Made by a program: the position numbers and the translations under genes
The notes under the pieces: model-generated
Seen by the model: only the letters and a program-made list of their open reading frames with translations
Told to the model about the DNA's origin: nothing
Database searches by the model: none
Shown: positions 1-64,000 of the stretch, piece after piece
Layout of the letters: each line of letters opens with the position of its first letter
Numbering within the stretch: position 1 is the first letter of the stretch
NCBI GenBank assembly: GCA_001298545.1
Contig: LJCX01000019.1
Span: 328,582-392,581, forward strand
Reading direction: 5' to 3'
DNA length: 64,000 nucleotides
Source: Actinobacteria bacterium OV320
GTDB taxonomy: Bacteria > Actinomycetota > Actinomycetes > Streptomycetales > Streptomycetaceae

Positions 1-167
1 CGCCTCCCCACGTGCGCGTTCTCCCGCACAGTTCTTACGTGTCCATGACGCACAGCCCCAACAGCGGCTGCGAGCAGTCGCCTTGAGTGAGGCTGAGGAC
101 TCCCCGGCCGACGAGCGACACGCCTCGCCGCCGGGCCAAGGACCACGTCGTGACATCGGGAGTTCTC

Positions 168-1622
168 ATGCGAGCAGATCACAGGCGCGGCCGAAGCCGC
201 CGCAACGCCATCCTGGCGGTCACGGCGCTACTGGCAGGGGGCGGTGGTCTTGTGGCCGTGAACTACGCCGCGAACGCGTCCGACGTCAGCGCCGCCGCCC
301 CCACGACGCGGTCCGCCCAGACGATCAGCTGTCCGGACGTGAAGGGCGAACTGCCGGCCGTTCCCCAGCAGGCGCAGACCGAAGTGGACCGGAACCTGGC
401 GTTGTTGGACCGACAGACCGCGGAGGCCAACCAGCGGCTGGTGAACACCCATGGGGAGGGAGGCCCGGACTTCGTGCGGAACGCGATCCTCGGCCCCCTC
501 GAAAGCAAGAGGACGGCGGCCATCGAACGGATCGCCGTCGCCATCGGGCGGGTGGCCGCCAAGCCCTCGGGGCTGGGCGGCCTCGCCGCCTGCGACCTCG
601 GCCTGGACACGTCCGGGGCCGGGGCCGCGAGCCAGATCCCGGGCGGCGCCCAAGGCGACGGAGGCGACGAAAACAACGGAAGCGACGGAAGCGACGCCGG
701 ACAGCAGGGGAACGGGTCCGGTGCCGGAGAGCAGAGCGACGACGGGCCCACCGCGGCCGACTTCGTCGACATCACCACGGTGGCCCCGAACGTGCCCAGG
801 GTCCGTCGGCAGGCAGGCGCCTCGACCGGAGCATTCGTCTCCCGGTGCGGAGTCAACAAACAGGGACAGCACAACTCGGACAACGACATCGTGGCTCCGG
901 GTGTCAGCAACGGGGCACACCATGTCCACGACTACGTGGGCAACCGGAAGGTGGACTTCACCTCGACGAACGAGTCCCTGAGCGCCCAGGGCACCTCCTG
1001 CACCAACGGCGACCAGTCCGCGTACTACTGGCCCGTCCTGCGGGACACCACCCGTCAGGGCCCCGACGCCGACGCACTCGGCGGCGGCGCCGAGGGCAAC
1101 AAGGGAGCCATCCTGGTGCCCGCGACCGTCTCGATCAGTTACCAGGGCAGCCCCACGGGCAAGGTCGTGGCGATGCCCCGCTTCCTGCGGATCATCACCG
1201 GTGACGCGAAGGCTTTCACCAACGGCACCAAGAACGCCAACGCCCACTGGAGCTGCACCGGCTTCGAGAACAAGGTCCAGCTCACCGACAAGTACCCGAT
1301 CTGTCCCGGCGGCAGCAAGGTGGTGCGCAGCTTCGCCTTCCAGAGCTGCTGGGACGGCCGCAACGTCGACAGCGCCGATCACCGCAGCCACGTCGCCTTC
1401 GCCGACGCAGACGGCAACTGCGCCCAGGGCTTCAAGGCCATCCCGCAGCTGACCATGCGGCTCACCTACAAGGCCCCTGCGGCACCGGACTTCGCCGTCG
1501 ACGGCTTCCAGGGACAGCGGCACGGCGCCATCACGGACCACAACGACTTCATCAACGTCATGAACGACCGGCTCATGAACCAGGCGGTCTCCTGCATCAA
1601 CTCAGGTCGCCGCTGCGGCTGA
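168..1622 (+). CDS. Secreted DUF1996 domain protein
   Basis: The product is 484 aa. I start it at ATG 168, which has GGGAG five bases upstream; an in-frame GTG at 87 lies in sequence of non-coding character. The N-terminus is Arg-rich and followed by a hydrophobic stretch (about residues 11-30), so export by a signal peptide or signal anchor is likely. A helical segment (about 60-145) is followed by a Gly/Asp/Ser-rich linker (about 150-195) and then the DUF1996 domain (about 220-480), recognised from its paired cysteines, the His-rich HHVHDYVG stretch and the W-S-C-T-G segment. DUF1996 occurs in secreted actinobacterial and fungal proteins and has no agreed biochemical activity. A strong hairpin follows the stop. 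Confidence 0.85.
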   Translation: MRADHRRGRSRRNAILAVTALLAGGGGLVAVNYAANASDVSAAAPTTRSAQTISCPDVKGELPAVPQQAQTEVDRNLALLDRQTAEANQRLVNTHGEGGPDFVRNAILGPLESKRTAAIERIAVAIGRVAAKPSGLGGLAACDLGLDTSGAGAASQIPGGAQGDGGDENNGSDGSDAGQQGNGSGAGEQSDDGPTAADFVDITTVAPNVPRVRRQAGASTGAFVSRCGVNKQGQHNSDNDIVAPGVSNGAHHVHDYVGNRKVDFTSTNESLSAQGTSCTNGDQSAYYWPVLRDTTRQGPDADALGGGAEGNKGAILVPATVSISYQGSPTGKVVAMPRFLRIITGDAKAFTNGTKNANAHWSCTGFENKVQLTDKYPICPGGSKVVRSFAFQSCWDGRNVDSADHRSHVAFADADGNCAQGFKAIPQLTMRLTYKAPAAPDFAVDGFQGQRHGAITDHNDFINVMNDRLMNQAVSCINSGRRCG

Positions 1623-1669
1623 CCCGCTCCACCCGGGCCGCCACTCCCCCGGCTTGAAAGTCCTTCGCT

Positions 1670-1699
1670 CCGGCCTCGCCGCATGAACGGCGAGGCCGG
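1670..1699 (+). terminator. Hairpin terminator after the DUF1996 gene
   Basis: A perfect 12-bp inverted repeat (CCGGCCTCGCCG / CGGCGAGGCCGG) flanks a 6-base loop, 48 bases past the stop codon. It is followed by TTCGT rather than a long T-run, which is normal for Streptomyces terminators. Confidence 0.75.
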
Positions 1700-1810
1700 T
1701 TCGTCGCGTTCGGCGGATCGGTCCCCACTGGTGCTCGCCCCCCGAGGCAGCGGCACCACACAAGATCTTACGAAGCCCTTACGCGGCCACCTCGCGTGAC
1801 GTGACGCGCC

Positions 1811-1816
1811 TACGAT
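1811..1816 (+). promoter_or_regulatory. Putative -10 box for a leaderless transcript
   Basis: TACGAT lies six bases before the GTG at 1823, the spacing expected for a leaderless mRNA. There is no separate ribosome-binding site. I see no clear -35 element. Confidence 0.35.
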
Positions 1817-1822
1817 CGCGAG

Positions 1823-2506
1823 GTGTCGACCATCCGGAACATCGCCCTCGTCACCGCTGCACCCCTTCTGCTGGCCGCGGCGGGCGCCGCACACCCGCAC
1901 GGCCTGTCCAGGGCGAGCGCCGCGGACTGGACACATCTGCACATCGCACTGCTGCCGGTCTTCCCGCTGCTCACGGCCGGCCTCCTGGTCCCGCTGTGGT
2001 ACCGCCCCCGACCGGACCTCGCGGGCTTCGCCACGGTGATCGCCTGGACGAGCGCGTTCCTGTACGCGGCTTTCTACACCGGCCTCGACGCGGTGGCCGG
2101 TATCGCGGCGGGAACGGCCGTCGAGCACGCCGCCGGCACGGCGAACATCGGCCCCCTCAAGTACCCGCTCTACGACACGGGTGAGTCGCTCGGGCAGGTC
2201 GGCGCCTACGCTCTCATCGTCGCTGTCGTGGCCACGGCGGTCGCGCTCTACCCGGAGCACGGCGCGCGGGTCCTGCCCGGCACCGTGGTCCTCCTGGTGG
2301 CCGGCTGGTCCTTCATGGACAGCCACATCTTCTGGCCCCGCGGTGTGTGGACGATGCTCGGCTTCGCACTGGGTTTCGCCCTGCTCACCGCCGGGACCGG
2401 AAGGAGCGCATCCCTCCCGCTCCGCGCCCGCGTGGAACTCCGGGGGCGCGGAGGCGGGCCGGCGGGTTCTGGGACACGGTGCGACACGATCAGCCCTGCC
2501 CCCTGA
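1823..2506 (+). CDS. Integral membrane protein of unknown function
   Basis: The product is 227 aa, starting at a GTG that appears to be leaderless. About six hydrophobic segments fill residues 5-190: a possible uncleaved signal anchor, then a helix pair around 40-85 and further helices around 130-190. The family is not recognised. The last 35 residues are Arg/Gly-rich and unlike the membrane part, so the original stop may have been lost and the tail read through. The gene stands alone, and 106 bases downstream lies the remnant of an XRE-type regulator. Confidence 0.7.
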   Translation: MSTIRNIALVTAAPLLLAAAGAAHPHGLSRASAADWTHLHIALLPVFPLLTAGLLVPLWYRPRPDLAGFATVIAWTSAFLYAAFYTGLDAVAGIAAGTAVEHAAGTANIGPLKYPLYDTGESLGQVGAYALIVAVVATAVALYPEHGARVLPGTVVLLVAGWSFMDSHIFWPRGVWTMLGFALGFALLTAGTGRSASLPLRARVELRGRGGGPAGSGTRCDTISPAP

Positions 2507-2612
2507 CGCCCGCCGTAGGCAGGCCGAGATGTGCCAGGGCGTGTCCAGCGGGGGTGTGACAGGGCCCCTCTCGACGGGCAGGTCGTGCCGGGGGTGGAGA
2601 GAGACTGGCGGT

Positions 2613-2828
2613 ATGGCACCCGAGCAGCAGAGCGGCGGCGACGAACTGGGGCGCTTCCTGCGTGCCCGCCGCACCCGGACCAGCCCCCGGTCCGCCGGCC
2701 TCACTCGCTCCGCGTCGACGACCGGAATCCGGGACCCGGCGGAGACAGGGCACGCCCCTACGCGGATGGTGGGCGAGCCCTGTCCACCGGTTCCGATTCT
2801 CGGGTCCAGGAGGTCGTCGGGCAGATGA
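2613..2828 (+). pseudogene. Remnant of an XRE/MmyB-type regulator (N-terminus only)
   Basis: ATG 2613 follows a purine-rich GGAGAGAG sequence. The first 30 or so codons read like the start of the Streptomyces MmyB-type helix-turn-helix regulators (D-E-L-G-R-F-L-R-A-R-R-T-R-T-S-P, then A-G-L). The usual continuation, with the P-G-L-R-R-E-E-V-A-x-L-A-G-V helix-turn-helix and Y-Y-x-R-L-E-Q-G, is absent. The frame instead runs into Ser/Pro/Arg-rich sequence and stops. I read this as a decayed 5' end. It lies in the roughly 620-base gap at 2507-3126, in which I see no other gene. Confidence 0.55.
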
Positions 2829-3126
2829 GTGCGGGGGTGCCGGCCGTGGTGAACGGCGCACACCCCGTACGAGTGGCGCACACCCCCGCACGGGCCCCGC
2901 ACGGACCGCCGGCCCGCGGGCCGGATCCGGACGCGTGACCTGTGCCGCGCCGGGGAAGGCACACCCCGGCGGGGCGCCCACCGGTGTCCACGCCATCGAC
3001 CCGCTTGATCGCACACCCCCCGCGGCGAGCGATACTGGCCTTCGCACGTCGTCGCCACGTCGTCACCGCACTCACGAATGGACTCACCACATCTCCGCGA
3101 CCGTTCCGCCCACGACGCCCTCCACG

Positions 3127-4293
3127 GTGTGGCAGACCCGTGGCCGTCACACCGGCCCCACCGCTCCGGACGTCCTGCGCAAGCACCTTCAGGCACTCAA
3201 GGACGCCGAGACCGTCCAGGACTTCATGGAGCTGCCGGACACCGACACCCCCGAGGGGGAGACGGCCTTCGAAGCCCGGTGGCTGGTCGCGGAGGAGGTG
3301 ACCGTCCGTGCCCGGCTCAGGCTCGCCGAGTGGTCGGGCCAGGGCCAGGAATGGACGCTGACGGCGGAGGCGGAGCGACCGTGGGACCAGCGGTGGCCCT
3401 CGCCCGCCGGGATGTTCTGGTCCTGGGAGGCGGACACCCCGTGGGGCAACGAGACCGTCACCGGTGAGCGTTTCCTCGTCGCGAACCCGCTTCCGGCCGA
3501 CGAGAAGGAGCTGCGGCGCACGCTCCGGGGCGCCCTGCGGGACACCTGGGCCGTCCACCTCGTCGTGCACGAGGCCATGACACCCGACGAGCGGGGCCGG
3601 CGGTCGCTGGTCCCGCTGCTGCCGCCCGGCCTGCACCACCGGGTCGTCGAGCACCGCGCGGCCCCGCACCAGCTGCGCACCGTGAACTGGGCGCTCAAGG
3701 AGGCCCGGGTGGAGGTGCCGCGCGGCGGGGCGCTGGTGCTGCCGGGCGTCCCCGCCCCGGCCGACTACGACGCCGCCGACCACTCGGTGCGCAGCGTGTT
3801 CCTGGACGGCACGCATCCCACCGAGCTGCTGGACGCGGTACGGCGCTTCGCGGCGCTGCCCAGGCCGCTGCCGGAGGACGCCGACGCCGCGCTCACCGCC
3901 CTGCGCGAGGAGTGGCAGCTGCTGACCCCGGAGGAGGAGCTCGCCCGCGAACGCAAGCTCGTGGTGATGTACAAGGAGGCGCTGGAGGCGATGACGGAGT
4001 CCCGGGACCTGTACCGGGAGGCCGCCGAGCACGCCCACGAGGCGCTGGCCGCGTACCGGGAGGCGGCGGCCGAGGCCGGGGAACCGCAACAGGCGCCGGC
4101 CAGGAAGAGCGGCTCGCCGTTCCAGCAGCTGGGCCGGACCCTGGAGCGGTTCAAGGAGTCGACCAAGGGCCTGCGCCCGGTGGGGCCCGCCGCTCCCGCG
4201 GCTCGGGTGGAGTCGCCGGAACAGGACCGCACCGGCGCCGGGAGCACGACCGGGGCCACCGGCGGCGACGAATCCGAGGTCACCGACCGGTAA
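3127..4293 (+). CDS. Hypothetical protein with C-terminal coiled coil
   Basis: About 388 aa if it starts at GTG 3127. The frame is open further upstream, but that part is Pro/Arg/Gly-rich and not protein-like; a start at ATG 3226 is also possible. The body is acidic and Trp-rich, with paired W-S-W / W-G-N motifs near residues 99-108. A predicted long helix or coiled coil rich in E, A, R and Y occupies about residues 265-330, followed by a flexible Pro/Thr/Gly tail. There is no signal peptide and no catalytic motif that I recognise. The 192 bases between it and the oxidoreductase operon hold no gene. Confidence 0.6.
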   Translation: MWQTRGRHTGPTAPDVLRKHLQALKDAETVQDFMELPDTDTPEGETAFEARWLVAEEVTVRARLRLAEWSGQGQEWTLTAEAERPWDQRWPSPAGMFWSWEADTPWGNETVTGERFLVANPLPADEKELRRTLRGALRDTWAVHLVVHEAMTPDERGRRSLVPLLPPGLHHRVVEHRAAPHQLRTVNWALKEARVEVPRGGALVLPGVPAPADYDAADHSVRSVFLDGTHPTELLDAVRRFAALPRPLPEDADAALTALREEWQLLTPEEELARERKLVVMYKEALEAMTESRDLYREAAEHAHEALAAYREAAAEAGEPQQAPARKSGSPFQQLGRTLERFKESTKGLRPVGPAAPAARVESPEQDRTGAGSTTGATGGDESEVTDR

Positions 4294-4370
4294 GGGGTCG
4301 GCGGGCCGGCAGGCCGGGAGGTATGTCGGTAGGTGCCGGTGGGCGCCCTGTCGGCGACCGTGCCCCGTGC

Positions 4371-4394
4371 GTGTCCGTCCGTGTCCGTCCGTGC
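4371..4394. repeat. Short tandem repeat, 10-bp unit
   Basis: GTGTCCGTCC occurs twice in tandem, followed by a partial third copy, about 90 bases upstream of the oxidoreductase operon. Confidence 0.8.
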
Positions 4395-4485
4395 GCGAAT
4401 TACCTCGTACCGGGACGTGTCACACGCCGCTGTCTGGATACGCGGTCCCCACGGCATCACGGACCGCCCCGGAAGGGACCCGCAC

Positions 4486-5046
4486 ATGGGCAGCGAGCAC
4501 GGCCCCCGGTCATCGCCCCACCGATCCGACACGACGCTGCGCGTCAACGGCAAGCCGCACACCCTCACCGTCGACCACCGGCGCGTACTGCTGGACCTGC
4601 TGCGGGAGGATCTGGACCTCACCGGAGCGAAGAAGGGCTGCGACCACGGTCAGTGCGGCGCGTGCACCGTTCTCGTCGACGGGCGGCGCGTCAACAGCTG
4701 TCTGCTGCTCGCCGTCACCCTGGACGGCAGCGACATCACGACCGTCGAGGGCCTGTCCGGGGACGGCGAGGATCCGCATCCGCTCCAGCGGGCCTTCCTG
4801 GAGCGCGACGCCTTCCAGTGCGGATACTGCACACCCGGACAGCTCTGCTCGGCGGTGGGCGCGCTCGCCGAGGCGGAGTCGGGCCATCCCTCGCACGTCA
4901 CGGACCCCGCGACGCCCTCCGGACGGCCGGTCGCGCTGGACCGGGACGAGATCCGCGAGCGGCTCAGCGGCAATCTCTGCCGCTGCGGCGCGTACCCGCG
5001 CATCGTCGACGCCGTCGAGGACGTGACCGGGGCGGGCGGCACATGA
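4486..5046 (+). CDS. paoA: PaoA-like [2Fe-2S] subunit of molybdenum aldehyde oxidoreductase
   Basis: The product is 186 aa, starting at ATG 4486 behind GGAAGGGA. It is the electron-transfer subunit of a xanthine-oxidase-family hydroxylase. The ferredoxin-type cluster ligands are Cys52, Cys57, Cys60 and Cys72, and the second, all-helical cluster ligands are Cys112, Cys115, Cys165 and Cys167 (CGYC and CRC motifs). E. coli PaoA carries a Tat signal. This protein has none, so the complex should be cytoplasmic here. The stop codon lies in a 15-bp tandem repeat that fills the gap before the FAD subunit gene. Compared with other family members, residues 133-150 form a small Pro/Ser-rich insertion. 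Confidence 0.9.
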   Translation: MGSEHGPRSSPHRSDTTLRVNGKPHTLTVDHRRVLLDLLREDLDLTGAKKGCDHGQCGACTVLVDGRRVNSCLLLAVTLDGSDITTVEGLSGDGEDPHPLQRAFLERDAFQCGYCTPGQLCSAVGALAEAESGHPSHVTDPATPSGRPVALDRDEIRERLSGNLCRCGAYPRIVDAVEDVTGAGGT

Positions 5047-5081
5047 CGGGGCAGCACATGACGGGGCAGCACATGACGGGG
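5041..5081. repeat. 15-bp tandem repeat between the Fe-S and FAD subunit genes
   Basis: ACATGACGGGGCAGC is repeated about 2.7 times. The first unit contains the stop codon of the Fe-S subunit. Each unit carries an in-frame ATG, so a 26-codon frame (5043-5123) overlaps the upstream stop as ATGA and ends four bases before the next GTG start. Whether it is translated is unknown. Confidence 0.85.
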
Positions 5082-5127
5082 CCGGCGGCCCAAGGGCACG
5101 ACCGGGGCAACCAGAGGACGTGATCCG

Positions 5128-6168
5128 GTGGAAACCTTCGCCTACGTACGGGCCGGCAGTCTCGCGGAGGCCGCCGAAGCCTTCGCCACGCACCCGGGCG
5201 CACGCTATCTGGGCGGCGGCACCAACCTCGTCGACCTGATGAAGCTCGGCGTGGAACGGCCGACCGCCCTCGTCGACGTCACCCGGCTGCCGCTGGACGA
5301 GGTGACGGAGCTGCCGGACGGGTCGCTGCGGATCGGCGCCCTGGTGCGCAACAGCGACCTCGCGGCGCACCCACGCGTGCGTGACCGCTACCCCGTGCTC
5401 TCCCAGGCGGTGCTCGCGGGCGCCTCGGGTCAGCTGCGCAACGCCGCCACCACCGGCGGGAACCTGCTCCAGCGCACCCGCTGCCCGTACTTCCAGGACG
5501 TCTCCAAGCCGTGCAACAAACGGGAGCCGGGCAGCGGCTGCGCCGCCCGGGACGGCGTGCACCGCGACCACGCGGTGCTCGGGTACTCCGAGCACTGCAT
5601 CGCCACCCACCCGTCGGACATGGCGGTGGCCCTGGCCGCGCTGGACGCCGAGGTCGAGCTGTACGGCACGGCGGGCGTGCGCCGGGTGGCGGCGGCCGAG
5701 TTCCACCGGCTGCCCGGGGAGGAACCGGAGCGGGACACCGTGATCGAACCCGGCGAGCTCGTCACCGCCGTCCTGCTGCCCGCCGCCACGGCCGGGCTGC
5801 CGTCCGCGTACCGCAAGGCGCGCGACCGGGCCTCGTACGCCTTCGCGCTGGCCTCCGTCGCCGTGGTCCTGGAGGTCGCCGACGGGGTCGTCGCGCGGGT
5901 GGGGATCGCCTTCGGGGCACTGTCCCACCGCCCGTGGCGGGCGCGGCGGGCCGAGGAGGCACTGCTGGGCGCGGCTCCCACCCGGGCGGCCTTCGAACGC
6001 GCCGCCGAGCTGGAACTCTCCGAAGCCCGGCCGCTGCGCGACAACGCGTACAAGGTGCCGCTGGCCCACAACCTCGCCGTCGACGTCCTGACCCGACTCG
6101 TACCGCACGAGCCCGGACCGGACGGGCCGCCACCGCACGAGCCCGGATCGCGGGAGGAGGACTCATGA
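5128..6168 (+). CDS. paoB: PaoB-like FAD subunit with an extra [4Fe-4S] site
   Basis: The product is 346 aa, starting at GTG 5128 with AGAGGACG upstream. It is the FAD-binding (CoxM/PaoB) subunit that passes electrons between the Fe-S clusters and the final acceptor. FAD-binding motifs G-G-G-T-N-L (29-34) and T-T-G-G-N (108-112) are intact. Cys119, Cys129, Cys138 and Cys157 sit in a loop also seen in E. coli PaoB, where four cysteines hold an additional [4Fe-4S] cluster; ordinary CoxM-type subunits lack this loop. The stop overlaps the next start as ATGA, so the subunits are translationally coupled. Confidence 0.9.
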   Translation: METFAYVRAGSLAEAAEAFATHPGARYLGGGTNLVDLMKLGVERPTALVDVTRLPLDEVTELPDGSLRIGALVRNSDLAAHPRVRDRYPVLSQAVLAGASGQLRNAATTGGNLLQRTRCPYFQDVSKPCNKREPGSGCAARDGVHRDHAVLGYSEHCIATHPSDMAVALAALDAEVELYGTAGVRRVAAAEFHRLPGEEPERDTVIEPGELVTAVLLPAATAGLPSAYRKARDRASYAFALASVAVVLEVADGVVARVGIAFGALSHRPWRARRAEEALLGAAPTRAAFERAAELELSEARPLRDNAYKVPLAHNLAVDVLTRLVPHEPGPDGPPPHEPGSREEDS

Positions 6169-8279
6169 CCGCCGTGGGCGCTTCCGCCGAGCGCAGGGAG
6201 GGCCGGGAGAAGGTCACCGGAACTGCCCGCTACGCCGCCGAACAGCCCCTTCCCGGGCGGCTGTTCGCCCGTCCGGTCCCGGCGGCGATCGTGCGCGGCC
6301 GGGTGACCGACATCGACGACACGGCGGCGCTGGCGCTGCCCGGTGTCGTCACCGTGCTCACCCACCGCAACGCGCCCCGCCTCGCCTCCGCGGACGACGC
6401 CACCCTCGCCGTGCTCCAGGACCCCGAGGTTCCGAACCGGGGCTGGTTCGTCGCCCTGGTGGTGGCCGACAGCCCCGAGGCGGCCCGGGCCGGCGCCGCC
6501 GCCGTGCGGGTCACCTGTGTCGAGGACAAGCACGACGTCACGCTCACCGCGACGCACCCGCAGGCGTACGTCCCCGAGAAGATCAACGGGATGTTTCCGG
6601 GCGTACGGGAACTGGGCGACCCCGACGGCGCGTTCGCCGACGCGGACGTGCGGGTCGACGTCGGCTACCAGGTGCCGCCCCTGCACAACCACCCCATGGA
6701 GCCGCACGCCAGCACCGCGCACTGGGACGGCGAACGGCTCACCGTGCACACCTCCAGCCAGGGCACCACGGCCGTACGCGCCGTGCTCGGCACGATGTTC
6801 GGGCTGGCGGACGAGCGGATCACGGTCGTGGCCGAGCATGTCGGGGGCGGCTTCGGGTCCAAGGGCACGCCCCGGCCGGACGTGGTGCTCGCCGCGATGG
6901 CCGCGTGGCACACCGGACGCCCGGTCACCGTGGTCCTCCCCCGGCGCGTGCTGCCCACCTCCGTCGGCCACCGGGCGTCCACCCTGCACCGGCTGCGCCT
7001 GGGCGCGGACTCCGACGGCCGGCTCACGTCACTTGTCCACGAGGTGACCACGTACACGTCGCGGATCAAGGAGTTCGTCGAGTACGCGGGCATGCCGGCC
7101 CGCATCATGTACGCCGCCCCGAACCTGCGCAGCCGGCATCACGTGGTCCGGCTCGACGTGCCGACGCCGTCCTGGATGCGGGCCCCCGGTGAGGCGCCGG
7201 GCATGTACGCCCTGGAGTCGGCGCTGGACGAGCTCGCCGAGGCCCTCGGGATGGATCCGGTCGAGGTGCGGGTCCGCAACGAGCCGGACGCCGAACCGGA
7301 CAGCGGCAAGCCGTTCAGCAGCCGACACCTCGTCGAGTGCCTGCGGGAGGGCGCCCGCCGGTTCGGGTGGTCCGACCGGGACCCCCGTCCCCGCACGCGT
7401 TCCGCCGGCCCGCTGCTGCTCGGGACGGGCGTGGCCGCCGCCACGTACCCGGTGCAGGTGTATCCGTCGAGGGCGGCGGCGCGTGCCCTGCCGGACGGGT
7501 CCTTCCTCGTCGAGGTGAACGCCGCGGACATCGGCACCGGCGCCCGTACGGTCCTTGCGCAGGCCGCGGCGGACGCCCTGCAGGCACCCCTGGAGCGGGT
7601 GCGGATCCACGTGGGCAACAGTGATCTGCCGCCGGCCCCGCTGGCGGGCGGTTCCTCGGGTACCGCCTCCTGGGGCTGGGCGGTGCACGATGCCTGCACA
7701 CGGCTCGCCGCGCAGCTGGCGGAACATCAGGGTCCGCTGCCCGACGAGGGGTTGGAGGCGCGCGCCGACACCAAGGGGGCGGCCGACGCCGAAAGTCCCT
7801 TCGCGCGGCACGCGTTCGGGGCGCACTTCGCGGAGGTCTCCGTGGACACGGTGACCGGAGAGGTGCGGGTGCGCCGGCTGCTCGGGGTGTACGCGGCGGG
7901 ACGCATCCTCAACCCCCGTACCGCGCGCTCCCAGTTCGTCGGCGGGATGACCATGGGCCTGGGCATGGCGCTGACCGAGGGCAGCACCCTGGACCCCGCC
8001 TTCGGCGACTTCACGGAGTCGGATCTCGCGGCCTATCACGTGCCCGCGCACGCCGACGTCCCGGACATCGAGGCGCACTGGATCCACGAGGACGATCCGC
8101 ATCTCAACCCGCTGGGCGGCAAGGGGATCGGAGAGATCGGCATCGTGGGCACGGCGGCCGCCCTCGGCAACGCCGTGCACCACGCCACGGGCGTCCGCTT
8201 CCGCGAACTGCCCCTGACCCCCGACCGGGTGCTGACGGGCCTGCTGGAGACCCCTCGGCACCCGGTACCGGCCGGTTAG
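6165..8279 (+). CDS. paoC: PaoC-like molybdopterin catalytic subunit
   Basis: The product is 704 aa, starting at the ATG that overlaps the paoB stop. It is the molybdenum-cofactor (molybdopterin cytosine dinucleotide type) subunit that hydroxylates aldehydes or N-heterocycles. It has the N-terminal a/b hammerhead (about 1-110) and the two Moco-binding domains, with glycine-rich G-G-G-F-G-S-K near residue 230 and the C-terminal G-K-G-I-G-E-I-G segment carrying the catalytic glutamate. No PaoD/XdhC-type cofactor-insertion gene lies beside it, so that function must come from elsewhere. Its TAG stop overlaps the TAA of the convergent gene by three bases. Confidence 0.9.
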   Translation: MTAVGASAERREGREKVTGTARYAAEQPLPGRLFARPVPAAIVRGRVTDIDDTAALALPGVVTVLTHRNAPRLASADDATLAVLQDPEVPNRGWFVALVVADSPEAARAGAAAVRVTCVEDKHDVTLTATHPQAYVPEKINGMFPGVRELGDPDGAFADADVRVDVGYQVPPLHNHPMEPHASTAHWDGERLTVHTSSQGTTAVRAVLGTMFGLADERITVVAEHVGGGFGSKGTPRPDVVLAAMAAWHTGRPVTVVLPRRVLPTSVGHRASTLHRLRLGADSDGRLTSLVHEVTTYTSRIKEFVEYAGMPARIMYAAPNLRSRHHVVRLDVPTPSWMRAPGEAPGMYALESALDELAEALGMDPVEVRVRNEPDAEPDSGKPFSSRHLVECLREGARRFGWSDRDPRPRTRSAGPLLLGTGVAAATYPVQVYPSRAAARALPDGSFLVEVNAADIGTGARTVLAQAAADALQAPLERVRIHVGNSDLPPAPLAGGSSGTASWGWAVHDACTRLAAQLAEHQGPLPDEGLEARADTKGAADAESPFARHAFGAHFAEVSVDTVTGEVRVRRLLGVYAAGRILNPRTARSQFVGGMTMGLGMALTEGSTLDPAFGDFTESDLAAYHVPAHADVPDIEAHWIHEDDPHLNPLGGKGIGEIGIVGTAAALGNAVHHATGVRFRELPLTPDRVLTGLLETPRHPVPAG

Positions 8280-9385
8280 CCGCCGCTGAGCGGACGCCGG
8301 TCCGGCGTGCTCGGCGCCACGCGCGTCCGCCGCCCGCCCACCAGGCTCACGAGGAGTGCGAGGAGCGCCGTCAGCGCGGCGGCCGCGGCCGTCGGGGCGG
8401 CCAGCCAGGCCGGCGCGAGGGTCGCCTCCGTGAACCCGGCCGATTCCGTCATCTCGACGCGCGGGGCGAGCAGTTGGGCGCCGGCCAGCGCCGCCGGCAC
8501 CAGTGCGGCCACCATGAGCAGTGCCGGCGTGGGCCCGCGGACCAGCAACAGGGCCAGCAGCAGGCAGCTCCCGGCCGACGCGAGGGCGGCCGCCAGGACG
8601 GCCACGGGTACACCGTCGTGGTGCACGGGGACGTACGCGACGGCGCACAGGGCCAGTGCCACAGCTGCCGCCCACGCCGTCCACGGCACGACCGCCGCCG
8701 ACCGGTCCGGTGGCGCTTGCGGTGTCTGCGGTGTATGCGCCTGCGCCCGAAGCGGTTGCGCGGGCCGGAGTTCGCCGTCGGCGGGGGACGGCGCGGGCGG
8801 CCGCTCCCCCTGCGGGACGGACGGCGGCGCCACGAGCCCCGCCCGCTCCCGCGCGAGCCGTTCGACGAGTTCCACGACCTCCTCGACCGGCCGGTGGGTG
8901 GCCGCGGTACGGACCGCCTCCTCGCCGCAGTGCGGCTCGAGGGGCTCGCGGTACAGCAGCGCCATGAGCCGGGTGACCTCCTCCACGGAGCGGCTCTCGG
9001 CCGCGGCGCGGATCATGTGGCCGGCGTGCTCCGGGTGGTGCGGCGGCCGGGACAGCACGGTCACCAGCAGGGGTACGTCCTCCAGGGGCCGGTCGGTGCC
9101 GACCACGCGCAGCACGCCGGCGGCCGCGCCCTCGCCCCCCTCGCCCTGTTCGAGCAGGGTGATGAGCCGGGCGACGTCCTCCAGCGGCCGGTTGGCCGCG
9201 GCGGCGTAGAGGAGGCCGTCGACGGGGTCGGGGTACGCGGGTCCGGCCTCGCTCGGCGGGCCGGCGTCGGGCCCGTACACGGGAGCGGCAGGTGGGACCG
9301 GAGGCAGTGCGGTGCTGGCGGCGGAAGCGTCGGGGAGGGGTGGGACGGAACGGTCCGTGAGGGACCGTGTGGAGCGGGTGATCAT
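8276..9385 (-). CDS. Helical-repeat membrane protein, unknown function
   Basis: The product is 369 aa, starting at ATG 9385 behind AGAGAGAG. Residues 1-50 are Pro/Ala/Ser-rich. Residues 50-175 hold about four degenerate repeats of roughly 30 residues, each built around R-P/S-L/V-E-(D/E)-V-(A/T/P)-x-L followed by L-L or V-L. After a Pro/Gln-rich linker come four hydrophobic segments (about 220-355) and a basic tail. The layout suggests a cytoplasmic helical-repeat domain tethered to the membrane. I do not recognise the family. It is convergent with paoC and diverges from the DUF1232 gene. Confidence 0.7.
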   Translation of the reverse strand: MITRSTRSLTDRSVPPLPDASAASTALPPVPPAAPVYGPDAGPPSEAGPAYPDPVDGLLYAAAANRPLEDVARLITLLEQGEGGEGAAAGVLRVVGTDRPLEDVPLLVTVLSRPPHHPEHAGHMIRAAAESRSVEEVTRLMALLYREPLEPHCGEEAVRTAATHRPVEEVVELVERLARERAGLVAPPSVPQGERPPAPSPADGELRPAQPLRAQAHTPQTPQAPPDRSAAVVPWTAWAAAVALALCAVAYVPVHHDGVPVAVLAAALASAGSCLLLALLLVRGPTPALLMVAALVPAALAGAQLLAPRVEMTESAGFTEATLAPAWLAAPTAAAAALTALLALLVSLVGGRRTRVAPSTPDRRPLSGG

Positions 9386-9612
9386 GCTGAGCTCTCTCTG
9401 GAAGGTGCGGTCGCCCCTGCATCCCCGAGATGCGACACGCGACGTGACCCTGCCCATTACACGGGCCGCCCGGCGCGCTCCGCCACTCGGACGCGGCAGC
9501 CGTGTGAGCCGCCTCCGAAGCGGTAATCCCGCCGGAAACGGGAATCCGGAAACCGAAAGCGGGGAAATCGAGTAAGTGCAGACGTCGCGCGACGGACCAT
9601 ATGGGAGGGCCC

Positions 9613-9897
9613 GTGGATGCGCCAACCACGCTCGTCGTCGTCGCGGTGCTGGCCGCCGCGGCGCTGTTCGCCGTGGCCGCCGCCGTGCTCGTGCGTCTGA
9701 TCCGCGCCCGCCGGGGCCTGAGACGAGCGGGGCTTCCCACCGGGCCGCGCTGGGTGTTCTGGGGGGCGGTCCTGTACTTCGTGCTTCCCACCGACGTACT
9801 GCCGGACCCCGTCTATCTCGACGACATCGGTGTCCTCCTGCTGGCTCTGCGTTCCCTGCGCCGTACCCCCGGTGACACCGCACGCCTCCCCGACTGA
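9613..9897 (+). CDS. Small DUF1232 (YkvA-like) membrane protein
   Basis: The product is 94 aa. I choose GTG 9613 because GGAGGG ends four bases before it and because related Streptomyces proteins begin D-A-P-T-T; an in-frame ATG at 9601 is the alternative. Helix 1 spans about 5-27, followed by a basic loop. The second segment carries the DUF1232 signature W-V-F-W-G-A, L-P-T-D-x-L-P-D and the D-D-I-G stretch. The function of the family is unknown. It is divergent from the repeat membrane protein; the 227 bases between them hold no further gene. Confidence 0.8.
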   Translation: MDAPTTLVVVAVLAAAALFAVAAAVLVRLIRARRGLRRAGLPTGPRWVFWGAVLYFVLPTDVLPDPVYLDDIGVLLLALRSLRRTPGDTARLPD

Positions 9898-10120
9898 CCG
9901 TCCGGGAAGAGGTTTTCACCCCCGCTCGACCCGATCTCCCCTGCTCCGCGCCCTGTTCGGTGCCCGACCGCGCGATGATCACGGAGAGTAAGGAAACCAA
10001 CCACCCGTTCGATTCGTATAAGTGACTGAAGGACGCACCTATCCAGCACCACGCAGCGGGCCCGAGTGACGTCGCACAGCGGCACCGCTTGATCGAAGCA
10101 GTACCGACGAGGGAGAGACG

Positions 10121-10312
10121 ATGCAACCGTTCACGCTCAACTACGCACGCCCAGCGGCCGAGTTGGAGTTCAGCACTCCGTACGCCTATGACCCCGGAAT
10201 GCAGTTGAACGTAACTCTCGACGGCCGGATCGCCGCCCGCGACCACGCCCTCCTGAGAGAACTCGGGACAACGACCTCGACGGCGGGCTCCAAGACCCAC
10301 TTCGACGACTGA
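10121..10312 (+). CDS. Graspetide-type RiPP precursor peptide
   Basis: A 63-aa peptide starting at ATG 10121 behind GGGAGAGACG. It matches the actinobacterial 'ATP-grasp target RiPP' precursors: an N-terminal P-F-x-L-x-Y-A element, a central Y-D-P-x-x-Q-L leader element (residues 23-29), and a C-terminal core of hydroxyl and acidic residues, GTTTSTAGSKTHFDD (49-63). Thr50-52, Ser53, Thr54, Ser57 and Thr59 are possible ester donors, Lys58 a possible amide donor, and Asp62 and Asp63 the acceptors. The dedicated ATP-grasp gene begins 16 bases downstream. The leader-core split is my inference. Confidence 0.85.
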   Translation: MQPFTLNYARPAAELEFSTPYAYDPGMQLNVTLDGRIAARDHALLRELGTTTSTAGSKTHFDD

Positions 10313-10328
10313 ACACGGACCGACGAAA

Positions 10329-11315
10329 ATGACCGTGCTCATCCTTACCTGTGAAGAGGACGTCACGGCGGACATGGTGGTCGTGCACCTGAACGCCGCG
10401 GGCGTCCCCGTCGTCCGGCTGGACCCGGCCGACCTGACCCATTCCGTCGCGCTCTCCGGCGAGTACGTGCACGGTGCCTTCCGAGGCCACCTGTCGTCCG
10501 CCGGACGGCTGGTGAGCCTCGACGGGCTGCGGTCGGTGTGGGTCCGGCGGCCCGGCGAGGCGGCGGCCCGGGCGGCCCAGCCGTCCGCGTGGCTCACGGA
10601 GGAGGCCTCACAGGCGCTGTACGGCATGCTCCGCGGTACCGGGGCACGCTGGATGAACCACCCGGACGCGTCCCGGCGCGCCCGGTACAAGCCCTGGCAG
10701 CTGCGACTCGCGCAACTCAGCGGGCTGCCCGTGCCGGCCACGATCGTCACGACGTTCCCGCAGGCGGCGCGCGAGTTCGCGGACCGCTACCCGGATCTGG
10801 TGGTCAAGCCGGTGTCCGGGGCACATCCGCAGGACCCGCCCCGGGCGGTGCCCACCACCCGGGTCCCGCCGGGCGCGGACTTCGCCGCCGTGGCCTACGG
10901 GCCGACGCTGCTCCAGCGCCGGGTGGCCAAGCGGGCCGACATACGGCTGACCGCGGTCGGCGACCGCATCCTGGCCGCCCGCAAGGAGACGGCCCCCGGC
11001 GGCGACCCCGACGTGGTGGACGTGCGCTACTCGCCCTCCACCGCACCGTGGCGTCCCGCCGACGTCCCGCCGCGCCTCGCCGAGGCCGTGCGCAGGTATC
11101 TGCGGGAGGCGGAACTGGCCTACGGAGCCTTCGACTTCGCGGAGGACGCCGACGGGACGTGGTGGTTCCTGGAGTGCAACCAGTCCGGCCAGTTCGGCTT
11201 CGTGGAGGTGGACACCGGGCAGCCGATCGCCCGCACCATCGCGCAGTGGCTGGCCGACGCGCCCCCGGAGCGCGATGCCCGGCAGCCCGACCGGTGCGAC
11301 TCCACCGCCTCGTGA
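10329..11315 (+). CDS. ATP-grasp peptide maturase (graspetide ligase)
   Basis: The product is 328 aa, starting at ATG 10329. It resembles the SAV_5884-type ATP-grasp RiPP maturases, relatives of MvdC/MvdD. The N-terminal pre-ATP-grasp domain (about 1-110) starts V-L-I-L-T. The ATP-grasp fold follows, with the nucleotide lysine region D-L-V-V-K-P-V-S-G (about 155-163), the R-R-V-A-K-R-A-D-I-R core, and the metal-binding E282-C-N284 followed by Q-S-G-Q-F-G-F. Such enzymes activate Asp/Glu side chains as acyl phosphates and join them to Ser/Thr/Lys side chains of the precursor. The methyltransferase often encoded in related clusters is not adjacent. A hairpin follows the stop. Confidence 0.88.
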   Translation: MTVLILTCEEDVTADMVVVHLNAAGVPVVRLDPADLTHSVALSGEYVHGAFRGHLSSAGRLVSLDGLRSVWVRRPGEAAARAAQPSAWLTEEASQALYGMLRGTGARWMNHPDASRRARYKPWQLRLAQLSGLPVPATIVTTFPQAAREFADRYPDLVVKPVSGAHPQDPPRAVPTTRVPPGADFAAVAYGPTLLQRRVAKRADIRLTAVGDRILAARKETAPGGDPDVVDVRYSPSTAPWRPADVPPRLAEAVRRYLREAELAYGAFDFAEDADGTWWFLECNQSGQFGFVEVDTGQPIARTIAQWLADAPPERDARQPDRCDSTAS

Positions 11316-11323
11316 GACGTCCG

Positions 11324-11359
11324 GGCGCGGCGGGCACCGCTGGGGCGCACCGCCGCGCC
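11324..11359. terminator. Bidirectional hairpin between convergent genes
   Basis: A perfect 10-bp inverted repeat (GGCGCGGCGG / CCGCCGCGCC) with a 16-base loop lies between the ATP-grasp stop and the DUF5133 stop. It could terminate both transcripts. Confidence 0.6.
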
Positions 11360-11379
11360 GGATCCGCTCGGTGCCGCGC

Positions 11380-11625
11380 TCAGACGGCCAGGGACAGTCC
11401 GCTCTCCGGCTCACGCGCCGGCACCGCCGCCGCGGCCTCGAGCAGGGCGTCCGCCGCGGCGACCGCCTCCCGGACGTCGGGCGTGTCCATCAGCACGCAC
11501 AAGGTGTACGTCACGTCCTGCAGTTCACGAGCCGTCTGCGGCCTGTCCCACTCCGCCTGAGCGATCCTCAGCGTCGCGTACCGGGTCAGCAACGTCCTGG
11601 CGACCTTCGGGTCCGGAACGATCAC
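11380..11625 (-). CDS. DUF5133 family protein
   Basis: The product is 81 aa if it starts at GTG 11625, which has AGGAGAG nine bases upstream; the frame is open to 11700, but the added residues are poorly conserved in character. The start V-I-V-P-D-P-K-V and the Y-A-T-L motif followed by a helix of roughly 40 residues are typical of the small Streptomyces DUF5133 proteins. Their function is unknown. It is convergent with the graspetide genes, and I see no reason to make it part of that pathway. Confidence 0.75.
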   Translation of the reverse strand: MIVPDPKVARTLLTRYATLRIAQAEWDRPQTARELQDVTYTLCVLMDTPDVREAVAAADALLEAAAAVPAREPESGLSLAV

Positions 11626-11730
11626 GAGCGCCCCTCTCTCCTGTTTGCGCTGCGTGTGCCCGGACCTGGGCGAATCATGCACGGCGGGCGGGAATGTCAC
11701 CCGCCGGGGTCATGATCCGGCCATCTGCGC

Positions 11731-13500
11731 TCACGCGACCTGCCCGCTGTGCAGCTCCGTGTAGGCGCCGCCCCGGTGCAGGAGCTCGTCGTGCGTGCCG
11801 GTCTCCAGGATCCGCCCCTCCCCCATCACCACGATCCGGTCCGCGCCGCGCACGGTGGACAGCCGGTGCGCCACCACGAAGGTGGTGCGGCCGCGCAGCA
11901 GCCGGGCGAGGGCCTGCTGGACGAGCGCCTCGGACCGGGTGTCCAGCGCGGACGTCGCCTCGTCCAGGACCAGCACCTTCGGGTCCCGGATCAGGGCGCG
12001 GGCGATGGCCAGCCGCTGCTTCTGCCCGCCCGACAGCCGGGCCCCGCGCTCCCCGACGAGGGTGTGCAGGCCCTCCGGGAGCCGTTCGACGAACTCCAGC
12101 GCGTTGGCGTCGCGCAGGGCGGCGCGGACCGTATCCTCGTCGGCCTCGTCCTCCATGCCGTAGGCGACGTTCTCGAGGATCGTGCCGTCGAAGAGGATCG
12201 ACTCCTGGGGCACCACGGACACGAACCGTCGGTAGGTGCGCAGGTCCAGGCTGTTCATGTCGGTCCCGTCGAGCAGTACCCGGCCCGAGGTCGGCCGGAT
12301 GAAGCCGATGACGAGGCTGAGCACCGTGGACTTGCCCGCGCCGGAGGCTCCCACGAGGGCGACCGTCTCCCCGGGGGTGACGGAGAGGGTGAAGTCGCGC
12401 ACCGCCGCGCCGCCGTCGTCGTAGGAGTAGCCGACGTCCTCGAAGGTCACGGAGCCGTGCAGCGCGGTGAGTTCGGACTTGCCCTCGTTGTCCTCCAGTT
12501 CGGGTGCCTGGAGGACCTCGCCGACCGAACGCACCGACTCCAGGCCCTTGGTGATGACCGGGGCCAGGCCGGTCAGGGTGGTGGTGGAGTTGGTGAGGGT
12601 GGTCAGGAAGGCGCTCAGCATCACGACGTCGCCTGCGCTGACGCCCCAGACGCCGTAGTACGAGATGAGCGCGGCGCCGGTGAGGACGAGCACCCCGATC
12701 ACGTTGAGCAGCACCCAGGCCAGTGAGCCGAAGCGGCCGTTGAGCAGGTCGAGTCGCATCCCGGAGGTGAGCAGCCGGCTCAGGGTGCCGTCCATGCGGC
12801 GCAGCGCCTTGCCCTCCAGCCCGTGGGCGCGGGTGACCGGGATCAGGCGGGTCATCTCGGTGACGCGCGAGGACAGGGTCTCCACCTCGTGCCGGAAGTC
12901 CTCGTTGTGGGTGCGCAGCCGGGCCCTGAGGCGGTCCACGAGCACGGCGGCGACCGGCACGACGACGAGGAAGACGGGCACGAACTCGGGGGTGCGCACG
13001 GCGATGATGACGAGGCCGCCGGTGAGCACGGTCAGCGCGCCGAGCCCCTGCTCGGCGGTCTGCTGCACCATCTGCTCCACGGTCTCCACGTCCCGCACCA
13101 CCTTGGCCTGGAGCACGCCGGCGCTGACCCGGGAGTGGTAGCCGATGGACAACTGCTGCATACGGGTGCACAGCGCGGACCGCAGGGTGGTGCCCATGCG
13201 GCGGACGCTGCCGTAGAGCAGCCGCACGTAGAGGAGGTGCAGGGGGAAGTTGACCAGCAGGATGAACAGGATGACGCCGGTGCTCGTCCAGAGTCTGCCG
13301 ATCGGCTGGTGCTGGACGACGGTGTCGATGATGGACGCGGTGATCAGCGGCAGCAGCCAGATCGGGCTGTGCTTGACGGTGAACACGCCGGCTGCGGCGG
13401 CGAGGCTGCGCCGGTCGGCGCGCAGGAGGTAGGCGAGGGTGCGGATCGGGTGCTCGCCCCGGTAACGGTGGTCGAGCGGTCTTTCGTACGACGACGCCAT
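11731..13500 (-). CDS. ABC exporter, fused membrane and ATPase domains
   Basis: The product is 589 aa, starting at ATG 13500 behind GGGAGGA. An N-terminal six-helix type-I exporter domain (about 30-320) is fused to an ATPase domain (about 345-585) with Walker A G-A-S-G-A-G-K-S-T, signature L-S-G-G-Q-K-Q-R, Walker B V-L-V-L-D-E-A-T and H-loop A-H-R-L-S-T. All catalytic residues are present. It should work as a homodimer exporting lipids, peptides or drugs. It begins 26 bases after the aldo/keto reductase stop, so the two probably share a transcript. Export of the nearby graspetide is conceivable but the gene is on the opposite strand. Confidence 0.9.
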   Translation of the reverse strand: MASSYERPLDHRYRGEHPIRTLAYLLRADRRSLAAAAGVFTVKHSPIWLLPLITASIIDTVVQHQPIGRLWTSTGVILFILLVNFPLHLLYVRLLYGSVRRMGTTLRSALCTRMQQLSIGYHSRVSAGVLQAKVVRDVETVEQMVQQTAEQGLGALTVLTGGLVIIAVRTPEFVPVFLVVVPVAAVLVDRLRARLRTHNEDFRHEVETLSSRVTEMTRLIPVTRAHGLEGKALRRMDGTLSRLLTSGMRLDLLNGRFGSLAWVLLNVIGVLVLTGAALISYYGVWGVSAGDVVMLSAFLTTLTNSTTTLTGLAPVITKGLESVRSVGEVLQAPELEDNEGKSELTALHGSVTFEDVGYSYDDGGAAVRDFTLSVTPGETVALVGASGAGKSTVLSLVIGFIRPTSGRVLLDGTDMNSLDLRTYRRFVSVVPQESILFDGTILENVAYGMEDEADEDTVRAALRDANALEFVERLPEGLHTLVGERGARLSGGQKQRLAIARALIRDPKVLVLDEATSALDTRSEALVQQALARLLRGRTTFVVAHRLSTVRGADRIVVMGEGRILETGTHDELLHRGGAYTELHSGQVA

Positions 13501-13526
13501 GGACGGCGGTCCTCCCGGTGGTCGGG

Positions 13527-14387
13527 TCAGAGGGCGGCGTCGAGCTCGGCGAGTTCGGCGGCGGTGAGGACGAGGTCCGTCGCGGCGAGGGAGTCGAGGA
13601 TCGTCTCGGGGCGGCTCGCGCCGGGAATGGGCACCACGACCGGTGACCTGGCGAGCATCCAGGCCAGGCACACCCGTTGCGGGCTGACCCCGTGGGCCTC
13701 GGCCACATGGGCGAACGGGGCGTAGGAGGAGCCCAGTTCGCGGGCCCGGGAGATGCCGCCGAGCGGGCTCCACGGCAGGAACGCGATGCCGAGTTCGTCG
13801 CACAGGCGCAGTTCGGGCTCGCTGGAGCGGAAGGCCGGGGAGAACTGGTTCTGTACGGCGGCCAGGCGCCCGCCGAGGATGTCGTTCGCCTGCCTGATCT
13901 GCTCGGGGTTCGCGTTGGAGATGCCGGCGGCGCGGATCTTGCCCTCGTCCAGCAGCTCCCGTACCGCGCCGACGGACTCCTCGTAGGGGATCCGCGGGTC
14001 GGGGCGGTGGAACTGGTAGAGGCCGATGGCGTCCACGCCGAGCCGGCGCAGCGACGCCTCGCAGGCCGCCCTGAGGTGGGCGGGGCTGCCGTCCAGGGTC
14101 CAGCTGCCGTCGCCGGGGCGCAGATGGCCGCCCTTGGTGGCGACCAGGACGTCCCGTCCCCGGTCGTGGCCGGCGAGGGCCTTGGCGATCAGGGTCTCGT
14201 TGTGGCCGACCTCGTCGGCGTGCAGGTGGTAGGCGTCCGCGGTGTCGATCAGGGTGACACCCGCGTCGAGTGCGGCGTGGATGGTGGCGAGGGACCGGGC
14301 CTCGTCCGGTCGTCCCTCGATCGACATGGGCATGGCGCCGAGGCCGATCGCGCTGATGTCCAGGTCACCGATACGGCGGGTCTGCAT
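13527..14387 (-). CDS. Aldo/keto reductase
   Basis: The product is 286 aa, starting at ATG 14387 with AAAGAGG upstream. It is a cytoplasmic NADPH-dependent (b/a)8-barrel oxidoreductase of the AKR superfamily. Family landmarks are G-L-G-A-M-P near the start, the catalytic tetrad D-T-A-D-A-Y (Asp and Tyr), V-A-T-K (Lys) and Y-Q-F-H (His), and the coenzyme loop I-P-G-A-S-R. The substrate cannot be read from the sequence. It is the first gene of a likely two-gene unit with the ABC exporter. The tandem duplication at 14453-14783 lies directly upstream and may carry its promoter. Confidence 0.88.
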   Translation of the reverse strand: MQTRRIGDLDISAIGLGAMPMSIEGRPDEARSLATIHAALDAGVTLIDTADAYHLHADEVGHNETLIAKALAGHDRGRDVLVATKGGHLRPGDGSWTLDGSPAHLRAACEASLRRLGVDAIGLYQFHRPDPRIPYEESVGAVRELLDEGKIRAAGISNANPEQIRQANDILGGRLAAVQNQFSPAFRSSEPELRLCDELGIAFLPWSPLGGISRARELGSSYAPFAHVAEAHGVSPQRVCLAWMLARSPVVVPIPGASRPETILDSLAATDLVLTAAELAELDAAL

Positions 14388-14452
14388 GGGCTCGCGACCT
14401 CTTTCGGATGCGGGCGGGCAGGGCGAAGTCCGGTGCACCGGGAGGTGATCGC

Positions 14453-14783
14453 GGTGCACCGGACGTCCTCCAGCCTGGCCCCGCCGTCACCCGCGGGTCC
14501 AATGGAGATAAGCGAACGCATTCAGCAGCACGGCCGCTGAATCACGGGAGTGCGGGTCAGGAGCGGCCCGCCCGGGACTCCGTCACGCCCGGCGCCTCGT
14601 GCGCGCCCTCCCGGGGGTGAGCGGGGTGCACCGGACGCCCCCCGGCCGGGCCCCGCCGTCACCCGCGGGTCCAATGGAGATAAGCGAACGCATTCAGCAG
14701 CACGGCCGCTGAATCACGGGAGTGCGGGTCAGGAGCGGCCCGCCAGGTACTCCGTCACGCCCGGCGCCTCGTGCGCGTCCTCC
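14453..14783. repeat. Tandem duplication, 172-bp period
   Basis: Sequence at 14453-14611 recurs at 14625-14783 with an offset of exactly 172 bases and only scattered differences (for example CCCGGGACT against CCAGGTACT). The right copy contains the last 18 codons and stop of the livK-like gene; the left copy carries a second version of that gene end without the rest of the gene. It covers the whole gap between the liv operon and the aldo/keto reductase. Confidence 0.9.
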
Positions 14784-16006
14784 ACACCCACCAGGCCGCC
14801 GACCGCCTTCGCGTCCGGCTTGAGCACATAGGTCGACAGGGCGGCGGGGCGGGGCACGTCGGAGAAGTCCTGCGGGGAGCCGAGTCCGGTGTCGACGCTC
14901 TTCTGCCCGCGGTGCGCCTTCACCACGTCCTCCCGGGCGAGGCTGCCGGCCGCGCAGGCCTTCTTGAGGTCGGCGCCCAGCAGTTGGGCCGCGTTGTAGC
15001 CGGACAGCACCCCGGAGTCCACCGGGGAGGCCGGGTACTTCTTCCCGTACGCGGCCACCATCTTCTGGACGCCGGGCAGGTCCGAGCTGACGGCGGGCGC
15101 CGCACTGACCACGTTCAGCAAGCCCAGCAGGGCCGGTGCCGCGGGCGTCTTCAGCAACTGCGGAGCGTAGCCGGGCGCGCTGCTGACGACGGGCACCTTC
15201 AGTCCGCGGGAGGCGGCGACCCCGACCAGGGAGGCGGTCTGGGCCGGGCCCGCGCTGATCAGGACGGCCTTCACGCCCGCCTTGCTCAGCGCCGACACCT
15301 GAGCGGTCAGATCCGTGTCCGTCGCCTTGATCTTCTGCGGGACGATCTTCAGCCCGGCCTTCTCGGCCGCCCAGGTCGAACCCTCCAGGGCGTTCGCGCC
15401 GTAGTCGCCCTCGAAGTAGACGTGTCCGATGGAGTCACCCTTGGCGAGGCCCTTGGTGCGGGTGAGGAAGTCGACGGCCGTGATCATGTCGACGTCGTAG
15501 GTGGTGCCCATGACCTGGACGGAGTCCTTGCCCAGCAGGGAGGCCGCCCAGGCCTGCGGGAAGGTGAGCAGGTGGTCGCGCTCGATGTCGTCGAGGAGGG
15601 CGGCGACGACGGGGGATCCGATGACCTGCGGCAGCGCGACCACGTCCGGGGAGAGGTCGGCGTAGGCGGTGACCGCCTTCTGGACGTCGTAGCCGTGGTC
15701 CTTGACGACGATCTCGACCTTGCGGTCGCAGATGCCGCCGGCGGCGTTGGTCTCGTCGGCCCACAGCTGCTGGGCCTGCACGATGCTCTTGCCGAGGGTG
15801 GCGTAGGGGCCGGTCAGGTCGGTCAGGGCGCCGAGCTTGATGGTCTTCGCGGTCACGCCCGGGCCGGACTTGACGCCGTCGGCGCTGTCGGAGCCGCTGT
15901 CGCCGTCCGCCTTGGAGCTGCAGCCGGTGGCCGCGACGAGCAGGGCCGCGAGCGCGGCGGCGAGGAAGGTTCCGGGGACGCGGTGTCTGTGGTGCGTGCG
16001 GTTCAC
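14729..16006 (-). CDS. livK: LivK-like substrate-binding lipoprotein
   Basis: The product is 425 aa, starting at GTG 16006 behind AAGGAG. A basic n-region and hydrophobic core lead to a lipobox ending at Cys29 (A-T-G-C), so it should be a membrane-anchored extracellular receptor. The rest is a type-I periplasmic binding fold of the branched-chain amino acid class: L-G-A-L-T-D-L-T-G-P-Y near residue 60, then alternating a/b segments. Start and livM stop overlap as GTGA. It is the last gene of the operon. Exact ligand (branched-chain amino acid, urea or another small amide) is not decidable. Confidence 0.85.
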   Translation of the reverse strand: MNRTHHRHRVPGTFLAAALAALLVAATGCSSKADGDSGSDSADGVKSGPGVTAKTIKLGALTDLTGPYATLGKSIVQAQQLWADETNAAGGICDRKVEIVVKDHGYDVQKAVTAYADLSPDVVALPQVIGSPVVAALLDDIERDHLLTFPQAWAASLLGKDSVQVMGTTYDVDMITAVDFLTRTKGLAKGDSIGHVYFEGDYGANALEGSTWAAEKAGLKIVPQKIKATDTDLTAQVSALSKAGVKAVLISAGPAQTASLVGVAASRGLKVPVVSSAPGYAPQLLKTPAAPALLGLLNVVSAAPAVSSDLPGVQKMVAAYGKKYPASPVDSGVLSGYNAAQLLGADLKKACAAGSLAREDVVKAHRGQKSVDTGLGSPQDFSDVPRPAALSTYVLKPDAKAVGGLVGVEDAHEAPGVTEYLAGRS

Positions 16007-17115
16007 GGGGTGGGCTCCTTGGTTCGGACGGCGGAGGCGGATGGACGGGTGGCGGGCGCCGGGGCCGGGGCGGCGGGGCGCAGACGGGTGCGGACACGGC
16101 GGGTGATGCCGGTCAGTCCGTCGGGGGCGTACAGCAGGACCAGGACGATCGCCGCGCCGTAGAGGTAGCGGGCGGCCTCGGTCGGACCCACCCCGCCTTC
16201 GGTGGTGCCGGGGGCGGTCACCAGGGGCAGCTGGTCGGCGTAACGGGTCATCAGCAGGGGCAGCGCGGTGACGAAGACGGCACCCGCGGCGGCCCCGGCC
16301 ACCGAGCCGAGTCCGCCGATCACGATCATCGCCAGGTAGTCGACCGAGAGGGCCAGGCCGAAGTAGTCGGGGACGACCCGCCGGAAGGCCAGCGCGAGCA
16401 GCACCCCCGCCAGGCCCGCGTACATCGACGACACGACGAAGGCCGACGCGCGGTGGCGGGCGACGTCGACGCCCATCACCGCGGCCGCCGTCTCGCTGTC
16501 GCGCAGGGCCGCGAGGGCACGCCCCGGGCGTCCGCGCAGGAGACCGCGCGCGGTCCACCAGGTGCCGGCCAGCAGGGCGAGACCGAGGAACCACAGGCGT
16601 TCCTCGGCGCCGAACGGCACGCCGAGGACGACGAGTCCGCCACCGTCGTCGCCGAAGGAGAACCCGCCGAGGCTCAGCGGGGGCACGGAGCGGCCGTTGA
16701 ACCCGCCGGTGACGGAGTCGGCGGTGAGCAGCACGTGGTGGCCCAGGAAGACCAGGGCGAGCGTGGCGACGCCCAGGTAGATGCCGCGCACCCGGCCGGC
16801 CACGGGACTGAACAGTCCGCCCGCCGCCCCGGCGAGCCGCACGGCGAGCAGGGCGGCGAGCCCGGTCGGCAGTCCGGGGCCGGGTTCTCCGGCCAGCCAG
16901 GTGTAGCCGTAGGCGCCCACCGCGAGGAAGAAGGCGTGCCCCAGGGAGAGCTGGCCGGCGGTGCCGGTGAGCAGGCCGAGGCCGACGGCGCCGATGGCGG
17001 CGGCCATCGAGAACAGGCCGATGCGCAGCCAGAAGGCGTCCAGGTAGAAGGGCGGCGCGCACAGGAGGAGGGCGGCCAGGAGCACGACGGCGCCCTTGGG
17101 GATCCGCTCAGACAC
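16003..17115 (-). CDS. livM: LivM-like ABC permease
   Basis: The product is 370 aa, starting at GTG 17115. Eight or more hydrophobic segments span residues 5-345, with the family motifs A-G-Q-L-S-L-G-H-A-F-F near 55-65 and the cytoplasmic coupling segment R-A-L-A-A-L-R-D-S-E-T-A-A-A near 200. The C-terminus is an Ala/Pro-rich cytoplasmic tail. It pairs with LivH to form the channel. It overlaps livH by eight bases and livK by four, so expression is tightly coupled. Confidence 0.88.
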   Translation of the reverse strand: MSERIPKGAVVLLAALLLCAPPFYLDAFWLRIGLFSMAAAIGAVGLGLLTGTAGQLSLGHAFFLAVGAYGYTWLAGEPGPGLPTGLAALLAVRLAGAAGGLFSPVAGRVRGIYLGVATLALVFLGHHVLLTADSVTGGFNGRSVPPLSLGGFSFGDDGGGLVVLGVPFGAEERLWFLGLALLAGTWWTARGLLRGRPGRALAALRDSETAAAVMGVDVARHRASAFVVSSMYAGLAGVLLALAFRRVVPDYFGLALSVDYLAMIVIGGLGSVAGAAAGAVFVTALPLLMTRYADQLPLVTAPGTTEGGVGPTEAARYLYGAAIVLVLLYAPDGLTGITRRVRTRLRPAAPAPAPATRPSASAVRTKEPTP

Positions 17116-18004
17116 GAGCCGCTCCCCTCGCGCCGAACAGTCCGGTGGGCCGCACCAGCAGGACGGCCACCATGACGGCGTACGGGGCGACGTCGCCGAA
17201 CCCCTCGCCCAGCACGTGCAGTTCGGACTGGTAGCCGGCCGCCAGCGCCTCGGTCAGGCCGATCAGCAGGCTGCCGGCCAGGGCGCCCGGTGGGGAGGTG
17301 AGGCCGCCGAGGATCGCGGCCGGGAAGGCCTTGAGGGCGATCTGGCCGGTGGTCCGTTCCAGCCCGGGTGCGGGGAACGCGGCGAGGAACACGGCGGCCA
17401 GCGCGGCCAGGGCGCCGGCCAGGCACCAGGCGAGCATCCGCACCCGGCTCAGCCGTACGCCCATCAGGGCGGCCGCCTCGGTGTCCTCCGCGGCGGCCCG
17501 CAGGGACAGGCCCCAGGACGTGTAGCGGAACAGGGCGAAGACGGCGCCGATGGCGAGCGCGGAGACGGCGATCGCCGCGAGCCGGCTGTCCGCGACGGTC
17601 ACGGAGCCCAGGCGGGTCACCGAATCGCCCCACGGGTCGCCGAGGGTCAGCAGGTCACCGCCGATGCGCCGGGAGAGGTCGGTGAGCAGCACGATGTCCA
17701 CCCCGATGGTGACGATGGTCTGCACATGGGCGGCCTTGGGGTCGGGGTCGCCGCGCTGGAGCAGCAGCCGGTCGAGGGCTCCGGCCAGCGCCGCGGTGGC
17801 CAGGACGGACACCGCGAGGGCGCCGGCGAAACCGAGGTCGTCGTGGAGGACGGCGACGAGGTAGCCGCCGAACAGGAGCAGCGATCCGTGGGCGAAGTTG
17901 AGCACCCCCGACGCCTTGAAGATCACGACGAAGCCGAGCGCGACCAGGGCGTAGACCGCGCCGAGCGCGAGCCCGGTGAGGATGCTGTCGAGGAAGGCGG
18001 TCAT
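17108..18004 (-). CDS. livH: LivH-like ABC permease
   Basis: The product is 298 aa, starting at the ATG that overlaps the livG stop (ATGA). Seven or eight membrane helices are predicted. Family motifs are G-L-A-L-G-A-V-Y-A-L-V-A-L-G at the start, L-N-F-A-H-G-S-L near 36-43 and the coupling helix R-A-A-A-E-D-T-E-A-A near 170. An extracellular loop around residues 110-130 separates the halves. Confidence 0.9.
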   Translation of the reverse strand: MTAFLDSILTGLALGAVYALVALGFVVIFKASGVLNFAHGSLLLFGGYLVAVLHDDLGFAGALAVSVLATAALAGALDRLLLQRGDPDPKAAHVQTIVTIGVDIVLLTDLSRRIGGDLLTLGDPWGDSVTRLGSVTVADSRLAAIAVSALAIGAVFALFRYTSWGLSLRAAAEDTEAAALMGVRLSRVRMLAWCLAGALAALAAVFLAAFPAPGLERTTGQIALKAFPAAILGGLTSPPGALAGSLLIGLTEALAAGYQSELHVLGEGFGDVAPYAVMVAVLLVRPTGLFGARGAARV

Positions 18005-18921
18005 ACGGAGTCCCCTTCGGAGTCGGTTACCTCTTCGAGGGCGGTGCCCTGTGCGGTGGTGCTCTTCGCGGTGGTGCTCTTCGCGGTGGTGTCCTCGCCG
18101 GCGGTTTCCTCGCCGGGGGTGCCGAGGTAGGCGCGCAGCACTTCGGGATGGCGGCGGACCTCGTCGGGGGTGCCGTGGGCGATGCACCGGCCGAAATCGA
18201 GCACCGTGACCTCGTCGGCCAGCCGCATCACGAGGCCCATGTCGTGCTCCACCAGCAGGACGGACAGGCCGAGTTCCGCGCGGACGGTGTGGATCACCTC
18301 GGCCGTCCGGGCGCGTTCGGCGCCGTTCATCCCGGCCACGGGCTCGTCGAGCAGCAGGACGCGCGGCTCGAGACAGAGCGCTCGGGCGAGCTCCACGCGC
18401 TTGCGGTCGCCGTACGACAGCAGGGCGACGGGCGTCTCGAAGCGGGCCGCCAGTCCGGTGAGTTCGGCGATCTCCCGGGCCCGGGCGAGGTGGGCGCGCT
18501 GTTCGCGCACCGCTCGGGGCAGACGCAGGGCGGTCGCGGCGAAGCCCGCGCGGGAGAGGACGTGCCGGCCGAGCATGAGGTTGTCGGCGACGGTGCCCTC
18601 GGTGGTGACGATGTTCTGGAAGGTACGGGCCACGCCGAGGGCGGCGATCCGGTGGGGCGCGAGTCCGGTGAGTGTCTCGTCGCCGAGCCGGACCTGTCCG
18701 GACACCGGGCGGTACAGGCCGGACAGGACGTTGAAGCAGGTGGACTTCCCGGCGCCGTTGGGGCCGATCAGGGCGTGCACGGACCCCGGGGCTACGGTGA
18801 ACGACACCGTGTCCAGCGCGGTCAGGCCGGCGAAGCGCACGGTCACGTCCTGAACCCGGAGTTCGGGAGGTGCTGCCGCGAGACGGCCGGGAGCGGTGGC
18901 GGTGGTGGGGCGCAGGCTCAC
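18001..18921 (-). CDS. livG: LivG-like ABC ATPase
   Basis: The product is 306 aa, starting at GTG 18921, which overlaps the livF stop. Walker A G-P-N-G-A-G-K-S-T, the family insert A-R-T-F-Q-N, the LivG-type signature L-S-Y-G-D-R-K-R (replacing L-S-G-G-Q), Walker B V-L-L-L-D-E-P and H-loop V-E-H-D are all present. The C-terminal 35 residues are an added Thr/Glu-rich tail with a small repeat (T-T-A-K-S twice). It energises LivHM together with LivF. Confidence 0.9.
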   Translation of the reverse strand: MSLRPTTATAPGRLAAAPPELRVQDVTVRFAGLTALDTVSFTVAPGSVHALIGPNGAGKSTCFNVLSGLYRPVSGQVRLGDETLTGLAPHRIAALGVARTFQNIVTTEGTVADNLMLGRHVLSRAGFAATALRLPRAVREQRAHLARAREIAELTGLAARFETPVALLSYGDRKRVELARALCLEPRVLLLDEPVAGMNGAERARTAEVIHTVRAELGLSVLLVEHDMGLVMRLADEVTVLDFGRCIAHGTPDEVRRHPEVLRAYLGTPGEETAGEDTTAKSTTAKSTTAQGTALEEVTDSEGDSV

Positions 18922-19700
18922 GCGGCCCCCTGGTCGCCGGCGTCGTCACCGAGGTAGAGACGCCGTACCGCGTCCGTGCTCGCGAGGTCGTCGGCCGGGC
19001 CGGACAGCCGGACCTCGCCCACTTCCAGGACGTAGGCGTGGTCGGCGAGGGACAGCGCCATGCCCGCGTTCTGTTCGACCAGCAGGACGGCCGTGCCCTG
19101 GGCGTTGATCTCCCGGATCACCTCGGCGATCCGGAACACCATGCGCGGGGCCAGGCCGAGGGACGGCTCGTCGAGCAGGAGCAGCCGTGGTGCGGCCATC
19201 AGGGCCCGCCCGATGGCCAGCATCTGCTGCTCTCCCCCGGACAGCAGACCGGCCGCCTGCCGACCGCGCTCGGCGAGCACGGGGAACAGCGTGTACACGC
19301 GGTCGCGGGCCTCCCGGACCTGTTCGGGTGCCCGTCGGCCGAGGCCGAGGCCGCCGGTGCGCAGGTTCTCCTCCACGGTCAGGCCGGCGAAGACCCGGCG
19401 GCCCTCCGGGACCTGGACGACGCCGGCCCGTACCGCCGCCACCGGGTCACGGCCGTCCAGGACCGTGTCTCCGTAGCGGACGAGGCCGGCCGTGACGGTG
19501 CCGCGGTGCAGGCGCAGGGTGCCCGACACCGCCCGCAGCAGCGTGGACTTGCCGGCGCCGTTGGCGCCCAGCAGCGCCACGACCGCGCCGTGCGGGACGG
19601 TCAGGGACACGGAGCGCAGGGCTGACAAGGCCCGCCCGTACGTCACGTCGAGACCCTCGACGTGCAGCGCGGGCCGCTCCTGCGGGGGTACTCCGGGCAT
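18918..19700 (-). CDS. livF: LivF-like ABC ATPase
   Basis: The product is 260 aa. I start it at ATG 19700, with GAGGAG six bases upstream. Walker A G-A-N-G-A-G-K-S-T, the V-P-E-G-R-R-V-F insert typical of LivF, signature L-L-S-G-G-E-Q-Q, Walker B L-L-L-L-D-E-P-S and the V-E-Q-N H-loop variant typical of LivF are present. It is the first gene of the liv operon on this strand, so the operon promoter should lie in the 571-base gap above it. Confidence 0.9.
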   Translation of the reverse strand: MPGVPPQERPALHVEGLDVTYGRALSALRSVSLTVPHGAVVALLGANGAGKSTLLRAVSGTLRLHRGTVTAGLVRYGDTVLDGRDPVAAVRAGVVQVPEGRRVFAGLTVEENLRTGGLGLGRRAPEQVREARDRVYTLFPVLAERGRQAAGLLSGGEQQMLAIGRALMAAPRLLLLDEPSLGLAPRMVFRIAEVIREINAQGTAVLLVEQNAGMALSLADHAYVLEVGEVRLSGPADDLASTDAVRRLYLGDDAGDQGAA

Positions 19701-20217
19701 CGCGGCTCCTCGGGTCCGTGCCGGCGGGCACGGAGTTTCTGGGGAAGGGGAGCTCACGACAGCACGCCGGAGGAGGGCCGGTACAGGCGCGGACGCGGGG
19801 TCGCTGCGCCACCCCAACGGGAGGTCGGCGGGGTTGTGCGGCTGCCCAGGCGAACGGACCGCGGATACCCGCCCAGAGGCGGGACACGAGTGACCAGAGG
19901 TCGGGCCGGGGTCTCTGGGAAGAGGTGGGCCGCAGGGTGCGGTGGGCGTACCCAGTGGGCCGGGGACCGGAGTTCAGTGTGCGGGCCCGGGACACCCCCG
20001 TGGCCGGGCATCGGTCGGTGGCGCGGGAGAGCCGGCGGGGCGCCGACACGCCCGGGGAGCCGGCCCGCCGGCCACCGCCGGCATGCGGTCCGCGCCGGCA
20101 GCGCGGACCCGGACGGCACGGACGGCACGGCCGGAGGGGCCGGAGGGGCCGGAGGGGCCGGAGCCGACGGCACCGATGGCACGGACGGCGGAGTGACTGT
20201 ACGGACGGCGGAGCGGG
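19701..20217. other. Intergenic region upstream of the liv operon
   Basis: No convincing gene. Frames on both strands are open but Arg/Gly/Pro-rich and unlike the neighbouring proteins. The region should contain the liv promoter, but I could not identify a clear -10/-35 pair. It includes a GC-rich tandem repeat (20131-20163). Confidence 0.6.
20131..20163. repeat. 9-bp tandem repeat
   Basis: CCGGAGGGG is repeated about 3.7 times, flanked on both sides by shorter ACGGCACGG repeats. It can be read as Gly/Ala- or Pro-rich repeats depending on frame, but no frame forms a credible gene. Confidence 0.85.
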
Positions 20218-20250
20218 CCGGGTGCCGCCGGGCTCAGTGGCGGCACCCGG
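20218..20250 (-). terminator. Hairpin terminator after the acyltransferase gene
   Basis: A perfect 12-bp inverted repeat (CCGGGTGCCGCC / GGCGGCACCCGG) with a 9-base loop begins 21 bases past the acyltransferase stop. Confidence 0.75.
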
Positions 20251-20271
20251 GACTGCCGGCCCGCCGTCGCG

Positions 20272-21549
20272 TCACTTCGCGCGTCGCGCCTTGCTCCTGT
20301 GGCCGTCGGGCCACAGGCGTGGCTTCCTCTTCGCCGCGATGTCCTCGATCCAGCCGGTCGCGAGGATCATCACCGCGATGAGGGGCCAGACCAGCAGGAA
20401 CATCCACAGCATGTAGCTGGAGTCGAGGGCGGCCGTGCCGCTCCCGCTCTCCATGAAGGGGAGTCCGTACGCCAGGTCGATGATCGGGACCGTGGCCATG
20501 ATCAGCAGGTTGTGCCACAGGTAGATCGTGACGGCGCGGTTGTTGGAGAGCGTGATCAGCCTGTCCCAACGGGCCAGCCCGGACGGGAGTTCCTGCCACG
20601 AGGGCGAGTACTGGAGCAGGATCACCACGAACCCGAAGGACCAGGCCGCCTGGGCGAGCGGGATGTCGTTGAGGTCCCAGCCGTCCGGTCCCAGGTGCCC
20701 CGAGGCCCACCACAGGCCGAAGGCCATGACGAGCGCGGAGCCGGAGACCGCTGCGTAGCGGGGTATGCGCGCGAGCACCCCCTCCTGGTGGGCGAAGCCC
20801 AGCACCCAGCAGCTGCCGTAGACGGCGAAGTCGCTGACCGCGTTGCCGGTCTCGCCGGGTATGGACACGACGCCCGTGCCCACGACCGCCGTCAGCGCCA
20901 GCGGCGCGAACAGCGTGACCCAGGGCGCCCGGCGGAACGCCCACAGCAGCAGCGGCGAGGCGAGCACGAACCACAGGTAGGCCCGCAGGTACCAGAGCAC
21001 ACCCGCCGCCTGGACCGCCCAGGTGTTCTCCAGCAGGCCGGACTTGGAGCCGATGTCCCACGGGAACGGAGGCGCGCCGAGCGGGACGATGTAGTTGAGC
21101 AGTTCGACGACGCCCAGGGTGCCCCCGTGGTCGGGGTCGTCCAGCGGGTTCCAGCCGCCCGCGAACATCAGCGTCAGGACGACCGCCCCGAACAGCCACA
21201 GCGGTGGCAGCAGCCGCCGGACGCGGTCGCGGATCACGCCCAGCGGCGGACGCTTCAGCGAGCGCGCCATCAGCGAGCCCGCCAGGGCGAACATGACGCC
21301 CATGGACGGGAACAGCACGGTGAGCCAGGCCCAGCCGAACAGGTGGTAGACGACCACACGGACCAGAGCGATCGTGCGCAGCAGGTCGAGGTAGCGGTCG
21401 CGTCCCGGCTTCTTGGCGGCCGTCGTGCCCACGGCCCCCGCCGTGGCGGGTGGTTCCGGGAGGGCCCCCGCGGTCCGCTGCTGCGGGACGCCGAAGGCCG
21501 GCGTCCGCTCGGGACCCGTGTTCGTCCCGGTCGGGTAACCCTGGGTCAT
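20272..21549 (-). CDS. Membrane acyltransferase (acyltransferase-3 type)
   Basis: The product is 425 aa, starting at ATG 21549, which overlaps the upstream stop as ATGA. After a 45-residue disordered N-terminus come about ten hydrophobic segments of the acyltransferase-3 / O-acetyltransferase fold: D-R-Y-L-D-L-L-R-T-I-A-L-V-R opens the first helix, and the family's R-R-L-L-P-P-L-W and Y-L-W-H-N-L-L segments are present. Some family members need a catalytic His in the first helix (R-x10-H); here V-V-V-Y-H supplies one. It probably acetylates or succinylates the glycan made by the upstream MatB-like synthase. Confidence 0.82.
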   Translation of the reverse strand: MTQGYPTGTNTGPERTPAFGVPQQRTAGALPEPPATAGAVGTTAAKKPGRDRYLDLLRTIALVRVVVYHLFGWAWLTVLFPSMGVMFALAGSLMARSLKRPPLGVIRDRVRRLLPPLWLFGAVVLTLMFAGGWNPLDDPDHGGTLGVVELLNYIVPLGAPPFPWDIGSKSGLLENTWAVQAAGVLWYLRAYLWFVLASPLLLWAFRRAPWVTLFAPLALTAVVGTGVVSIPGETGNAVSDFAVYGSCWVLGFAHQEGVLARIPRYAAVSGSALVMAFGLWWASGHLGPDGWDLNDIPLAQAAWSFGFVVILLQYSPSWQELPSGLARWDRLITLSNNRAVTIYLWHNLLIMATVPIIDLAYGLPFMESGSGTAALDSSYMLWMFLLVWPLIAVMILATGWIEDIAAKRKPRLWPDGHRSKARRAK

Positions 21550-23747
21550 GCGACAGGCCTCCGGTCGTTGGTGCTGCCGGTGTGCTGACGCGGCGCGGGA
21601 CCGCCCGGCGCCTCGACGGCGCCGGTGCGGCGCAGCTTCTGCCAGCGCAGCCGGCCGCCGGTGAGGGCGGTGATCCAGGACTGGAGCAGCACGACGTACA
21701 TGAGCTGGCGGTAGAGGATCTGCTGGAGGGGCAGCGAGATCAGGTGGATCATGCGTTCGCGGTCGAGCCGGAAGGCGTAGGCCGCGCAGACCGCCTGGAC
21801 GGCGAGGACGCCCAGCCAGGCCACGATCGTCTTCTGGGTGGGGCCGAAGACCACTCCGTAGAGGAGGAAGACGTCGATGAGCGGGGCCAGCAGCGGGGCC
21901 AGGACCATGAACAGCGAGACGAACGGCAGACCCACGCGGCCGAACCGGCCGGACGGGCCGCGCTCGAAGACCGCCCGGCGGTGCTTCCAGATCGCCTGCA
22001 TGGTGCCGTACGACCAGCGGTAGCGCTGGGACCACAGCTGCTGCACCGACTCCGGGGCCTCGGTCCAGGCGCGCGCCTTCTCCGCGTAGACCACCTTCCA
22101 GTTGTCGCGGTGCATGGCCATGGTGATGTCGGTGTCCTCGGCGAGGGTGTCGTCGCTCATGCCGCCGACCCGCTCCAGGGCCGAGCGGCGGAAGGCGCCG
22201 ACCGCGCCGGGGATGGTGGGCATGCAGCCCAGGACGTCGTACATCCGGCGGTCGAGGTTGAAGCCCATCACGTACTCGATGTGCTGCCAGGCGCCGATCA
22301 GCGAGTCCCGGTTGCCGACCTTGGCGTTGCCGGCCACGGCGCCGACCTTCGGGTCGCCGAAGGGCTGCACCAGTTCGCGGACGGTGGACGGCTCGAAGAC
22401 GGTGTCGCCGTCCATCATCACGATGAGGTCGTACCGGGCGTTGGCGATGCCCCGGTTGAGGGCCGCGGGCTTGCCCGCGTTGTGCTGGCGGACGACCCGG
22501 ACGTTCGGCAGGGCCATGGCCTCCACGATCAGCGCGGTGCCGTCGGAGGAACCGTCGTCGATGACGAGCACCTCGATGGGGTGCTCACTCGCCATCAGCG
22601 AGCGGACGGTGTTCTCGATGCACTTGGCCTCGTTGTACGCCGGCACCAGCACCGACACCGGTTCGGTGACCGGCGGGCCCCAGCTGAACCCGGGCCGACG
22701 CACCCTGCGGGCGTGCAGGGCGGACAGCAGCAGCATGAGCACGAACCGGCTGATGACCAGGACACCGATCACCGAGAGGCCGACCATCAGTACCCCGGTG
22801 ATGTTCTCGGCGGCTCCGACGAGGAAGATCCAGGCCTTGCCCTTCCACAGATCGAGACCGGTGACGGGGGTGTGTGCGCTGGGCGCGCCGAGGGCCTCGG
22901 TGAGATTCTCGAACTCGTAGCCACGGGACTTGAGTTCGGGCAGGAACCGGTCCAGCGCCTGGACCGTCTGGTGACGGTCGCCGCCGGAGTCGTGCATCAG
23001 GACGATCGCGCCCTTGCCGCCCTTGGGCGTGGCGCGCCTGATGATCTCCTCGACGCCGGGCTTCTTCCAGTCCTCGCTGTCGGTGTTGTTGACGACGGTC
23101 AGATAGCCGAGTGAGCCGATGTACTCGGTGACCGGCCAGGACTTGTCGTCCATCGCGTCGGCGAAGGACGAGTAGGGCGGGCGGAACAGCGAGGTGCGGG
23201 CGCCCGCCGCGCCGGCCAGCGCGAGCTGGTTCTGGGACAGCTCCCAGGAGATACGTTTCTTCGACTGGTAGGAGAGGTCGGGGTGGTTGAAGGTGTGCAG
23301 GCCGACCTCGTGACCCTCGTCGACCATCCGCTGGACCAGGTCCGGGTAGCGGGAGGCCATGGTGCCGGTGACGAAGAAGACGGCGTGCGCGTGGTGCATC
23401 TTGAGCACGTCCAGGACCTTGGGGGTCCAGACCGGGTCGGGTCCGTCGTCGAAGGTCAGGACCAGCCGGTGGTCGGGCACCTCGCGGCTGGTGCTGCGGC
23501 CACCCCGGCTGTCGATGACCGGGCCGCCGTCCAGGATCTCGTCGGGCACCTTGTCGGCGGACGCCTCGGGCTGGACGCGGTGGTCGGCGAGGATCTCGCT
23601 GTGGACGTAACCGCGCACCATCAGCATCGCCATCATCGCGACGAGGACGAGGCTGGGCAGCATCAGGCGCATCGGTACACGGCGGCGCCGGGCGGCGCTG
23701 TCACGGGCCGCGGCTGCGGCCCTGCGACGGCGGGCGGGGAATGCCAT
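21546..23747 (-). CDS. matB: MatB-like polysaccharide deacetylase / glycosyltransferase-2 fusion
   Basis: The product is 733 aa, starting at ATG 23747. After an Arg-rich N-terminus and one membrane helix (about 27-45) comes an extracellular NodB deacetylase domain with the metal motif T-F-D-D-G-P-D (98-104), H151-T-F-N-H155 and R-P-P-Y. A second membrane segment (about 305-335) leads to a cytoplasmic GT2 domain with D-D-G-S-S-D-G-T, M-D-G-D, E-D-T-D and Q-x-x-R-W, then C-terminal helices. This is the layout of Streptomyces MatB, linked to poly-beta-1,6-GlcNAc production and hyphal aggregation. One protein could both polymerise and partly deacetylate the glycan. Confidence 0.85.
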   Translation of the reverse strand: MAFPARRRRAAAAARDSAARRRRVPMRLMLPSLVLVAMMAMLMVRGYVHSEILADHRVQPEASADKVPDEILDGGPVIDSRGGRSTSREVPDHRLVLTFDDGPDPVWTPKVLDVLKMHHAHAVFFVTGTMASRYPDLVQRMVDEGHEVGLHTFNHPDLSYQSKKRISWELSQNQLALAGAAGARTSLFRPPYSSFADAMDDKSWPVTEYIGSLGYLTVVNNTDSEDWKKPGVEEIIRRATPKGGKGAIVLMHDSGGDRHQTVQALDRFLPELKSRGYEFENLTEALGAPSAHTPVTGLDLWKGKAWIFLVGAAENITGVLMVGLSVIGVLVISRFVLMLLLSALHARRVRRPGFSWGPPVTEPVSVLVPAYNEAKCIENTVRSLMASEHPIEVLVIDDGSSDGTALIVEAMALPNVRVVRQHNAGKPAALNRGIANARYDLIVMMDGDTVFEPSTVRELVQPFGDPKVGAVAGNAKVGNRDSLIGAWQHIEYVMGFNLDRRMYDVLGCMPTIPGAVGAFRRSALERVGGMSDDTLAEDTDITMAMHRDNWKVVYAEKARAWTEAPESVQQLWSQRYRWSYGTMQAIWKHRRAVFERGPSGRFGRVGLPFVSLFMVLAPLLAPLIDVFLLYGVVFGPTQKTIVAWLGVLAVQAVCAAYAFRLDRERMIHLISLPLQQILYRQLMYVVLLQSWITALTGGRLRWQKLRRTGAVEAPGGPAPRQHTGSTNDRRPVA

Positions 23748-23780
23748 CGGAAGGTGTGCTCCAGAACGGGACAGGAAGGG

Positions 23781-23922
23781 GAGATGAGCGGGGACTGAGC
23801 GGGCCGAGCAGGGACTGAGCGGGGACTGGGCGGGCCGAGTGGGGCTGAGCGGGAGCTGGGCGGGCCGAGTGGGGCTGAGCGGGAGCTGGGCGGGCCGAGT
23901 GGGGCTGAGCGGGAGCTGGGCG
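23781..23922. repeat. 30-bp tandem repeat array
   Basis: A 30-base unit (GGGAGCTGGGCGGGCCGAGT then GGGGCTGAGC) is repeated about 3.4 times at 23821-23922, with degenerate copies from 23781. It fills most of the gap between the Ser-rich membrane protein gene and matB, so it lies inside the operon transcript. There are no unique spacers, so it is not CRISPR. Confidence 0.9.
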
Positions 23923-23931
23923 TGAGCGGCG

Positions 23932-24834
23932 TCAGCCGGCGGACACGGAGTTCGCCTCGCCGACGATCTCGCCGGTTCCCCCGGTGTCCTCGACGGCGCT
24001 CGGCGAGGGGCTCGCGCCGATGTCGGGCTGGCTCACCTCGGGCGAGGCGGCGGCGGACTCCGACGCGGCCGGACCGGACGCGCTCGCCGTGACGGTGGGG
24101 CGCGCGGTCGTCGTCCCGGTGGACGCCTCGGGCAGCGCGGACGCCTCGGTCCCGCCGGGGCTGGCGCCGGCATCGGGCACGTCGCCGGCACCGCCCAGGG
24201 ACGACGCCGTCGGGACGGAATCCGACGCGCCCGCGTTCGGAGCGGCGCGGTCCGAGCCCGAGGGGCTCTCCGAGACCGACGGCACCGACGAGGTCTCGAC
24301 CTTCCCGGCGGGCGTGTCGTCGCCTTGTCCCGGCAGGGGCAGCCAGGGCGCGCTGGAGTTGCCCGAGACGAGGGTGGCGACGATGACGAGGGCGTACACG
24401 GAGCAGGCGATGCCGACGGCCACACCGAGTCGGCGCAGCCGGCGGCTGCGGCGACCCGACTCGTCGACGAAGACAGGGGTGCCGGGGACACCGGGGGCGC
24501 CGTGGGACTCGAGCCGACCGCCGGCGGCACCTGCCGTGGACGCCGGGTCGATGCCCGCGAGCTGCACCGTCAGTTCGTCCGCGTCGTGGAGGGGCTCGGC
24601 CGTGGTGGCGTCCGTGAAGGTGTCCGCGAAGGCGGGGTACACCGCGGTGCCGCCGGGCAGGAGGGCCGTCGCCTCGGTGCGCGCGGAACCGGGTTCCTCC
24701 GCGGCCTCCCAGAAACTCCCGGCTCTTGGCGTCCTCGCCCGAAGGCCGGTTCTGCGCCCGGCGAACGCGGTGCCGTCGGGCCCGGATGCATCGTCCGACC
24801 CTTCAGGTTGGGCGTCATCCAGCCAATGTTCCAC
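23932..24834 (-). CDS. Single-pass membrane protein with Ser/Thr/Pro-rich exterior (MatA-like position)
   Basis: The product is 300 aa, starting at GTG 24834. An acidic cytoplasmic part (1-130) is followed by a basic R-R-S-R-R-L-R-R stop-transfer and one hydrophobic helix (about 135-157). The remaining 140 residues are rich in Ser, Thr, Ala, Pro and Gly and should lie outside the cell as an unstructured, possibly glycosylated stalk. It is the first gene before matB and the acyltransferase. In the Streptomyces mat locus a small membrane protein, MatA, precedes MatB; I infer a similar accessory role from position and topology, not sequence identity. Confidence 0.7.
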   Translation of the reverse strand: MEHWLDDAQPEGSDDASGPDGTAFAGRRTGLRARTPRAGSFWEAAEEPGSARTEATALLPGGTAVYPAFADTFTDATTAEPLHDADELTVQLAGIDPASTAGAAGGRLESHGAPGVPGTPVFVDESGRRSRRLRRLGVAVGIACSVYALVIVATLVSGNSSAPWLPLPGQGDDTPAGKVETSSVPSVSESPSGSDRAAPNAGASDSVPTASSLGGAGDVPDAGASPGGTEASALPEASTGTTTARPTVTASASGPAASESAAASPEVSQPDIGASPSPSAVEDTGGTGEIVGEANSVSAG

Positions 24835-25166
24835 TTACCCAACCCCCACGAGACTGCTGCGGGGGTGCGCAGACGATGCCAAGCACACGTCGACCGAACC
24901 AAGCCCCCACCTGGTCCGAGCGCCCCCCAAATAGTTGATGCTTGGACGGTGACTATAACTCACCTAGTGAAAGCGTGAAATTTGTGTCAGAAGTGTGAAG
25001 AGATTGGCCCGCCAGGCGTGACTGAAAATGATCCTCGCACATTCGTGCACCTTGAATGCATCCCCATCTCACAAGGCGGACGACTTTCACGCGTGGCGCC
25101 ATAGGTGACTGTTCGGGAACTCAGGCCAAAAGGTGCTTGTCGTTCCATAACGCCGACGTCGGGCGT
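24835..25166. other. AT-richer intergenic region upstream of the mat-like operon
   Basis: No gene. This is one of the least GC-rich stretches of the window. It holds the predicted promoter at 24952-24980 and ends at the stop codon of the PucR-type regulator. The long leader (about 110 bases) between promoter and start has no clear hairpin that I can identify. Confidence 0.6.
24952..24980 (-). promoter_or_regulatory. Promoter of the mat-like operon
   Basis: On the minus strand, -10 TATAGT (24952-24957) and -35 TTTCAC (24975-24980) are 17 bases apart. The spacer carries the near-palindrome TCACTAGGTGA, a possible operator. Confidence 0.5.
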
Positions 25167-26525
25167 TCAGCGGGTGCGCAGGCCCCGCGCCGTCAGGGCG
25201 AGGCTGATCTCCACCAGGTCGGCCGGACGGGACAGGGAACGGCCCGTCAACTGCTCGTAGCGGCGCAGTCGGTTGAGGACGGTGTTGCGGTGGCAGTACA
25301 GCCGCTCCCCCGCCCGCTGCGCGGAGCCGTCACACGCCAGCCAGGTGGCCAGGGTGTCCAGCAGGACGGCCTCGTCGGCGGGTTCCAGACCGCTCAGCGG
25401 GCCGAGCACCCGCTCGACCAGCGCCGCACCCAGGTCGGGGGTCGAGACCACCAGCGCGGCCGGGAGGTGCTCGGTCAGCCGGATCGTGCCGCCGGTGCGT
25501 GGGCACATGTCCAGCGCGATGTCCGCGAGGCGGCGGGCGTCCCCGACCGCGGCCAGCCCCGACACCGCCGTGCTCACCCCGGTCCGTGCGCTGCCCGAGG
25601 CCGGCGGGACGGCCGAGGTCGGCCCCTGTGAGCCGTCCCGACTCCCACCCCCGCTCCCGCTCCCGCTCCCGACCTCGCTCCCGACCTCGCTTCCGCCCTC
25701 GATCCCGCTCTCGTTCTCGCCCAGGAGGACGATGCCGTAGTCCGCCTCCACCCCCGTGTGCCAGTACACGCGCCTGCCCCGGCCGTGGGCGGCCCGCGCG
25801 CCTGCGGCGTCGGAAGGACAGCCGGCCGTGACCGCCACGACGACGTACCGGCCCTCTTCGGGGAGGTCCAGCGCCTGGGCCGTCTCGGGCAGGTCCGCGA
25901 TCCGGCTGGCGCCGTCGAGCAGGGCGCCGGCCAGCACCCGCAGCCGGTTCTCGCGCCGCCAGGCGAGCTGCCGCTCGACCTGCCGGTAGGCGTCCGCGAC
26001 GAGGGTGCAGTGCTCGTCGACGAAGTTCCACACGTCGGCGGCGATGTGCACGAGCAGCCGCACGTCCTCGGGAGCCGTGCGGCAGGTCTCCTCGATGAGG
26101 CCCTGCCACACCAGGGACCCGCCCAGCCGGAACGCGTGCAGCAGGGCGTCCAGCGGCAGGCCCTGCTCCGCGCGGGTGGCACCGATCTTCCACGAGCAAC
26201 GGCGGGCCGCGTCCCGGCTGCCGCGCGGGTCGATCAGCGAGGCCACGCTGTGCCGCAACGAGCGGTGCACCTCCTGCCAGATGGCGGCGGGGTCGCTCGT
26301 CACGGCCGCGCGGTAGGCGGGCTCCTGGTCCTGCAGCGCGGCCACCAGCCGGTCGGTGAGGTCGGGCAGGTCCGCCAGCAGCACCCGGGCGGCACGGTGC
26401 AGGACCCGGAGGGCGTCGGCGTCGATCAGCGACCGGACGTGCTGGGGATGCGGCCGGGGGCCGGGGGCAGCCGGTGCGCCGGCCGCGGGGCGGAAGACGG
26501 TCCGTGACCGTAGGGCCTGATGCAT
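25167..26525 (-). CDS. PucR/CdaR-type transcriptional regulator
   Basis: The product is 452 aa, starting at ATG 26525 behind GGGAGGA. The N-terminal two-thirds contain the helical sensory region of this family (about 30-200) and a GGDEF-like middle region. A Gly/Ser low-complexity insert of about 30 residues interrupts the middle (near 270-305). The C-terminus has the PucR helix-turn-helix: L-L-D-T-L-A-T-W-L, then H-R-N-T-V-L-N-R-L-R-R-Y-E-Q-L-T-G. The family controls amino acid, purine and carbon-source genes. Its target is unclear; the next gene on this strand is the mat-like operon, 332 bases away. Confidence 0.82.
   Translation of the reverse strand: MHQALRSRTVFRPAAGAPAAPGPRPHPQHVRSLIDADALRVLHRAARVLLADLPDLTDRLVAALQDQEPAYRAAVTSDPAAIWQEVHRSLRHSVASLIDPRGSRDAARRCSWKIGATRAEQGLPLDALLHAFRLGGSLVWQGLIEETCRTAPEDVRLLVHIAADVWNFVDEHCTLVADAYRQVERQLAWRRENRLRVLAGALLDGASRIADLPETAQALDLPEEGRYVVVAVTAGCPSDAAGARAAHGRGRRVYWHTGVEADYGIVLLGENESGIEGGSEVGSEVGSGSGSGGGSRDGSQGPTSAVPPASGSARTGVSTAVSGLAAVGDARRLADIALDMCPRTGGTIRLTEHLPAALVVSTPDLGAALVERVLGPLSGLEPADEAVLLDTLATWLACDGSAQRAGERLYCHRNTVLNRLRRYEQLTGRSLSRPADLVEISLALTARGLRTR
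25640..25730. repeat. Low-complexity repeats inside the PucR-type gene
   Basis: Runs of CTCCCG and of GACCTCGCTCCC-like units encode the E-V-G-S-E-V-G-S / G-S-G-S-G-S insert. They are absent from the rest of the gene. Confidence 0.75.
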
Positions 26526-26633
26526 CGCGGTCCTCCCCCGGGGCAGTGTCCAGCCGTCCGACTCGTCCTGCCACGAAGGATGGCATACCGTCCGGTCGGT
26601 CCCTAGGGGTGTGCACCATTGTTTTCTCTCCGG

Positions 26634-29600
26634 TCAACCCTCCTGTCCGGCCTTCTCGACCATGCGCACCAGTTCGACGCGGGAGCGGACGCCCAGCGTC
26701 GCGAAGACCTTTCGCAGGTGGTAGTCGACGGTTCGGGTGCTGACCGAGAGGGTCAGCGCCACCTCCCGGTTGGTGGCGCCCTCGGCGACGCACCGGGCGA
26801 TCCGCAGCTGCTGTGGTGTCAGTCCGTCCAGCCCCAGGCCCGGCCCCATCGCTCTCACACCGCCTCCCGGTGCCACGCCCCCCGCCCGCAGTTCGGCGCG
26901 GGCCTGGTCCGCCCAGGCGCGCGCGCCGCAGCGTTCGAACCCGACCAGGGCGGCGCCGAGACGGTCGCGGGCCTCGCTCAGCCGGCGGCGCCTGCGCAGC
27001 CACTTGCCGTGCAGAAGTTCGGTGCGGGCCCGTTCGAAGTCGCCGCCGGCGGCCACGTCGTGCAGGTCCAGCGCGCGACGGAACAGGGCGTCGGGCCGGT
27101 CGGCCGGAGCCAGCAGCGCACGACAGCGGGTCAGTTGGGCGGGGGCCTGCGGGTCGGCGCCGAATCCGGCCCACCGGGCGAACTCCTCGACGACCTCGGC
27201 GACGCCTTCGTCGGCCCGTCCGGTCGAGGCGGCGGCCTCCACGAAGCAGGGCACGGCGAGCATCCACACCGCGAAGTGCCCCCTGCGCGGCCCCGGGCGC
27301 ACGAGGGGACCGAGCCGGTCCGCGGCCTCCCGGGGGCGCCCGCGGGCGAGGTCGGCGCGGGCCGCCGCCCACTCCGCCAGCGTCGCGGCCTGGACCAGGC
27401 CGTGCCGGCGGGCGGTGGCCAGCGCGGTATCCACGTGGGCGGCGACCTCCTGCGGAGTGCCCTCGATCGACGCGGCGAGGGCGAGCACCGCGTGGTGGTG
27501 GGCGGCCGTGTTGCGCTGCCCCGTGCGGTGCGCGGCCCGCAGCCCCTCCTCCGCGTGGGTCCTGGCCAGCGTGTGCCGTCCGGCGCGCAGCTCGGCGTAG
27601 GCGAGGTACTCCCGGGCCCGCGCGAGGGCCACGGCGGTCCCGGGGGTACGGGCGGCGGCCAGGGCCCGCGCCCCGGCGCGGCGGGCCGCCGCCAGGTCGC
27701 CCAGCAACAGGGCGGCGGCGGCCGCGCGCAACGCCGTGTCCGGCTCGTCGGCGGCGGCCGCGTCCCCCGCATCACCCGCAGCCTCCGCGTCCACCACCAG
27801 CCGCCGCAGAGGCCCCGCCGCCTGCGCGAACTGCCCTTCGAGCAGGCGGCGGAGGCCGGTGCGATAGCCACGCAACACGGCACTGCCGCCTGCGCGGACC
27901 GGCACACCGTCGTACGCCGGATCGCCCGGGGACTCGGACCGGACCACCGAAAGGTCCCGGAACGGCCGGACGCCGGACAGGGGGCCGGTGCCCGGGCCAC
28001 CGTCCCCGCCACCCAGCAGGTGCGGCCTGCCCGGGGCATCACCACCTCCGGGCACCAGCAGGCGACCCGTGCCGTCACCCGGGCGCCCCGGCCGGTCCGC
28101 CGGTCGGCCCCCGAGGGGCCGGGGGCCGGGCCACGCGTCGGGGTCCGGGAGGCCGTTCTCGCCGTCGAGCGGTACGTGCGGGCGCCCCGAGGCGGCATCC
28201 GGGGCGTCGGCGCCGGTGCTCAGCAGGTGCAGGCAGCCCTGGGCGTCGCCCGCCGCCCAGGCGGCGTCCACTGCGGCCAGGAGGGCCGATTGGGCTTGCC
28301 GAGGGGACGACTCGGTCAGCAGGCGGGCCGCCAGGAGCAGGGACGCACGGGCCTCGTCGACCGGGCCGTCGTACAGGACCGTGGTGCCGCGGACCAGTTC
28401 GACGCGGCCGCGCAGCGCCGTGGGCGCCGCGCCGTCCCGGGCCCTGTCGAGCAACCGCAGGGCCCGGTGCGTGCGGCCGCCGAGCAGGGCCTGCTCGGCC
28501 GCGGCCGTGTACCACTCCGCACACCGCGTGCCGTCCTCGGCCAGTGCGGCGGCGTGGGCGTACGCCGCGCACCGCAGGCTCCGGGGATGCGTCCGGTCAC
28601 CGGCCGCCACGGCCAGTTCGGTCGCCGTCCCGCGACGGGGCACGGTGGCGGACCGGGCCCGGTGCAGCAGGGCGGGCAGCCTTGCGGCCCCCGCCTCCTC
28701 CAGGGCCCGGGCCAGCGCGCGGTGCGCGGCGCGGCGCCGCTCGGGCCGCGCCCCCGCGTACACCGCGCGGCGCAGCAGATCGCTGTGGAACCCGACCTCG
28801 CCGTCGGCCAGGACGAGCACCTCGGGAAGCGGATCGGGGGGAGGGACGGACCCCGTGCCGGGACGCGTGCCCCGCAGGTGCTCCGCTGCCCGCCGGGCGA
28901 GTGCCAGGCCGATCCGGGAGTCCTCCGTGTCGTCCGCGTCCCGTACGGCCGCCGCGACCGTCAGCAGCAGGTCCTCCTGCACGGGGGTGAACCCGGTCAG
29001 GAAGCCGCGGACCAGGCCGGTCAGGAGCTCGGCGTCGGCCGGCGGGCCCGGCAGCCTGCGGTGACCGCGGATCTGGGCGGGCGACAGCCGCCGGACCATG
29101 CCCAGCAGCAGGGCCGGACTGCCCTCGGCCGCGTCCACCAGGTCGTCGCGCACGGCCCGGTCGAGGGCCCCGCCCGTCGCCTCGTCCAGGAGCGCGGCCG
29201 CCTCCACCGGGGAGAGCGGGTCGACGCGGACCACCGGCAGCGCGGCGAACTCGCGGTCGACCGGGCGGTGTCCCGACACACTCAGCAGCACGCCCACCCG
29301 GCCGTTCCCGCGCAACTGCTCGGCGGCGCGCCCCACCGCGGCCCTGGTGGGGGCGTCCCACAGATGCGCGTCGTCGACGCACAGCAGCATCGGCCTGTCG
29401 GCGGAGGCGGCCCGCAGGGCGTCGAGGAGCGCAGCGCAGGGCTGCCCCGTGGCGGACCACGGGCCCACCGGTGCGCCGAGGGCTCGCAGCAGCGCGCGCA
29501 GACCCCCGAGGGGTACGGCCGACGCCACCCGGTCGGCCCGGACATCGACCACCGACGCGGCCGGGCAGGAACGGGCGACGCGGGCCAGGAACGCCGTGCG

Positions 29601-29669
29601 GCCGCAACCGGGTTCACCGGTCACCACCCGCACACCGCCGTCTTCGGCGGCGGTCGTCTGTCCGGTCAT
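26634..29669 (-). CDS. LAL-type LuxR regulator with AAA ATPase domain
   Basis: The product is 1011 aa. I start it at ATG 29669, since upstream codons of the same open frame are of non-coding character. The N-terminal ATPase has a P-loop G-E-P-G-C-G-R-T in which the usual Lys is Arg, and Walker B M-L-L-C-V-D-D-A-H. The middle is a long Ala/Arg-rich helical-repeat region. The C-terminus holds the LuxR helix-turn-helix (about 945-1000: L-T-P-Q-Q-L-R-I-A, G-A-T-N-R-E-V-A, V-S-T-R-T-V-D-Y-H-L). Such large regulators activate pathway genes. It is divergent from nothing; the cutinase lies upstream on the same strand. Confidence 0.85.
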   Translation of the reverse strand: MTGQTTAAEDGGVRVVTGEPGCGRTAFLARVARSCPAASVVDVRADRVASAVPLGGLRALLRALGAPVGPWSATGQPCAALLDALRAASADRPMLLCVDDAHLWDAPTRAAVGRAAEQLRGNGRVGVLLSVSGHRPVDREFAALPVVRVDPLSPVEAAALLDEATGGALDRAVRDDLVDAAEGSPALLLGMVRRLSPAQIRGHRRLPGPPADAELLTGLVRGFLTGFTPVQEDLLLTVAAAVRDADDTEDSRIGLALARRAAEHLRGTRPGTGSVPPPDPLPEVLVLADGEVGFHSDLLRRAVYAGARPERRRAAHRALARALEEAGAARLPALLHRARSATVPRRGTATELAVAAGDRTHPRSLRCAAYAHAAALAEDGTRCAEWYTAAAEQALLGGRTHRALRLLDRARDGAAPTALRGRVELVRGTTVLYDGPVDEARASLLLAARLLTESSPRQAQSALLAAVDAAWAAGDAQGCLHLLSTGADAPDAASGRPHVPLDGENGLPDPDAWPGPRPLGGRPADRPGRPGDGTGRLLVPGGGDAPGRPHLLGGGDGGPGTGPLSGVRPFRDLSVVRSESPGDPAYDGVPVRAGGSAVLRGYRTGLRRLLEGQFAQAAGPLRRLVVDAEAAGDAGDAAAADEPDTALRAAAAALLLGDLAAARRAGARALAAARTPGTAVALARAREYLAYAELRAGRHTLARTHAEEGLRAAHRTGQRNTAAHHHAVLALAASIEGTPQEVAAHVDTALATARRHGLVQAATLAEWAAARADLARGRPREAADRLGPLVRPGPRRGHFAVWMLAVPCFVEAAASTGRADEGVAEVVEEFARWAGFGADPQAPAQLTRCRALLAPADRPDALFRRALDLHDVAAGGDFERARTELLHGKWLRRRRRLSEARDRLGAALVGFERCGARAWADQARAELRAGGVAPGGGVRAMGPGLGLDGLTPQQLRIARCVAEGATNREVALTLSVSTRTVDYHLRKVFATLGVRSRVELVRMVEKAGQEG

Positions 29670-29678
29670 TCCCGTGAC

Positions 29679-29694
29679 GTTACGTACGGGTAAC
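29679..29694. promoter_or_regulatory. Small palindrome upstream of the LAL regulator
   Basis: GTTACGTACGGGTAAC has 5-bp arms and ends nine bases before the ATG. It may be an operator or part of the promoter. There is no good ribosome-binding site here. Confidence 0.35.
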
Positions 29695-29887
29695 GGGCGG
29701 TGGAAGCCGTGCGACCGCGCGGGCGACGACGCCGATGCGGGCCGTTCGGGGCCTGTCACCAGTGGGTTCGTGTGCGACGGGCCCGGCAGACCTTGTGCCG
29801 GGTCCCAACGGCCGCCGCCGCGCCGCGTGCACGGGCACAGCGACGGCGACGGCGACGGCGGCAGCGACCCCGTTCTCCTCACCTGGC

Positions 29888-30820
29888 TCAGGACGTGTGC
29901 GGGCAGTTGCCCCGGTACTCGTCGATCGTCGTGCTCGGCTGCGGGAGCGGGCACAGGAACTGCTCGTAGCGCGTGTCGTTGTCGACGAAGCGCTTCAGCC
30001 ACGAGATGCCGTACTTCGCGATCGTCGTGTTCGACGAGTTCGGGGTGAAGTGGGTGGCGTTGTTCAGCTCCAGATAGGCGCGGTCCAGGGAGGACGGCAA
30101 GCTGGAGTAGAACGGCTCGGCATGGCTGGCGACGGGGGCGACCGTGTCGCCGTCGGCGCCGACGATCAGCGTGGGGGTGCCGACCTCGGGCCAGGACTTG
30201 TCGAGGTTCCACGGCGTGAGCGGGATCGCGGCCTGGAGCGAGGGCCGCGCCTTGGCGGCCTCCAGGCTGCCGCCGCCGCCCATCGAGTGGCCCATGACGC
30301 CGAGCCGGCTGCCGTCGACGCGGGTACGCACGGAGCTGACCTGGGTGAGGTGGTCCAGGGCGGCGAGCAGTTGACGGCCTCGGGAGTCGGGCTGGTCCAG
30401 CGTGGTGAGGGTGTCGATGGTGAAGACGACGAAGCCCTGGGACGCCAGCCGCGGGCCCAGCCAGGCGATGGAGGACTGGGTGGCGGTGTAACCGGGCGAG
30501 ACGGCGATCGCGCCGAAGGTGCCGTCGCCGGTGCTGGTCGGGTAGTAGATCGTGCCGCCGCCGAAGCCGGTCACGGCGAGCGAGGAGACGGTGGTCTGGG
30601 AGACCGCGTAGGGGCCGCGTGCCGCCTCGATGCTCGCGGTGGTCGGCGCCGGGCCCCGCTCGTAGGGGTTGTCCGCCGCCTGCGCGCCGGGGCCGCTGAG
30701 CGTGGTGAGGCCGACGACGGCGGCGACCGCGGTCGCGAGCCGGGCGAGCTGTCCGGACCTGCGGTGGGGGGAGCCGGTGGAGGCGTGGTGGGCCGCACCG
30801 GTGCGCATGTGATCCTGCAC
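29888..30820 (-). CDS. Secreted cutinase / polyester hydrolase (TfCut2-LCC type)
   Basis: The product is 310 aa, starting at GTG 30820 (AGAGGA nine bases upstream; ATG 30808 is an alternative). A signal peptide probably ends near A-Q-A (46-48). The mature part reads like actinobacterial cutinases from N-P-Y-E-R-G-P onward. Catalytic Ser179 lies in G-H-S-M-G, Asp225 precedes T-V-A-P-V, and His257 lies in A-T-H-F. Oxyanion residues Tyr111 and Met180 and the wobbling Trp204 are present. Cys290 and Cys306 should form the C-terminal disulfide. It should cleave cutin-like polyesters and short-chain esters outside the cell; PET activity is possible but unproven. Confidence 0.93.
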
Positions 30821-31058
30821 GAGGAGTCGTCCTCTCGGTCGGGCGGGCCGCGGGGGGCGCCGCCGCTGGGATGGCGGTGCCACTGTCGGGGCGGGACCGG
30901 TGCGTGGGGATCGGCGAAGTCACCGGTCTCAGGGCTTTCCACCGGAGGAAACCGGGGAGACGGCGCCCCGGTGCGGCCCGTGTCGCCGGCCGGGACGCCT
31001 ATCGTCGGCGGGGAGCACACGGGGTGCGTCGTAGGGACGAGGGCGGGAGCGTCGGACG

Positions 31059-33017
31059 ATGAACGAGGAGCCTCCGGCCCCGCGGGAGGCCGCCGCGACA
31101 CTGCGGTCCCTGCTGGCCTTCGAGGACGGCAACGCGGTGCGGCTGCTGTACGCGCCCGCCGCGCCCGACACCGTCGTCCGGCGGATCGCCGTCGGCCTGG
31201 ACGACCTCGACGATCCCGATGGCCTCCGCAATCTCGAAGGCCTCGGCGACCTCGACATCCCGCACGGCCTCGACGAGCCGGACGACCTCGGGCGGGGTCA
31301 GGGACCGGGATCGAGCCCGCGGCCGGGGCCGAGCCCGGGACCAGGACCTGCTCCGGGACCCGGATCAGGATCGGGATCGGGATCGGGCCCAGATCCGGAA
31401 TCGGGATCGGGATCGGGACCGGCCCCTGGATCGGCCGTTGGTCCTGGATCGGCATCTGGACCGGGACCGAAGCCGGGTCCGGATCCGGGTCCGGATCCAG
31501 GTCCGGGGCATCCGGCGGCTGGCGGCGTCCTGCTGCTGGCCGTGGGCGCCGCGCCGGACGCCGGTACCGTGCGCGAGGCCGCCCGGCGGGGTGCCTGTGC
31601 CGTCGTGCTGGGCGATACCGGCGAGGAGGTCACGGGCCAGGGGGTCACCGGTCCGGTGCAGGCGGCCCGGGAGACCGGCGTCGCCCTGCTCGCCCGTGCC
31701 GAGGGCACCGGCTGGGCCGAGGCCGCCGCGCTGTTGCGGTCGGCGCTCTCCTACGTCCGGGCCGGTCGGGCCGACGACGCCGGGGCGCTCCGGGGCCCGG
31801 AGACGGCGCCCTCCCTCGCGGTCCTGGCGGCGCGGGTCGCGGCGGACGTGAAGGGGTCGATCACCATCGAGGACACCCGGTTGCGGGTCCTGGCCCACTC
31901 CGCCACCGGCCCCGGCGCCGACCCCCTGCGCCGGACCGTCATCCTCGGCGGCCGGGTGCCCGACTGGCGGGTCGCCGAGCTGCGGCGCAGCGGTCTGCTG
32001 CGCGCCCTGTGGACCTCCGAGGACGTCATCCACCGGCCCGCCGACGGCGACAACCCGGAGCGGCTGGTCGTCGCCGTGCGCAGCGGGCGGGAGGTTCTCG
32101 GTTCGATCTGGGCCGCCGCGGACGGCGCCGCCCTGGCCCCGGACGCCGCCCGCCATCTGCGTACGGCCGCCGGGCTCGCCGCTCCGCTGCTGGTGCGCGA
32201 GCGGCTGAGCGAGAGCGGTACGGCCCACCGCCGGGAGGCCGCGCTGCGCGGTCTGCTGCACGGTCTCGGGGACCGGCGTACGCACGCCTGGTCGCTGGGG
32301 CTGTCCCCGGACGCGCCGTGCGCGGTGGTGGTGGCCGAACGGCGGCCGGGCGCGCGGGCCGACGACCGGGCCCTGGACGTCCTCGCCCTGGAGATCTCCG
32401 CGCACCGGCCCGGCACCGGGATCCTGCGGGGCGGCGACCGCCTGGCGCTGTTCCTCACCGGGGGTGCCGCCGCGGCGGACCATGCGGGGGCCGTGCTCGG
32501 CGTCGTGCGCGAACTGGACGCGGTCGTCTCGTCGTTGCCGGGTGCGCCGGCGGTGTGGCTGGGCGTCGGCCCGGTCGTCACCCCGGAGCGGGCCGACCTG
32601 TCGTACGGGCGGGCCGGGCTCGTCGTCCGGGCGTTGCGGGAGCGGGAGGCCAGGGCGTCGGCCGCCGGGCGGCCCCGGCCCCCGCGGTATGCCGACGCGG
32701 CCGGTGCGGGCGCGGCGTTGGAGGTGCTGCGGATCCTGGACGCGGCGCGTCCGGTGTGGGAGTCCGGCAGCGGGCCGGTCCACGACCTGATCCGCGCGGA
32801 CCTCGCGGCGGGCGGCGAGCTGGTACGCACCCTGGCGGCCTGGTTCGACGCCGGGGGCGACGTCCCCGAGGCGGCGCGACGCCTGGTCGTGCATGCCAAC
32901 ACGCTCCGTTACCGGCTGGGCCGGGTCCGGGAGCGGTACGGCGTGGACCTCGACGATCCCGACGCCCGGCTGCTGCTGACCCTCGCGGCCCGGCTGGTCC
33001 CGCCCGAGGAATCCTGA
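31059..33017 (+). CDS. PucR/CdaR-type regulator with Gly/Pro/Ser-rich insert
   Basis: The product is 652 aa, starting at ATG 31059. Residues 1-60 and 150-240 form the PucR-type N-terminal domain, split by a 75-residue Gly/Pro/Ser/Asp insert (about 80-155). A GAF-like segment follows (about 250-380), then a GGDEF-like region and the C-terminal PucR helix-turn-helix with A-A-R-R-L-V-V-H-A-N-T-L-R-Y-R-L-G-R-V. It faces the decarboxylase gene 150 bases downstream on the same strand, whose promoter region has two inverted repeats, so it may regulate that gene. It diverges from the cutinase. Confidence 0.83.
   Translation: MNEEPPAPREAAATLRSLLAFEDGNAVRLLYAPAAPDTVVRRIAVGLDDLDDPDGLRNLEGLGDLDIPHGLDEPDDLGRGQGPGSSPRPGPSPGPGPAPGPGSGSGSGSGPDPESGSGSGPAPGSAVGPGSASGPGPKPGPDPGPDPGPGHPAAGGVLLLAVGAAPDAGTVREAARRGACAVVLGDTGEEVTGQGVTGPVQAARETGVALLARAEGTGWAEAAALLRSALSYVRAGRADDAGALRGPETAPSLAVLAARVAADVKGSITIEDTRLRVLAHSATGPGADPLRRTVILGGRVPDWRVAELRRSGLLRALWTSEDVIHRPADGDNPERLVVAVRSGREVLGSIWAAADGAALAPDAARHLRTAAGLAAPLLVRERLSESGTAHRREAALRGLLHGLGDRRTHAWSLGLSPDAPCAVVVAERRPGARADDRALDVLALEISAHRPGTGILRGGDRLALFLTGGAAAADHAGAVLGVVRELDAVVSSLPGAPAVWLGVGPVVTPERADLSYGRAGLVVRALREREARASAAGRPRPPRYADAAGAGAALEVLRILDAARPVWESGSGPVHDLIRADLAAGGELVRTLAAWFDAGGDVPEAARRLVVHANTLRYRLGRVRERYGVDLDDPDARLLLTLAARLVPPEES
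31310..31515. repeat. Low-complexity repeats inside the second PucR-type gene
   Basis: Tandem GGATCG, GGGACC and GGTCCGGATCC-like hexamers and dodecamers encode alternating G-P, G-S and P-D-P-G runs. The array lies wholly inside the coding frame and keeps it open. Confidence 0.85.
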
Positions 33018-33066
33018 GCGCCCGAGTGCCGGATGCGGTCTGTCCGATGACACAAAGGTTCCGCTT

Positions 33067-33140
33067 GTCTTTGGCCCGCTCCCCAAAGACGTGTCGCCGG
33101 CACGGGAGGAATCTGGAAGTGTCACCCGACCGCGTGACAC
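33067..33140 (+). promoter_or_regulatory. Two inverted repeats upstream of the decarboxylase
   Basis: GTCTTTGG / CCAAAGAC (33067-33074 and 33083-33090) and GTGTCAC / GTGACAC (33119-33125 and 33134-33140) both have 8-base spacers. The spacing fits dimeric regulator sites rather than terminators. The next start is at 33168. Confidence 0.5.
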
Positions 33141-33167
33141 CCTTCCTCGCCCGAAGGAGACGAGCAC

Positions 33168-34559
33168 GTGCTGCTCCCCACCGAGAACCAGCGGACCGGC
33201 CGGCGAGCCGACCGGCCGACCGATCAGCCGACCGACGACTCTCCCGTAGCCCTCGCCGTCCGGCAGGCCGTCGCGGACGGGCTGCTCGGCGAGGACCGGC
33301 CGCTGGCCGGGTTCGTCGACGTGCGGGGCGTGCGCGACAGCGTCGCCGGCCTGCACGAGGCGTTCGCGCGGGTGCCGGACGTCCTGCACACCTTCGCCGC
33401 CAAGGCCTGTTCCCTGGTGCCCGTGCTGCGGCTGCTCGCCGACGCCGGCATGGGCTGCGAGGTGGCGAGCCCCGGCGAGCTGCGACTGGCGCTGGACGCG
33501 GGGTTCGATCCGGCGCGCATCGTGCTGGACTCGCCGGCGAAGACCCGCCGGGAGATCCGGGAGGCCCTCGCCCTGGGCGTCGCGCTCAACGCGGACAACC
33601 TCGACGAGCTGGACCGGATCGACGCGCTGCGCCCCGAGGACTGCGCGTCGGTGCTCGGACTGCGGGTGAACCCGCAGGTCGGGGGCGGTTCGATCGGCGC
33701 GATGAGCACGGCGACCGCGCACTCCAAGTTCGGGGTGGCCCTGCGTGATCCGGGGGCCCGCACCCGCGTCGTGGAGGCCTTCGCGCGGCGGCCGTGGCTG
33801 ACCCGGCTGCACGCGCACGTGGGCTCGCAGGGCTGCCCCCTGCCGCTGATCGCGGAGGGGCTCGCGCAGACGCACCGGCTCGCCGAGGAGATCAACGCGT
33901 ACGTCGGCCGCCGTCAGGTGACCAGCCTCGACCTGGGCGGCGGGCTGCCGGTGAACTTCGCCGACGACACGGTCACGCCCACCTACGCGGAGTACGTGGC
34001 CGCGCTCACCGCCGCCGAGCCGGCGCTGCTGGACGGCCGCTATCAGGTCGTCACGGAGTTCGGCCGCTCCCTGATCGCGAAGAACGGCTTCACGGCGGCC
34101 CTGGTCGAGTACGTCAAGGACGCCGGTGGACGCCGGGTCGCGCTCACCCACGCCGGCGGGCAGGTCGCCACCCGCACCGTCTTCATGCCGGACGACTGGC
34201 CGCTGCGGGTGTCCGCGTACGGCCCGGACGGCACGCCCAAGCGCACGCCGCTCGTCCGGCAGGACGTCGCCGGGCCGCTCTGCTTCGCCGGGGACGTCGT
34301 GGCGCACGACCGGCCGCTGCCCGCCCTCTCCGAGGGGGACCTGGTGGTGCTGCACGACACGGGCGGGTACTACTTCTCGGCGCACTGGTCGTACAACAGC
34401 CTGCCGAGGCCCGCCGTGTACGGCTACCGGCTCGCGGACGGCCGGGTCACGTTCGCCACCATCCGGTCCGCGCAGACGGTGCGGGAGATCTCCGTGGAGA
34501 GCGGGCTGGCCCAGGCGGACGCCCTGTTGACGGGCTTCGCCGCGCCGCCTCGCACCTGA
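33168..34559 (+). CDS. PLP-dependent fold-III decarboxylase
   Basis: The product is 463 aa, starting at GTG 33168 behind GAAGGAGA. It has the alanine-racemase-type barrel of the LysA / ornithine decarboxylase class: T-F-A-A-K-A holds the PLP lysine, followed by L-H-A-H-V-G-S-Q, the phosphate-binding D-L-G-G-G-L-P-V-N-F and, in the C-terminal b-domain, L-C-F-A-G-D-V and D-T-G-G-Y-Y-F-S. The classical lysine motif Y-A-x-K-A-N is changed to F-A-A-K-A-C, so it is not a standard diaminopimelate decarboxylase. The substrate is an unidentified amino acid or amino-acid conjugate. Confidence 0.82.
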   Translation: MLLPTENQRTGRRADRPTDQPTDDSPVALAVRQAVADGLLGEDRPLAGFVDVRGVRDSVAGLHEAFARVPDVLHTFAAKACSLVPVLRLLADAGMGCEVASPGELRLALDAGFDPARIVLDSPAKTRREIREALALGVALNADNLDELDRIDALRPEDCASVLGLRVNPQVGGGSIGAMSTATAHSKFGVALRDPGARTRVVEAFARRPWLTRLHAHVGSQGCPLPLIAEGLAQTHRLAEEINAYVGRRQVTSLDLGGGLPVNFADDTVTPTYAEYVAALTAAEPALLDGRYQVVTEFGRSLIAKNGFTAALVEYVKDAGGRRVALTHAGGQVATRTVFMPDDWPLRVSAYGPDGTPKRTPLVRQDVAGPLCFAGDVVAHDRPLPALSEGDLVVLHDTGGYYFSAHWSYNSLPRPAVYGYRLADGRVTFATIRSAQTVREISVESGLAQADALLTGFAAPPRT

Positions 34560-34630
34560 TGCGCGCACGGCAGGCATCAGCGGCCCGATTCTGAGCACCC
34601 GGCATGGCGTCGCCTGCCGAGGAGAGAACC

Positions 34631-34834
34631 GTGCTCTGGGTCGCCGTGCTGCTGCTGCCGCTGCTGTCCGTCCTGATGGCCGTCATGGACCGGGTCGAGG
34701 AACGCCTGCTCGCGCCGGTCCGGGACAAGCGACGCCATGCCGGGCGCAGGCGGCATCTGCGCCTGGTCCGGGGCACCTCCGCCGCCGCCCCGGTGGCGGA
34801 CGACTCCCGCTCCGCGGAGGCCCGGGCGGCCTGA
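34631..34834 (+). CDS. Small single-pass membrane protein
   Basis: The product is 67 aa. GTG 34631 is preferred because GGAGAG lies five bases upstream; ATG 34604 would add nine residues. One hydrophobic helix (about 2-20) is followed by a strongly basic segment (35-50) and an Ala/Ser/Asp tail. The family is not recognised. It follows the decarboxylase by 71 bases and may be co-transcribed. Confidence 0.6.
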   Translation: MLWVAVLLLPLLSVLMAVMDRVEERLLAPVRDKRRHAGRRRHLRLVRGTSAAAPVADDSRSAEARAA

Positions 34835-34965
34835 CGGCCGGGAGCACCGCCCGGGGTGTCCCGGGCGACGGCGGTGTGCGAGGCTCGCGGTCGGAGTCGG
34901 CGTCCCGGCGGGGCGTCACCCGTCACCACCCGTCACGTCGGTCGGCATCAGGGAGAGTCAGCGGT

Positions 34966-35856
34966 ATGCGCATCGGTCTGCTCGGCACCGGCCCCTGGGC
35001 ACAGATGGTCCACGCCCCCGTCCTCCAGGCGCACGAGGCGCTCGACTTCGTCGGCGTCTGGGGCCGTCGCCCGGAGGCGGCGAAGGAACTCGCCGAACGG
35101 CACGGGACTCGGGCCTACGACGACGTGGACGCCCTGCTCACGGACGTGGACGCGGTGGCCGTCGCGCTGCCGCCGGACGTCCAGGCGCGGCTCGCCGTGC
35201 GGGCCGCCGGGGCCGGCTGTCATCTTCTGCTCGACAAGCCCGTCGCCGCGACGGTGCCGGGAGCGCGGGCCGTGGTCCGGGCCGCGCAGGAGGCCGGGGT
35301 CGCCTCGGTCGTCTTCTTCACCACCCGGTTCGTGCCCGAGGCCGGTGCCTGGATCGCCGAACAGGCGCAGACCGGGGGATGGTTCACGGGACGCGCCGAG
35401 TGGCTGGGCGACGTGTTCCACGGTACGGGCGACCACCCCTTCGCCACGCCCTGGCGCGGTGAGAAGGGTGCCCTGTGGGACGTGGGTCCGCACGCGCTGT
35501 CCGTGCTGCTGCCGGTCCTGGGCGACGTCCGCCGGGTGACGGCCGCGGCCCGTGGTCCCCGGGACACCGTGCACGTGGTCCTGGACCATGTGGACGGTGC
35601 CTCCGGCACGCTGACGCTCAGCCTGACGGCCCCGCCCGCGGCGACGGGCTCAGGCGTGGAGCTGCGCGGCACGGCCGGGGTGACGCGGCTCCCCCAGGGC
35701 GGCGGCGACGCCGCCGACGCCCTCACCCGGGCCGCCGACGCACTGCTCGTCACGGCCCGGGACGGCCGCCCCCACGCCTGCGACGCCGCGTTCGGCCTGC
35801 GCGTCACGGAGATCCTGGCCGACGTCGAGACCCTGCTGGAGGGCGGAGCGCACTGA
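34966..35856 (+). CDS. Gfo/Idh/MocA family oxidoreductase
   Basis: The product is 296 aa, starting at ATG 34966 behind GGGAGAG. The N-terminal Rossmann fold begins R-I-G-L-L-G-T-G-P-W, and the family's active-site lysine segment H-L-L-L-D-K-P-V-A lies near residue 90. The C-terminal half is the a/b substrate domain. Members oxidise or reduce sugars, inositols or related compounds with NAD(P). The substrate is unknown, and no sugar genes are adjacent. Confidence 0.85.
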   Translation: MRIGLLGTGPWAQMVHAPVLQAHEALDFVGVWGRRPEAAKELAERHGTRAYDDVDALLTDVDAVAVALPPDVQARLAVRAAGAGCHLLLDKPVAATVPGARAVVRAAQEAGVASVVFFTTRFVPEAGAWIAEQAQTGGWFTGRAEWLGDVFHGTGDHPFATPWRGEKGALWDVGPHALSVLLPVLGDVRRVTAAARGPRDTVHVVLDHVDGASGTLTLSLTAPPAATGSGVELRGTAGVTRLPQGGGDAADALTRAADALLVTARDGRPHACDAAFGLRVTEILADVETLLEGGAH

Positions 35857-35886
35857 CGCACCGCCCTCCCCGGGCCCGCGGGCCGT

Positions 35887-35927
35887 TCACCCGATCTCGA
35901 AGATCACCCGATCTCGAAATTCACCCG
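35887..35927. repeat. 17-bp tandem repeat at the GNAT gene end
   Basis: TCACCCGATCTCGAA occurs at 35887 and 35904 (period 17), with TCACCCG again at 35921. The middle copy is the stop and last codons of the GNAT gene; the outer copy carries a second in-frame-like F-E-I-G-stop. Confidence 0.85.
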
Positions 35928-36791
35928 CTCCCGCACGATCGGATAGCCGGCCTTGGCGAAGTGCGCCGCCATCGGGAAGTTCCCCTGGTCGGTGGCGGCG
36001 GCGATGAACTCGGCACCCCGCTCGACGAGATAGTGGGTGCACTCGGCGAGCAGGTCGTAGGCGTAGCCGTGACCCCGGTGCTCCGGCAGCACGCCGATGA
36101 AGCCGACGCAGGGTCCCGAGGGGTTGTGGGCCGGGATGTGGATGCCGGCCAGTTCTCGCCGCGGGGTGCGGGCCACCTGCCACCACTCGCGCGGCGACGG
36201 GCACCAGCGGAAGAAGTCGATCTCCTCCTGGGCGGCGCGGTCGAGGCCGCCTTCCCCGATGGCCTTGCGGGCGTGGGCGTCGAGGGTGGCGGAGTGGATG
36301 CGGCGCAGCGCGTCGAAGAACACCGCGTCGTCCGGTTCGGGGGCGAAGCTCAGGCGGCCGGGACGGTCGGGCAGCCCGCACTCCGGGGTCCAGCGGTACA
36401 CGAAGCGTTCCACCAGCGGGGTGTGGCCGGCCGCGCGGGCTGCGCGGTGCCGGGCCTCGGCGGCGGCCCGCAGGGCGGGGTCGTCGCGCCAGCCGCCGGG
36501 CATGACGAGTTCCAGGCCGACCTGCCAGGGGGCGGTGCGCAGGAGTTCGGCCGCGGCCTCCTCCTCACCGTCGGCGAAGTCGAACCACTCCACCACGAGC
36601 GGTTCGGTGTCCTCGGGTCCGCCCCACCAGACGGCGCGGGCGACGACCCGGCCGTCCCGCAGGGCGACGCGCTTCCAGTCGGGCCGGTAGGTGATCCTGC
36701 CGAAGGCGTCGGCGGCGCGCAGCGGGTCGGGCAGGGTGTCGAACAGATGGACGTCGCTCTCGTCGAGAGCGCGGATGACCAGATCGGTCAC
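35904..36791 (-). CDS. GNAT family N-acetyltransferase
   Basis: The product is 295 aa, starting at GTG 36791 with GGAGGA five bases upstream. The C-terminal half is a GNAT fold: V-G-F-I-G-V-L-P-E-H-R-G-H-G-Y-A forms the acetyl-CoA pyrophosphate loop, and N-F-P-M-A-A-H-F-A-K-A-G-Y is motif B. The N-terminal half resembles a degenerate second GNAT domain. The acceptor is unknown. A possible 18-codon leader peptide lies 54 bases upstream. Confidence 0.82.
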   Translation of the reverse strand: MTDLVIRALDESDVHLFDTLPDPLRAADAFGRITYRPDWKRVALRDGRVVARAVWWGGPEDTEPLVVEWFDFADGEEEAAAELLRTAPWQVGLELVMPGGWRDDPALRAAAEARHRAARAAGHTPLVERFVYRWTPECGLPDRPGRLSFAPEPDDAVFFDALRRIHSATLDAHARKAIGEGGLDRAAQEEIDFFRWCPSPREWWQVARTPRRELAGIHIPAHNPSGPCVGFIGVLPEHRGHGYAYDLLAECTHYLVERGAEFIAAATDQGNFPMAAHFAKAGYPIVRERVNFEIG

Positions 36792-36845
36792 GGATTCCTC
36801 CGGGTCGCGTACGGCGTGGTGCGCTCCCGGGGCGTCGGACGAGGG

Positions 36846-36902
36846 TCAGACGCGGCACGCCGGGGTCACGGAGTGGGAGCGCGGGATGAATGCGGTTCGC
36901 AT
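36846..36902 (-). CDS. Possible 18-aa leader peptide upstream of the GNAT gene
   Basis: ATG 36902 is preceded by AAGGAGG, one of the best ribosome-binding sites in the window. The frame encodes MRTAFIPRSHSVTPACRV and stops at 36846, 54 bases before the GNAT start on the same strand. A strong site on so short a frame suggests a translated upstream peptide or attenuator. I do not recognise it as a known leader family. Confidence 0.5.
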   Translation of the reverse strand: MRTAFIPRSHSVTPACRV

Positions 36903-37021
36903 GGCGCTCGCCTCCTTCCGTGGGTGTCCGGGCGTGCGGTCACACGTTAGGGCGCCGCCCTCGATCGCGTCCACGGGTTTTTCGGCGTGCGCCCGTCGCG
37001 GCCACGGTGGAGCGTGGGGGT

Positions 37022-38137
37022 GTGGGACGACTCGACGGGGACCGGCGGGGCTGGCTGCGGGGCGCGCCGCCCCCTCGCTGGGTACGGGCGCTGCCGCTCC
37101 TGCTGATCGCGGGCGTCTGTGTCGCCACCCTGACCAGCCCCGAGCCGCTGGACATCGGGTTCATGCTGGGCGCGATCCCGCCGCTGGCGGTCCTGTCGTA
37201 CGGTCCGGCGGCCACCGCGCTGCTCGGCGCGGCCGTGGTCGTGATGCTCAACCTGCCCGCGTTCCAGCTCGACCAGCCGGGCCAGACCGATGTGCTGACG
37301 GTGTCTTTCGTCGCGGTGCTGAGCGTGTTCGTGGCGTACGTCCGCCGCCGCCGGGACGACCAGCTGGACACCGAGCGCACGATCGCCGAGGCCGCGCAGA
37401 ACGCCGTCGTGCCGCCGGTCCCCGAGCGGGTGGGTCCGGTGCGCTGCGCGGGTCTGTACCGGGCGGCCCAGCGCGGGACGCTGGTCGGCGGTGACTTCTT
37501 CGACGTCCGGGCGAGCGATCACGGGGTGCGGGCGGTGCTCGGCGACGTCCAGGGGCATGGGCTGGCGGCGGTGGCGACGGTGGCCTCGCTCCTGGGGGCG
37601 TTCCGGGAGGCGGTGCTCGACCAGCCGGACCTGGCGCGGGTCGCCGCCCGGCTGGACCGGCGGCTGACGGTGGACTCGGCGCGGGTGACGCACGCCGAGC
37701 TGTTCGCGACGGCGGTCCTGCTGGAGTTCACGCCGGACGCGGAGGCCGTGAGCGTGGTCGTCTGCGGGCATCCCCCGCCGGTGCTGCTGCGCGAGGGCAC
37801 GGCCACGGAGCTGGACGTCGTCCCGTGGACGCCGCTGGGGCTCGGTCTCCCGGAGGGCGCCCCGCTCACCGCCCACGTACTGCCGCTGCGCCCCGGCGAC
37901 CGCCTCTTCCTGGCCTCCGACGGCGTCTCGGAGGCCAGGGACGCCGCCGGAGTCTTCTACCCCCTGCTCGACCGGCTGCCCGCCCTCGCCGCCGGCGCCG
38001 ACCCGGCGACGACGGGCGAGCGGGTGTGGACGGACGTCCTGCGCCACTGCCCCGCCGTCCGCGACGACGTCACGATGCTCGTTCTCGAGCCGGCGGATCG
38101 GGCGGACCGCCGGGCGGACGGCCGGGCGGACCACTGA
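37022..38137 (+). CDS. Membrane-anchored PP2C (SpoIIE-type) serine phosphatase
   Basis: The product is 371 aa, starting at GTG 37022 (GTG 37007 is an alternative). Three or four membrane helices fill residues 20-105, and a short linker helix leads to a SpoIIE-type PP2C domain (about 135-360). Metal-binding G-G-D-F-F-D, G-D-V-Q-G-H-G and L-A-S-D-G-V-S-E motifs are complete. It probably dephosphorylates an anti-anti-sigma factor in response to a membrane signal. No sigma-factor genes are adjacent. Its end overlaps the convergent MMPL gene by 68 bases. Confidence 0.88.
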
Positions 38138-40346
38138 GGTTCTCCGCGTCGCCCTCGGCGTCGATGTGCGGCAGGATCCGGTCCAGCCAGTGCGGGGTCC
38201 ACCAGGCGCGCGCCCCCAGCAGGGTCATGACGGCGGGCACCATCAGCAGCCGTACCACGGTGGCGTCGATCAGCACGCTGACGGCGAGGCCGAGGCCCAG
38301 CATCTTGACGACGATGTTGTCGCTGATGATGAACGCCGAGAACACGCTCACCATGATCAGGGCCGCGCAGGTGATGACCCGTGCGGTGATCTCCAGGGCG
38401 TGGGCGACGGAGTCCTTGGCGTCGCCGGTGCGCAGCCAGGCCTCGTGCACCCGGGACAGCAGGAAGATCTCGTAGTCCATGCTGAGGCCGAAGATGATCG
38501 CGAACATCATCATCGGCACATAGCTCTCGATGGGCACGTCGCCGTGCACGCCCAGCGCGGGCCCGCCCCAGCCCCACTGGAAGACGGCGACGACGACGCC
38601 GTACGAGGCGGTGATCGACAGGACGTTGAGGACGGCGGCCTTGACCGCGACGAGGAGCCCGCGGAACACGGCGAGGATGATCAGGAAGGCGAGGAGGACG
38701 ACCACGCCGATGATCAGGGGCAGCCGGCTGGCGACGATGTCCCGGAAGTCGACCTGGGCGGCCGTGGTGCCGGTGACGTAGCCCTTGGCGTCGTAGCCGG
38801 AGACCGCGTCGGGGAGGGCGTCGTCGACGAGCCGGTTCGTCAGCTCGGTGGTGCTCGCGTCCTGCGGGGCCTTCTGGGAGTAGACGGTCGCGAGCAGCAC
38901 GTCGCCGTCACTGGTGGGGGTCAGCGGGGTGACCGTGGCGGCGCCGGGCACCGCGCCCAGCGTCTTCTGTGCCTGGGAGGAGAGGGCGGAGCGCTTGTCG
39001 GACGGGACGGACGTCTGGTCGATGACGACGGTGAGGGGTCCGTTGGAGCCGGGCCCGAAGGCGTCGGTCATCAGGTCGTAGGCCCGCCGGTCGGTGAAGG
39101 AGGTCGGGTCGGCGCCGTCGCCGATGTGGCCGAGCTGGATGGAGAAGACCGGGATCGCGAGGACCGCGATGACGGCGACACCGGCGCCGAGGTACTGCCA
39201 GGGCCTGCGCTCGACGCGCTTGGCGTAGCGGTGCCAGGTGCCGTGCGGGGTGGCGCCCGGTTCGGCGTCGGTCTCGGCGACCGGTTTGCGGACGTGGTAG
39301 CGGTCGATGTGTCTGCCGATGAGCCCGAGGAGGGCCGGCACCAGGGTGAGGGCGCCGATGACGGCGGAGACGACGGTGATGGCGGCGGCGAGTCCGAGTT
39401 TGCCGATGAAGGACACCCCGGACGCGTACAGACCGAAGAGCGCGATGATCACGGTGGTGCCGGACACGAGCACGGCGCGGCCGCTGGTGGCGTTGGCGTG
39501 TCCGGCGGCCTCGGCGGGATCGGCGCCGTCCATCAGGTTCTGCCGGTGCCGGGTGGTCAGGAAGAGGGCGTAGTCGATGCCGACGCCCAGTCCGATCATG
39601 GTGGCGAGGGTCGGCGAGACGGTGGCGAAGGTGAAGGCGGCGGCCAGCAGCCCGAGACAGGCGAGTCCGCCGACCACGCTGATCAGGGCGGTGACCAGGG
39701 GCAGTCCGGCCGCGATGACGCTGCCGAAGCCGACGAGCAGGACGACGATGGCGACCGCGAAGCCGATCAGCTCGCTGATCCGGTCGTTCGCTGCGGGCCG
39801 GGCGAGTTCGCCGAGCGATCCGCCGTACTCGACGTCGGCGCCGGCCGCCCGCAGCGGCTGGACGGCCTTGTCGACGCCGGTCAGGTAGTCGTCGCCGAGG
39901 GTGGAGGGCTGCACGTCGAAGCGGACGGTGACATAGGCGGTCTTGCCGTCGCTCGACACCGGGCCGACCTTCGACGACGTCACGGAGAGCGGGTTCACGG
40001 CCGTGAGCACATGGGGGAGCTTCTGGAGGTCGCCGACGGCCGTGGACAGCTGTGAGCTCAGGGTGCTCACGGCCTGGTCGTCGTGCAGGACGATCTGGCT
40101 GCTGTAGCCGCCGGCCTGCGGGTCGTGCTCCTTGAGCACGTCCAGGCCGTCCGTGGACTGCACGCCCGGCAGTTGGAAATTGTCCTCGTAGGTGCCGCCG
40201 ACGGAGCGGCTGACCACCTGGAGGGCGACGACGGCCACGAGCCAGGCGATGATGACGATCAGGAAGTGACGGGCGCACCAGGCGCCGAGCCTGCGCAGTC
40301 CCCCGCGGTGCGGGTTCCCGGCGTTGGTGGGTGCCATGGAGCCCAT
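38070..40346 (-). CDS. MMPL/RND-family membrane transporter
   Basis: The product is 758 aa. ATG 40346 is used; ATG 40337 is equally possible because neither has a strong ribosome-binding site. It has the two-fold MMPL layout: one helix, a large external domain, five helices, a short cytoplasmic loop, then the same again. Polar residues D-Y-A-L-F (G-I-D-Y-A-L-F-L) and S-M-D-Y-E-I-F-L in the transport helices are the proton-relay motifs of the family. It exports lipids or lipophilic compounds. It overlaps the phosphatase gene tail to tail. Confidence 0.9.
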
Positions 40347-40487
40347 TAGACGCCCGGTGGATCTTCCCGGCATCTCGGGCCGGAGCTGATCGGGATTGCA
40401 GGGTGCGGCTCCAGGATGAATGGTGTTAGTGGACCCGATGACCGCACCGGGCCGAAGCCCTCCCTTCGGACGCGAGGAGCAGACATC

Positions 40488-40694
40488 ATGCCGACGTCAC
40501 AGCCAGGCGGCTCCCGGCCCTCACCGGAGCGCGCCACCCCGGACAGCCTGCTCCACACGCGTACCGGCACGGAGGTGTCGCCGGAGGACATGGTCCTCGC
40601 CACCGGCCGGGACATCACCCCGCGCAATCTCGAGTGGGCACGGCGCAAGCTCGCCGAGGAGGGACCCAGCGCGATCGAGAAGCTGCTTCCCTAG
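40488..40694 (+). CDS. Small conserved hypothetical protein
   Basis: The product is 68 aa, starting at ATG 40488 with GAGGAG ten bases upstream. The first 25 residues are disordered. The rest is [19 protein letters not shown] followed by an amphipathic helix W-A-R-R-K-L. The family is unnamed but has the look of a small Streptomyces protein. A hairpin follows it, so it is separate from sthA. Confidence 0.65.
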
Positions 40695-40710
40695 TAATCC
40701 GGGGCAATCG

Positions 40711-40735
40711 GGGCCCGCCCTTCCGCGGCGGGCCC
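40711..40735 (+). terminator. Hairpin terminator before sthA
   Basis: GGGCCCGCC / GGCGGGCCC form a perfect 9-bp stem with a 7-base loop, 16 bases after the stop of the small protein gene. Confidence 0.65.
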
Positions 40736-40757
40736 TGCGGCTGCCAGACTCCGGAGC

Positions 40758-42161
40758 GTGCCCGACTTCGACATGCTCGTCCTCGGATCAGGTCCCGGCG
40801 GTCAGAAGGCCGCCATCGCCGCGGCCAAACTGGGCCGCCGGGTCGCCGTAGTAGACCGCCCCGACATGGTCGGCGGGGTCTCCCTCCACACCGGCACCAT
40901 TCCCTCCAAGACGCTGCGCGAGGCGGTGCTGTACCTCACCGGTCTCACCCAGCGGGACCTGTACGGACAGAGCTACCGCCTCAAGGAGAACATCACCGTC
41001 GCCGACCTGACCGCCCGTACCGAGCATGTGGTCGGGCGTGAGATCGATGTCATCCGCAGTCAGTTGTCCCGCAACCACGTCGCCCTGTTCGCCGGCACCG
41101 GCCGGTTCGTCGACGCCCACACCGTCGCGCTGCGCGAGATCACCGGGCAGGAGCGGCTGATCAGCGCCGAGCACATCGTGATCGCCACCGGGACGCGCCC
41201 GGCCCGGCCGGACAGCGTGGAGTTCGACGGGCGGACCATCCTCGACTCCGACAACGTGCTGACGATCGAGCGGGTTCCGCAGTCCATGGTGATCGTCGGC
41301 GCCGGTGTGATCGGCATGGAGTACGCGTCCATGTTCGCCGCGCTCGGCAGCAGGGTCACGGTGGTGGAGAAGCGGGCCGGGATGCTCGACATGTGCGACG
41401 TCGAGGTCATCGAGTCGCTCAAGTACCACCTGCGGGACCTGGCGGTGACCTTCCGGTTCGGGGAGACCGTCGCCGCCGTGGAACGGCATGCGCGGGGTGC
41501 GCTGACCGTGCTGGAGAGCGGCAAGAAGATCCCCGCGGACGCGGTGATGTACTCGGCGGGCCGACAGGGCCTGACCGACGAACTGGATCTGGACAAGGCC
41601 GGTTTGGCGGCCGACCGGCGCGGCCGGATCGAGGTCGACGAGCACTACCGCACGCCGGTCCCGCACATCTACGCGGTGGGCGACGTCATCGGCTTCCCGG
41701 CGCTCGCGGCGACGGCGATGGAGCAGGGCCGGGCGGCCGCCTACCACGCGTGCGGCGAGCCCGTCGGGCAGATGCACCACCTCCAGCCGATCGGCATCTA
41801 CACGATCCCGGAGATCAGCTTCGTGGGGCGGACGGAGGACCAGCTCACCGAGGACAGCGTGCCGTTCGAGGTGGGCATAGCCCGCTACCGCGAACTGGCC
41901 CGCGGGCAGATCATCGGCGACGCCCACGGCATGCTGAAGCTGCTGGTCTCGCCCGGGGACCGGACGCTGCTCGGGGTGCACTGCTTCGGCACCGGAGCGA
42001 CCGAGCTGATCCATATCGGGCAGTCGGTGATGGGCTGCGGCGGGACCGTCGACTACCTGGTCGACGCGGTGTTCAACTACCCGACGCTGGCGGAGTCGTA
42101 CAAGGTCGCCGCCCTCGACGCCACCAACCGGCTGCGGCAGTTGGACCGCATCGGCGACTGA
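40758..42161 (+). CDS. sthA: Soluble (Si-specific) NAD(P)+ transhydrogenase
   Basis: The product is 467 aa, starting at GTG 40758. It is a flavoprotein that moves hydride between NADPH and NAD+. FAD-binding G-S-G-P-G-G near residues 11-16 and the second Rossmann G-A-G-V-I-G-M-E-Y near 175 are present. The redox-active C-x4-C of lipoamide dehydrogenases is replaced by [11 protein letters not shown], as in SthA. The C-terminal dimerisation domain is intact and the length matches the family. Confidence 0.9.
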
Positions 42162-42197
42162 CGGGCGGGCGGGCCACTGACGGGCTCGGGGGGCCGC

Positions 42198-42659
42198 TCA
42201 CTCCTCCACGATGTGGACGGCGGCCTCCTCGGCGCCCGCGGCCCCGCCGTCGATGCCCACGTCCTGGGCGATCTCCTCCTTGACGGCGTCGGGGTGGGCG
42301 CCCTCGTCGGGGGCGACCAGCCGGCCGGCGCGCCGGTCACCGGCCTCGGCGTCGACGGGTTCGCCCTCGCCGTCGGGGAGGTCGCCGACGCCGTCGCCGG
42401 CCGGTTCCGAGACGTCCGGGACCTCCTGGGCGAGGCGTTGGTCGAGGTTCTCGCCCTCGTGCTGTTCGGCCGCGGTGGTGCCGTACTTGGTCACCCCGAG
42501 CGGCTTCTCCGGCGGGGAGTAGCCCTCGTCGAGGGTGTCGTCGTAGGTGCGTTCGCCGATGGCGTCCTGGAGGTCGAGCGGGGCGGCGTCCTGCTGTTCC
42601 TCGTTGGTTCCGGTGGGCTGGTAGACGTCGTCGCCCATCGCCTCGGACTCCGTACCCAT
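42198..42659 (-). CDS. DUF5709 family acidic protein
   Basis: The product is 153 aa, starting at ATG 42659 behind AAGGAG. It is strongly acidic and low in hydrophobic residues. The family landmarks D-D-V-Y-Q-P, D-L-Q-D-A-I-G-E, T-Y-D-D-T-L-D-E-G-Y-S-P-P-E-K-P-L-G-V and E-T-L-D-Q-R-L-like (N-L-D-Q-R-L-A-Q-E) segments are present. The function is unknown; the composition suggests a disordered, possibly stress-related protein. It is convergent with sthA and divergent from the permease. Confidence 0.8.
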   Translation of the reverse strand: MGTESEAMGDDVYQPTGTNEEQQDAAPLDLQDAIGERTYDDTLDEGYSPPEKPLGVTKYGTTAAEQHEGENLDQRLAQEVPDVSEPAGDGVGDLPDGEGEPVDAEAGDRRAGRLVAPDEGAHPDAVKEEIAQDVGIDGGAAGAEEAAVHIVEE

Positions 42660-42991
42660 GGGTTGCTCCTTCGCCGTCGGGGACTGTGGTCTCCCCGTCC
42701 GCGTTTCCCGTGCGGGCCGCTCCAATCGCGGCACATGCCACCTGCACGGGCGGCCGTGAACATTACTTATCCGTCAATCTTGAAACCTCAATCGTTAGGG
42801 CTATAGTCACTCGCACACTCGGTGTGACCGTCCGCCGACACAGTGCTGGCACGGTACCCCTCCGCGCTTTCTCCGCCGACGTTTCCCGAGGTCATCCCTC
42901 TCGACGCGCGGCGGCGCTCCATCCCTCACCCCCCATACGCCGCCGGGTCCTCCCCGCTCGGGCGGCGTGCACGACGGAAAGCAGCGCAACC
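42660..42991. other. Intergenic region with the permease promoter and long leader
   Basis: No credible gene. It holds the promoter at 42780-42807 and an untranslated leader of about 178 bases. The leader is C-rich, and I could not recognise a known riboswitch in it. Confidence 0.55.
42780..42807 (+). promoter_or_regulatory. Sigma-70-type promoter of the permease operon
   Basis: -35 TTGAAA (42780-42785) and -10 TATAGT (42802-42807) are separated by 16 bases in an AT-rich patch. This is among the closest matches to the vegetative consensus that I see in the window. Confidence 0.65.
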
Positions 42992-44464
42992 ATGAGCAAC
43001 AGCACCGGAAGAGGCCTCCAGGCGAATGTCCTGGGCACCTTCGACACGGTGGTGATGGCGGTCGCCGGCAGCGCGCCGGCCTACTCCATCGCCGCCACCA
43101 CGGCGGTCCTGGCGGGCGCCGTGGGCCTGGCCGGACCGGCGGCGCTGCTGTACTGCGCGATACCCATGCTGGGCATCGCGCTGGCCTTCAGCCGACTCAG
43201 CCGGATCGACGTCAACGCGGGCGCCAGTTACTCCTGGGTGGGACGCACGCTGCACCCCTTCCTGGGCTTCATCAGCGGCTGGGCGCTGGTGATCTCGGCG
43301 ACCATCTTCATGGTGGCGGGATCGCTGCCGGCCGGGTCGATGACGCTGGCCCTGTTCGACGAGGGCCTCGCCGACGACACGGCACTGTCGACCGTCGTCG
43401 GCGCCGCCTGGTTCCTGGTGATGCTGGCGGTGGTGCTGGGCGGGGCCCGGCTCACCGTGCGCGCACAGTTGATCATGTCGGGTGTGGAGCTGGCGATTCT
43501 GGCGCTGTTCGCGGTGCTCGCCGTCTTCCACACGGACACCTCGCTGCCGTTCGACTGGTCCTGGCTCGGATTCAGCCACTTCGACGGGGTGTCCGGCTTC
43601 GCCGCGGGGGCGCTGGTCGCGGCCTTCTACTACTGGGGCTGGGACGTGACCAGCAACCTCAGCGAGGAGACCCGCGACAGCCGCCGAACGACGGGCCTGG
43701 CGGGCCTGATCGGGGTGGGCATCGTCTTTCTCCTCTTCGAGGTCTTCACCATCGCGGTCAACGTCGTCCTCAGCTCGCAGCAGATCGAGAACAACGGGGC
43801 CAACGTGCTGGCGGCGCTGGGCGAGGAGGTGTGGCCGGGCTGGGGCGGCAAGGTGCTGGTCGTGGCCGTGCTGCTGTCCACCGTCGCCACCCTGGAGACG
43901 ACCCTGATCCAGGTGACGCGCTCGCTGTTCGCAATGGGCCGGGACCGTACGATGCCGTCCGCGCTGGGCCGGGTGCACCGCACCTGGAACACGCCCTGGG
44001 TGGCGATCGCGGTGGTGGGCGGGGTGGCGCTGGTGCTGTTCGTCGCCTCCAACGCGCTGGGCTCGGTGGGCGACATCCTCGCCGACGCCATCTCGGCGAT
44101 CGGACTCCAGATCGCCGTCTACTACGGGCTGGCGGGGCTGGCGGCGGTCGTCGCGTACCGCAAGACGCTGCTGAAGTCCCCTGCCGACTTCCTCCTCGGC
44201 GGGCTGTGGCCGCTGTTCGGCGCCGCGTTCATGTTCTGGATCCTCGTGGAGTCGCTCGGTGAGCTGGCCCCCGCGGCGGTCGCCATCGGCATCGGCGGGC
44301 TCGCCGTGGGACTGGTGCCGATGCTCTGGTACTGGCGGCAGGGCAGCGACTACTACCGCCCCGCCCGGCTGGACGCCTCGCGCACCGTCGAGGCCGACTA
44401 CGTGCCCGAGGGGCGCCCGGCGACGCACGCCGCCGGCCACGAGGGTCTCTCCACCGACTTCTGA
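42992..44464 (+). CDS. APC-family amino acid permease
   Basis: The product is 490 aa, starting at ATG 42992. Twelve membrane helices are predicted in the APC pattern. A-G-S-A-P-A-Y-S-I-A in helix 1 (near 25-34) is the unwound substrate-binding segment, and the E-E-T-R-D-S-R-R loop after helix 6 is the conserved APC motif. It imports an amino acid or amine with proton. The gene for a hypothetical protein starts 11 bases downstream, so they form an operon. Confidence 0.88.
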   Translation: MSNSTGRGLQANVLGTFDTVVMAVAGSAPAYSIAATTAVLAGAVGLAGPAALLYCAIPMLGIALAFSRLSRIDVNAGASYSWVGRTLHPFLGFISGWALVISATIFMVAGSLPAGSMTLALFDEGLADDTALSTVVGAAWFLVMLAVVLGGARLTVRAQLIMSGVELAILALFAVLAVFHTDTSLPFDWSWLGFSHFDGVSGFAAGALVAAFYYWGWDVTSNLSEETRDSRRTTGLAGLIGVGIVFLLFEVFTIAVNVVLSSQQIENNGANVLAALGEEVWPGWGGKVLVVAVLLSTVATLETTLIQVTRSLFAMGRDRTMPSALGRVHRTWNTPWVAIAVVGGVALVLFVASNALGSVGDILADAISAIGLQIAVYYGLAGLAAVVAYRKTLLKSPADFLLGGLWPLFGAAFMFWILVESLGELAPAAVAIGIGGLAVGLVPMLWYWRQGSDYYRPARLDASRTVEADYVPEGRPATHAAGHEGLSTDF

Positions 44465-44475
44465 GAGGGGTCCCG

Positions 44476-45435
44476 ATGGCGCGCGACCGCTTCGCTCCCG
44501 ATTTCGACCCCGACTGCGGGGACGCTCCCCTCTCCTCCACCCGGCACGACATCGTCATCGGCCGCTGGCAGGGCCTGCGGGACCTGCTGCGCGCCACCGG
44601 CCCCGCCTGGCTCGCCCGCGGTCACCGGGTGCGGCTGCTGGCGCAGGCCTGCGCCGGCAGTTCGACGGTGGAGACCTGGCTGGCCGCCGAGCCGCACAGC
44701 GCCGACGCGCTGGTGCTGCGGGCGGCCACGGAGACGGCCCGGGCGTTCAACCTGGCGATCACCGCGGGCCGTGGTGTGCCGATCGACCAGACCCGGGTCG
44801 ACGCCGCGGTGCTGTCGTGCCTGTCCGCCGCCGAGGCGTACCTGGACGACCCGACGCCCTGGACCTCGCTGATCTCGGTCGCCCGTCTCTATCCGGCCGG
44901 GGTGCGCCGCCAGGAACTGGCCCGCTGGTGGGACGAGTTGCACCAGCGGGATCCGTACAGCATGGAGGGCCACCTCCAGGTGCTGCACTACTACTCCGCC
45001 CGCTGGCACGGCTCGCACGGGCTGATGTACGACTTCGCCCGTGACGCGGCCGGCGCGGCCCCGCCGGGCTGTCCGCTGCCGGTGCTGGTGCAGTACGCGC
45101 GCGTCGAGGAGTTCCGTCACGCCCTCGACACCACGCAGGACCGCTCCACCGCCGTGGGGCTCGGCCAGCACTGGAACAACGACGGCGCCGCCAGCGACGT
45201 CCGCCGCACCTGGGAACGCTGGATCATGGGCCGCAAGGACGACACCGTCGCGCCGGGCGAGCTGCGCGACTTCAACTACCTTGCCCACGCGGCGTGTTCG
45301 GCGGGCACCGCGGACGTGGCGACGCCGCTGCTGCGGATCCTCGGCCACCGGGCGACCCGCACGCCCTGGTCGTACACCGGCGACCCGGTCCAGCAGATCG
45401 CCAGACGGCGCAAGGAATGGGGCGTCCGCGACTGA
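44476..45435 (+). CDS. Conserved hypothetical protein downstream of the permease
   Basis: The product is 319 aa, starting at ATG 44476 behind GAGAGGGG. It is a soluble, mostly helical protein rich in Trp, Ala and Arg, with helix pairs resembling tetratricopeptide repeats: S-A-D-A-L-V-L-R-A-A-T-E near 75 and H-L-Q-V-L-H-Y-Y near 160. No catalytic motif or signal peptide is visible. Operon position suggests a role linked to the permease substrate. I do not recognise the family. Confidence 0.7.
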   Translation: MARDRFAPDFDPDCGDAPLSSTRHDIVIGRWQGLRDLLRATGPAWLARGHRVRLLAQACAGSSTVETWLAAEPHSADALVLRAATETARAFNLAITAGRGVPIDQTRVDAAVLSCLSAAEAYLDDPTPWTSLISVARLYPAGVRRQELARWWDELHQRDPYSMEGHLQVLHYYSARWHGSHGLMYDFARDAAGAAPPGCPLPVLVQYARVEEFRHALDTTQDRSTAVGLGQHWNNDGAASDVRRTWERWIMGRKDDTVAPGELRDFNYLAHAACSAGTADVATPLLRILGHRATRTPWSYTGDPVQQIARRRKEWGVRD

Positions 45436-45518
45436 GCCCGACCGTTCCCCCGCCGCGCATCCGGCCAGGCTCGCGGCGATGGATCCGCCGGCCCCCGCGT
45501 GACGTCCGACGGCTTCGG

Positions 45519-46385
45519 CTACGCCGAGCGCGGCTCGGTGGCGTGGGGGCCGTCGGGCCTGTTGCGGCGTTGCTCGACCATCTCGTGGCTGAGTCGCTCC
45601 GTCTCCGTCTCGGGCAGCCGCTCGAAGCCCTCCTCGGTGATGACCGAGACGATCGGGAAGATACGGCGGCCGATGTCGGGGCCGCCGGTCGCGGAGTCGT
45701 CGTCGGCCGCGTCGTACAGCGCCTGGAGTGCGGCCAGCGCCGCCTCACGCCGGGACATGCCGGCGCGGTACAGCTTCTTCAACGCCCCGCGCGCGTACGG
45801 CGACCCGGAGCCCTCGGCGTGGAAGGGCGCCTTCTCGTACAGGCCGCCCGCCACGTCGAAGCTGAAGATGCGGCTCCTCGCGCCCGGGGCGGCCGCCGTG
45901 TCATAACCCGCGAGGAGCGGGACGACGGCGAGGCCCTGCATGGCCTGGCCGAGGTTCTGACGGATCATCGTGGCCAGTCTGCGTGCCTTCTCGCCGAGGG
46001 TCATCGCGGCGCCCTCGACCTTCTCGAAGTGCGTGAGCTCGACCTGGTACAGCTTCACCATGTCCACGGCGAGTCCGACGGTGCCGGCGAAGGCGACGGC
46101 GGTGTGGTCGTCCGCCGGGTACACCTTCTCCAGGTCGCGCTGCGCGATGAGGTTGCCCATCGTGGCCCGGCGGTCGCCGGCGATCAGCACACCGTCGCGG
46201 TAGACGAGGGCCAGCACGGTCGTACCGTGCGGGAAGCTGTCCGGGGCGGCGCGGAAGCCGTCGGCGAACGGGCTGCGCGTCGGCAGCAGTTCGGGGCGGT
46301 GCGCCGCCAGGAAGTCACTGAAGGACGAGCCGCCCGCCGTGAAGAACTCGTCCGCGAGCCGCCCGTCGTGCCCACTCTCCGCCAT
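45519..46385 (-). CDS. prcB: Unlinked 20S proteasome beta-subunit paralog
   Basis: The product is 288 aa, starting at ATG 46385 behind AGGGGGAG. A 54-residue propeptide ends H-G, leaving Thr55 as the N-terminal nucleophile. Asp71 (A-G-D-R-R-A-T) and Lys87 (E-K-V-Y) match the catalytic Asp17 and Lys33, and the G-S-G-S segment is intact, so it should be self-processing and active. The canonical Streptomyces prcB sits beside pup and prcA. Here no prcA, pup, dop, arc or pafA is nearby. It lies 86 bases downstream of the GH65 gene. Confidence 0.88.
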   Translation of the reverse strand: MAESGHDGRLADEFFTAGGSSFSDFLAAHRPELLPTRSPFADGFRAAPDSFPHGTTVLALVYRDGVLIAGDRRATMGNLIAQRDLEKVYPADDHTAVAFAGTVGLAVDMVKLYQVELTHFEKVEGAAMTLGEKARRLATMIRQNLGQAMQGLAVVPLLAGYDTAAAPGARSRIFSFDVAGGLYEKAPFHAEGSGSPYARGALKKLYRAGMSRREAALAALQALYDAADDDSATGGPDIGRRIFPIVSVITEEGFERLPETETERLSHEMVEQRRNRPDGPHATEPRSA

Positions 46386-46471
46386 GCCACTCCCCCTCGC
46401 CGCCTGCGACTCCCCACTACCTACCAGCACCCGGCGGCCGGGAAACACGGCCCCGGACGCCGGCCCGGTGC

Positions 46472-48814
46472 TCAGCGGGTGTTCGGCCCCCGGTGCGGGG
46501 GCTGCCGGGGCGTCGGCCGGTCCGCCACCGGCGGTACGGCGCGGACGACGGGGCCGTCGCCGTTCACCAGCACGGGAGCACCGTGGTGCCGGATCGTCAG
46601 GGGGGAGCCGGACAGCAGGGTGTACGTGGCCTTGTCCGGGCCGATCTCCACCCGCAGGCGACGGCCGAGGAGTTGGACGCTGAAGGCGAGCCGGCTGAAC
46701 CTTTCCGGCAGCCGGGGTGCGAATCGCAGGCCCTCGCGGTCACCGCGCAGCCCGCCGAAGCCGGCGACCAGGGCCATCCAGGTGCCCGCCAGGGACGCGA
46801 TGTGCAGCCCGTCTCGGGTGTTGTGCTCCAGGTCGGCCAGGTCCATCAGCGCGGCCTCGGTCGTGTAGTCGTAGGCCAGTCCCAGATGGCCGGCCTGCGC
46901 GGCGATCACCGCCTGGCAGCAGGCCGAGAGGGAGGAGTCGCGGACGGTCAGCGGCTCGTAGTAGGCGAAGTTGCGGGCGATCTGCTCCTCGTCGAAGTGG
47001 TCCGCGCAGGTGTACATCGCCAGGACCAGGTCGGCCTGCTTGACGACCTGTTTGCGGTAGAGGTCGAAGTAGGGGAAGTTGAGCAGCAGGGGGTACTGGT
47101 CGGGGCGGGTGCCGGCGAAGTCCCACTGCTGGTAGCGGGTGAAGCCCGCGTGCTGTTCGTGCACACCGAGTTCGTGGTTGTAGGGCACGTGCACCGCTTC
47201 GGCCGCGTCCCGCCAGGCCGCGCTCTCCTCCTCGTCCACGCCGAGCCGGGCGGCCTCGCCCGGGTGCCGTGCCACGACGTCGGCGGCGGCGAGGAGGTTC
47301 GCCCGGGCCATGAGGTTGGTGTAGGTGTTGTCGTCGGCGACCGCGCTGTACTCGTCGGGTCCCGTGACGCCGTCGATGTGGAAGGTGCCGTGCGCGTCGT
47401 GGTGGCCGAGCGAGCGCCACAGCCGCGCGGTCTCCACCAGCAGCTCGACACCGGTGGCCGCTTCGAACTCCGTGTCCCCGGTCGCCGTGACGTACCGGAC
47501 CACGGCGTCGGCGATGTCGGCGTTGACGTGGAAGGCGGCGGTCCCGGCCGGCCAGTACGCCGAGCCCTCCGAGCCCTCGATCGTCCGCCAGGGGAACGCG
47601 GCGCCCCGCAGGCCGAGTTGGACGGCCCGTTCGCGGGCGGCGGGCAGGGTGTTCTGCCGCCAGCGCAGGGCCTCGGCGACGGCGCCGGGAGCGGTGTAGG
47701 TGAGCAGGGGCAGCACGAAGGTCTCGGTGTCCCAGAAGGCGTGGCCGTCGTAGCCGGATCCGGTCAGCCCCTTGGCGGGGATGGCGCGTCGTTCGGCGCG
47801 GGCGCCGGCCTGGAGCACATGGAAGAGGGCGAAGCGGACGGCCTGCTGGATCTCCTCGTCGCCGTCGACCTCGACGTCCGCGCGGGACCAGAAGTCGTCG
47901 AGGTAGGCCCGCTGGTCGTCGAGGAGGCCCGACCAGCCGCTGTGCCCGGCCGCCGCGAGGGCCGCCTCCACCTGGTCGCTCATCGCGGGCCGGGAGCGGG
48001 CGCCGGACCAGCCGTGCGCGACGATCTTCTCCACCCGCAGCCGCTCACCGGGCTCCAGCACGGAGGTGACGGTGAGCCGGGCGACGTCGACGTTGCTCTC
48101 GCTGTCGACGGTGGTCCGCTCGGGGCCGGTGACCTCGTGGTCGGCGGCCACGGCCACCCGCAGTCCGCTGCGTTTCGTGCGGTGGACGAGCCGCAGCCGG
48201 CGCCCGACGGCCACGTCCTCCTCCGGTTCCAGCGGTGACTTCAGGGCGCGGGCCGCGCGCGGGTCGCCGTCCGGGTCGGGCAGGCTCTCGTTGGTGACCA
48301 GCTCGGACTGGATCACCACCCGGGAGGTGCTGCCGACGGCCTCCACCTCGTAGGCGACGGCGGCGACGGCCCGCTGGGTGAGCGAGACCAGCCGGGTCGA
48401 GCGCACCCGGACGGTGGATCCGGCGGGCGAGGTCCACTCGCAGGTCCGCTCCAGGACGCCCCGGCGCAGGTCGAGCACCCGCTCGTGCGTGACGAGCCGC
48501 CCGTAGCGCAGGTCGAACGGCTCGTCGTCGACCAGCAGCCGCAGGATCTTGCCGTTGGTGACGTTGATGACGGTCTGCCCGGACTCCGGGTAGCCGTAGC
48601 CGGCCTCGGCGTAGGGCAGCGGGTGCAGTTCGTGGACGCCGTTGAGGTAGGCGCCGGGCAGGCCGTGCGGCTCGCCCTCGTCCAGGTTGCCGCGCCAGCC
48701 GACGTGCCCGTTGGAGAGCGCGAAGACGGACTCGCTCTGCGCCAGGACGTCGAGGTCGAGCCGCGTCTCTCGCACGTACCAGGGCTCGACGGTGTAGGAC
48801 CGGTCCTTGATCAC
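46472..48814 (-). CDS. Glycoside hydrolase family 65 disaccharide phosphorylase
   Basis: The product is 780 aa, starting at GTG 48814, which overlaps the mutase stop as GTGA. It has the N-terminal b-sandwich (about 1-270), a linker, the (a/a)6 catalytic barrel (about 310-680) and a C-terminal b-sheet. The general acid is Glu488 in G-V-T-G-P-D-E-Y. Family members phosphorolyse or hydrolyse maltose, trehalose, kojibiose or nigerose. The adjacent beta-phosphoglucomutase implies that it releases beta-glucose 1-phosphate by phosphorolysis. The exact disaccharide is not decidable. Confidence 0.9.
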   Translation of the reverse strand: MIKDRSYTVEPWYVRETRLDLDVLAQSESVFALSNGHVGWRGNLDEGEPHGLPGAYLNGVHELHPLPYAEAGYGYPESGQTVINVTNGKILRLLVDDEPFDLRYGRLVTHERVLDLRRGVLERTCEWTSPAGSTVRVRSTRLVSLTQRAVAAVAYEVEAVGSTSRVVIQSELVTNESLPDPDGDPRAARALKSPLEPEEDVAVGRRLRLVHRTKRSGLRVAVAADHEVTGPERTTVDSESNVDVARLTVTSVLEPGERLRVEKIVAHGWSGARSRPAMSDQVEAALAAAGHSGWSGLLDDQRAYLDDFWSRADVEVDGDEEIQQAVRFALFHVLQAGARAERRAIPAKGLTGSGYDGHAFWDTETFVLPLLTYTAPGAVAEALRWRQNTLPAARERAVQLGLRGAAFPWRTIEGSEGSAYWPAGTAAFHVNADIADAVVRYVTATGDTEFEAATGVELLVETARLWRSLGHHDAHGTFHIDGVTGPDEYSAVADDNTYTNLMARANLLAAADVVARHPGEAARLGVDEEESAAWRDAAEAVHVPYNHELGVHEQHAGFTRYQQWDFAGTRPDQYPLLLNFPYFDLYRKQVVKQADLVLAMYTCADHFDEEQIARNFAYYEPLTVRDSSLSACCQAVIAAQAGHLGLAYDYTTEAALMDLADLEHNTRDGLHIASLAGTWMALVAGFGGLRGDREGLRFAPRLPERFSRLAFSVQLLGRRLRVEIGPDKATYTLLSGSPLTIRHHGAPVLVNGDGPVVRAVPPVADRPTPRQPPHRGPNTR

Positions 48815-49590
48815 TCCCGCTCTCCCCCGTCGGCGCCGCCCGGGAGGTTCCCGGGTTCCGCGAGGTCGGCGAGGTCCTTCACCACGATGTCGGCGCCGTG
48901 CGTGTACAGCGCGTCGCTCTGCCCCACCCGGTCGACACCGACGACGTACCCGAAGTCCCCGGCGCGGCCCGCGTCCATCCCGGCCAGCGCGTCCTCGAAG
49001 ACGGCCGCCCTCGCCGGCTCGACGCCGAGGTCGCGGGCGGCGGCCAGGAAGGTGTCGGGGCGCGGCTTGCCCGGCAGCTTCCGCTCGGCCGCCACGACGC
49101 CGTCGATCCGTACCTCGAAGAGGTGCTCGGCGTCGATCGAGCGCAGCACGTCGCGGGTGTTGGCGCTGGAGGAGACGATCGCCGTCCGCAGGCCGCGCGC
49201 GCGTGCCGCAGCTATGTAGCGCAGGGTGCCGTCGTACGGCTTGACGCCCTGGGTGCGGATCATCTCCAGGAGCAGCTCGTTCTTGCGGTTGCCCAGCCCG
49301 TGGACGCTCTGCGCGTCGGGCGGGTCGCCGGGTTCGCCCTCGGGCAGTTCGATGCCCCGGGAGGCGAGGAAGGTGCGGACGCCGTCGGCGCGGGGGCGGC
49401 CGTCGACGTACTCGTCGTAGTCGCGGGCCTCGTCGAAGGGCCGGAAGTCCTTGCCTCCGCGCGCGTACAGGAACGCGTCGAAGGTCTCCTTCCAGGCGGC
49501 CGCGTGCACCACGGCCGTTCGGGTGACGACCCCGTCGAGGTCGAAGAGGCAGGCCTGGATCGTTTCGGGGAGACCGAGCGTCGACGTCAT
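48811..49590 (-). CDS. pgmB: Beta-phosphoglucomutase family HAD protein
   Basis: The product is 259 aa, starting at ATG 49590. The HAD nucleophile Asp17 and acid/base Asp19 lie in D-L-D-G-V. Motif II is V-S-S-S, motif III includes K-P-x-P-D-T-F, and motif IV is F-E-D-A. The cap inserted after motif I fits the C1 class of beta-phosphoglucomutases. It should convert beta-glucose 1-phosphate made by the GH65 enzyme to glucose 6-phosphate, and the two genes are translationally coupled. Confidence 0.88.
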   Translation of the reverse strand: MTSTLGLPETIQACLFDLDGVVTRTAVVHAAAWKETFDAFLYARGGKDFRPFDEARDYDEYVDGRPRADGVRTFLASRGIELPEGEPGDPPDAQSVHGLGNRKNELLLEMIRTQGVKPYDGTLRYIAAARARGLRTAIVSSSANTRDVLRSIDAEHLFEVRIDGVVAAERKLPGKPRPDTFLAAARDLGVEPARAAVFEDALAGMDAGRAGDFGYVVGVDRVGQSDALYTHGADIVVKDLADLAEPGNLPGGADGGERE

Positions 49591-49647
49591 ACGGCCCTGG
49601 TTCCCCCACATCGGGCCCCTCACCGGTGTGTCGCGCGCCACATCCGG

Positions 49648-50043
49648 TCAGTCGTGCGGGAAGGAGTGGTGCTCGTGGGCGATGAGCCAGCGGCCGTGCT
49701 CCTTGCGCAGGCCGAAGGTGAGCCGCAGCCGCAGGCTCGGACACTCGGCGAGTTCCTCGGGCGTGCCGCAGCGCAGCAGGGCGTGGGCGTAGGCGACGTC
49801 GTGGCCGGCGGTGACGTCGAGGGTGTCGATGTCGAAGCGGGCGCCCTGGGCCTGCCAGACGAAGAAGGGCGGCCAGGTCGCCCGGTAGGCGGCCAGGCCC
49901 CGGATGCCCTCGTGGGGCGCCGGTACGTCGTACATCACCAGGTCCTCGGCGTGCTGGTCGAGGACGGTGTCGAGGTCGCCCCGGTGGACGGCCTCGGCCC
50001 AGCGGGTGATCAGGGTGCGGATCTGCAGCTCGTCGTCGGACAC
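49648..50043 (-). CDS. SnoaL-like (NTF2-fold) protein
   Basis: The product is 131 aa, starting at GTG 50043 behind AAGGAGGA. It has the cone-shaped NTF2 pattern of the SnoaL/DUF4440 group: an N-terminal helix with I-R-T-L-I-T-R-W-A-E-A-V, then D-L-D-T-V-L, and a C-terminal b-sheet ending G-R-W-L-I-A-H-E-H-H-S. Members are small isomerases, hydrolases or ligand-binding proteins. It diverges from the kinase gene across 63 bases. Confidence 0.82.
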   Translation of the reverse strand: MSDDELQIRTLITRWAEAVHRGDLDTVLDQHAEDLVMYDVPAPHEGIRGLAAYRATWPPFFVWQAQGARFDIDTLDVTAGHDVAYAHALLRCGTPEELAECPSLRLRLTFGLRKEHGRWLIAHEHHSFPHD

Positions 50044-50106
50044 GGTCGTCCTCCTTTCCTTGCGGCCTTGCGGGTCACCTTCCAGGAGACTGCGACACTC
50101 TGCTGT

Positions 50107-50787
50107 GTGCTCACTTTCGACGATCTGCTCGTACGTGCCCGTGCCCTCGCCGGGGACGGCCGCAGACGCGCGCTCCTCGGTATCACGGGCGGTCCGGGCG
50201 CGGGCAAGACGACGCTCGCCGAGCGTCTGGTGCGCGAACTGAACGCCACCGGCGATCCCTGGGTCGCGCACGTCCCGATGGACGGCTTCCATCTCGCCGA
50301 CGTGGAACTGGACCGCCTCGGCCGACGGCACCGCAAGGGGGCGCCCGACACCTTCGACGCGGCCGGTTACGCGGCCCTGCTGCGGCGGCTGCGGGAGGAG
50401 ACGGACGGCGAGGACCTCGTCTACGCGCCGGGCTTCGAGCGGGTGCTCGAGCAGCCGGTCGCGGGGGCCGTGCCGGTGCCGCCGACGGCCCGGCTGATCG
50501 TCACGGAGGGCAACTACCTGCTCGTCGGCACGGGGGCGTGGACGCGGGTACGGGCCGCTCTGGACGAGGTGTGGTTCTGCGAGACGGACGAGGACGAGCG
50601 GGTCCGCCGACTGATCGCCCGGCACGAGGAGTTCGGCAAGGACCACGAGGAGGCGGTGGCCTGGGTGCTGCGGAGCGACCAGCGCAACGCCGAGCTGGTG
50701 GCGACGACGAGGGACCGGGCCGATCTGGTCGTGTCCCTGCCCGTCCGGCCCCGGCCCGCCGGGGGCGTTGTCGGTGCCACGCGTTAG
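50107..50787 (+). CDS. P-loop nucleoside/nucleotide kinase family protein
   Basis: The product is 226 aa, starting at GTG 50107. Walker A is G-I-T-G-G-P-G-A-G-K-T-T (27-38), followed by V-P-M-D-G-F-H-L, the metal and substrate segment typical of the pantothenate/uridine kinase-like FrcK group. I-V-T-E-G-N-Y-L-L is the Walker B region, and R-R-L-I-A-R-H is the lid arginine segment. It could phosphorylate a sugar, nucleoside or vitamin. GACACT lies seven bases before the start, so the mRNA may be leaderless. Confidence 0.82.
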   Translation: MLTFDDLLVRARALAGDGRRRALLGITGGPGAGKTTLAERLVRELNATGDPWVAHVPMDGFHLADVELDRLGRRHRKGAPDTFDAAGYAALLRRLREETDGEDLVYAPGFERVLEQPVAGAVPVPPTARLIVTEGNYLLVGTGAWTRVRAALDEVWFCETDEDERVRRLIARHEEFGKDHEEAVAWVLRSDQRNAELVATTRDRADLVVSLPVRPRPAGGVVGATR

Positions 50788-50797
50788 CTTCGGCCCC

Positions 50798-51433
50798 ATG
50801 ACCGACGGAATCGTGTGGCTGGTGGATCTGGACGGCTGGATGTCCAGCGTCGTGTTCGCGCGCGGGATCTCCCCCGAGGAGCTGGCCCACCGCATGGGAG
50901 CCGACCCGGGCGGGGCCACGGAGCCGATCACCGACGCCGAGGTGTGGCAGCTCGGGATCACGCAGTGGCGGCCGGCCGAGGACGGGGACGGCGTGGTCCG
51001 GGTGGGCAGATCCGGCCACTGGTCGTTCGCCCTGGAGTACGGCGACTCGACCGGCGGGGACCTGCTCGCGGAGATATCACGCGACGGCGTGGAGGCCGTG
51101 CGGTACGTGCCGCCCCAGGAGCACCCGCCCGCCGACTTCCACTACGCGCGCGACGGCGTGCTCGTGTCCGGCCACGGGCTGCGGGAGGAGGTGTGGCGCT
51201 GGGGCGCCGAGCCGGATCTGCTGCTGCCCGAGCTGGTCGCCGCGGGCATCCTGTCCCCCGACGGAAACACCTTTCTCCCGCCGGAGGACGAGGACTACCG
51301 GACGGGCTGCCGGCGCAGCCTCGGTGTGGTGGAGCGGCGGTTCGGCCTGTCCCTGTCCCCCGCGTTCCTCCAGGACGCCCGGCTGCCCGCGTACGCGGTG
51401 CGCGGCACCCCGCGGATGACCCTCAGCCCCTGA
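50798..51433 (+). CDS. DUF6461-like hypothetical protein
   Basis: The product is 211 aa, starting at ATG 50798, ten bases after the kinase stop. It begins W-L-V-D-L-D-G-W-M-S-S-V-V-F-A-R-G-I-S-P-E-E-L, a pattern I associate with Streptomyces DUF6461 proteins, followed by acidic, Trp-rich a/b sequence. No function is known. Its 3' end overlaps the convergent 618-aa gene by 11 bases. Confidence 0.65.
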   Translation: MTDGIVWLVDLDGWMSSVVFARGISPEELAHRMGADPGGATEPITDAEVWQLGITQWRPAEDGDGVVRVGRSGHWSFALEYGDSTGGDLLAEISRDGVEAVRYVPPQEHPPADFHYARDGVLVSGHGLREEVWRWGAEPDLLLPELVAAGILSPDGNTFLPPEDEDYRTGCRRSLGVVERRFGLSLSPAFLQDARLPAYAVRGTPRMTLSP

Positions 51434-53279
51434 CGGCGGCGCGCAGCGTCAGCGTCGGCTCGGCGTGCGCGTCGTCGGGGCCGAGAACGGCGGTGAAGGC
51501 GTCCGTCCGCACGGTCAGGCCCTCCTCGGCCCACTCGACCGCGACCGTGAGCGGCTCCTCGGTGCCGTGGCGCACCGCGAACACGTGCAGGTCGTCCGGC
51601 GCGTCCGGGAGCGGTCCCGCCTCCAGTGCCGTCGAGCTGACCAGGTGGCGCCAGCCCTCGTCGGGGTTGCCGTAGCCGCGCGGGTCGGCGGCGAGCGCGA
51701 AGGCGGCCTCCTGCTGGGTGAGTCCGGCGCGCGCGTCGAAGTGCTCGGCGCCCTCGGCTGCGGGGTGCGTGAGGCGCAGGCCGCCCGGTGCGGAGACGGC
51801 TCCGTGCGCGGTGCGCCGGACCCGGTCGCCGTCGTCCTCGGCGTAGGGCAGGCCGGCCAGCAGGTACGGCGTCCCGTCGAGGCGCTCCACGGCGACCGTC
51901 GTCCACAGGGTGGTGCCGTCGGTGACGTACAGGGAGCGCACGCTGCGCAGGACGTGGTCGCGGCCGACGACCGGCTTGGTGACGAGCTTGGCCGTCAGGC
52001 CGTCGGCGCGGGCGTCACGGACCCGGACCTCGCCCATCGGCCGGCACAGCAGGAAGCCGTCGGTGACGGGGCCGAAGCCGTGCTGGCGGTTGACGGCGGC
52101 GGGCAGGTAGTAGGTACCGGCCGCCTCGACGACCGCGGGGGTCATCCGGTCGTCGAAGGCCACCGAGACCGTGCCGGCACGCAGTTGGTGCCGTGCGGGT
52201 CCGGTGGACGGCTCGCGGTGCCAGCGCGTGGTGTCCTGGATCTGCCAGACCAGCATCCACGCGAAGTGGCCGTCGACGCCGCCGTCCGCCTTGACGGCGT
52301 GCCGTGCCCAGCGGCTGTCGCCCCGGTAGCGGCCCAGGTCTGCGCCGATCCGGGCGCCGAAGTAGCGCAGGCCGAGGGCGGACTCGAAGGCCGAGTGCTG
52401 CTCGCTGTAGCGGGGGCCGCCGTTGTCGAAGCCGCCGCCGGTGAGGCGGGCGTCGAGGTAGCGGGCGAGCGCCTCGCCGTCCTCGGCGAAGACCTCCTCG
52501 CCGCTGACCCGGTGGGCCTGGGCGAGGAAGGAGAGGGAGATCGGGCCGTAGTTGTTGTCGTAGGCACCGCCGTGCTCGGGGGGCAGCAGGGCGCCCCGGT
52601 CGCGGACCCGGTGGGCGCGGATCTCGTCGCAGTACAGCGCGAGGGCCCGTGCACGGACCGGCTCGCCGTCCTCCGGCGCAAGGTGGCGGGCCAGCATCAG
52701 GCCGCCGACCACACAGCCGATGGCCTGGTTGCCCGCCTCCTGGGGGTTGAAGAAGGTCGCCCCGGTCAGCCAGCTCCAGTAGCCGCGCGCCACCTCCAGC
52801 AGCTCGGCGCGCTGCTCGTCCGGCACCAGGCCGTCGGCGGTGTCGAGCACGTTCACGGCCTGGAGCAGCGCCCACACCGTGCTCGGCCAGTCGCCGACGG
52901 GGTGTGCGCCGGCCGCCAGGGTGTAGCGGGCGTACGGGAGCCCGGAGCCGCGCACCCTCAGGTTCGGGTAGCCCGGGTTGTCGTCCCGGTAGACCCGTTC
53001 GCGGAGGTGGAAGGCGAGGCTGCGGTGCACCGCCTCCGGCAGCCGCGGGTCCTTGGTGCGCTGCCAGGCCAGGGCCAGCAGGGAGGTGATGCCGAGCGAG
53101 GTGTCGCCGATGTCGTCGACGCAGTCGGGGTGCTCCAGGTTTCCCTGCGGGGTCAGGCGGCGCAGCGCCTGTTCGGTGACGTCGGCGAGGACGGCGTCGT
53201 ACGCCTGCGGGGTGTCGGGCAGGTCGTGCAGCGGGCCGCGCTGGTGCAGGAGGTACACGGGAGGGGACGTAAGGTCCAC
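51423..53279 (-). CDS. Putative alpha/alpha-toroid carbohydrate-active enzyme A
   Basis: The product is 618 aa, starting at GTG 53279. The first 370 residues look like an alpha/alpha barrel: paired helices with Trp, Tyr and His at the ends, such as G-D-W-P-S-T-V-W-A-L-L, A-Y-D-N-N-Y-G-P-I-S and R-Y-S-E-Q-H. The C-terminal 250 residues are b-rich. This is the build of many polysaccharide lyases and some hydrolases, but I cannot place it in a named family. There is no signal peptide, so it is cytoplasmic. It is the last gene of the sugar-import locus. Confidence 0.65.
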   Translation of the reverse strand: MDLTSPPVYLLHQRGPLHDLPDTPQAYDAVLADVTEQALRRLTPQGNLEHPDCVDDIGDTSLGITSLLALAWQRTKDPRLPEAVHRSLAFHLRERVYRDDNPGYPNLRVRGSGLPYARYTLAAGAHPVGDWPSTVWALLQAVNVLDTADGLVPDEQRAELLEVARGYWSWLTGATFFNPQEAGNQAIGCVVGGLMLARHLAPEDGEPVRARALALYCDEIRAHRVRDRGALLPPEHGGAYDNNYGPISLSFLAQAHRVSGEEVFAEDGEALARYLDARLTGGGFDNGGPRYSEQHSAFESALGLRYFGARIGADLGRYRGDSRWARHAVKADGGVDGHFAWMLVWQIQDTTRWHREPSTGPARHQLRAGTVSVAFDDRMTPAVVEAAGTYYLPAAVNRQHGFGPVTDGFLLCRPMGEVRVRDARADGLTAKLVTKPVVGRDHVLRSVRSLYVTDGTTLWTTVAVERLDGTPYLLAGLPYAEDDGDRVRRTAHGAVSAPGGLRLTHPAAEGAEHFDARAGLTQQEAAFALAADPRGYGNPDEGWRHLVSSTALEAGPLPDAPDDLHVFAVRHGTEEPLTVAVEWAEEGLTVRTDAFTAVLGPDDAHAEPTLTLRAAVRG

Positions 53280-53328
53280 GGGGATCAGCCCTTCATGCCT
53301 GAGATGGCCATGGCGTGGGTCGTCGGAG

Positions 53329-55044
53329 TCACACGACGGGTGCGGGCCGGCGGGCGCGCAGTGCGAGGGTCAGTGTGTGCGGGCCGAGTCCACCGATGCA
53401 GACGCGGTTCCCGGTCGTCGCATCGGTGCCGCCCACCACGGTCCAGTCCTGCCCCGGGTCGTACCGCAGTACATCGCTCCGGTCCGGCCCGGCAAGCGGT
53501 TCGCCTGCCTCGACGGCGGCCTCGACCCGGATCTCGTCGTGGCCGACCCGGTAGGTCATCGCGGTCGTCAGGCACCAGCGCCCGTCGCCGATCGGTACGG
53601 CGCCCTCGGGCACGCCACCCGGCCGGAAGGTCAGTTCGAGGGCCCAGGGCACCCGTGGTCCGCTGATGTCGATCCGCAGGTCCGCGCCGTCCTCCCGCAG
53701 GTCCACCTCGACGCGGGTCGTGTGGGAGACCTCGTCCCGAGGCCGGTCCGGGAAGGCCATCGCGGCCGAGAAGCGTCCGTCGTCCACCAGCCGGTAGACG
53801 CCGTCGTCCCGTCGCCGGTCCGGCGGCAGCGGCTGGTAGTAGGCGGCCGTGAGGGTTTCGGAGAGCCGGTACCGGTGGTCGGCGAGCCGGTGCATGTCGG
53901 CGGCGCGGAACGGGCCCAGGTCGAAGAATCCCCGTGAGAGCCGGACCGCGTCGAGGACGGCGTCGCCCGCGAACAGGCGCAGGAAGGTGGGGTTGCAGGC
54001 GAGGCCCGAGCGGATGCGCCGGTGCGCGGGCACGTCGGAGCCGCCGTACACCACCGTGTGCGCGGTGGCCGAGGCGCGTGCGGCGAGACGGGCGGTGGTG
54101 AGGTACCGGTCTCGGGGCAGTGTCTCCACGGCCGGTGCGGGCAGGACGCGGCACAGGTCCGGGGTGAGGAGGGTCTGGGCGAGCAGGTCGGGCTCGTCGA
54201 TGCCGCCGGCGGCCGCCAGCCGTGCCGCCCGGCCGAAGTCGCCCCGGCCGGTGCGGATCGCGAGCAGCCGGTAGTGCGGCAGGTAGGGCGCCAGCGGGAA
54301 CGGGTGGTTCTGGTCCTGCCGTCGCGAGTGGACGGTCTCCACCGTGCCGTCCGGCCTGATGAGGTCCAAGGTGGTGGCGAGATTGCGTTCGACGGCGTCC
54401 AGCAGGTCGGCGCGGCCGAGCACCTCGGCCAGCAGGAGCAGCGACGGGTTGGACACGTGGGCCGCGTAGTTGGCGCTGCGTTCCGAGTACAGGCCCTCCG
54501 CGTCGATGTCGACGCCCTCGGCGAGCCACGCCTCGGCGCGGTCGAGCAGCCGGTCGTCCGGGAACGACCGGTGCAGCCGGGCCAGTGCCGCCGACAGCTC
54601 CCAGCGGTGGTTCGGGGTGTGCACCCCGCCGGTCAGGAGACTGCCGCGGGCGGCGCCGGCGATCTCGGCGAGCGCGGCCGTGACGTCGTGCAGTTCCGGC
54701 CCCGCGCCGGCGGCGAGGACGTGCGCGTCGCACACGTCGTTGACGGTGAACGCGGAGTCCGGGGGTGACTGCACGTTGTCGCCGCCGGCGAAGAGGCCGG
54801 TGGGTGTCTGCGCGGCCCGCAGGGCGCGCAGGTGGGTCGCCGCGGCGGTGACGGCCTGCTCGCTGCCGTGGAGTGCCGAGTCGGTGGAACGGTACGCCGC
54901 GACCAGAGTCTTGACCCGGCGTGCGAGAGCGCGGTGGGTCACACCTGCGGGTTCCTCGCCGGGGTCGGCCGCCAGCGGGGCGGCCAGCCGGTCGGCGGCG
55001 CCGGCCACCGCGCGGACGAACTCGTGGTCGAGCGGGGTGGGCAA
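53329..55044 (-). CDS. Putative alpha/alpha-toroid carbohydrate-active enzyme B
   Basis: The product is 571 aa. I use TTG 55044: AAGGA lies seven bases upstream and the codon starts two bases after the permease stop. The N-terminal 370 residues form a helical toroid with Y-S-E-R-S-A-N-Y, a pattern shared with heparinase II/III-like lyases. The C-terminal 200 residues are a b-sandwich. The H-x-H-x-D motif of classical heparinase II/III C-terminal domains is absent. No signal peptide is visible. It probably acts on the imported oligosaccharide together with enzyme A. Confidence 0.65.
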   Translation of the reverse strand: MPTPLDHEFVRAVAGAADRLAAPLAADPGEEPAGVTHRALARRVKTLVAAYRSTDSALHGSEQAVTAAATHLRALRAAQTPTGLFAGGDNVQSPPDSAFTVNDVCDAHVLAAGAGPELHDVTAALAEIAGAARGSLLTGGVHTPNHRWELSAALARLHRSFPDDRLLDRAEAWLAEGVDIDAEGLYSERSANYAAHVSNPSLLLLAEVLGRADLLDAVERNLATTLDLIRPDGTVETVHSRRQDQNHPFPLAPYLPHYRLLAIRTGRGDFGRAARLAAAGGIDEPDLLAQTLLTPDLCRVLPAPAVETLPRDRYLTTARLAARASATAHTVVYGGSDVPAHRRIRSGLACNPTFLRLFAGDAVLDAVRLSRGFFDLGPFRAADMHRLADHRYRLSETLTAAYYQPLPPDRRRDDGVYRLVDDGRFSAAMAFPDRPRDEVSHTTRVEVDLREDGADLRIDISGPRVPWALELTFRPGGVPEGAVPIGDGRWCLTTAMTYRVGHDEIRVEAAVEAGEPLAGPDRSDVLRYDPGQDWTVVGGTDATTGNRVCIGGLGPHTLTLALRARRPAPVV

Positions 55045-55046
55045 GG

Positions 55047-55949
55047 TCAGTCCTTCAGTCCGGCGTTGATGTCGGCGTTCATGACGTACTTCTGGAACAC
55101 CAGGAAGACGACGATCAGCGGGATCATGGAGATGACCGAACCGCCGAGCAGCACCGACCAGTTGATGTTCTGCGCCCCTACGAGGCTCTGGATGCCGATC
55201 TGCACGGTGAACTTCTCGGGGTCGTTCAGCATCAGCAGCGGCCAGATGTAGTCGTTCCACCGCCACTGGAACGACAGGATGGCGAGCGTCAGCATGATGG
55301 GCCGGGAGAGCGGCACCATGATCCGCAGGAAGATCGACAGCTCCTTGGCGCCGTCGATGCGGGCGGCCTCGATGAGCTCGTCGGGGACCGTCAGGAAGAA
55401 CTGACGGAACATGAAGCACCCGGTCGCGGTGAGCAGGGCCGGGAGGATGATGCCGGCGAGCGAGTTGTAGAAGCCCAGGTCGCGGACCACCAGAAACAGC
55501 GGGGCGAGCATGACCTCGGCAGGGAGCATCGTGGTGGCCAGGATGCAGAGGAAGAAGGCCTTGAGCCATCTGTTGTCGTACTTGGCCAGCGCGTACCCGG
55601 TGCAGCAGCTGACTCCCACCGTGAGGATCGTCGCGATCACACAGACGAGGGTCGTGTTGATGAAGTACTGGGCGAAGTTGGCGCTTGCCCACGCTTCCTT
55701 GTAACCCGAGACGGTGGGGTTCTGCGGGAGCACCGTCAGCGGGAGGGAGAACAGGTCTCCCGCCGGTTTGAAGGAGCTGAGGACGAACCACAGCACCGGG
55801 ATCCCGTAGAGGCCCGCCAGGACCCACAGCAGAGTCGTCGGGGCAATCGCGCGCCGAAGCCCGCCGGTCGCCGACCCGCGTGACCTCTTCCTGGAGACGG
55901 CCCGTACGGAGTCGGCGTCGGCCTTGCGCGGCATGTCTGTGGTTGTCAT
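55047..55949 (-). CDS. Carbohydrate ABC permease (MalG type)
   Basis: The product is 300 aa, starting at ATG 55949, which overlaps the upstream permease stop as ATGA. Six membrane helices and the EAA coupling loop E-A-A-R-I-D-G-A-K-E-L-S-I-F (near 200) are visible. It follows a disordered basic N-terminus. It pairs with the MalF-type permease. No ATPase is encoded here, so a shared MsiK-type ATPase is likely, as usual in Streptomyces. Confidence 0.9.
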   Translation of the reverse strand: MTTTDMPRKADADSVRAVSRKRSRGSATGGLRRAIAPTTLLWVLAGLYGIPVLWFVLSSFKPAGDLFSLPLTVLPQNPTVSGYKEAWASANFAQYFINTTLVCVIATILTVGVSCCTGYALAKYDNRWLKAFFLCILATTMLPAEVMLAPLFLVVRDLGFYNSLAGIILPALLTATGCFMFRQFFLTVPDELIEAARIDGAKELSIFLRIMVPLSRPIMLTLAILSFQWRWNDYIWPLLMLNDPEKFTVQIGIQSLVGAQNINWSVLLGGSVISMIPLIVVFLVFQKYVMNADINAGLKD

Positions 55950-56857
55950 CGGTTCTCCACCCGCCGGTTGACCATCATCTGGATGACCGCGACGCCCATC
56001 AGGATGAGCATGAGCACGAACGACGCGGCGCTCGCGTAGCCGATCTGGCCTGCCTTGAACCCGGTCTGGTAGATGTACTGGACCAGCAGATTGTTCGACG
56101 TTCCGGGTCCGCCGCTGTTGAGGGAGGCGAACACCGCGTATTCCTTCATCGCGTGGATCGTGTTGAGCAGGATGACGATGAAGGAGGTGGGCGCGATACT
56201 CGGCAGTGTGATGCTGATGAACTGGCGCCACGGACCGGCGCCGTCGAGCGCCGCCGCCTCGTAGTACGACGTCGGTACGTTCTTGATCGCCGCGATGAAC
56301 AGCAGCATCGAGAAGCCCGTCCAGGCCCAGGCGGCCGCCACCACGACCACGATCAGTGACAGGTCCGCGTTCGACTGCCACGGAACGGCGCTTCCGCCGA
56401 GCTTCTCGATGAGGTAGTTGACCAGTCCGAAGTTCTCACCGAACAGCCATCGCCACAGGACACCCACGATGATGGGCGACAGCAGCCACGGGATGAAGAA
56501 GAAGAGCCGGGCGACCGACGCACCCTTGGCGTGCTTGCTCACCAGCACGTTGGCGATGAGCAGCGACAGCACGAAGTTCAGCGGAACGAAGAGCACGGTG
56601 TACAGCAGCGTCCGGGTCGTCGCGTCGTAGAAGGTCGAGTCCCCGAGCAGCTTCTGGTAGTTGTCCAGTCCGACGAACTGGAACGACCCCACGCCCGTGT
56701 AGTTCGTGAAGGAGTAAACGAGCCCGATCACCGCCGGCCAGACGAAAAACAGCGCGAAGAGCACGACATTGGCCGCGATGAGGACGAGCGGCGCAAGGGT
56801 GTACTTACTACGGCTCCTGGGCGGGCTCACGGACACGTCCGAGGCGCGTTTTGTCAT
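55946..56857 (-). CDS. Carbohydrate ABC permease (MalF type)
   Basis: The product is 303 aa, starting at ATG 56857. Six membrane helices are predicted, with the EAA loop Y-Y-E-A-A-A-L-D-G-A-G-P-W-R-Q-F near 210. The start lies 116 bases after the receptor gene, and the gap contains a strong hairpin that should lower permease expression relative to the receptor. Confidence 0.9.
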   Translation of the reverse strand: MTKRASDVSVSPPRSRSKYTLAPLVLIAANVVLFALFFVWPAVIGLVYSFTNYTGVGSFQFVGLDNYQKLLGDSTFYDATTRTLLYTVLFVPLNFVLSLLIANVLVSKHAKGASVARLFFFIPWLLSPIIVGVLWRWLFGENFGLVNYLIEKLGGSAVPWQSNADLSLIVVVVAAAWAWTGFSMLLFIAAIKNVPTSYYEAAALDGAGPWRQFISITLPSIAPTSFIVILLNTIHAMKEYAVFASLNSGGPGTSNNLLVQYIYQTGFKAGQIGYASAASFVLMLILMGVAVIQMMVNRRVENR

Positions 56858-56927
56858 CTTCCTGACTCCGTGCTGGTGGATGGGATTGCGGTGGGCTCAC
56901 GCCATGAGCCCGGCATCACGCGGACGT

Positions 56928-56970
56928 CCAGGTCCGGGCGGCAGCGGCTCGCACCGCCGCCCGGACCTGG
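56928..56970 (-). terminator. Intra-operon hairpin between receptor and permease genes
   Basis: A perfect 15-bp inverted repeat (CCAGGTCCGGGCGGC / GCCGCCCGGACCTGG) with a 13-base loop starts three bases after the receptor stop. In sugar ABC operons such hairpins protect or partly terminate mRNA so that the receptor is made in excess. Confidence 0.75.
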
Positions 56971-56973
56971 GAC

Positions 56974-58302
56974 CTACTTCACGCCGCCGACCTGCTGGTT
57001 GTAGCCAGCCACGATGTTCTCCAGGGCCTTGTCGGCCGACTGCTCACCGTTGATCGCCTTGCCGATCTCCGCCTTGGTCGGGTCGTCGGTGAGGCTCTTG
57101 CCGTTCAGCGCCCAGTTCGTCTGCGCGACGTTGAAGTAGCCGGAGACGGGGGCGTAGAGCGGAATCGACTCGTTGTAGAGCTTGAACGCCGCCTGCGCCG
57201 CCTCGGACTTGAAGGGGTACGTCGGGTTCAGGCCGCTCTCGACCGGCAGGAACCCGGACGCCTCGCACAGCGCCTTGTAGTGCTCGGGCTCGTACAGCCA
57301 CGAGATGAACTTGTTCGCGGCGGTGGCCGCGTCGCCGTTGTTGTTGAAGCCCACGACCATGCCGCCGCTGTTGACGTCGCTGGCCTGCACCGGCTCGGCG
57401 GGGGTCGGGACGCTCGCCCACTCGAACTTCGTGACGCTCTCCGCGAAGGAGGCGACCTGCCACACACCGGACCAGTAGGCGACGACGTCACCGCTCTGGA
57501 ACATGGCCGACGGGTCGGCGCCGCTGGTCCACACCGACTTCGGCATGGTCTTGTCGTCGTTCCAGCCGACGAAGGTGTTCACGGCCTTCTTGGTCGCCTC
57601 GTCCGCCGAGAACTTGCCGGAGGAGTCGGCGTGCATGTACTGCCCGCCCATCTCGTACACCATGGCGCGGAGTCTGGAGGGCGACTGGTCGAACGTCAGG
57701 GAGTACTTGGCCTTGGTCTTCTCCCGGACCTCGTTCGCCGCCTTGATGAAATCGGTCCAGGTCCAGGTCTTGGAGGGCGAGGTCGGGTAGGAGACGCCGG
57801 CCTTGTCGAAGAGCGACTTGTTGATGAACATGCCGGACGCGGTGACGTCCGAGGGGATGGACAGCACCTTCCCGGACGAGTCCTTGGCGACGAAGTTGGC
57901 GTTGATCTTGTAGGTCTTGTTGTTGGCGATGGAGCCGAGGTCGAGCAGCTTGTTCGACCAGATCGGGTCGATCTTCGGCACCGCCGCCACGTCGGGCAGG
58001 GAGCTCGCCTGCGCGGCGTTGCGCAGCTTCGCGTCGTAGCCGTCGTACGGGATGTTGACGAGCTTGACGTTGACGCCGGTTTCCTTCTTGTACGCCGCCA
58101 CCGACGCCTTCCAGCCCGCGTCCTGCCCCGGAACCGTGGAGATCCAGAACGTCAGCGACTTGGAGGTCCCGCCGGAGCCGGATCCCGACCCGCAGGCGGA
58201 GAGAAGCAGGGCACCTGCCGCGGCCCCGGCAGCGAGGGGAACCAGGCGGCGTATGCCGCCGCGGCCGAGTCGGCGGGAGCGCCGCACACCCACAGTGGTC
58301 AT
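56974..58302 (-). CDS. Sugar-binding lipoprotein of the ABC importer
   Basis: The product is 442 aa, starting at ATG 58302 behind AAGGGA. A basic n-region and hydrophobic core lead to the lipobox L-S-A-C (Cys37), then a Gly/Ser linker. The rest is a type-1 extracellular solute-binding fold of the maltose class: L-T-F-W-I-S near 50, many Trp and Tyr residues, and E-M-G-G-Q-Y near 220. It is the first gene of the import operon, and its promoter region holds a LacI-like palindrome. Confidence 0.9.
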   Translation of the reverse strand: MTTVGVRRSRRLGRGGIRRLVPLAAGAAAGALLLSACGSGSGSGGTSKSLTFWISTVPGQDAGWKASVAAYKKETGVNVKLVNIPYDGYDAKLRNAAQASSLPDVAAVPKIDPIWSNKLLDLGSIANNKTYKINANFVAKDSSGKVLSIPSDVTASGMFINKSLFDKAGVSYPTSPSKTWTWTDFIKAANEVREKTKAKYSLTFDQSPSRLRAMVYEMGGQYMHADSSGKFSADEATKKAVNTFVGWNDDKTMPKSVWTSGADPSAMFQSGDVVAYWSGVWQVASFAESVTKFEWASVPTPAEPVQASDVNSGGMVVGFNNNGDAATAANKFISWLYEPEHYKALCEASGFLPVESGLNPTYPFKSEAAQAAFKLYNESIPLYAPVSGYFNVAQTNWALNGKSLTDDPTKAEIGKAINGEQSADKALENIVAGYNQQVGGVK

Positions 58303-58536
58303 CTTCGATCCCTTTTTTTCGTCGTAGGGGACGGAGCACGGCGCCGACCGAAGCGGCACGGGTGCATTTTGCAGGAAGGTTTGCTTTCCGGTGGCGTCGG
58401 CCTCGCCCGGCCGCGTCGCCTCTACGGGTGGGATCCCCGGCCATGAGGGCCGTCGTCGCACAAGCACGCCCTCGTGCGGCTGCCGTACTTCACGTACGGG
58501 CGGGATGCTCAACCCAAGCCGGCGTCCCGACCGACT

Positions 58537-58551
58537 TAGAAAGCGCTTGTC
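58537..58551. promoter_or_regulatory. LacI-like operator palindrome upstream of the sugar operon
   Basis: AGAAAGCGCTTGT is centred on the perfect 8-mer AAGCGCTT (58541-58548), the core of many LacI/GalR-type sugar operators. It lies about 240 bases upstream of the receptor gene. No LacI gene is in the window, so the binding protein is unknown. Confidence 0.45.
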
Positions 58552-58580
58552 CGGACATTGGCAGACTGAGTCGCGGGCCG

Positions 58581-59738
58581 TCAATCCTTGGCCCGCGCGG
58601 CCTCGGTCACGGTTTGGACTCCCCGGGCGACCGCGAGCCGCGCGGCACCCGCGACGGTGCCGGTGTCCCCGACCGTGCTGCTCACCACCTCGGTGGGCCA
58701 GCTCAGCCGCCCCAGCTCGGCCCGCACACCGGGCAGGAGCTGCGGATCGGCGCCCGTGCTGCCCCCCAGCACGATCAGGCCCGGGTCCAGCACGGCGGTC
58801 ACGGCGGCGGCCAGCCGGCCCACGTCCGCGGCATGGCGGCCGACGACCTCGAGGGCCGGGGCACGGCCCTCGCCGGCGAGGGCGAAGAGCCGCTCGGTGG
58901 TGCGCGGGCAGGGGCCGTCGGCGTCCTGCCAGGCCGCCGCGGCCCGGCGCAGCAGGGAACGCGCCCCGATGTACTCCTCCAGGGCCTCCTGGCGCGGTTC
59001 ACGGCCGTCGTCCCAGGGGTAGGGCAGCCGGGCCAGCTCTCCGGCTGCGCCGTTCGAACCGCGCAGCACCGAGCCGCCGACGACGATGCCGAGGCCGATG
59101 CCCACGCCGATCCGCAGATATCCGAAGGTGTGCCGGCCGCGCGCGGCCCCCTCGTGCAGCTCCGCCAGCGCGGCGCAGTTGACGTTGTTCTCCAGGTGGA
59201 CGGGCACGCCCGGCGGCAGCGCGACGGCCATGGCGTCGAACACCGGACCCGCCTTGGCGGTCGCCGGGCGCATACCGCTGCCCTGCCGGTCCCGCGCGGC
59301 CACGTCACCGACGGCGACGACGATGCTGCGCAGCGGAAGGCCGGCGGGCAGCGCGGTGAGCGCCTCACGTACGGCGTCGGCCGCGTCCGTCCTGGAGGCG
59401 GTCGCCTCGGCGAGCAGGGAGCCGTCCAGGGCGCAGCTGCGGACCCGGGTGAGGGCGGGACCGAGGTCCACGGCGAGCACGGCCCCGGCGGCCGGCCCGA
59501 GACAGTAGACGGCCGCGGAACGCCCGGTGCCGCTGGAGGAGGTCCCGGAGTGCGTGGCGAGCCGGGCGCTCTCCAGCTCCGCCACGGCGGCCGACACCGT
59601 CGGCTTGGACAGGCCCGCCAGGCTCGCGAGCTGCGGCCGGGTCGCGCTGCCCGCCTGGGCCAGCACGGCGAACACCGCACTCGCGCTCTCGGTCAGGCGG
59701 GGGGCTTCCGCCACGTCGAGTTCCACAGTTTCCCCCAC
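58581..59738 (-). CDS. ROK-family transcriptional regulator
   Basis: The product is 385 aa, starting at GTG 59738; GTG 59726, with GGGGGA just upstream, is equally possible. The N-terminal winged helix-turn-helix (about 15-65) has A-T-R-P-Q-L-A-S-L-A-G-L-S-K-P-T-V. The kinase-like ROK domain follows, with A-V-D-L-G in place of D-x-G-x-T and E-N-N-V-N near residue 185. The C-x-C-G-x-x-G-C zinc motif common in ROK proteins is missing: that region reads P-W-D-D-G-R-E-P-R. It lies between the import operon and the divergent kinase gene. Confidence 0.85.
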   Translation of the reverse strand: MGETVELDVAEAPRLTESASAVFAVLAQAGSATRPQLASLAGLSKPTVSAAVAELESARLATHSGTSSSGTGRSAAVYCLGPAAGAVLAVDLGPALTRVRSCALDGSLLAEATASRTDAADAVREALTALPAGLPLRSIVVAVGDVAARDRQGSGMRPATAKAGPVFDAMAVALPPGVPVHLENNVNCAALAELHEGAARGRHTFGYLRIGVGIGLGIVVGGSVLRGSNGAAGELARLPYPWDDGREPRQEALEEYIGARSLLRRAAAAWQDADGPCPRTTERLFALAGEGRAPALEVVGRHAADVGRLAAAVTAVLDPGLIVLGGSTGADPQLLPGVRAELGRLSWPTEVVSSTVGDTGTVAGAARLAVARGVQTVTEAARAKD

Positions 59739-59866
59739 ACGGGTACAGGGCCGCGCGCCCGGACCGGTCGTCCCGGCGGGCTGCGGCGATGGGATGCTCC
59801 GACGTCGCGCGTTCCCGTCCCACGGCGGCCCGACGGGAGCCTGGACGGTCGAGTGCGCGATTACTC

Positions 59867-59904
59867 TTGACGCACTGTACTTCGTTAGTTAACTTCCTAA
59901 CGAA
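59867..59904 (+). promoter_or_regulatory. Kinase promoter with overlapping operator
   Basis: -35 TTGACG (59867-59872) and -10 TAACTT (59890-59895) are 17 bases apart. The perfect inverted repeat TTCGTTAG / CTAACGAA (59881-59888 and 59897-59904) covers the -10 box, so a bound repressor would block transcription. The ROK protein encoded divergently is the obvious candidate. Confidence 0.65.
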
Positions 59905-60034
59905 CTTCACGGTACTCGCCTGCCGTGCTCGTCAGAAGCCCGTCCCGGGGCTTCCCTAGTTCACCGATCCGCAACCCCTCAGACACGGTTCGCCCGCCGT
60001 CGCAGCTCGACGCAGCAACGACGAAAGAGGATCC

Positions 60035-61069
60035 GTGCAGGACTCTCCACCTTCGGCCGCCCTGGTGGTCGGCGTCGACGTGGGCGGCACCAAAACCCAT
60101 CTCCGCGCCCTCACGGGCGACGCCGTCGTGACCGACCACGTCCGCGCCAGCGCCGGCTGGCGGCCGCACGACACGGCCGCCGCCGCACGTTGGCTCACCC
60201 GCCTCGTCCACGAGACGCTGCCCGAGGGCGTGCGCCCGGCCGCCTTCGCCGTGGGCGCGCACGCCTGCGAGACACCCCGCCAGTGCGCGGACATCCGCGA
60301 TGCCCTTCAGCTCTCCCTCGGCGTGCCCGCGCGCGTGGTGGGCGACGCCGAACTGCTCGTGCCCGCCGCCGGACTCGACAAGGGCGTCGGCCTCGTGGCC
60401 GGCACCGGCTCGGTGGCGGTGGGCCGGCTCCCGGGCGGCGACCCCGTCCAGGTAGGCGGCTGGGGCGCGGTCCTCGGCGACGAGGGCGGCGGCGCCGGTC
60501 TGGTCCGCGAGGCGGCCCGGGCCGTATGGGCGGCCCACGACCGCGGCGAGGAACCCGGAGCCCTGGCCCGGGGCCTTCTCGCCGCTTTCGGCGTCCCCGA
60601 GGTCCCGGCGCTCGGCGCGGCCCTGGAGGGCGCCTCGGACGTCTCCGCCGAGTGGGGTCGGCACGCGCCCGCCGTCTTCGCGGCTGCGGCCGACGGCTCC
60701 GCGCTCGCCCGCTCCGTGATCGCCGACGCCGGTGCGGCGCTCGCCGCGCTCGTCACCCGCCTGGCCGCACGCGGCGTCGCGGTCGACGACGTGGTCGTGG
60801 CGGGCGGCACGGTGCTCGGCCAGCCGGCGCTCTACGAGACGTTCGCCGCCGCGCTCGCCGACGTGCTGCGGAGGGCGCGGCCGCAGCCGCTCACCGTCGG
60901 CGTCGCGGTCGACGACGTGGTCGTGGCGGGCGGCACGGTGCTCGGCCAGCCGGCGCTCTACGAGACGTTCGCCGCCGCGCTCGCCGACGTGCTGCCGAGG
61001 GCGCGGCCGCAGCCGCTCACCGTGCCGCCGGTCGAGGGCGCGGTGGCGTTGGCGCGTGCCCTCCTGTGA
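60035..61069 (+). CDS. BadF-type sugar kinase (GlcNAc kinase-like) with internal duplication
   Basis: The product is 344 aa, starting at GTG 60035 behind AAAGAGG. It has the ASKHA fold of the BadF / N-acetylglucosamine kinase group: phosphate-1 G-V-D-V-G-G-T-K-T-H (13-22), V-A-G-T-G-S in the phosphate-2 region, G-D-E-G-G-G-A, and the adenosine motif V-V-V-A-G-G-T-V. Residues 247-288 are repeated almost exactly as 289-330, so the adenosine motif occurs twice. Without the second copy the protein would be 302 aa, about normal. It probably phosphorylates the sugar released in this locus. Confidence 0.83.
   Translation: MQDSPPSAALVVGVDVGGTKTHLRALTGDAVVTDHVRASAGWRPHDTAAAARWLTRLVHETLPEGVRPAAFAVGAHACETPRQCADIRDALQLSLGVPARVVGDAELLVPAAGLDKGVGLVAGTGSVAVGRLPGGDPVQVGGWGAVLGDEGGGAGLVREAARAVWAAHDRGEEPGALARGLLAAFGVPEVPALGAALEGASDVSAEWGRHAPAVFAAAADGSALARSVIADAGAALAALVTRLAARGVAVDDVVVAGGTVLGQPALYETFAAALADVLRRARPQPLTVGVAVDDVVVAGGTVLGQPALYETFAAALADVLPRARPQPLTVPPVEGAVALARALL
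60773..61024. repeat. 126-bp tandem duplication inside the kinase gene
   Basis: 60773-60898 and 60899-61024 are near-identical, with a single difference seen (CTGCGGAGG against CTGCCGAGG). The unit is 42 codons and keeps the reading frame. Confidence 0.92.
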
Positions 61070-61293
61070 GGCGCGGGCCGCTCGTTCACCCGCAGGACAC
61101 GCACCGGTCGCCGGGTCATCGCGGAAGCGACACGACCCGGCCGTAGATCTTCGCTCGTACGCGTCTTCCGGCTCACACGTCGTCACAGGGCAGACGAGCC
61201 GCACCCGTTCGCACGTGCCCCGCACGTATCCCCACAGGTATCCCGCACGTCCTCCCCGGCCGCACGGCCGAAGAACTCGAGAGAGGCACACTC

Positions 61294-63210
61294 ATGCCGT
61301 CACCCGCCGGGCAGTCCACCCCCTCGGCCGTGAACAGAAGGCGCTTCCTGAAGGTCTCCTTCGGCGGCTCGGCTGCCCTGGTGGCCGCTCCGACGCTCGT
61401 CTCCTGGCTGGGCGCCGCCGACGCCAAGGCCGCCGCAGGCCCGCTGCCGTTCGTCGACGACTACAAGACGAACCTCACGACCAACCTCACGCCCGAGACC
61501 AACGCCGTGGTGCGGATCCTGGGCGGATTCGCCGAGGTGTGGAAGACGGGCGCCGCCTGGAACACCGGCACCCCGCTGCGCCCGGAGATACTGCGCGCCA
61601 ACATGCGCTACTGCATCGCGATCACCCGCTCCCGCACGGAGGCCGCGGGCCGGCAGGCGTTCGTCTACGACCGTCAGCACCAGAGCTACGCGATGATCGC
61701 CGGGCTCGGTCCCCTGACGGATCTCTACAAGACCGGCGCCAAGGCCGTCACGTCGATCACCAGCGCGCCGGACACCACTCCCGCCACCACGATCAGTGAC
61801 GCCGTGCCCGCGGACGCGCCCGCCGGCTCCGCCGTCGGCGCCGGCTCCTACACCTCCGACCTCGGTCAGGTCGCCAGGCTCGTCGACACCGTGCGCGGTC
61901 CGTTCGCCTCCGGCAACCCGGGCAAGTACGCCTTCCAGTACCCGCGTCCGTGGCGCATGAACGAGAACAGCGAGGTCGTCGACACCGGGAAGACCGATGC
62001 CCTCGGCTACCCGGTGTACGACTCGAAGGTGGTCGTCGTCCCGCAGCTGCTGCGCCAGCGCGGTACCTCCGCGACCGACGACGGCGGCTTCCCCAGCGGG
62101 CACACCAACGCCTTCCACCTGGCGTCGCTGGCGTTCGCGTACGCGGTGCCCGAGCGGTTCCAGGAGCTGGTGACCCGCGCCCTCGAACTCAGCCACACCC
62201 GGATCGTCTCCGGCATGCACTCCACGGTGGACGTCCTCGGCGGCCGCATCATGGCCACCGCCCTCGCCGCCGCCGCGCTCGCCGACCCGGCCAACGCCGC
62301 CCTCAAGGCGGCCGCCCGCGCCCAGGCCCTGGCCTACTTCACCGAGAAGACCGGCACCACGGCCGACACCCTGCCCGCCTACGCCCACTCCGACGCCTCG
62401 GACGCGTACGCCGACCGGGAGGCCAACGCACGGGCCAACGAGCCCCGTCTGACCTATGTCCTCGAACGCCAGGGCCGCAGGACGCCCCTCACCGTGCCCA
62501 AGGGCGCCGAGGTGCTGCTGGAGACCCGGCTGCCGTATCTGACGGCCGCCCAGCGCCGCGAGGTGCTGCGCACGACCGCGCTGCCCTCCGGGTACGTCAT
62601 GCTGGACGGCTTCGAGCAGTGGGGCCGGCTGAACCTGTTCGCCGCGGCGGACGGGTACGGCGCCTTCGACTCCGACGTCACGGTCACCCTGGACGCGTCG
62701 AAGGGCGGTTTCGACGCTGCCGACGTCTGGCGCCACGACATCGAGGGCGAGGGCGGCCTCACCAAGCGCGGCTCGGGCACGCTCACCCTGACCGGGCACA
62801 ACCGCTTCCACGGCGGCACGGTACTGGAGGAGGGCGTGCTCGTCGCCGGGCATGCCAACGCCCTCGGCCAGGGCGATGTGCGGCTGACCGGCGGCACGCT
62901 GCGCGCGGACGCCCCGGTGCGGGTGCGGGGCGCATGGGCCCAGGAGTCCGGCGCGGTGCTGGACCTGACATTGCGCGGGCACCACGGGCCCGTCCTCACG
63001 GTGTCCGGGCGGGTCCGGCTGGACCGGGGCGCCGTGCTGTCGCTGCGCCTGGACGCCGACCGGCCGCCGGCCGCGGGGACGACGGTCCCGGTGATCGACG
63101 CCTCGGCGCTGCGCGGGCAGTTCGACCGTGTCGAGCTGAACTCCGACCGCCTGCGCGCCGTACCCGTGTACACGGCAGACGGTCTGTCGGTACGACTCCT
63201 GAAGCGGTAA
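61294..63210 (+). CDS. Tat-exported PAP2 / haloperoxidase-type protein with b-strand repeat tail
   Basis: The product is 638 aa, starting at ATG 61294 behind GAGAGAGG. A twin-arginine signal (N-R15-R16-R-F-L-K plus hydrophobic core) ends near A-K-A-A-A. The PAP2 / vanadium haloperoxidase core follows, with P-S-G-H270 and R-I-V-S-G-M-H309-S-T-V-D; His309 is the phosphate- or vanadate-binding residue. The last 160 residues contain a PATR-type autotransporter-associated strand repeat (G-G-L-T-K-R-G-S-G-T-L-T-L-T-G, then F-H-G-G-T). It is most likely a secreted acid phosphatase; haloperoxidase activity is less likely. Confidence 0.85.
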   Translation: MPSPAGQSTPSAVNRRRFLKVSFGGSAALVAAPTLVSWLGAADAKAAAGPLPFVDDYKTNLTTNLTPETNAVVRILGGFAEVWKTGAAWNTGTPLRPEILRANMRYCIAITRSRTEAAGRQAFVYDRQHQSYAMIAGLGPLTDLYKTGAKAVTSITSAPDTTPATTISDAVPADAPAGSAVGAGSYTSDLGQVARLVDTVRGPFASGNPGKYAFQYPRPWRMNENSEVVDTGKTDALGYPVYDSKVVVVPQLLRQRGTSATDDGGFPSGHTNAFHLASLAFAYAVPERFQELVTRALELSHTRIVSGMHSTVDVLGGRIMATALAAAALADPANAALKAAARAQALAYFTEKTGTTADTLPAYAHSDASDAYADREANARANEPRLTYVLERQGRRTPLTVPKGAEVLLETRLPYLTAAQRREVLRTTALPSGYVMLDGFEQWGRLNLFAAADGYGAFDSDVTVTLDASKGGFDAADVWRHDIEGEGGLTKRGSGTLTLTGHNRFHGGTVLEEGVLVAGHANALGQGDVRLTGGTLRADAPVRVRGAWAQESGAVLDLTLRGHHGPVLTVSGRVRLDRGAVLSLRLDADRPPAAGTTVPVIDASALRGQFDRVELNSDRLRAVPVYTADGLSVRLLKR

Positions 63211-63306
63211 CACCCTTCGCGGCGGGAGCCGGTGCGCGGCGAGCCCCCGAGGCGGCCGCGCACCGGCTCCGGCCGCCGCCCGGCCGGTGTCACCGCAGGG
63301 CGGACG

Positions 63307-64000
63307 ATGGCAACCCAACCGCATCCGGTCCATCCGGTCCCGGAGACCACCCCCGACGCGGTGCCGGCGCGGCCCCCGCGGCCGGCCCGCCGGCGTCTGC
63401 TCGTCCCGGTCCTGGTGGCCGTCCTGCTGACCCAGATGGCCGTCGCGATGGTCACCACGGCGGTTCGGCAGACCCCGACCATCGACGAGCCGGTGTACGT
63501 CGCCGCGGCGGCCGGCTACCTGCACGAGCACCGGGTGCGGCTCAACCCGGAGCACCCGCCCCTCGGCAAACTCGTCGTCGCCGTCGGCGTGGCCCTCGCC
63601 CGCCCGCACGTCGATGCGTCGTTCACCGGCACCCAGGAGGCGGCGGGCCGGCACCTCCTCTACGAGTCCGGCAACGACCCCTGGCGGCTGATGCTGTGGG
63701 CCCGGCTGCCGGTGATCGCGCTCACCCTGCTGTTCGGCCTGGTGGTGTTCGCCTTCACCCGGGACCTCGCCGGGCCCGTCCCCGCGCTGACGGCGCTGGC
63801 CCTGTACGCCCTCTCCCCCGACGTCGTCGCGCACGGCTCACTGGCGACGCTCGACGTCCCGGCGGCGGGCTTCCTGCTGACCTCGGTGTGGCTGCTGTGG
63901 CGGGCCCGCCGCGGGCGCGCCCCGCCGCTGCCTGCCGCTCGCCGGGGCCGCGCTCGGCGCGGGGGCGCGCCCGCAAGTGGGGGAGGCGCCCGCGCGGCGC
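63307..64000 (+). CDS. GT39-like membrane glycosyltransferase, 3' end outside the window
   Basis: ATG 63307 opens a frame with no stop before the window ends (231 codons seen). After a Pro-rich start, a first helix (about 31-50) is followed by Q-T-P-T-I-D-E-P-V-Y and N-P-E-H-P-P-L-G-K-L, the external loop signature of dolichyl-phosphate-mannose-type (GT39) and related C-type transferases; the Asp-Glu pair is catalytic. Two more helices follow. Near 63920 the frame turns Arg/Gly-rich, while the next frame reads L-P-L-A-G-A-A-L-G-A, so a frameshift is possible there. Confidence 0.75.
   Translation, partial: MATQPHPVHPVPETTPDAVPARPPRPARRRLLVPVLVAVLLTQMAVAMVTTAVRQTPTIDEPVYVAAAAGYLHEHRVRLNPEHPPLGKLVVAVGVALARPHVDASFTGTQEAAGRHLLYESGNDPWRLMLWARLPVIALTLLFGLVVFAFTRDLAGPVPALTALALYALSPDVVAHGSLATLDVPAAGFLLTSVWLLWRARRGRAPPLPAARRGRARRGGAPASGGGARAA

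What the first reader, a model, noticed from the sequence alone, without database searches (positions are those of the whole stretch)
10121..11315. Minimal two-gene graspetide locus with a Thr-rich, double-Asp core
Seen: a 63-aa precursor and an ATP-grasp ligase 16 bases apart, with intact E-x-N metal residues in the ligase and the core GTTTSTAGSKTHFDD. Known: enzymes of this class join Asp/Glu side chains to Ser/Thr/Lys side chains, and many relatives also carry an O-methyltransferase that makes an aspartimide. Inference: with both acids at the very C-terminus (Asp62, Asp63) and seven hydroxyl donors before them, ring topology should differ from the described hairpin-type members, and with no methyltransferase beside it the product would keep free or ester-linked Asp. 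I see no dedicated protease or exporter; the ABC exporter at 11731-13500 is a candidate only by distance.
Basis: partly seen in the sequence, partly recalled or inferred. Interest (0 to 1): 0.78.

Follow-up and report, generated by a model that had tools for sequence, protein, structure and literature searches.

The report
Fixed-core two-gene graspetide locus
Two neighbouring Streptomyces genes encode a 63-residue peptide and the ATP-grasp enzyme predicted to tie its tail into small ester-linked rings; the family is already catalogued, but its tail has stayed almost unchanged across many species while the rest of the peptide drifted, which would suit a shared housekeeping or signalling role better than a weapon.

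Summary
The pair belongs to a named family: precursor PF14404 Strep_pep / TIGR04186, ligase TIGR04187; PDB 9BOU is a close relative of the ligase. It is a graspetide pair by every sequence test made, not a new kind. New here: (1) a nearly fixed tail: over 164 distinct precursors the core is 96% identical on average, the leader 69%; Thr51, Ser53, Ser57, Thr59, Asp62, Asp63 never vary, Thr50, Thr52, Thr54, Lys58 do; (2) ligases of 50% identity or more lie beside this precursor in 40 of 40 listed places; where a precursor could be read beside the next matches (about 6 of 20) the core is different; (3) no graspimiditide-type methyltransferase (0 of 30 and 0 of 80 loci; control 29 of 30), and the ABC exporter is not a steady neighbour; (4) a 31-bp upstream element in 80 of 80 close relatives, once in each of 6 genomes tested. 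Chemistry untested.

The parts
9992..10022 (+). Conserved upstream element GGAAACCAACCACCCGTTCGATTCGTATAAG (promoter or operator-like; function inferred)
   Evidence: Found with at most 5 substitutions in 80 of 80 close relatives, 59-139 nt before the ATG; with up to 3 mismatches one copy in each of 6 genomes with this clade, none in 2 without; not found (up to 6 substitutions) in 35 of 133 unique loci
9977..9991 (+). Flank of the element, in some relatives an inverted repeat of the type TTACG-N3-CGTAA; imperfect here
   Evidence: listing of 15-mers; column counts
10110..10117 (+). Ribosome-binding-like AGGGAGAG before the precursor ATG
   Evidence: Sequence; GGGAGAGACNATG recurs in close relatives
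10121..10312 (+). Precursor peptide gene, 63 aa, PF14404 Strep_pep / TIGR04186
10127..10144 (+). Leader motif, residues 3-8 PFTLNY (in 145 precursors of 63 aa: P3, L6 and Y8 in 144 each, F4 in 145)
   Evidence: corresponds to the Phhx(1,2)h motif of PMC8939145 and the RPFG motif of PMC13003496; binding role inferred; Pro is Ala in three divergent precursors (L196, L198, L202)
10265..10309 (+). Core GTTTSTAGSKTHFDD, residues 49-63; predicted donors Thr51/Ser53 (alternatives Ser57/Thr59), acceptors Asp62/Asp63
   Evidence: linkage inferred
10329..11315 (+). Graspetide-type ATP-grasp ligase, 328 aa, TIGR04187; D231 and R233 within 11019-11027, D269 at 11133-11135, E282 to N284 at 11172-11180
   Evidence: 80.6% identical to the printed part of PDB 9BOU

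Best explanation
This is a two-gene graspetide locus of the catalogued Strep_pep family: a 63-residue precursor and an ATP-grasp ligase, which is predicted to bind the precursor's N-terminal PFTLNY motif, phosphorylate the side chains of Asp62 and Asp63 with ATP and join them by ester bonds to two of four invariant hydroxyl residues, most likely Thr51 (to Asp63) and Ser53 (to Asp62), which would make a nested hairpin around the loop TAGSKTHF. Shown: the genes, their families, the fixed core, the pairing of this ligase clade with this precursor family, the lack of a methyltransferase, and the conserved upstream element. Inferred: leader binding, ester formation, the number and pairing of links, leader removal by a general protease, and control through the upstream element. 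Because the core hardly varies across many species while the leader does, the product likely serves one conserved physiological or signalling role rather than a diversifying attack or defence role.
For: Family scores above cut-offs. Solved relatives are 9BOU, CdnC, AMdnB and chains 5ig8, 5ig9 titled ATP grasp ligase; 9BOU is 97.5% identical to the ligase beside an HFDD precursor in S. violaceorubidus, L135. D231, R233, D269, E282, N284, K160 and K201 are kept in at least 109 of 110 family and at least 95% of 26 sister ligases (their roles are recalled). T51, S53, A55, G56, S57, T59, H60, D62, D63 are invariant in 164 of 164 distinct precursors, F61 in 163 (148 plus 16 divergent ones). Synonymous codons vary at 12 of 15 core positions, so selection is on the peptide. 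Ligase-first control, not conditioned on the core: all 40 listed places with ligase identity of 50% or more lie beside a PF14404 match (compared by eye with the coordinates). In 5 of 28 sister loci whose precursor was recognised by its RPWG-type leader or HGTS core, the hydroxyls begin right after the leader (HGTS-GT), the place of T50-T54 here; the related fuscimiditide is a nested Thr-Asp stem-loop (PMC12291112, abstract and passages).
Against: No chemistry was measured. S57, T59, H60 and F61 are as conserved as T51 and S53, so the donors could lie there. Other sister precursors have quite different cores (L211, L212, L214, L227), so placing donors by position is weak. The last residue's alpha-carboxylate could react, as postulated for SsfA (PMC10787088, PMC13001092, passages). 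I saw no characterised example of this donor spacing with two adjacent acids in the texts read. Leader removal is unproven. PF14404 and word-based searches favour sequences that keep the core; answers this only in part, because PF14404 itself includes the core.
Confidence: 0.6

Rival explanations
1. Same ligation, other topology: Ser57 and Thr59 (or one of them with Thr51 or Ser53) are the donors, giving small or crossing rings at the very tail, nearer to what the first reader expected.
For: Ser57 and Thr59 are invariant in 164 of 164 precursors; short i,i+3 rings exist in microviridins (recalled).
Against: The recognised HGTS-type sister precursors place their first hydroxyls where T50-T54 lie; fuscimiditide and amycolimiditide are stem-loops (PMC12291112, PMC13001092, PMC13003496, passages).
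Confidence: 0.27
2. Only one ester is made, or the C-terminal alpha-carboxylate takes part; the remaining free acid and His60 then bind a metal or a partner.
For: His60 is invariant and position 61 aromatic; a side-to-end link was postulated for SsfA (PMC10787088, passages read).
Against: Both Asp are equally invariant; characterised graspetide synthetases typically make several links (PMC13097080, introduction read).
Confidence: 0.13
3. The modified 63-residue protein acts whole inside the cell and the leader is never removed.
For: A crude clustering of neighbours shows no gene besides the ligase in more than 8 of 30 loci, so no linked protease or exporter is steady; the middle segment QLNV-DGR-A--D is also highly conserved.
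Against: A similar middle segment occurs in sister precursors, so it can be explained as leader; native proteases are not yet known for graspimiditides either (PMC12291112, passage). Proteases were not searched for as families.
Confidence: 0.2
4. The ABC exporter at 11731-13500 is the dedicated exporter of the product.
For: Its end lies about 0.4 kb beyond the ligase stop.
Against: Opposite strand, with a DUF5133 gene (11380-11700) between; found in only 5 of 30 and 31 of 80 relatives, fewer than DUF5133 (57 of 80) and DUF1232 (41 of 80); no equivalog over its cut-off among the 25 of 191 families shown.
Confidence: 0.04

Closest known systems
Strep_pep family (PF14404) / TIGR04186 with TIGR04187 ligase; NCBI name 'putative ATP-grasp-modified RiPP'
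   Same: Precursor matches the whole 63-position model; ligase above the curated cut-off; same gene order and similar gap in relatives
   Different: Nothing that sets it apart; it is a member
PDB 9BOU, MvdD-like pre-ATP grasp domain-containing protein
   Same: Same ligase family, 80.6% identical; 97.5% identical to the ligase of an HFDD locus
   Different: Species not shown by my calls; no paper naming it in the held library
Graspimiditides (group 13; fuscimiditide, amycolimiditide, albusimiditide)
   Same: TIGR04187-type ligase, PF/PW-type leader motif, Thr/Ser then Asp core
   Different: Window ligase 32-36% identical to 26 sampled sister ligases, longer acid-rich cores, methyltransferase beside the ligase (29 of 30 sister loci; 0 of 30 and 0 of 80 here)
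Microviridin-type and CdnC ligases (MvdC, MvdD, CdnC, AMdnB)
   Same: ATP-grasp relatives with solved structures at E 9.9e-17 to 3.8e-24
   Different: Far below the MvdC and MvdD equivalog cut-offs (120.6 of 425 and 100.3 of 475 bits); different core

Membership tests
Graspetides | Graspetide-type ATP-grasp ligase | tested here: met
   TIGR04187 380.6 bits, cut-off 350; graspetide ligases among solved relatives
Graspetides | Adjacent precursor with leader motif and donor/acceptor core | tested here: met
   TIGR04186 and PF14404 over cut-off; PFxLNY motif
Graspetides | Side-chain ester or amide links made by the ligase | not testable with these tools
   Needs co-expression and mass spectrometry
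Strep_pep (PF14404) | Match over the gathering score along the whole model | tested here: met
   123.9 bits over 25, positions 1-63 of 63
Graspimiditides (group 13) | Adjacent PIMT-type O-methyltransferase | tested here: not met
   0 of 30 and 0 of 80 HFDD loci, control 29 of 30; best TIGR04188 hit in this genome is 258 bits, below the cut-off of 380, on another contig
Graspimiditides (group 13) | Ligase groups with graspimiditide ligases | tested here: not met
   110 family ligases separate from 26 sister ligases with support 0.891; the 26 are from the best TIGR04187 hits, not a cross-section of the group
Numbered graspetide groups 1-43 | Group number of this core | tested here: inconclusive
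   The texts read (PMC13097080 sections 5 and 7 and passages; PMC8939145 section 5 and passages) do not print the core; figures and supplements not available

The most novel reading that the evidence does not exclude
A non-diversifying RiPP: a frozen C-terminal bicycle made by a two-gene locus under its own conserved, once-per-genome promoter element, serving as a conserved physiological factor or signal of Streptomycetaceae rather than an antibiotic or protease inhibitor under arms-race selection.
Probability: 0.35. Interest if true: 0.7.

Novelty: new member of a known kind. Interest (0 to 1): 0.42.

Why it matters
More than a third of sampled Streptomycetaceae genomes carry the precursor family (146 of 394 over cut-off), with an almost fixed tail, no steady helper genes and, in close relatives, a nearly invariant upstream element. 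If the product is a conserved signal or metal ligand, it would be an overlooked part of Streptomyces biology. Four candidate donors and two acceptors make the ring chemistry testable with six single-residue variants.

Tried and rejected
Rejected: ABC exporter as part; Lys58 as required nucleophile (Gln, Ala or Arg elsewhere; Gln); Thr50, Thr52, Thr54 as required donors (each replaced by a residue without hydroxyl in at least one precursor); a graspimiditide-type methyltransferase nearby; a conserved motif in the ligase C-terminal tail (length similar, sequence not); sigma-70 promoter, terminator or Rfam RNA in the stretches scanned (none). Spread beyond the family: in a class sample hits fell in 1 of 137 genera.

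Led nowhere: papers for 9BOU (0; 0); the core string (three hits in unrelated papers, seen as listings); family accessions (two papers, of which PMC8939145 was read in part and PMC4947590 only seen as a listing); old gene names (220 papers, 30 listed, none of those relevant by title); two key group papers are not held. Searches for sister precursors found few (none convincing; five of 28 loci with a ligase or precursor read; about 6 of 20, possibly 7 with L217; the rest unresolved; none ends HFDD). In one search the ligase motif was read in 13 of 20 loci, 12 of them FLECNPNGQWAW. Structure prediction was not run, because 9BOU is 80.6% identical.

Rows dropped: L176 (misread frame) from the tree; L117 and L076 gave no ligase to the script although tblastn finds it in all 30 and all 80 loci; 4 of 30 sister ligases not extracted. 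One search's gene picking is crude: it found the ligase itself in only 27 of 30. Named and unnamed loci overlap; removes duplicates but its search pattern required part of the core, so I cite for conservation.

Full report
OBSERVATION. The precursor runs 10121-10312 (+, 63 aa) and the ligase 10329-11315 (+, 328 aa), 16 nt apart. The core GTTTSTAGSKTHFDD (residues 49-63, 10265-10309), Asp62 and Asp63 as the last residues, seven Ser/Thr and one Lys, and E282-C-N284 are all as described.

FAMILY. The precursor matches PF14404 Strep_pep along its whole length (123.9 bits, cut-off 25) and TIGR04186 (46.2 bits, cut-off 25). The ligase matches TIGR04187 above its cut-off (380.6 against 350) and the MvdC and MvdD models far below theirs. 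Among solved structures it finds 9BOU (E 1.3e-172), then 5ig8, CdnC, AMdnB, 5ig9 and, weakly, 7drm. The printed part of 9BOU is 80.6% identical to the window ligase and 97.5% identical to that of L135 (S. violaceorubidus), which sits beside an HFDD precursor. So the structure of what is very likely a ligase of this group has been solved; I found no paper naming it in the held library. In one search (229 proteins found, best 120 listed) NCBI names many such precursors 'putative ATP-grasp-modified RiPP'. PMC8939145 (passages and section 5 read) lists Strep_pep among families known from an earlier study.

DISTRIBUTION. PF14404 is over cut-off in 146 of 394 Streptomycetaceae genomes (149 at E 0.001; 6 of 17 genera) and in 26 of 100 genomes of a mixed set of relatives, the window's own included. 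In a class-wide sample it is in 22 of 394 genomes, 1 of 137 genera. The window genome has one precursor match and one TIGR04187 match. Four genomes (G007, G022, G026, G049) carry one copy of each ligase sub-clade.

THE FIXED CORE. In 148 distinct precursors (120 and 30, identical ones merged) T51, S53, A55, G56, S57, T59, H60, F61, D62, D63 are invariant; T50 is Ser or Ala in 3, T52 Val or Ala in 2, T54 Lys in 1, K58 Gln, Ala or Arg in 9. Sixteen divergent precursors from five genera keep the same residues except one F61W. Over these 164 the core has a mean pairwise identity of 96% (lowest 67%), the leader 69% (lowest 36%). Among 77 distinct precursor DNAs, 12 of 15 core positions use more than one codon for the same residue. 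Twenty of those were fetched; the precursors that could be recognised (about 6) have other cores, and 12 of 13 ligase motifs read are FLECNPNGQWAW where the family has FLECNQ-GQF.

TREE. 110 family ligases separate from 26 sister ligases (support 0.891); the window ligase is 73-100% identical to its own sub-clade (94 sequences), 56-68% to the divergent set (16) and 32-36% to the sister set (L176 dropped). The sister set comes from the best TIGR04187 hits (210 of 295 genomes of the genus have one over cut-off) and is mostly of the methyltransferase-linked kind.

NEIGHBOURHOOD. The ligase is downstream in 30 of 30 and 80 of 80 loci. In a crude clustering of 30 loci no other neighbour is in more than 8. 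Among the 80 close relatives I tested five further window genes: exporter 31, DUF5133 57, DUF1232 41, aldo-keto reductase 15, molybdenum hydroxylase 28; this pattern is shared chromosome. Graspimiditide-type methyltransferase: 0 of 30 and 0 of 80, control 29 of 30. In the 26 genomes that carry the family, 12 have a TIGR04188 match over cut-off, and the places listed lie on other contigs or hundreds of kilobases away. Proteases were not searched for as families.

UPSTREAM ELEMENT. GGAAACCAACCACCCGTTCGATTCGTATAAG (9992-10022) is present with at most 5 substitutions in 80 of 80 close relatives, 59-139 nt before the ATG; 24 of its 31 positions are 99-100% conserved. With up to 3 mismatches it occurs once in each of 6 genomes with this clade and not in 2 without the family. 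At up to 6 substitutions it is not found in 35 of 133 unique loci; these carry mostly divergent precursors, but L015, of the window's own ligase sub-clade, is among them. In those 35 another motif, CACGTA-N4-TACGTG with up to 3 substitutions, appears in 16, against a mean of 2.3 and at most 5 in 50 shuffles, and in 8 of 98 of the others. The changing distance to the ATG suggests a promoter or operator; the regulator is unknown, and the simple sigma-70 scan finds nothing.

HOW IT LIKELY WORKS. The ligase would bind PFTLNY near the N terminus: the Phhx(1,2)h motif of PMC8939145 and the RPFG motif proposed as the ThfB recognition sequence (PMC13003496, passages) are its counterparts, though three divergent precursors read AF instead of PF. 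It would phosphorylate the Asp side chains and let Ser/Thr attack (mechanism of the class, PMC13097080 introduction). The core has two acids, so at most two side-chain links, or three if the C-terminal carboxylate joins, as postulated for SsfA. Required donors should be among T51, S53, S57, T59. Five recognised sister precursors carry their first hydroxyls (HGTS-GT) at the place of T50-T54, and fuscimiditide is a nested stem-loop with a 10-residue loop (PMC12291112, abstract), so I favour T51-D63 outside S53-D62 with an 8-residue loop.

VERDICT. A regular member of a known, named family, correctly spotted. The unusual points are the frozen core, the bare two-gene layout and the near-invariant upstream element. 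I found no report of this core's chemistry in the held library, which lacks most subscription papers and all figures.

Noticed in passing
window 9977-10022: Upstream element kept in 80 of 80 close relatives and found once in each of 6 genomes tested; regulator unknown.
   Followed up: partly
loci without that element, e.g. L011, L017, L021, L099, within 260 nt upstream of the precursor: A different inverted repeat, CACGTA-N4-TACGTG, in 16 of 35 loci with up to 3 substitutions, against a mean of 2.3 in mononucleotide shuffles.
   Followed up: partly
core positions 54 and 58 in L011, L102, L103, L195: In the 4 distinct precursors with Lys54, position 58 is Ala or Gln, never Lys: the lysine seems to move or be lost, not doubled.
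   Followed up: no
window 14438-14783: A 172-bp stretch is duplicated in tandem, 94% identical.
   Followed up: no
weak PF14404 matches, e.g. G006:C1, G034:C22; L208, L209, L210: Positions 30-57 of the model match inside open frames of about 680-710 aa in several genomes at E near 1e-4 to 1e-3; not explained, possibly chance.
   Followed up: no
G257:C1:1292610-1293562 and G439:C1:8245542-8246291: Second copies of the ligase beside HFDD precursors look split or truncated.
   Followed up: no
window 6189-8279: Molybdenum hydroxylase large subunit, PaoC-like (637.6 bits, below the equivalog cut-off of 1180).
   Followed up: no
G049, G009, G013, G044, G040, G058: On these long contigs the locus lies within about 1.1 Mb of an end, while in G027, G007 and G055 it lies mid-contig.
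   Followed up: no
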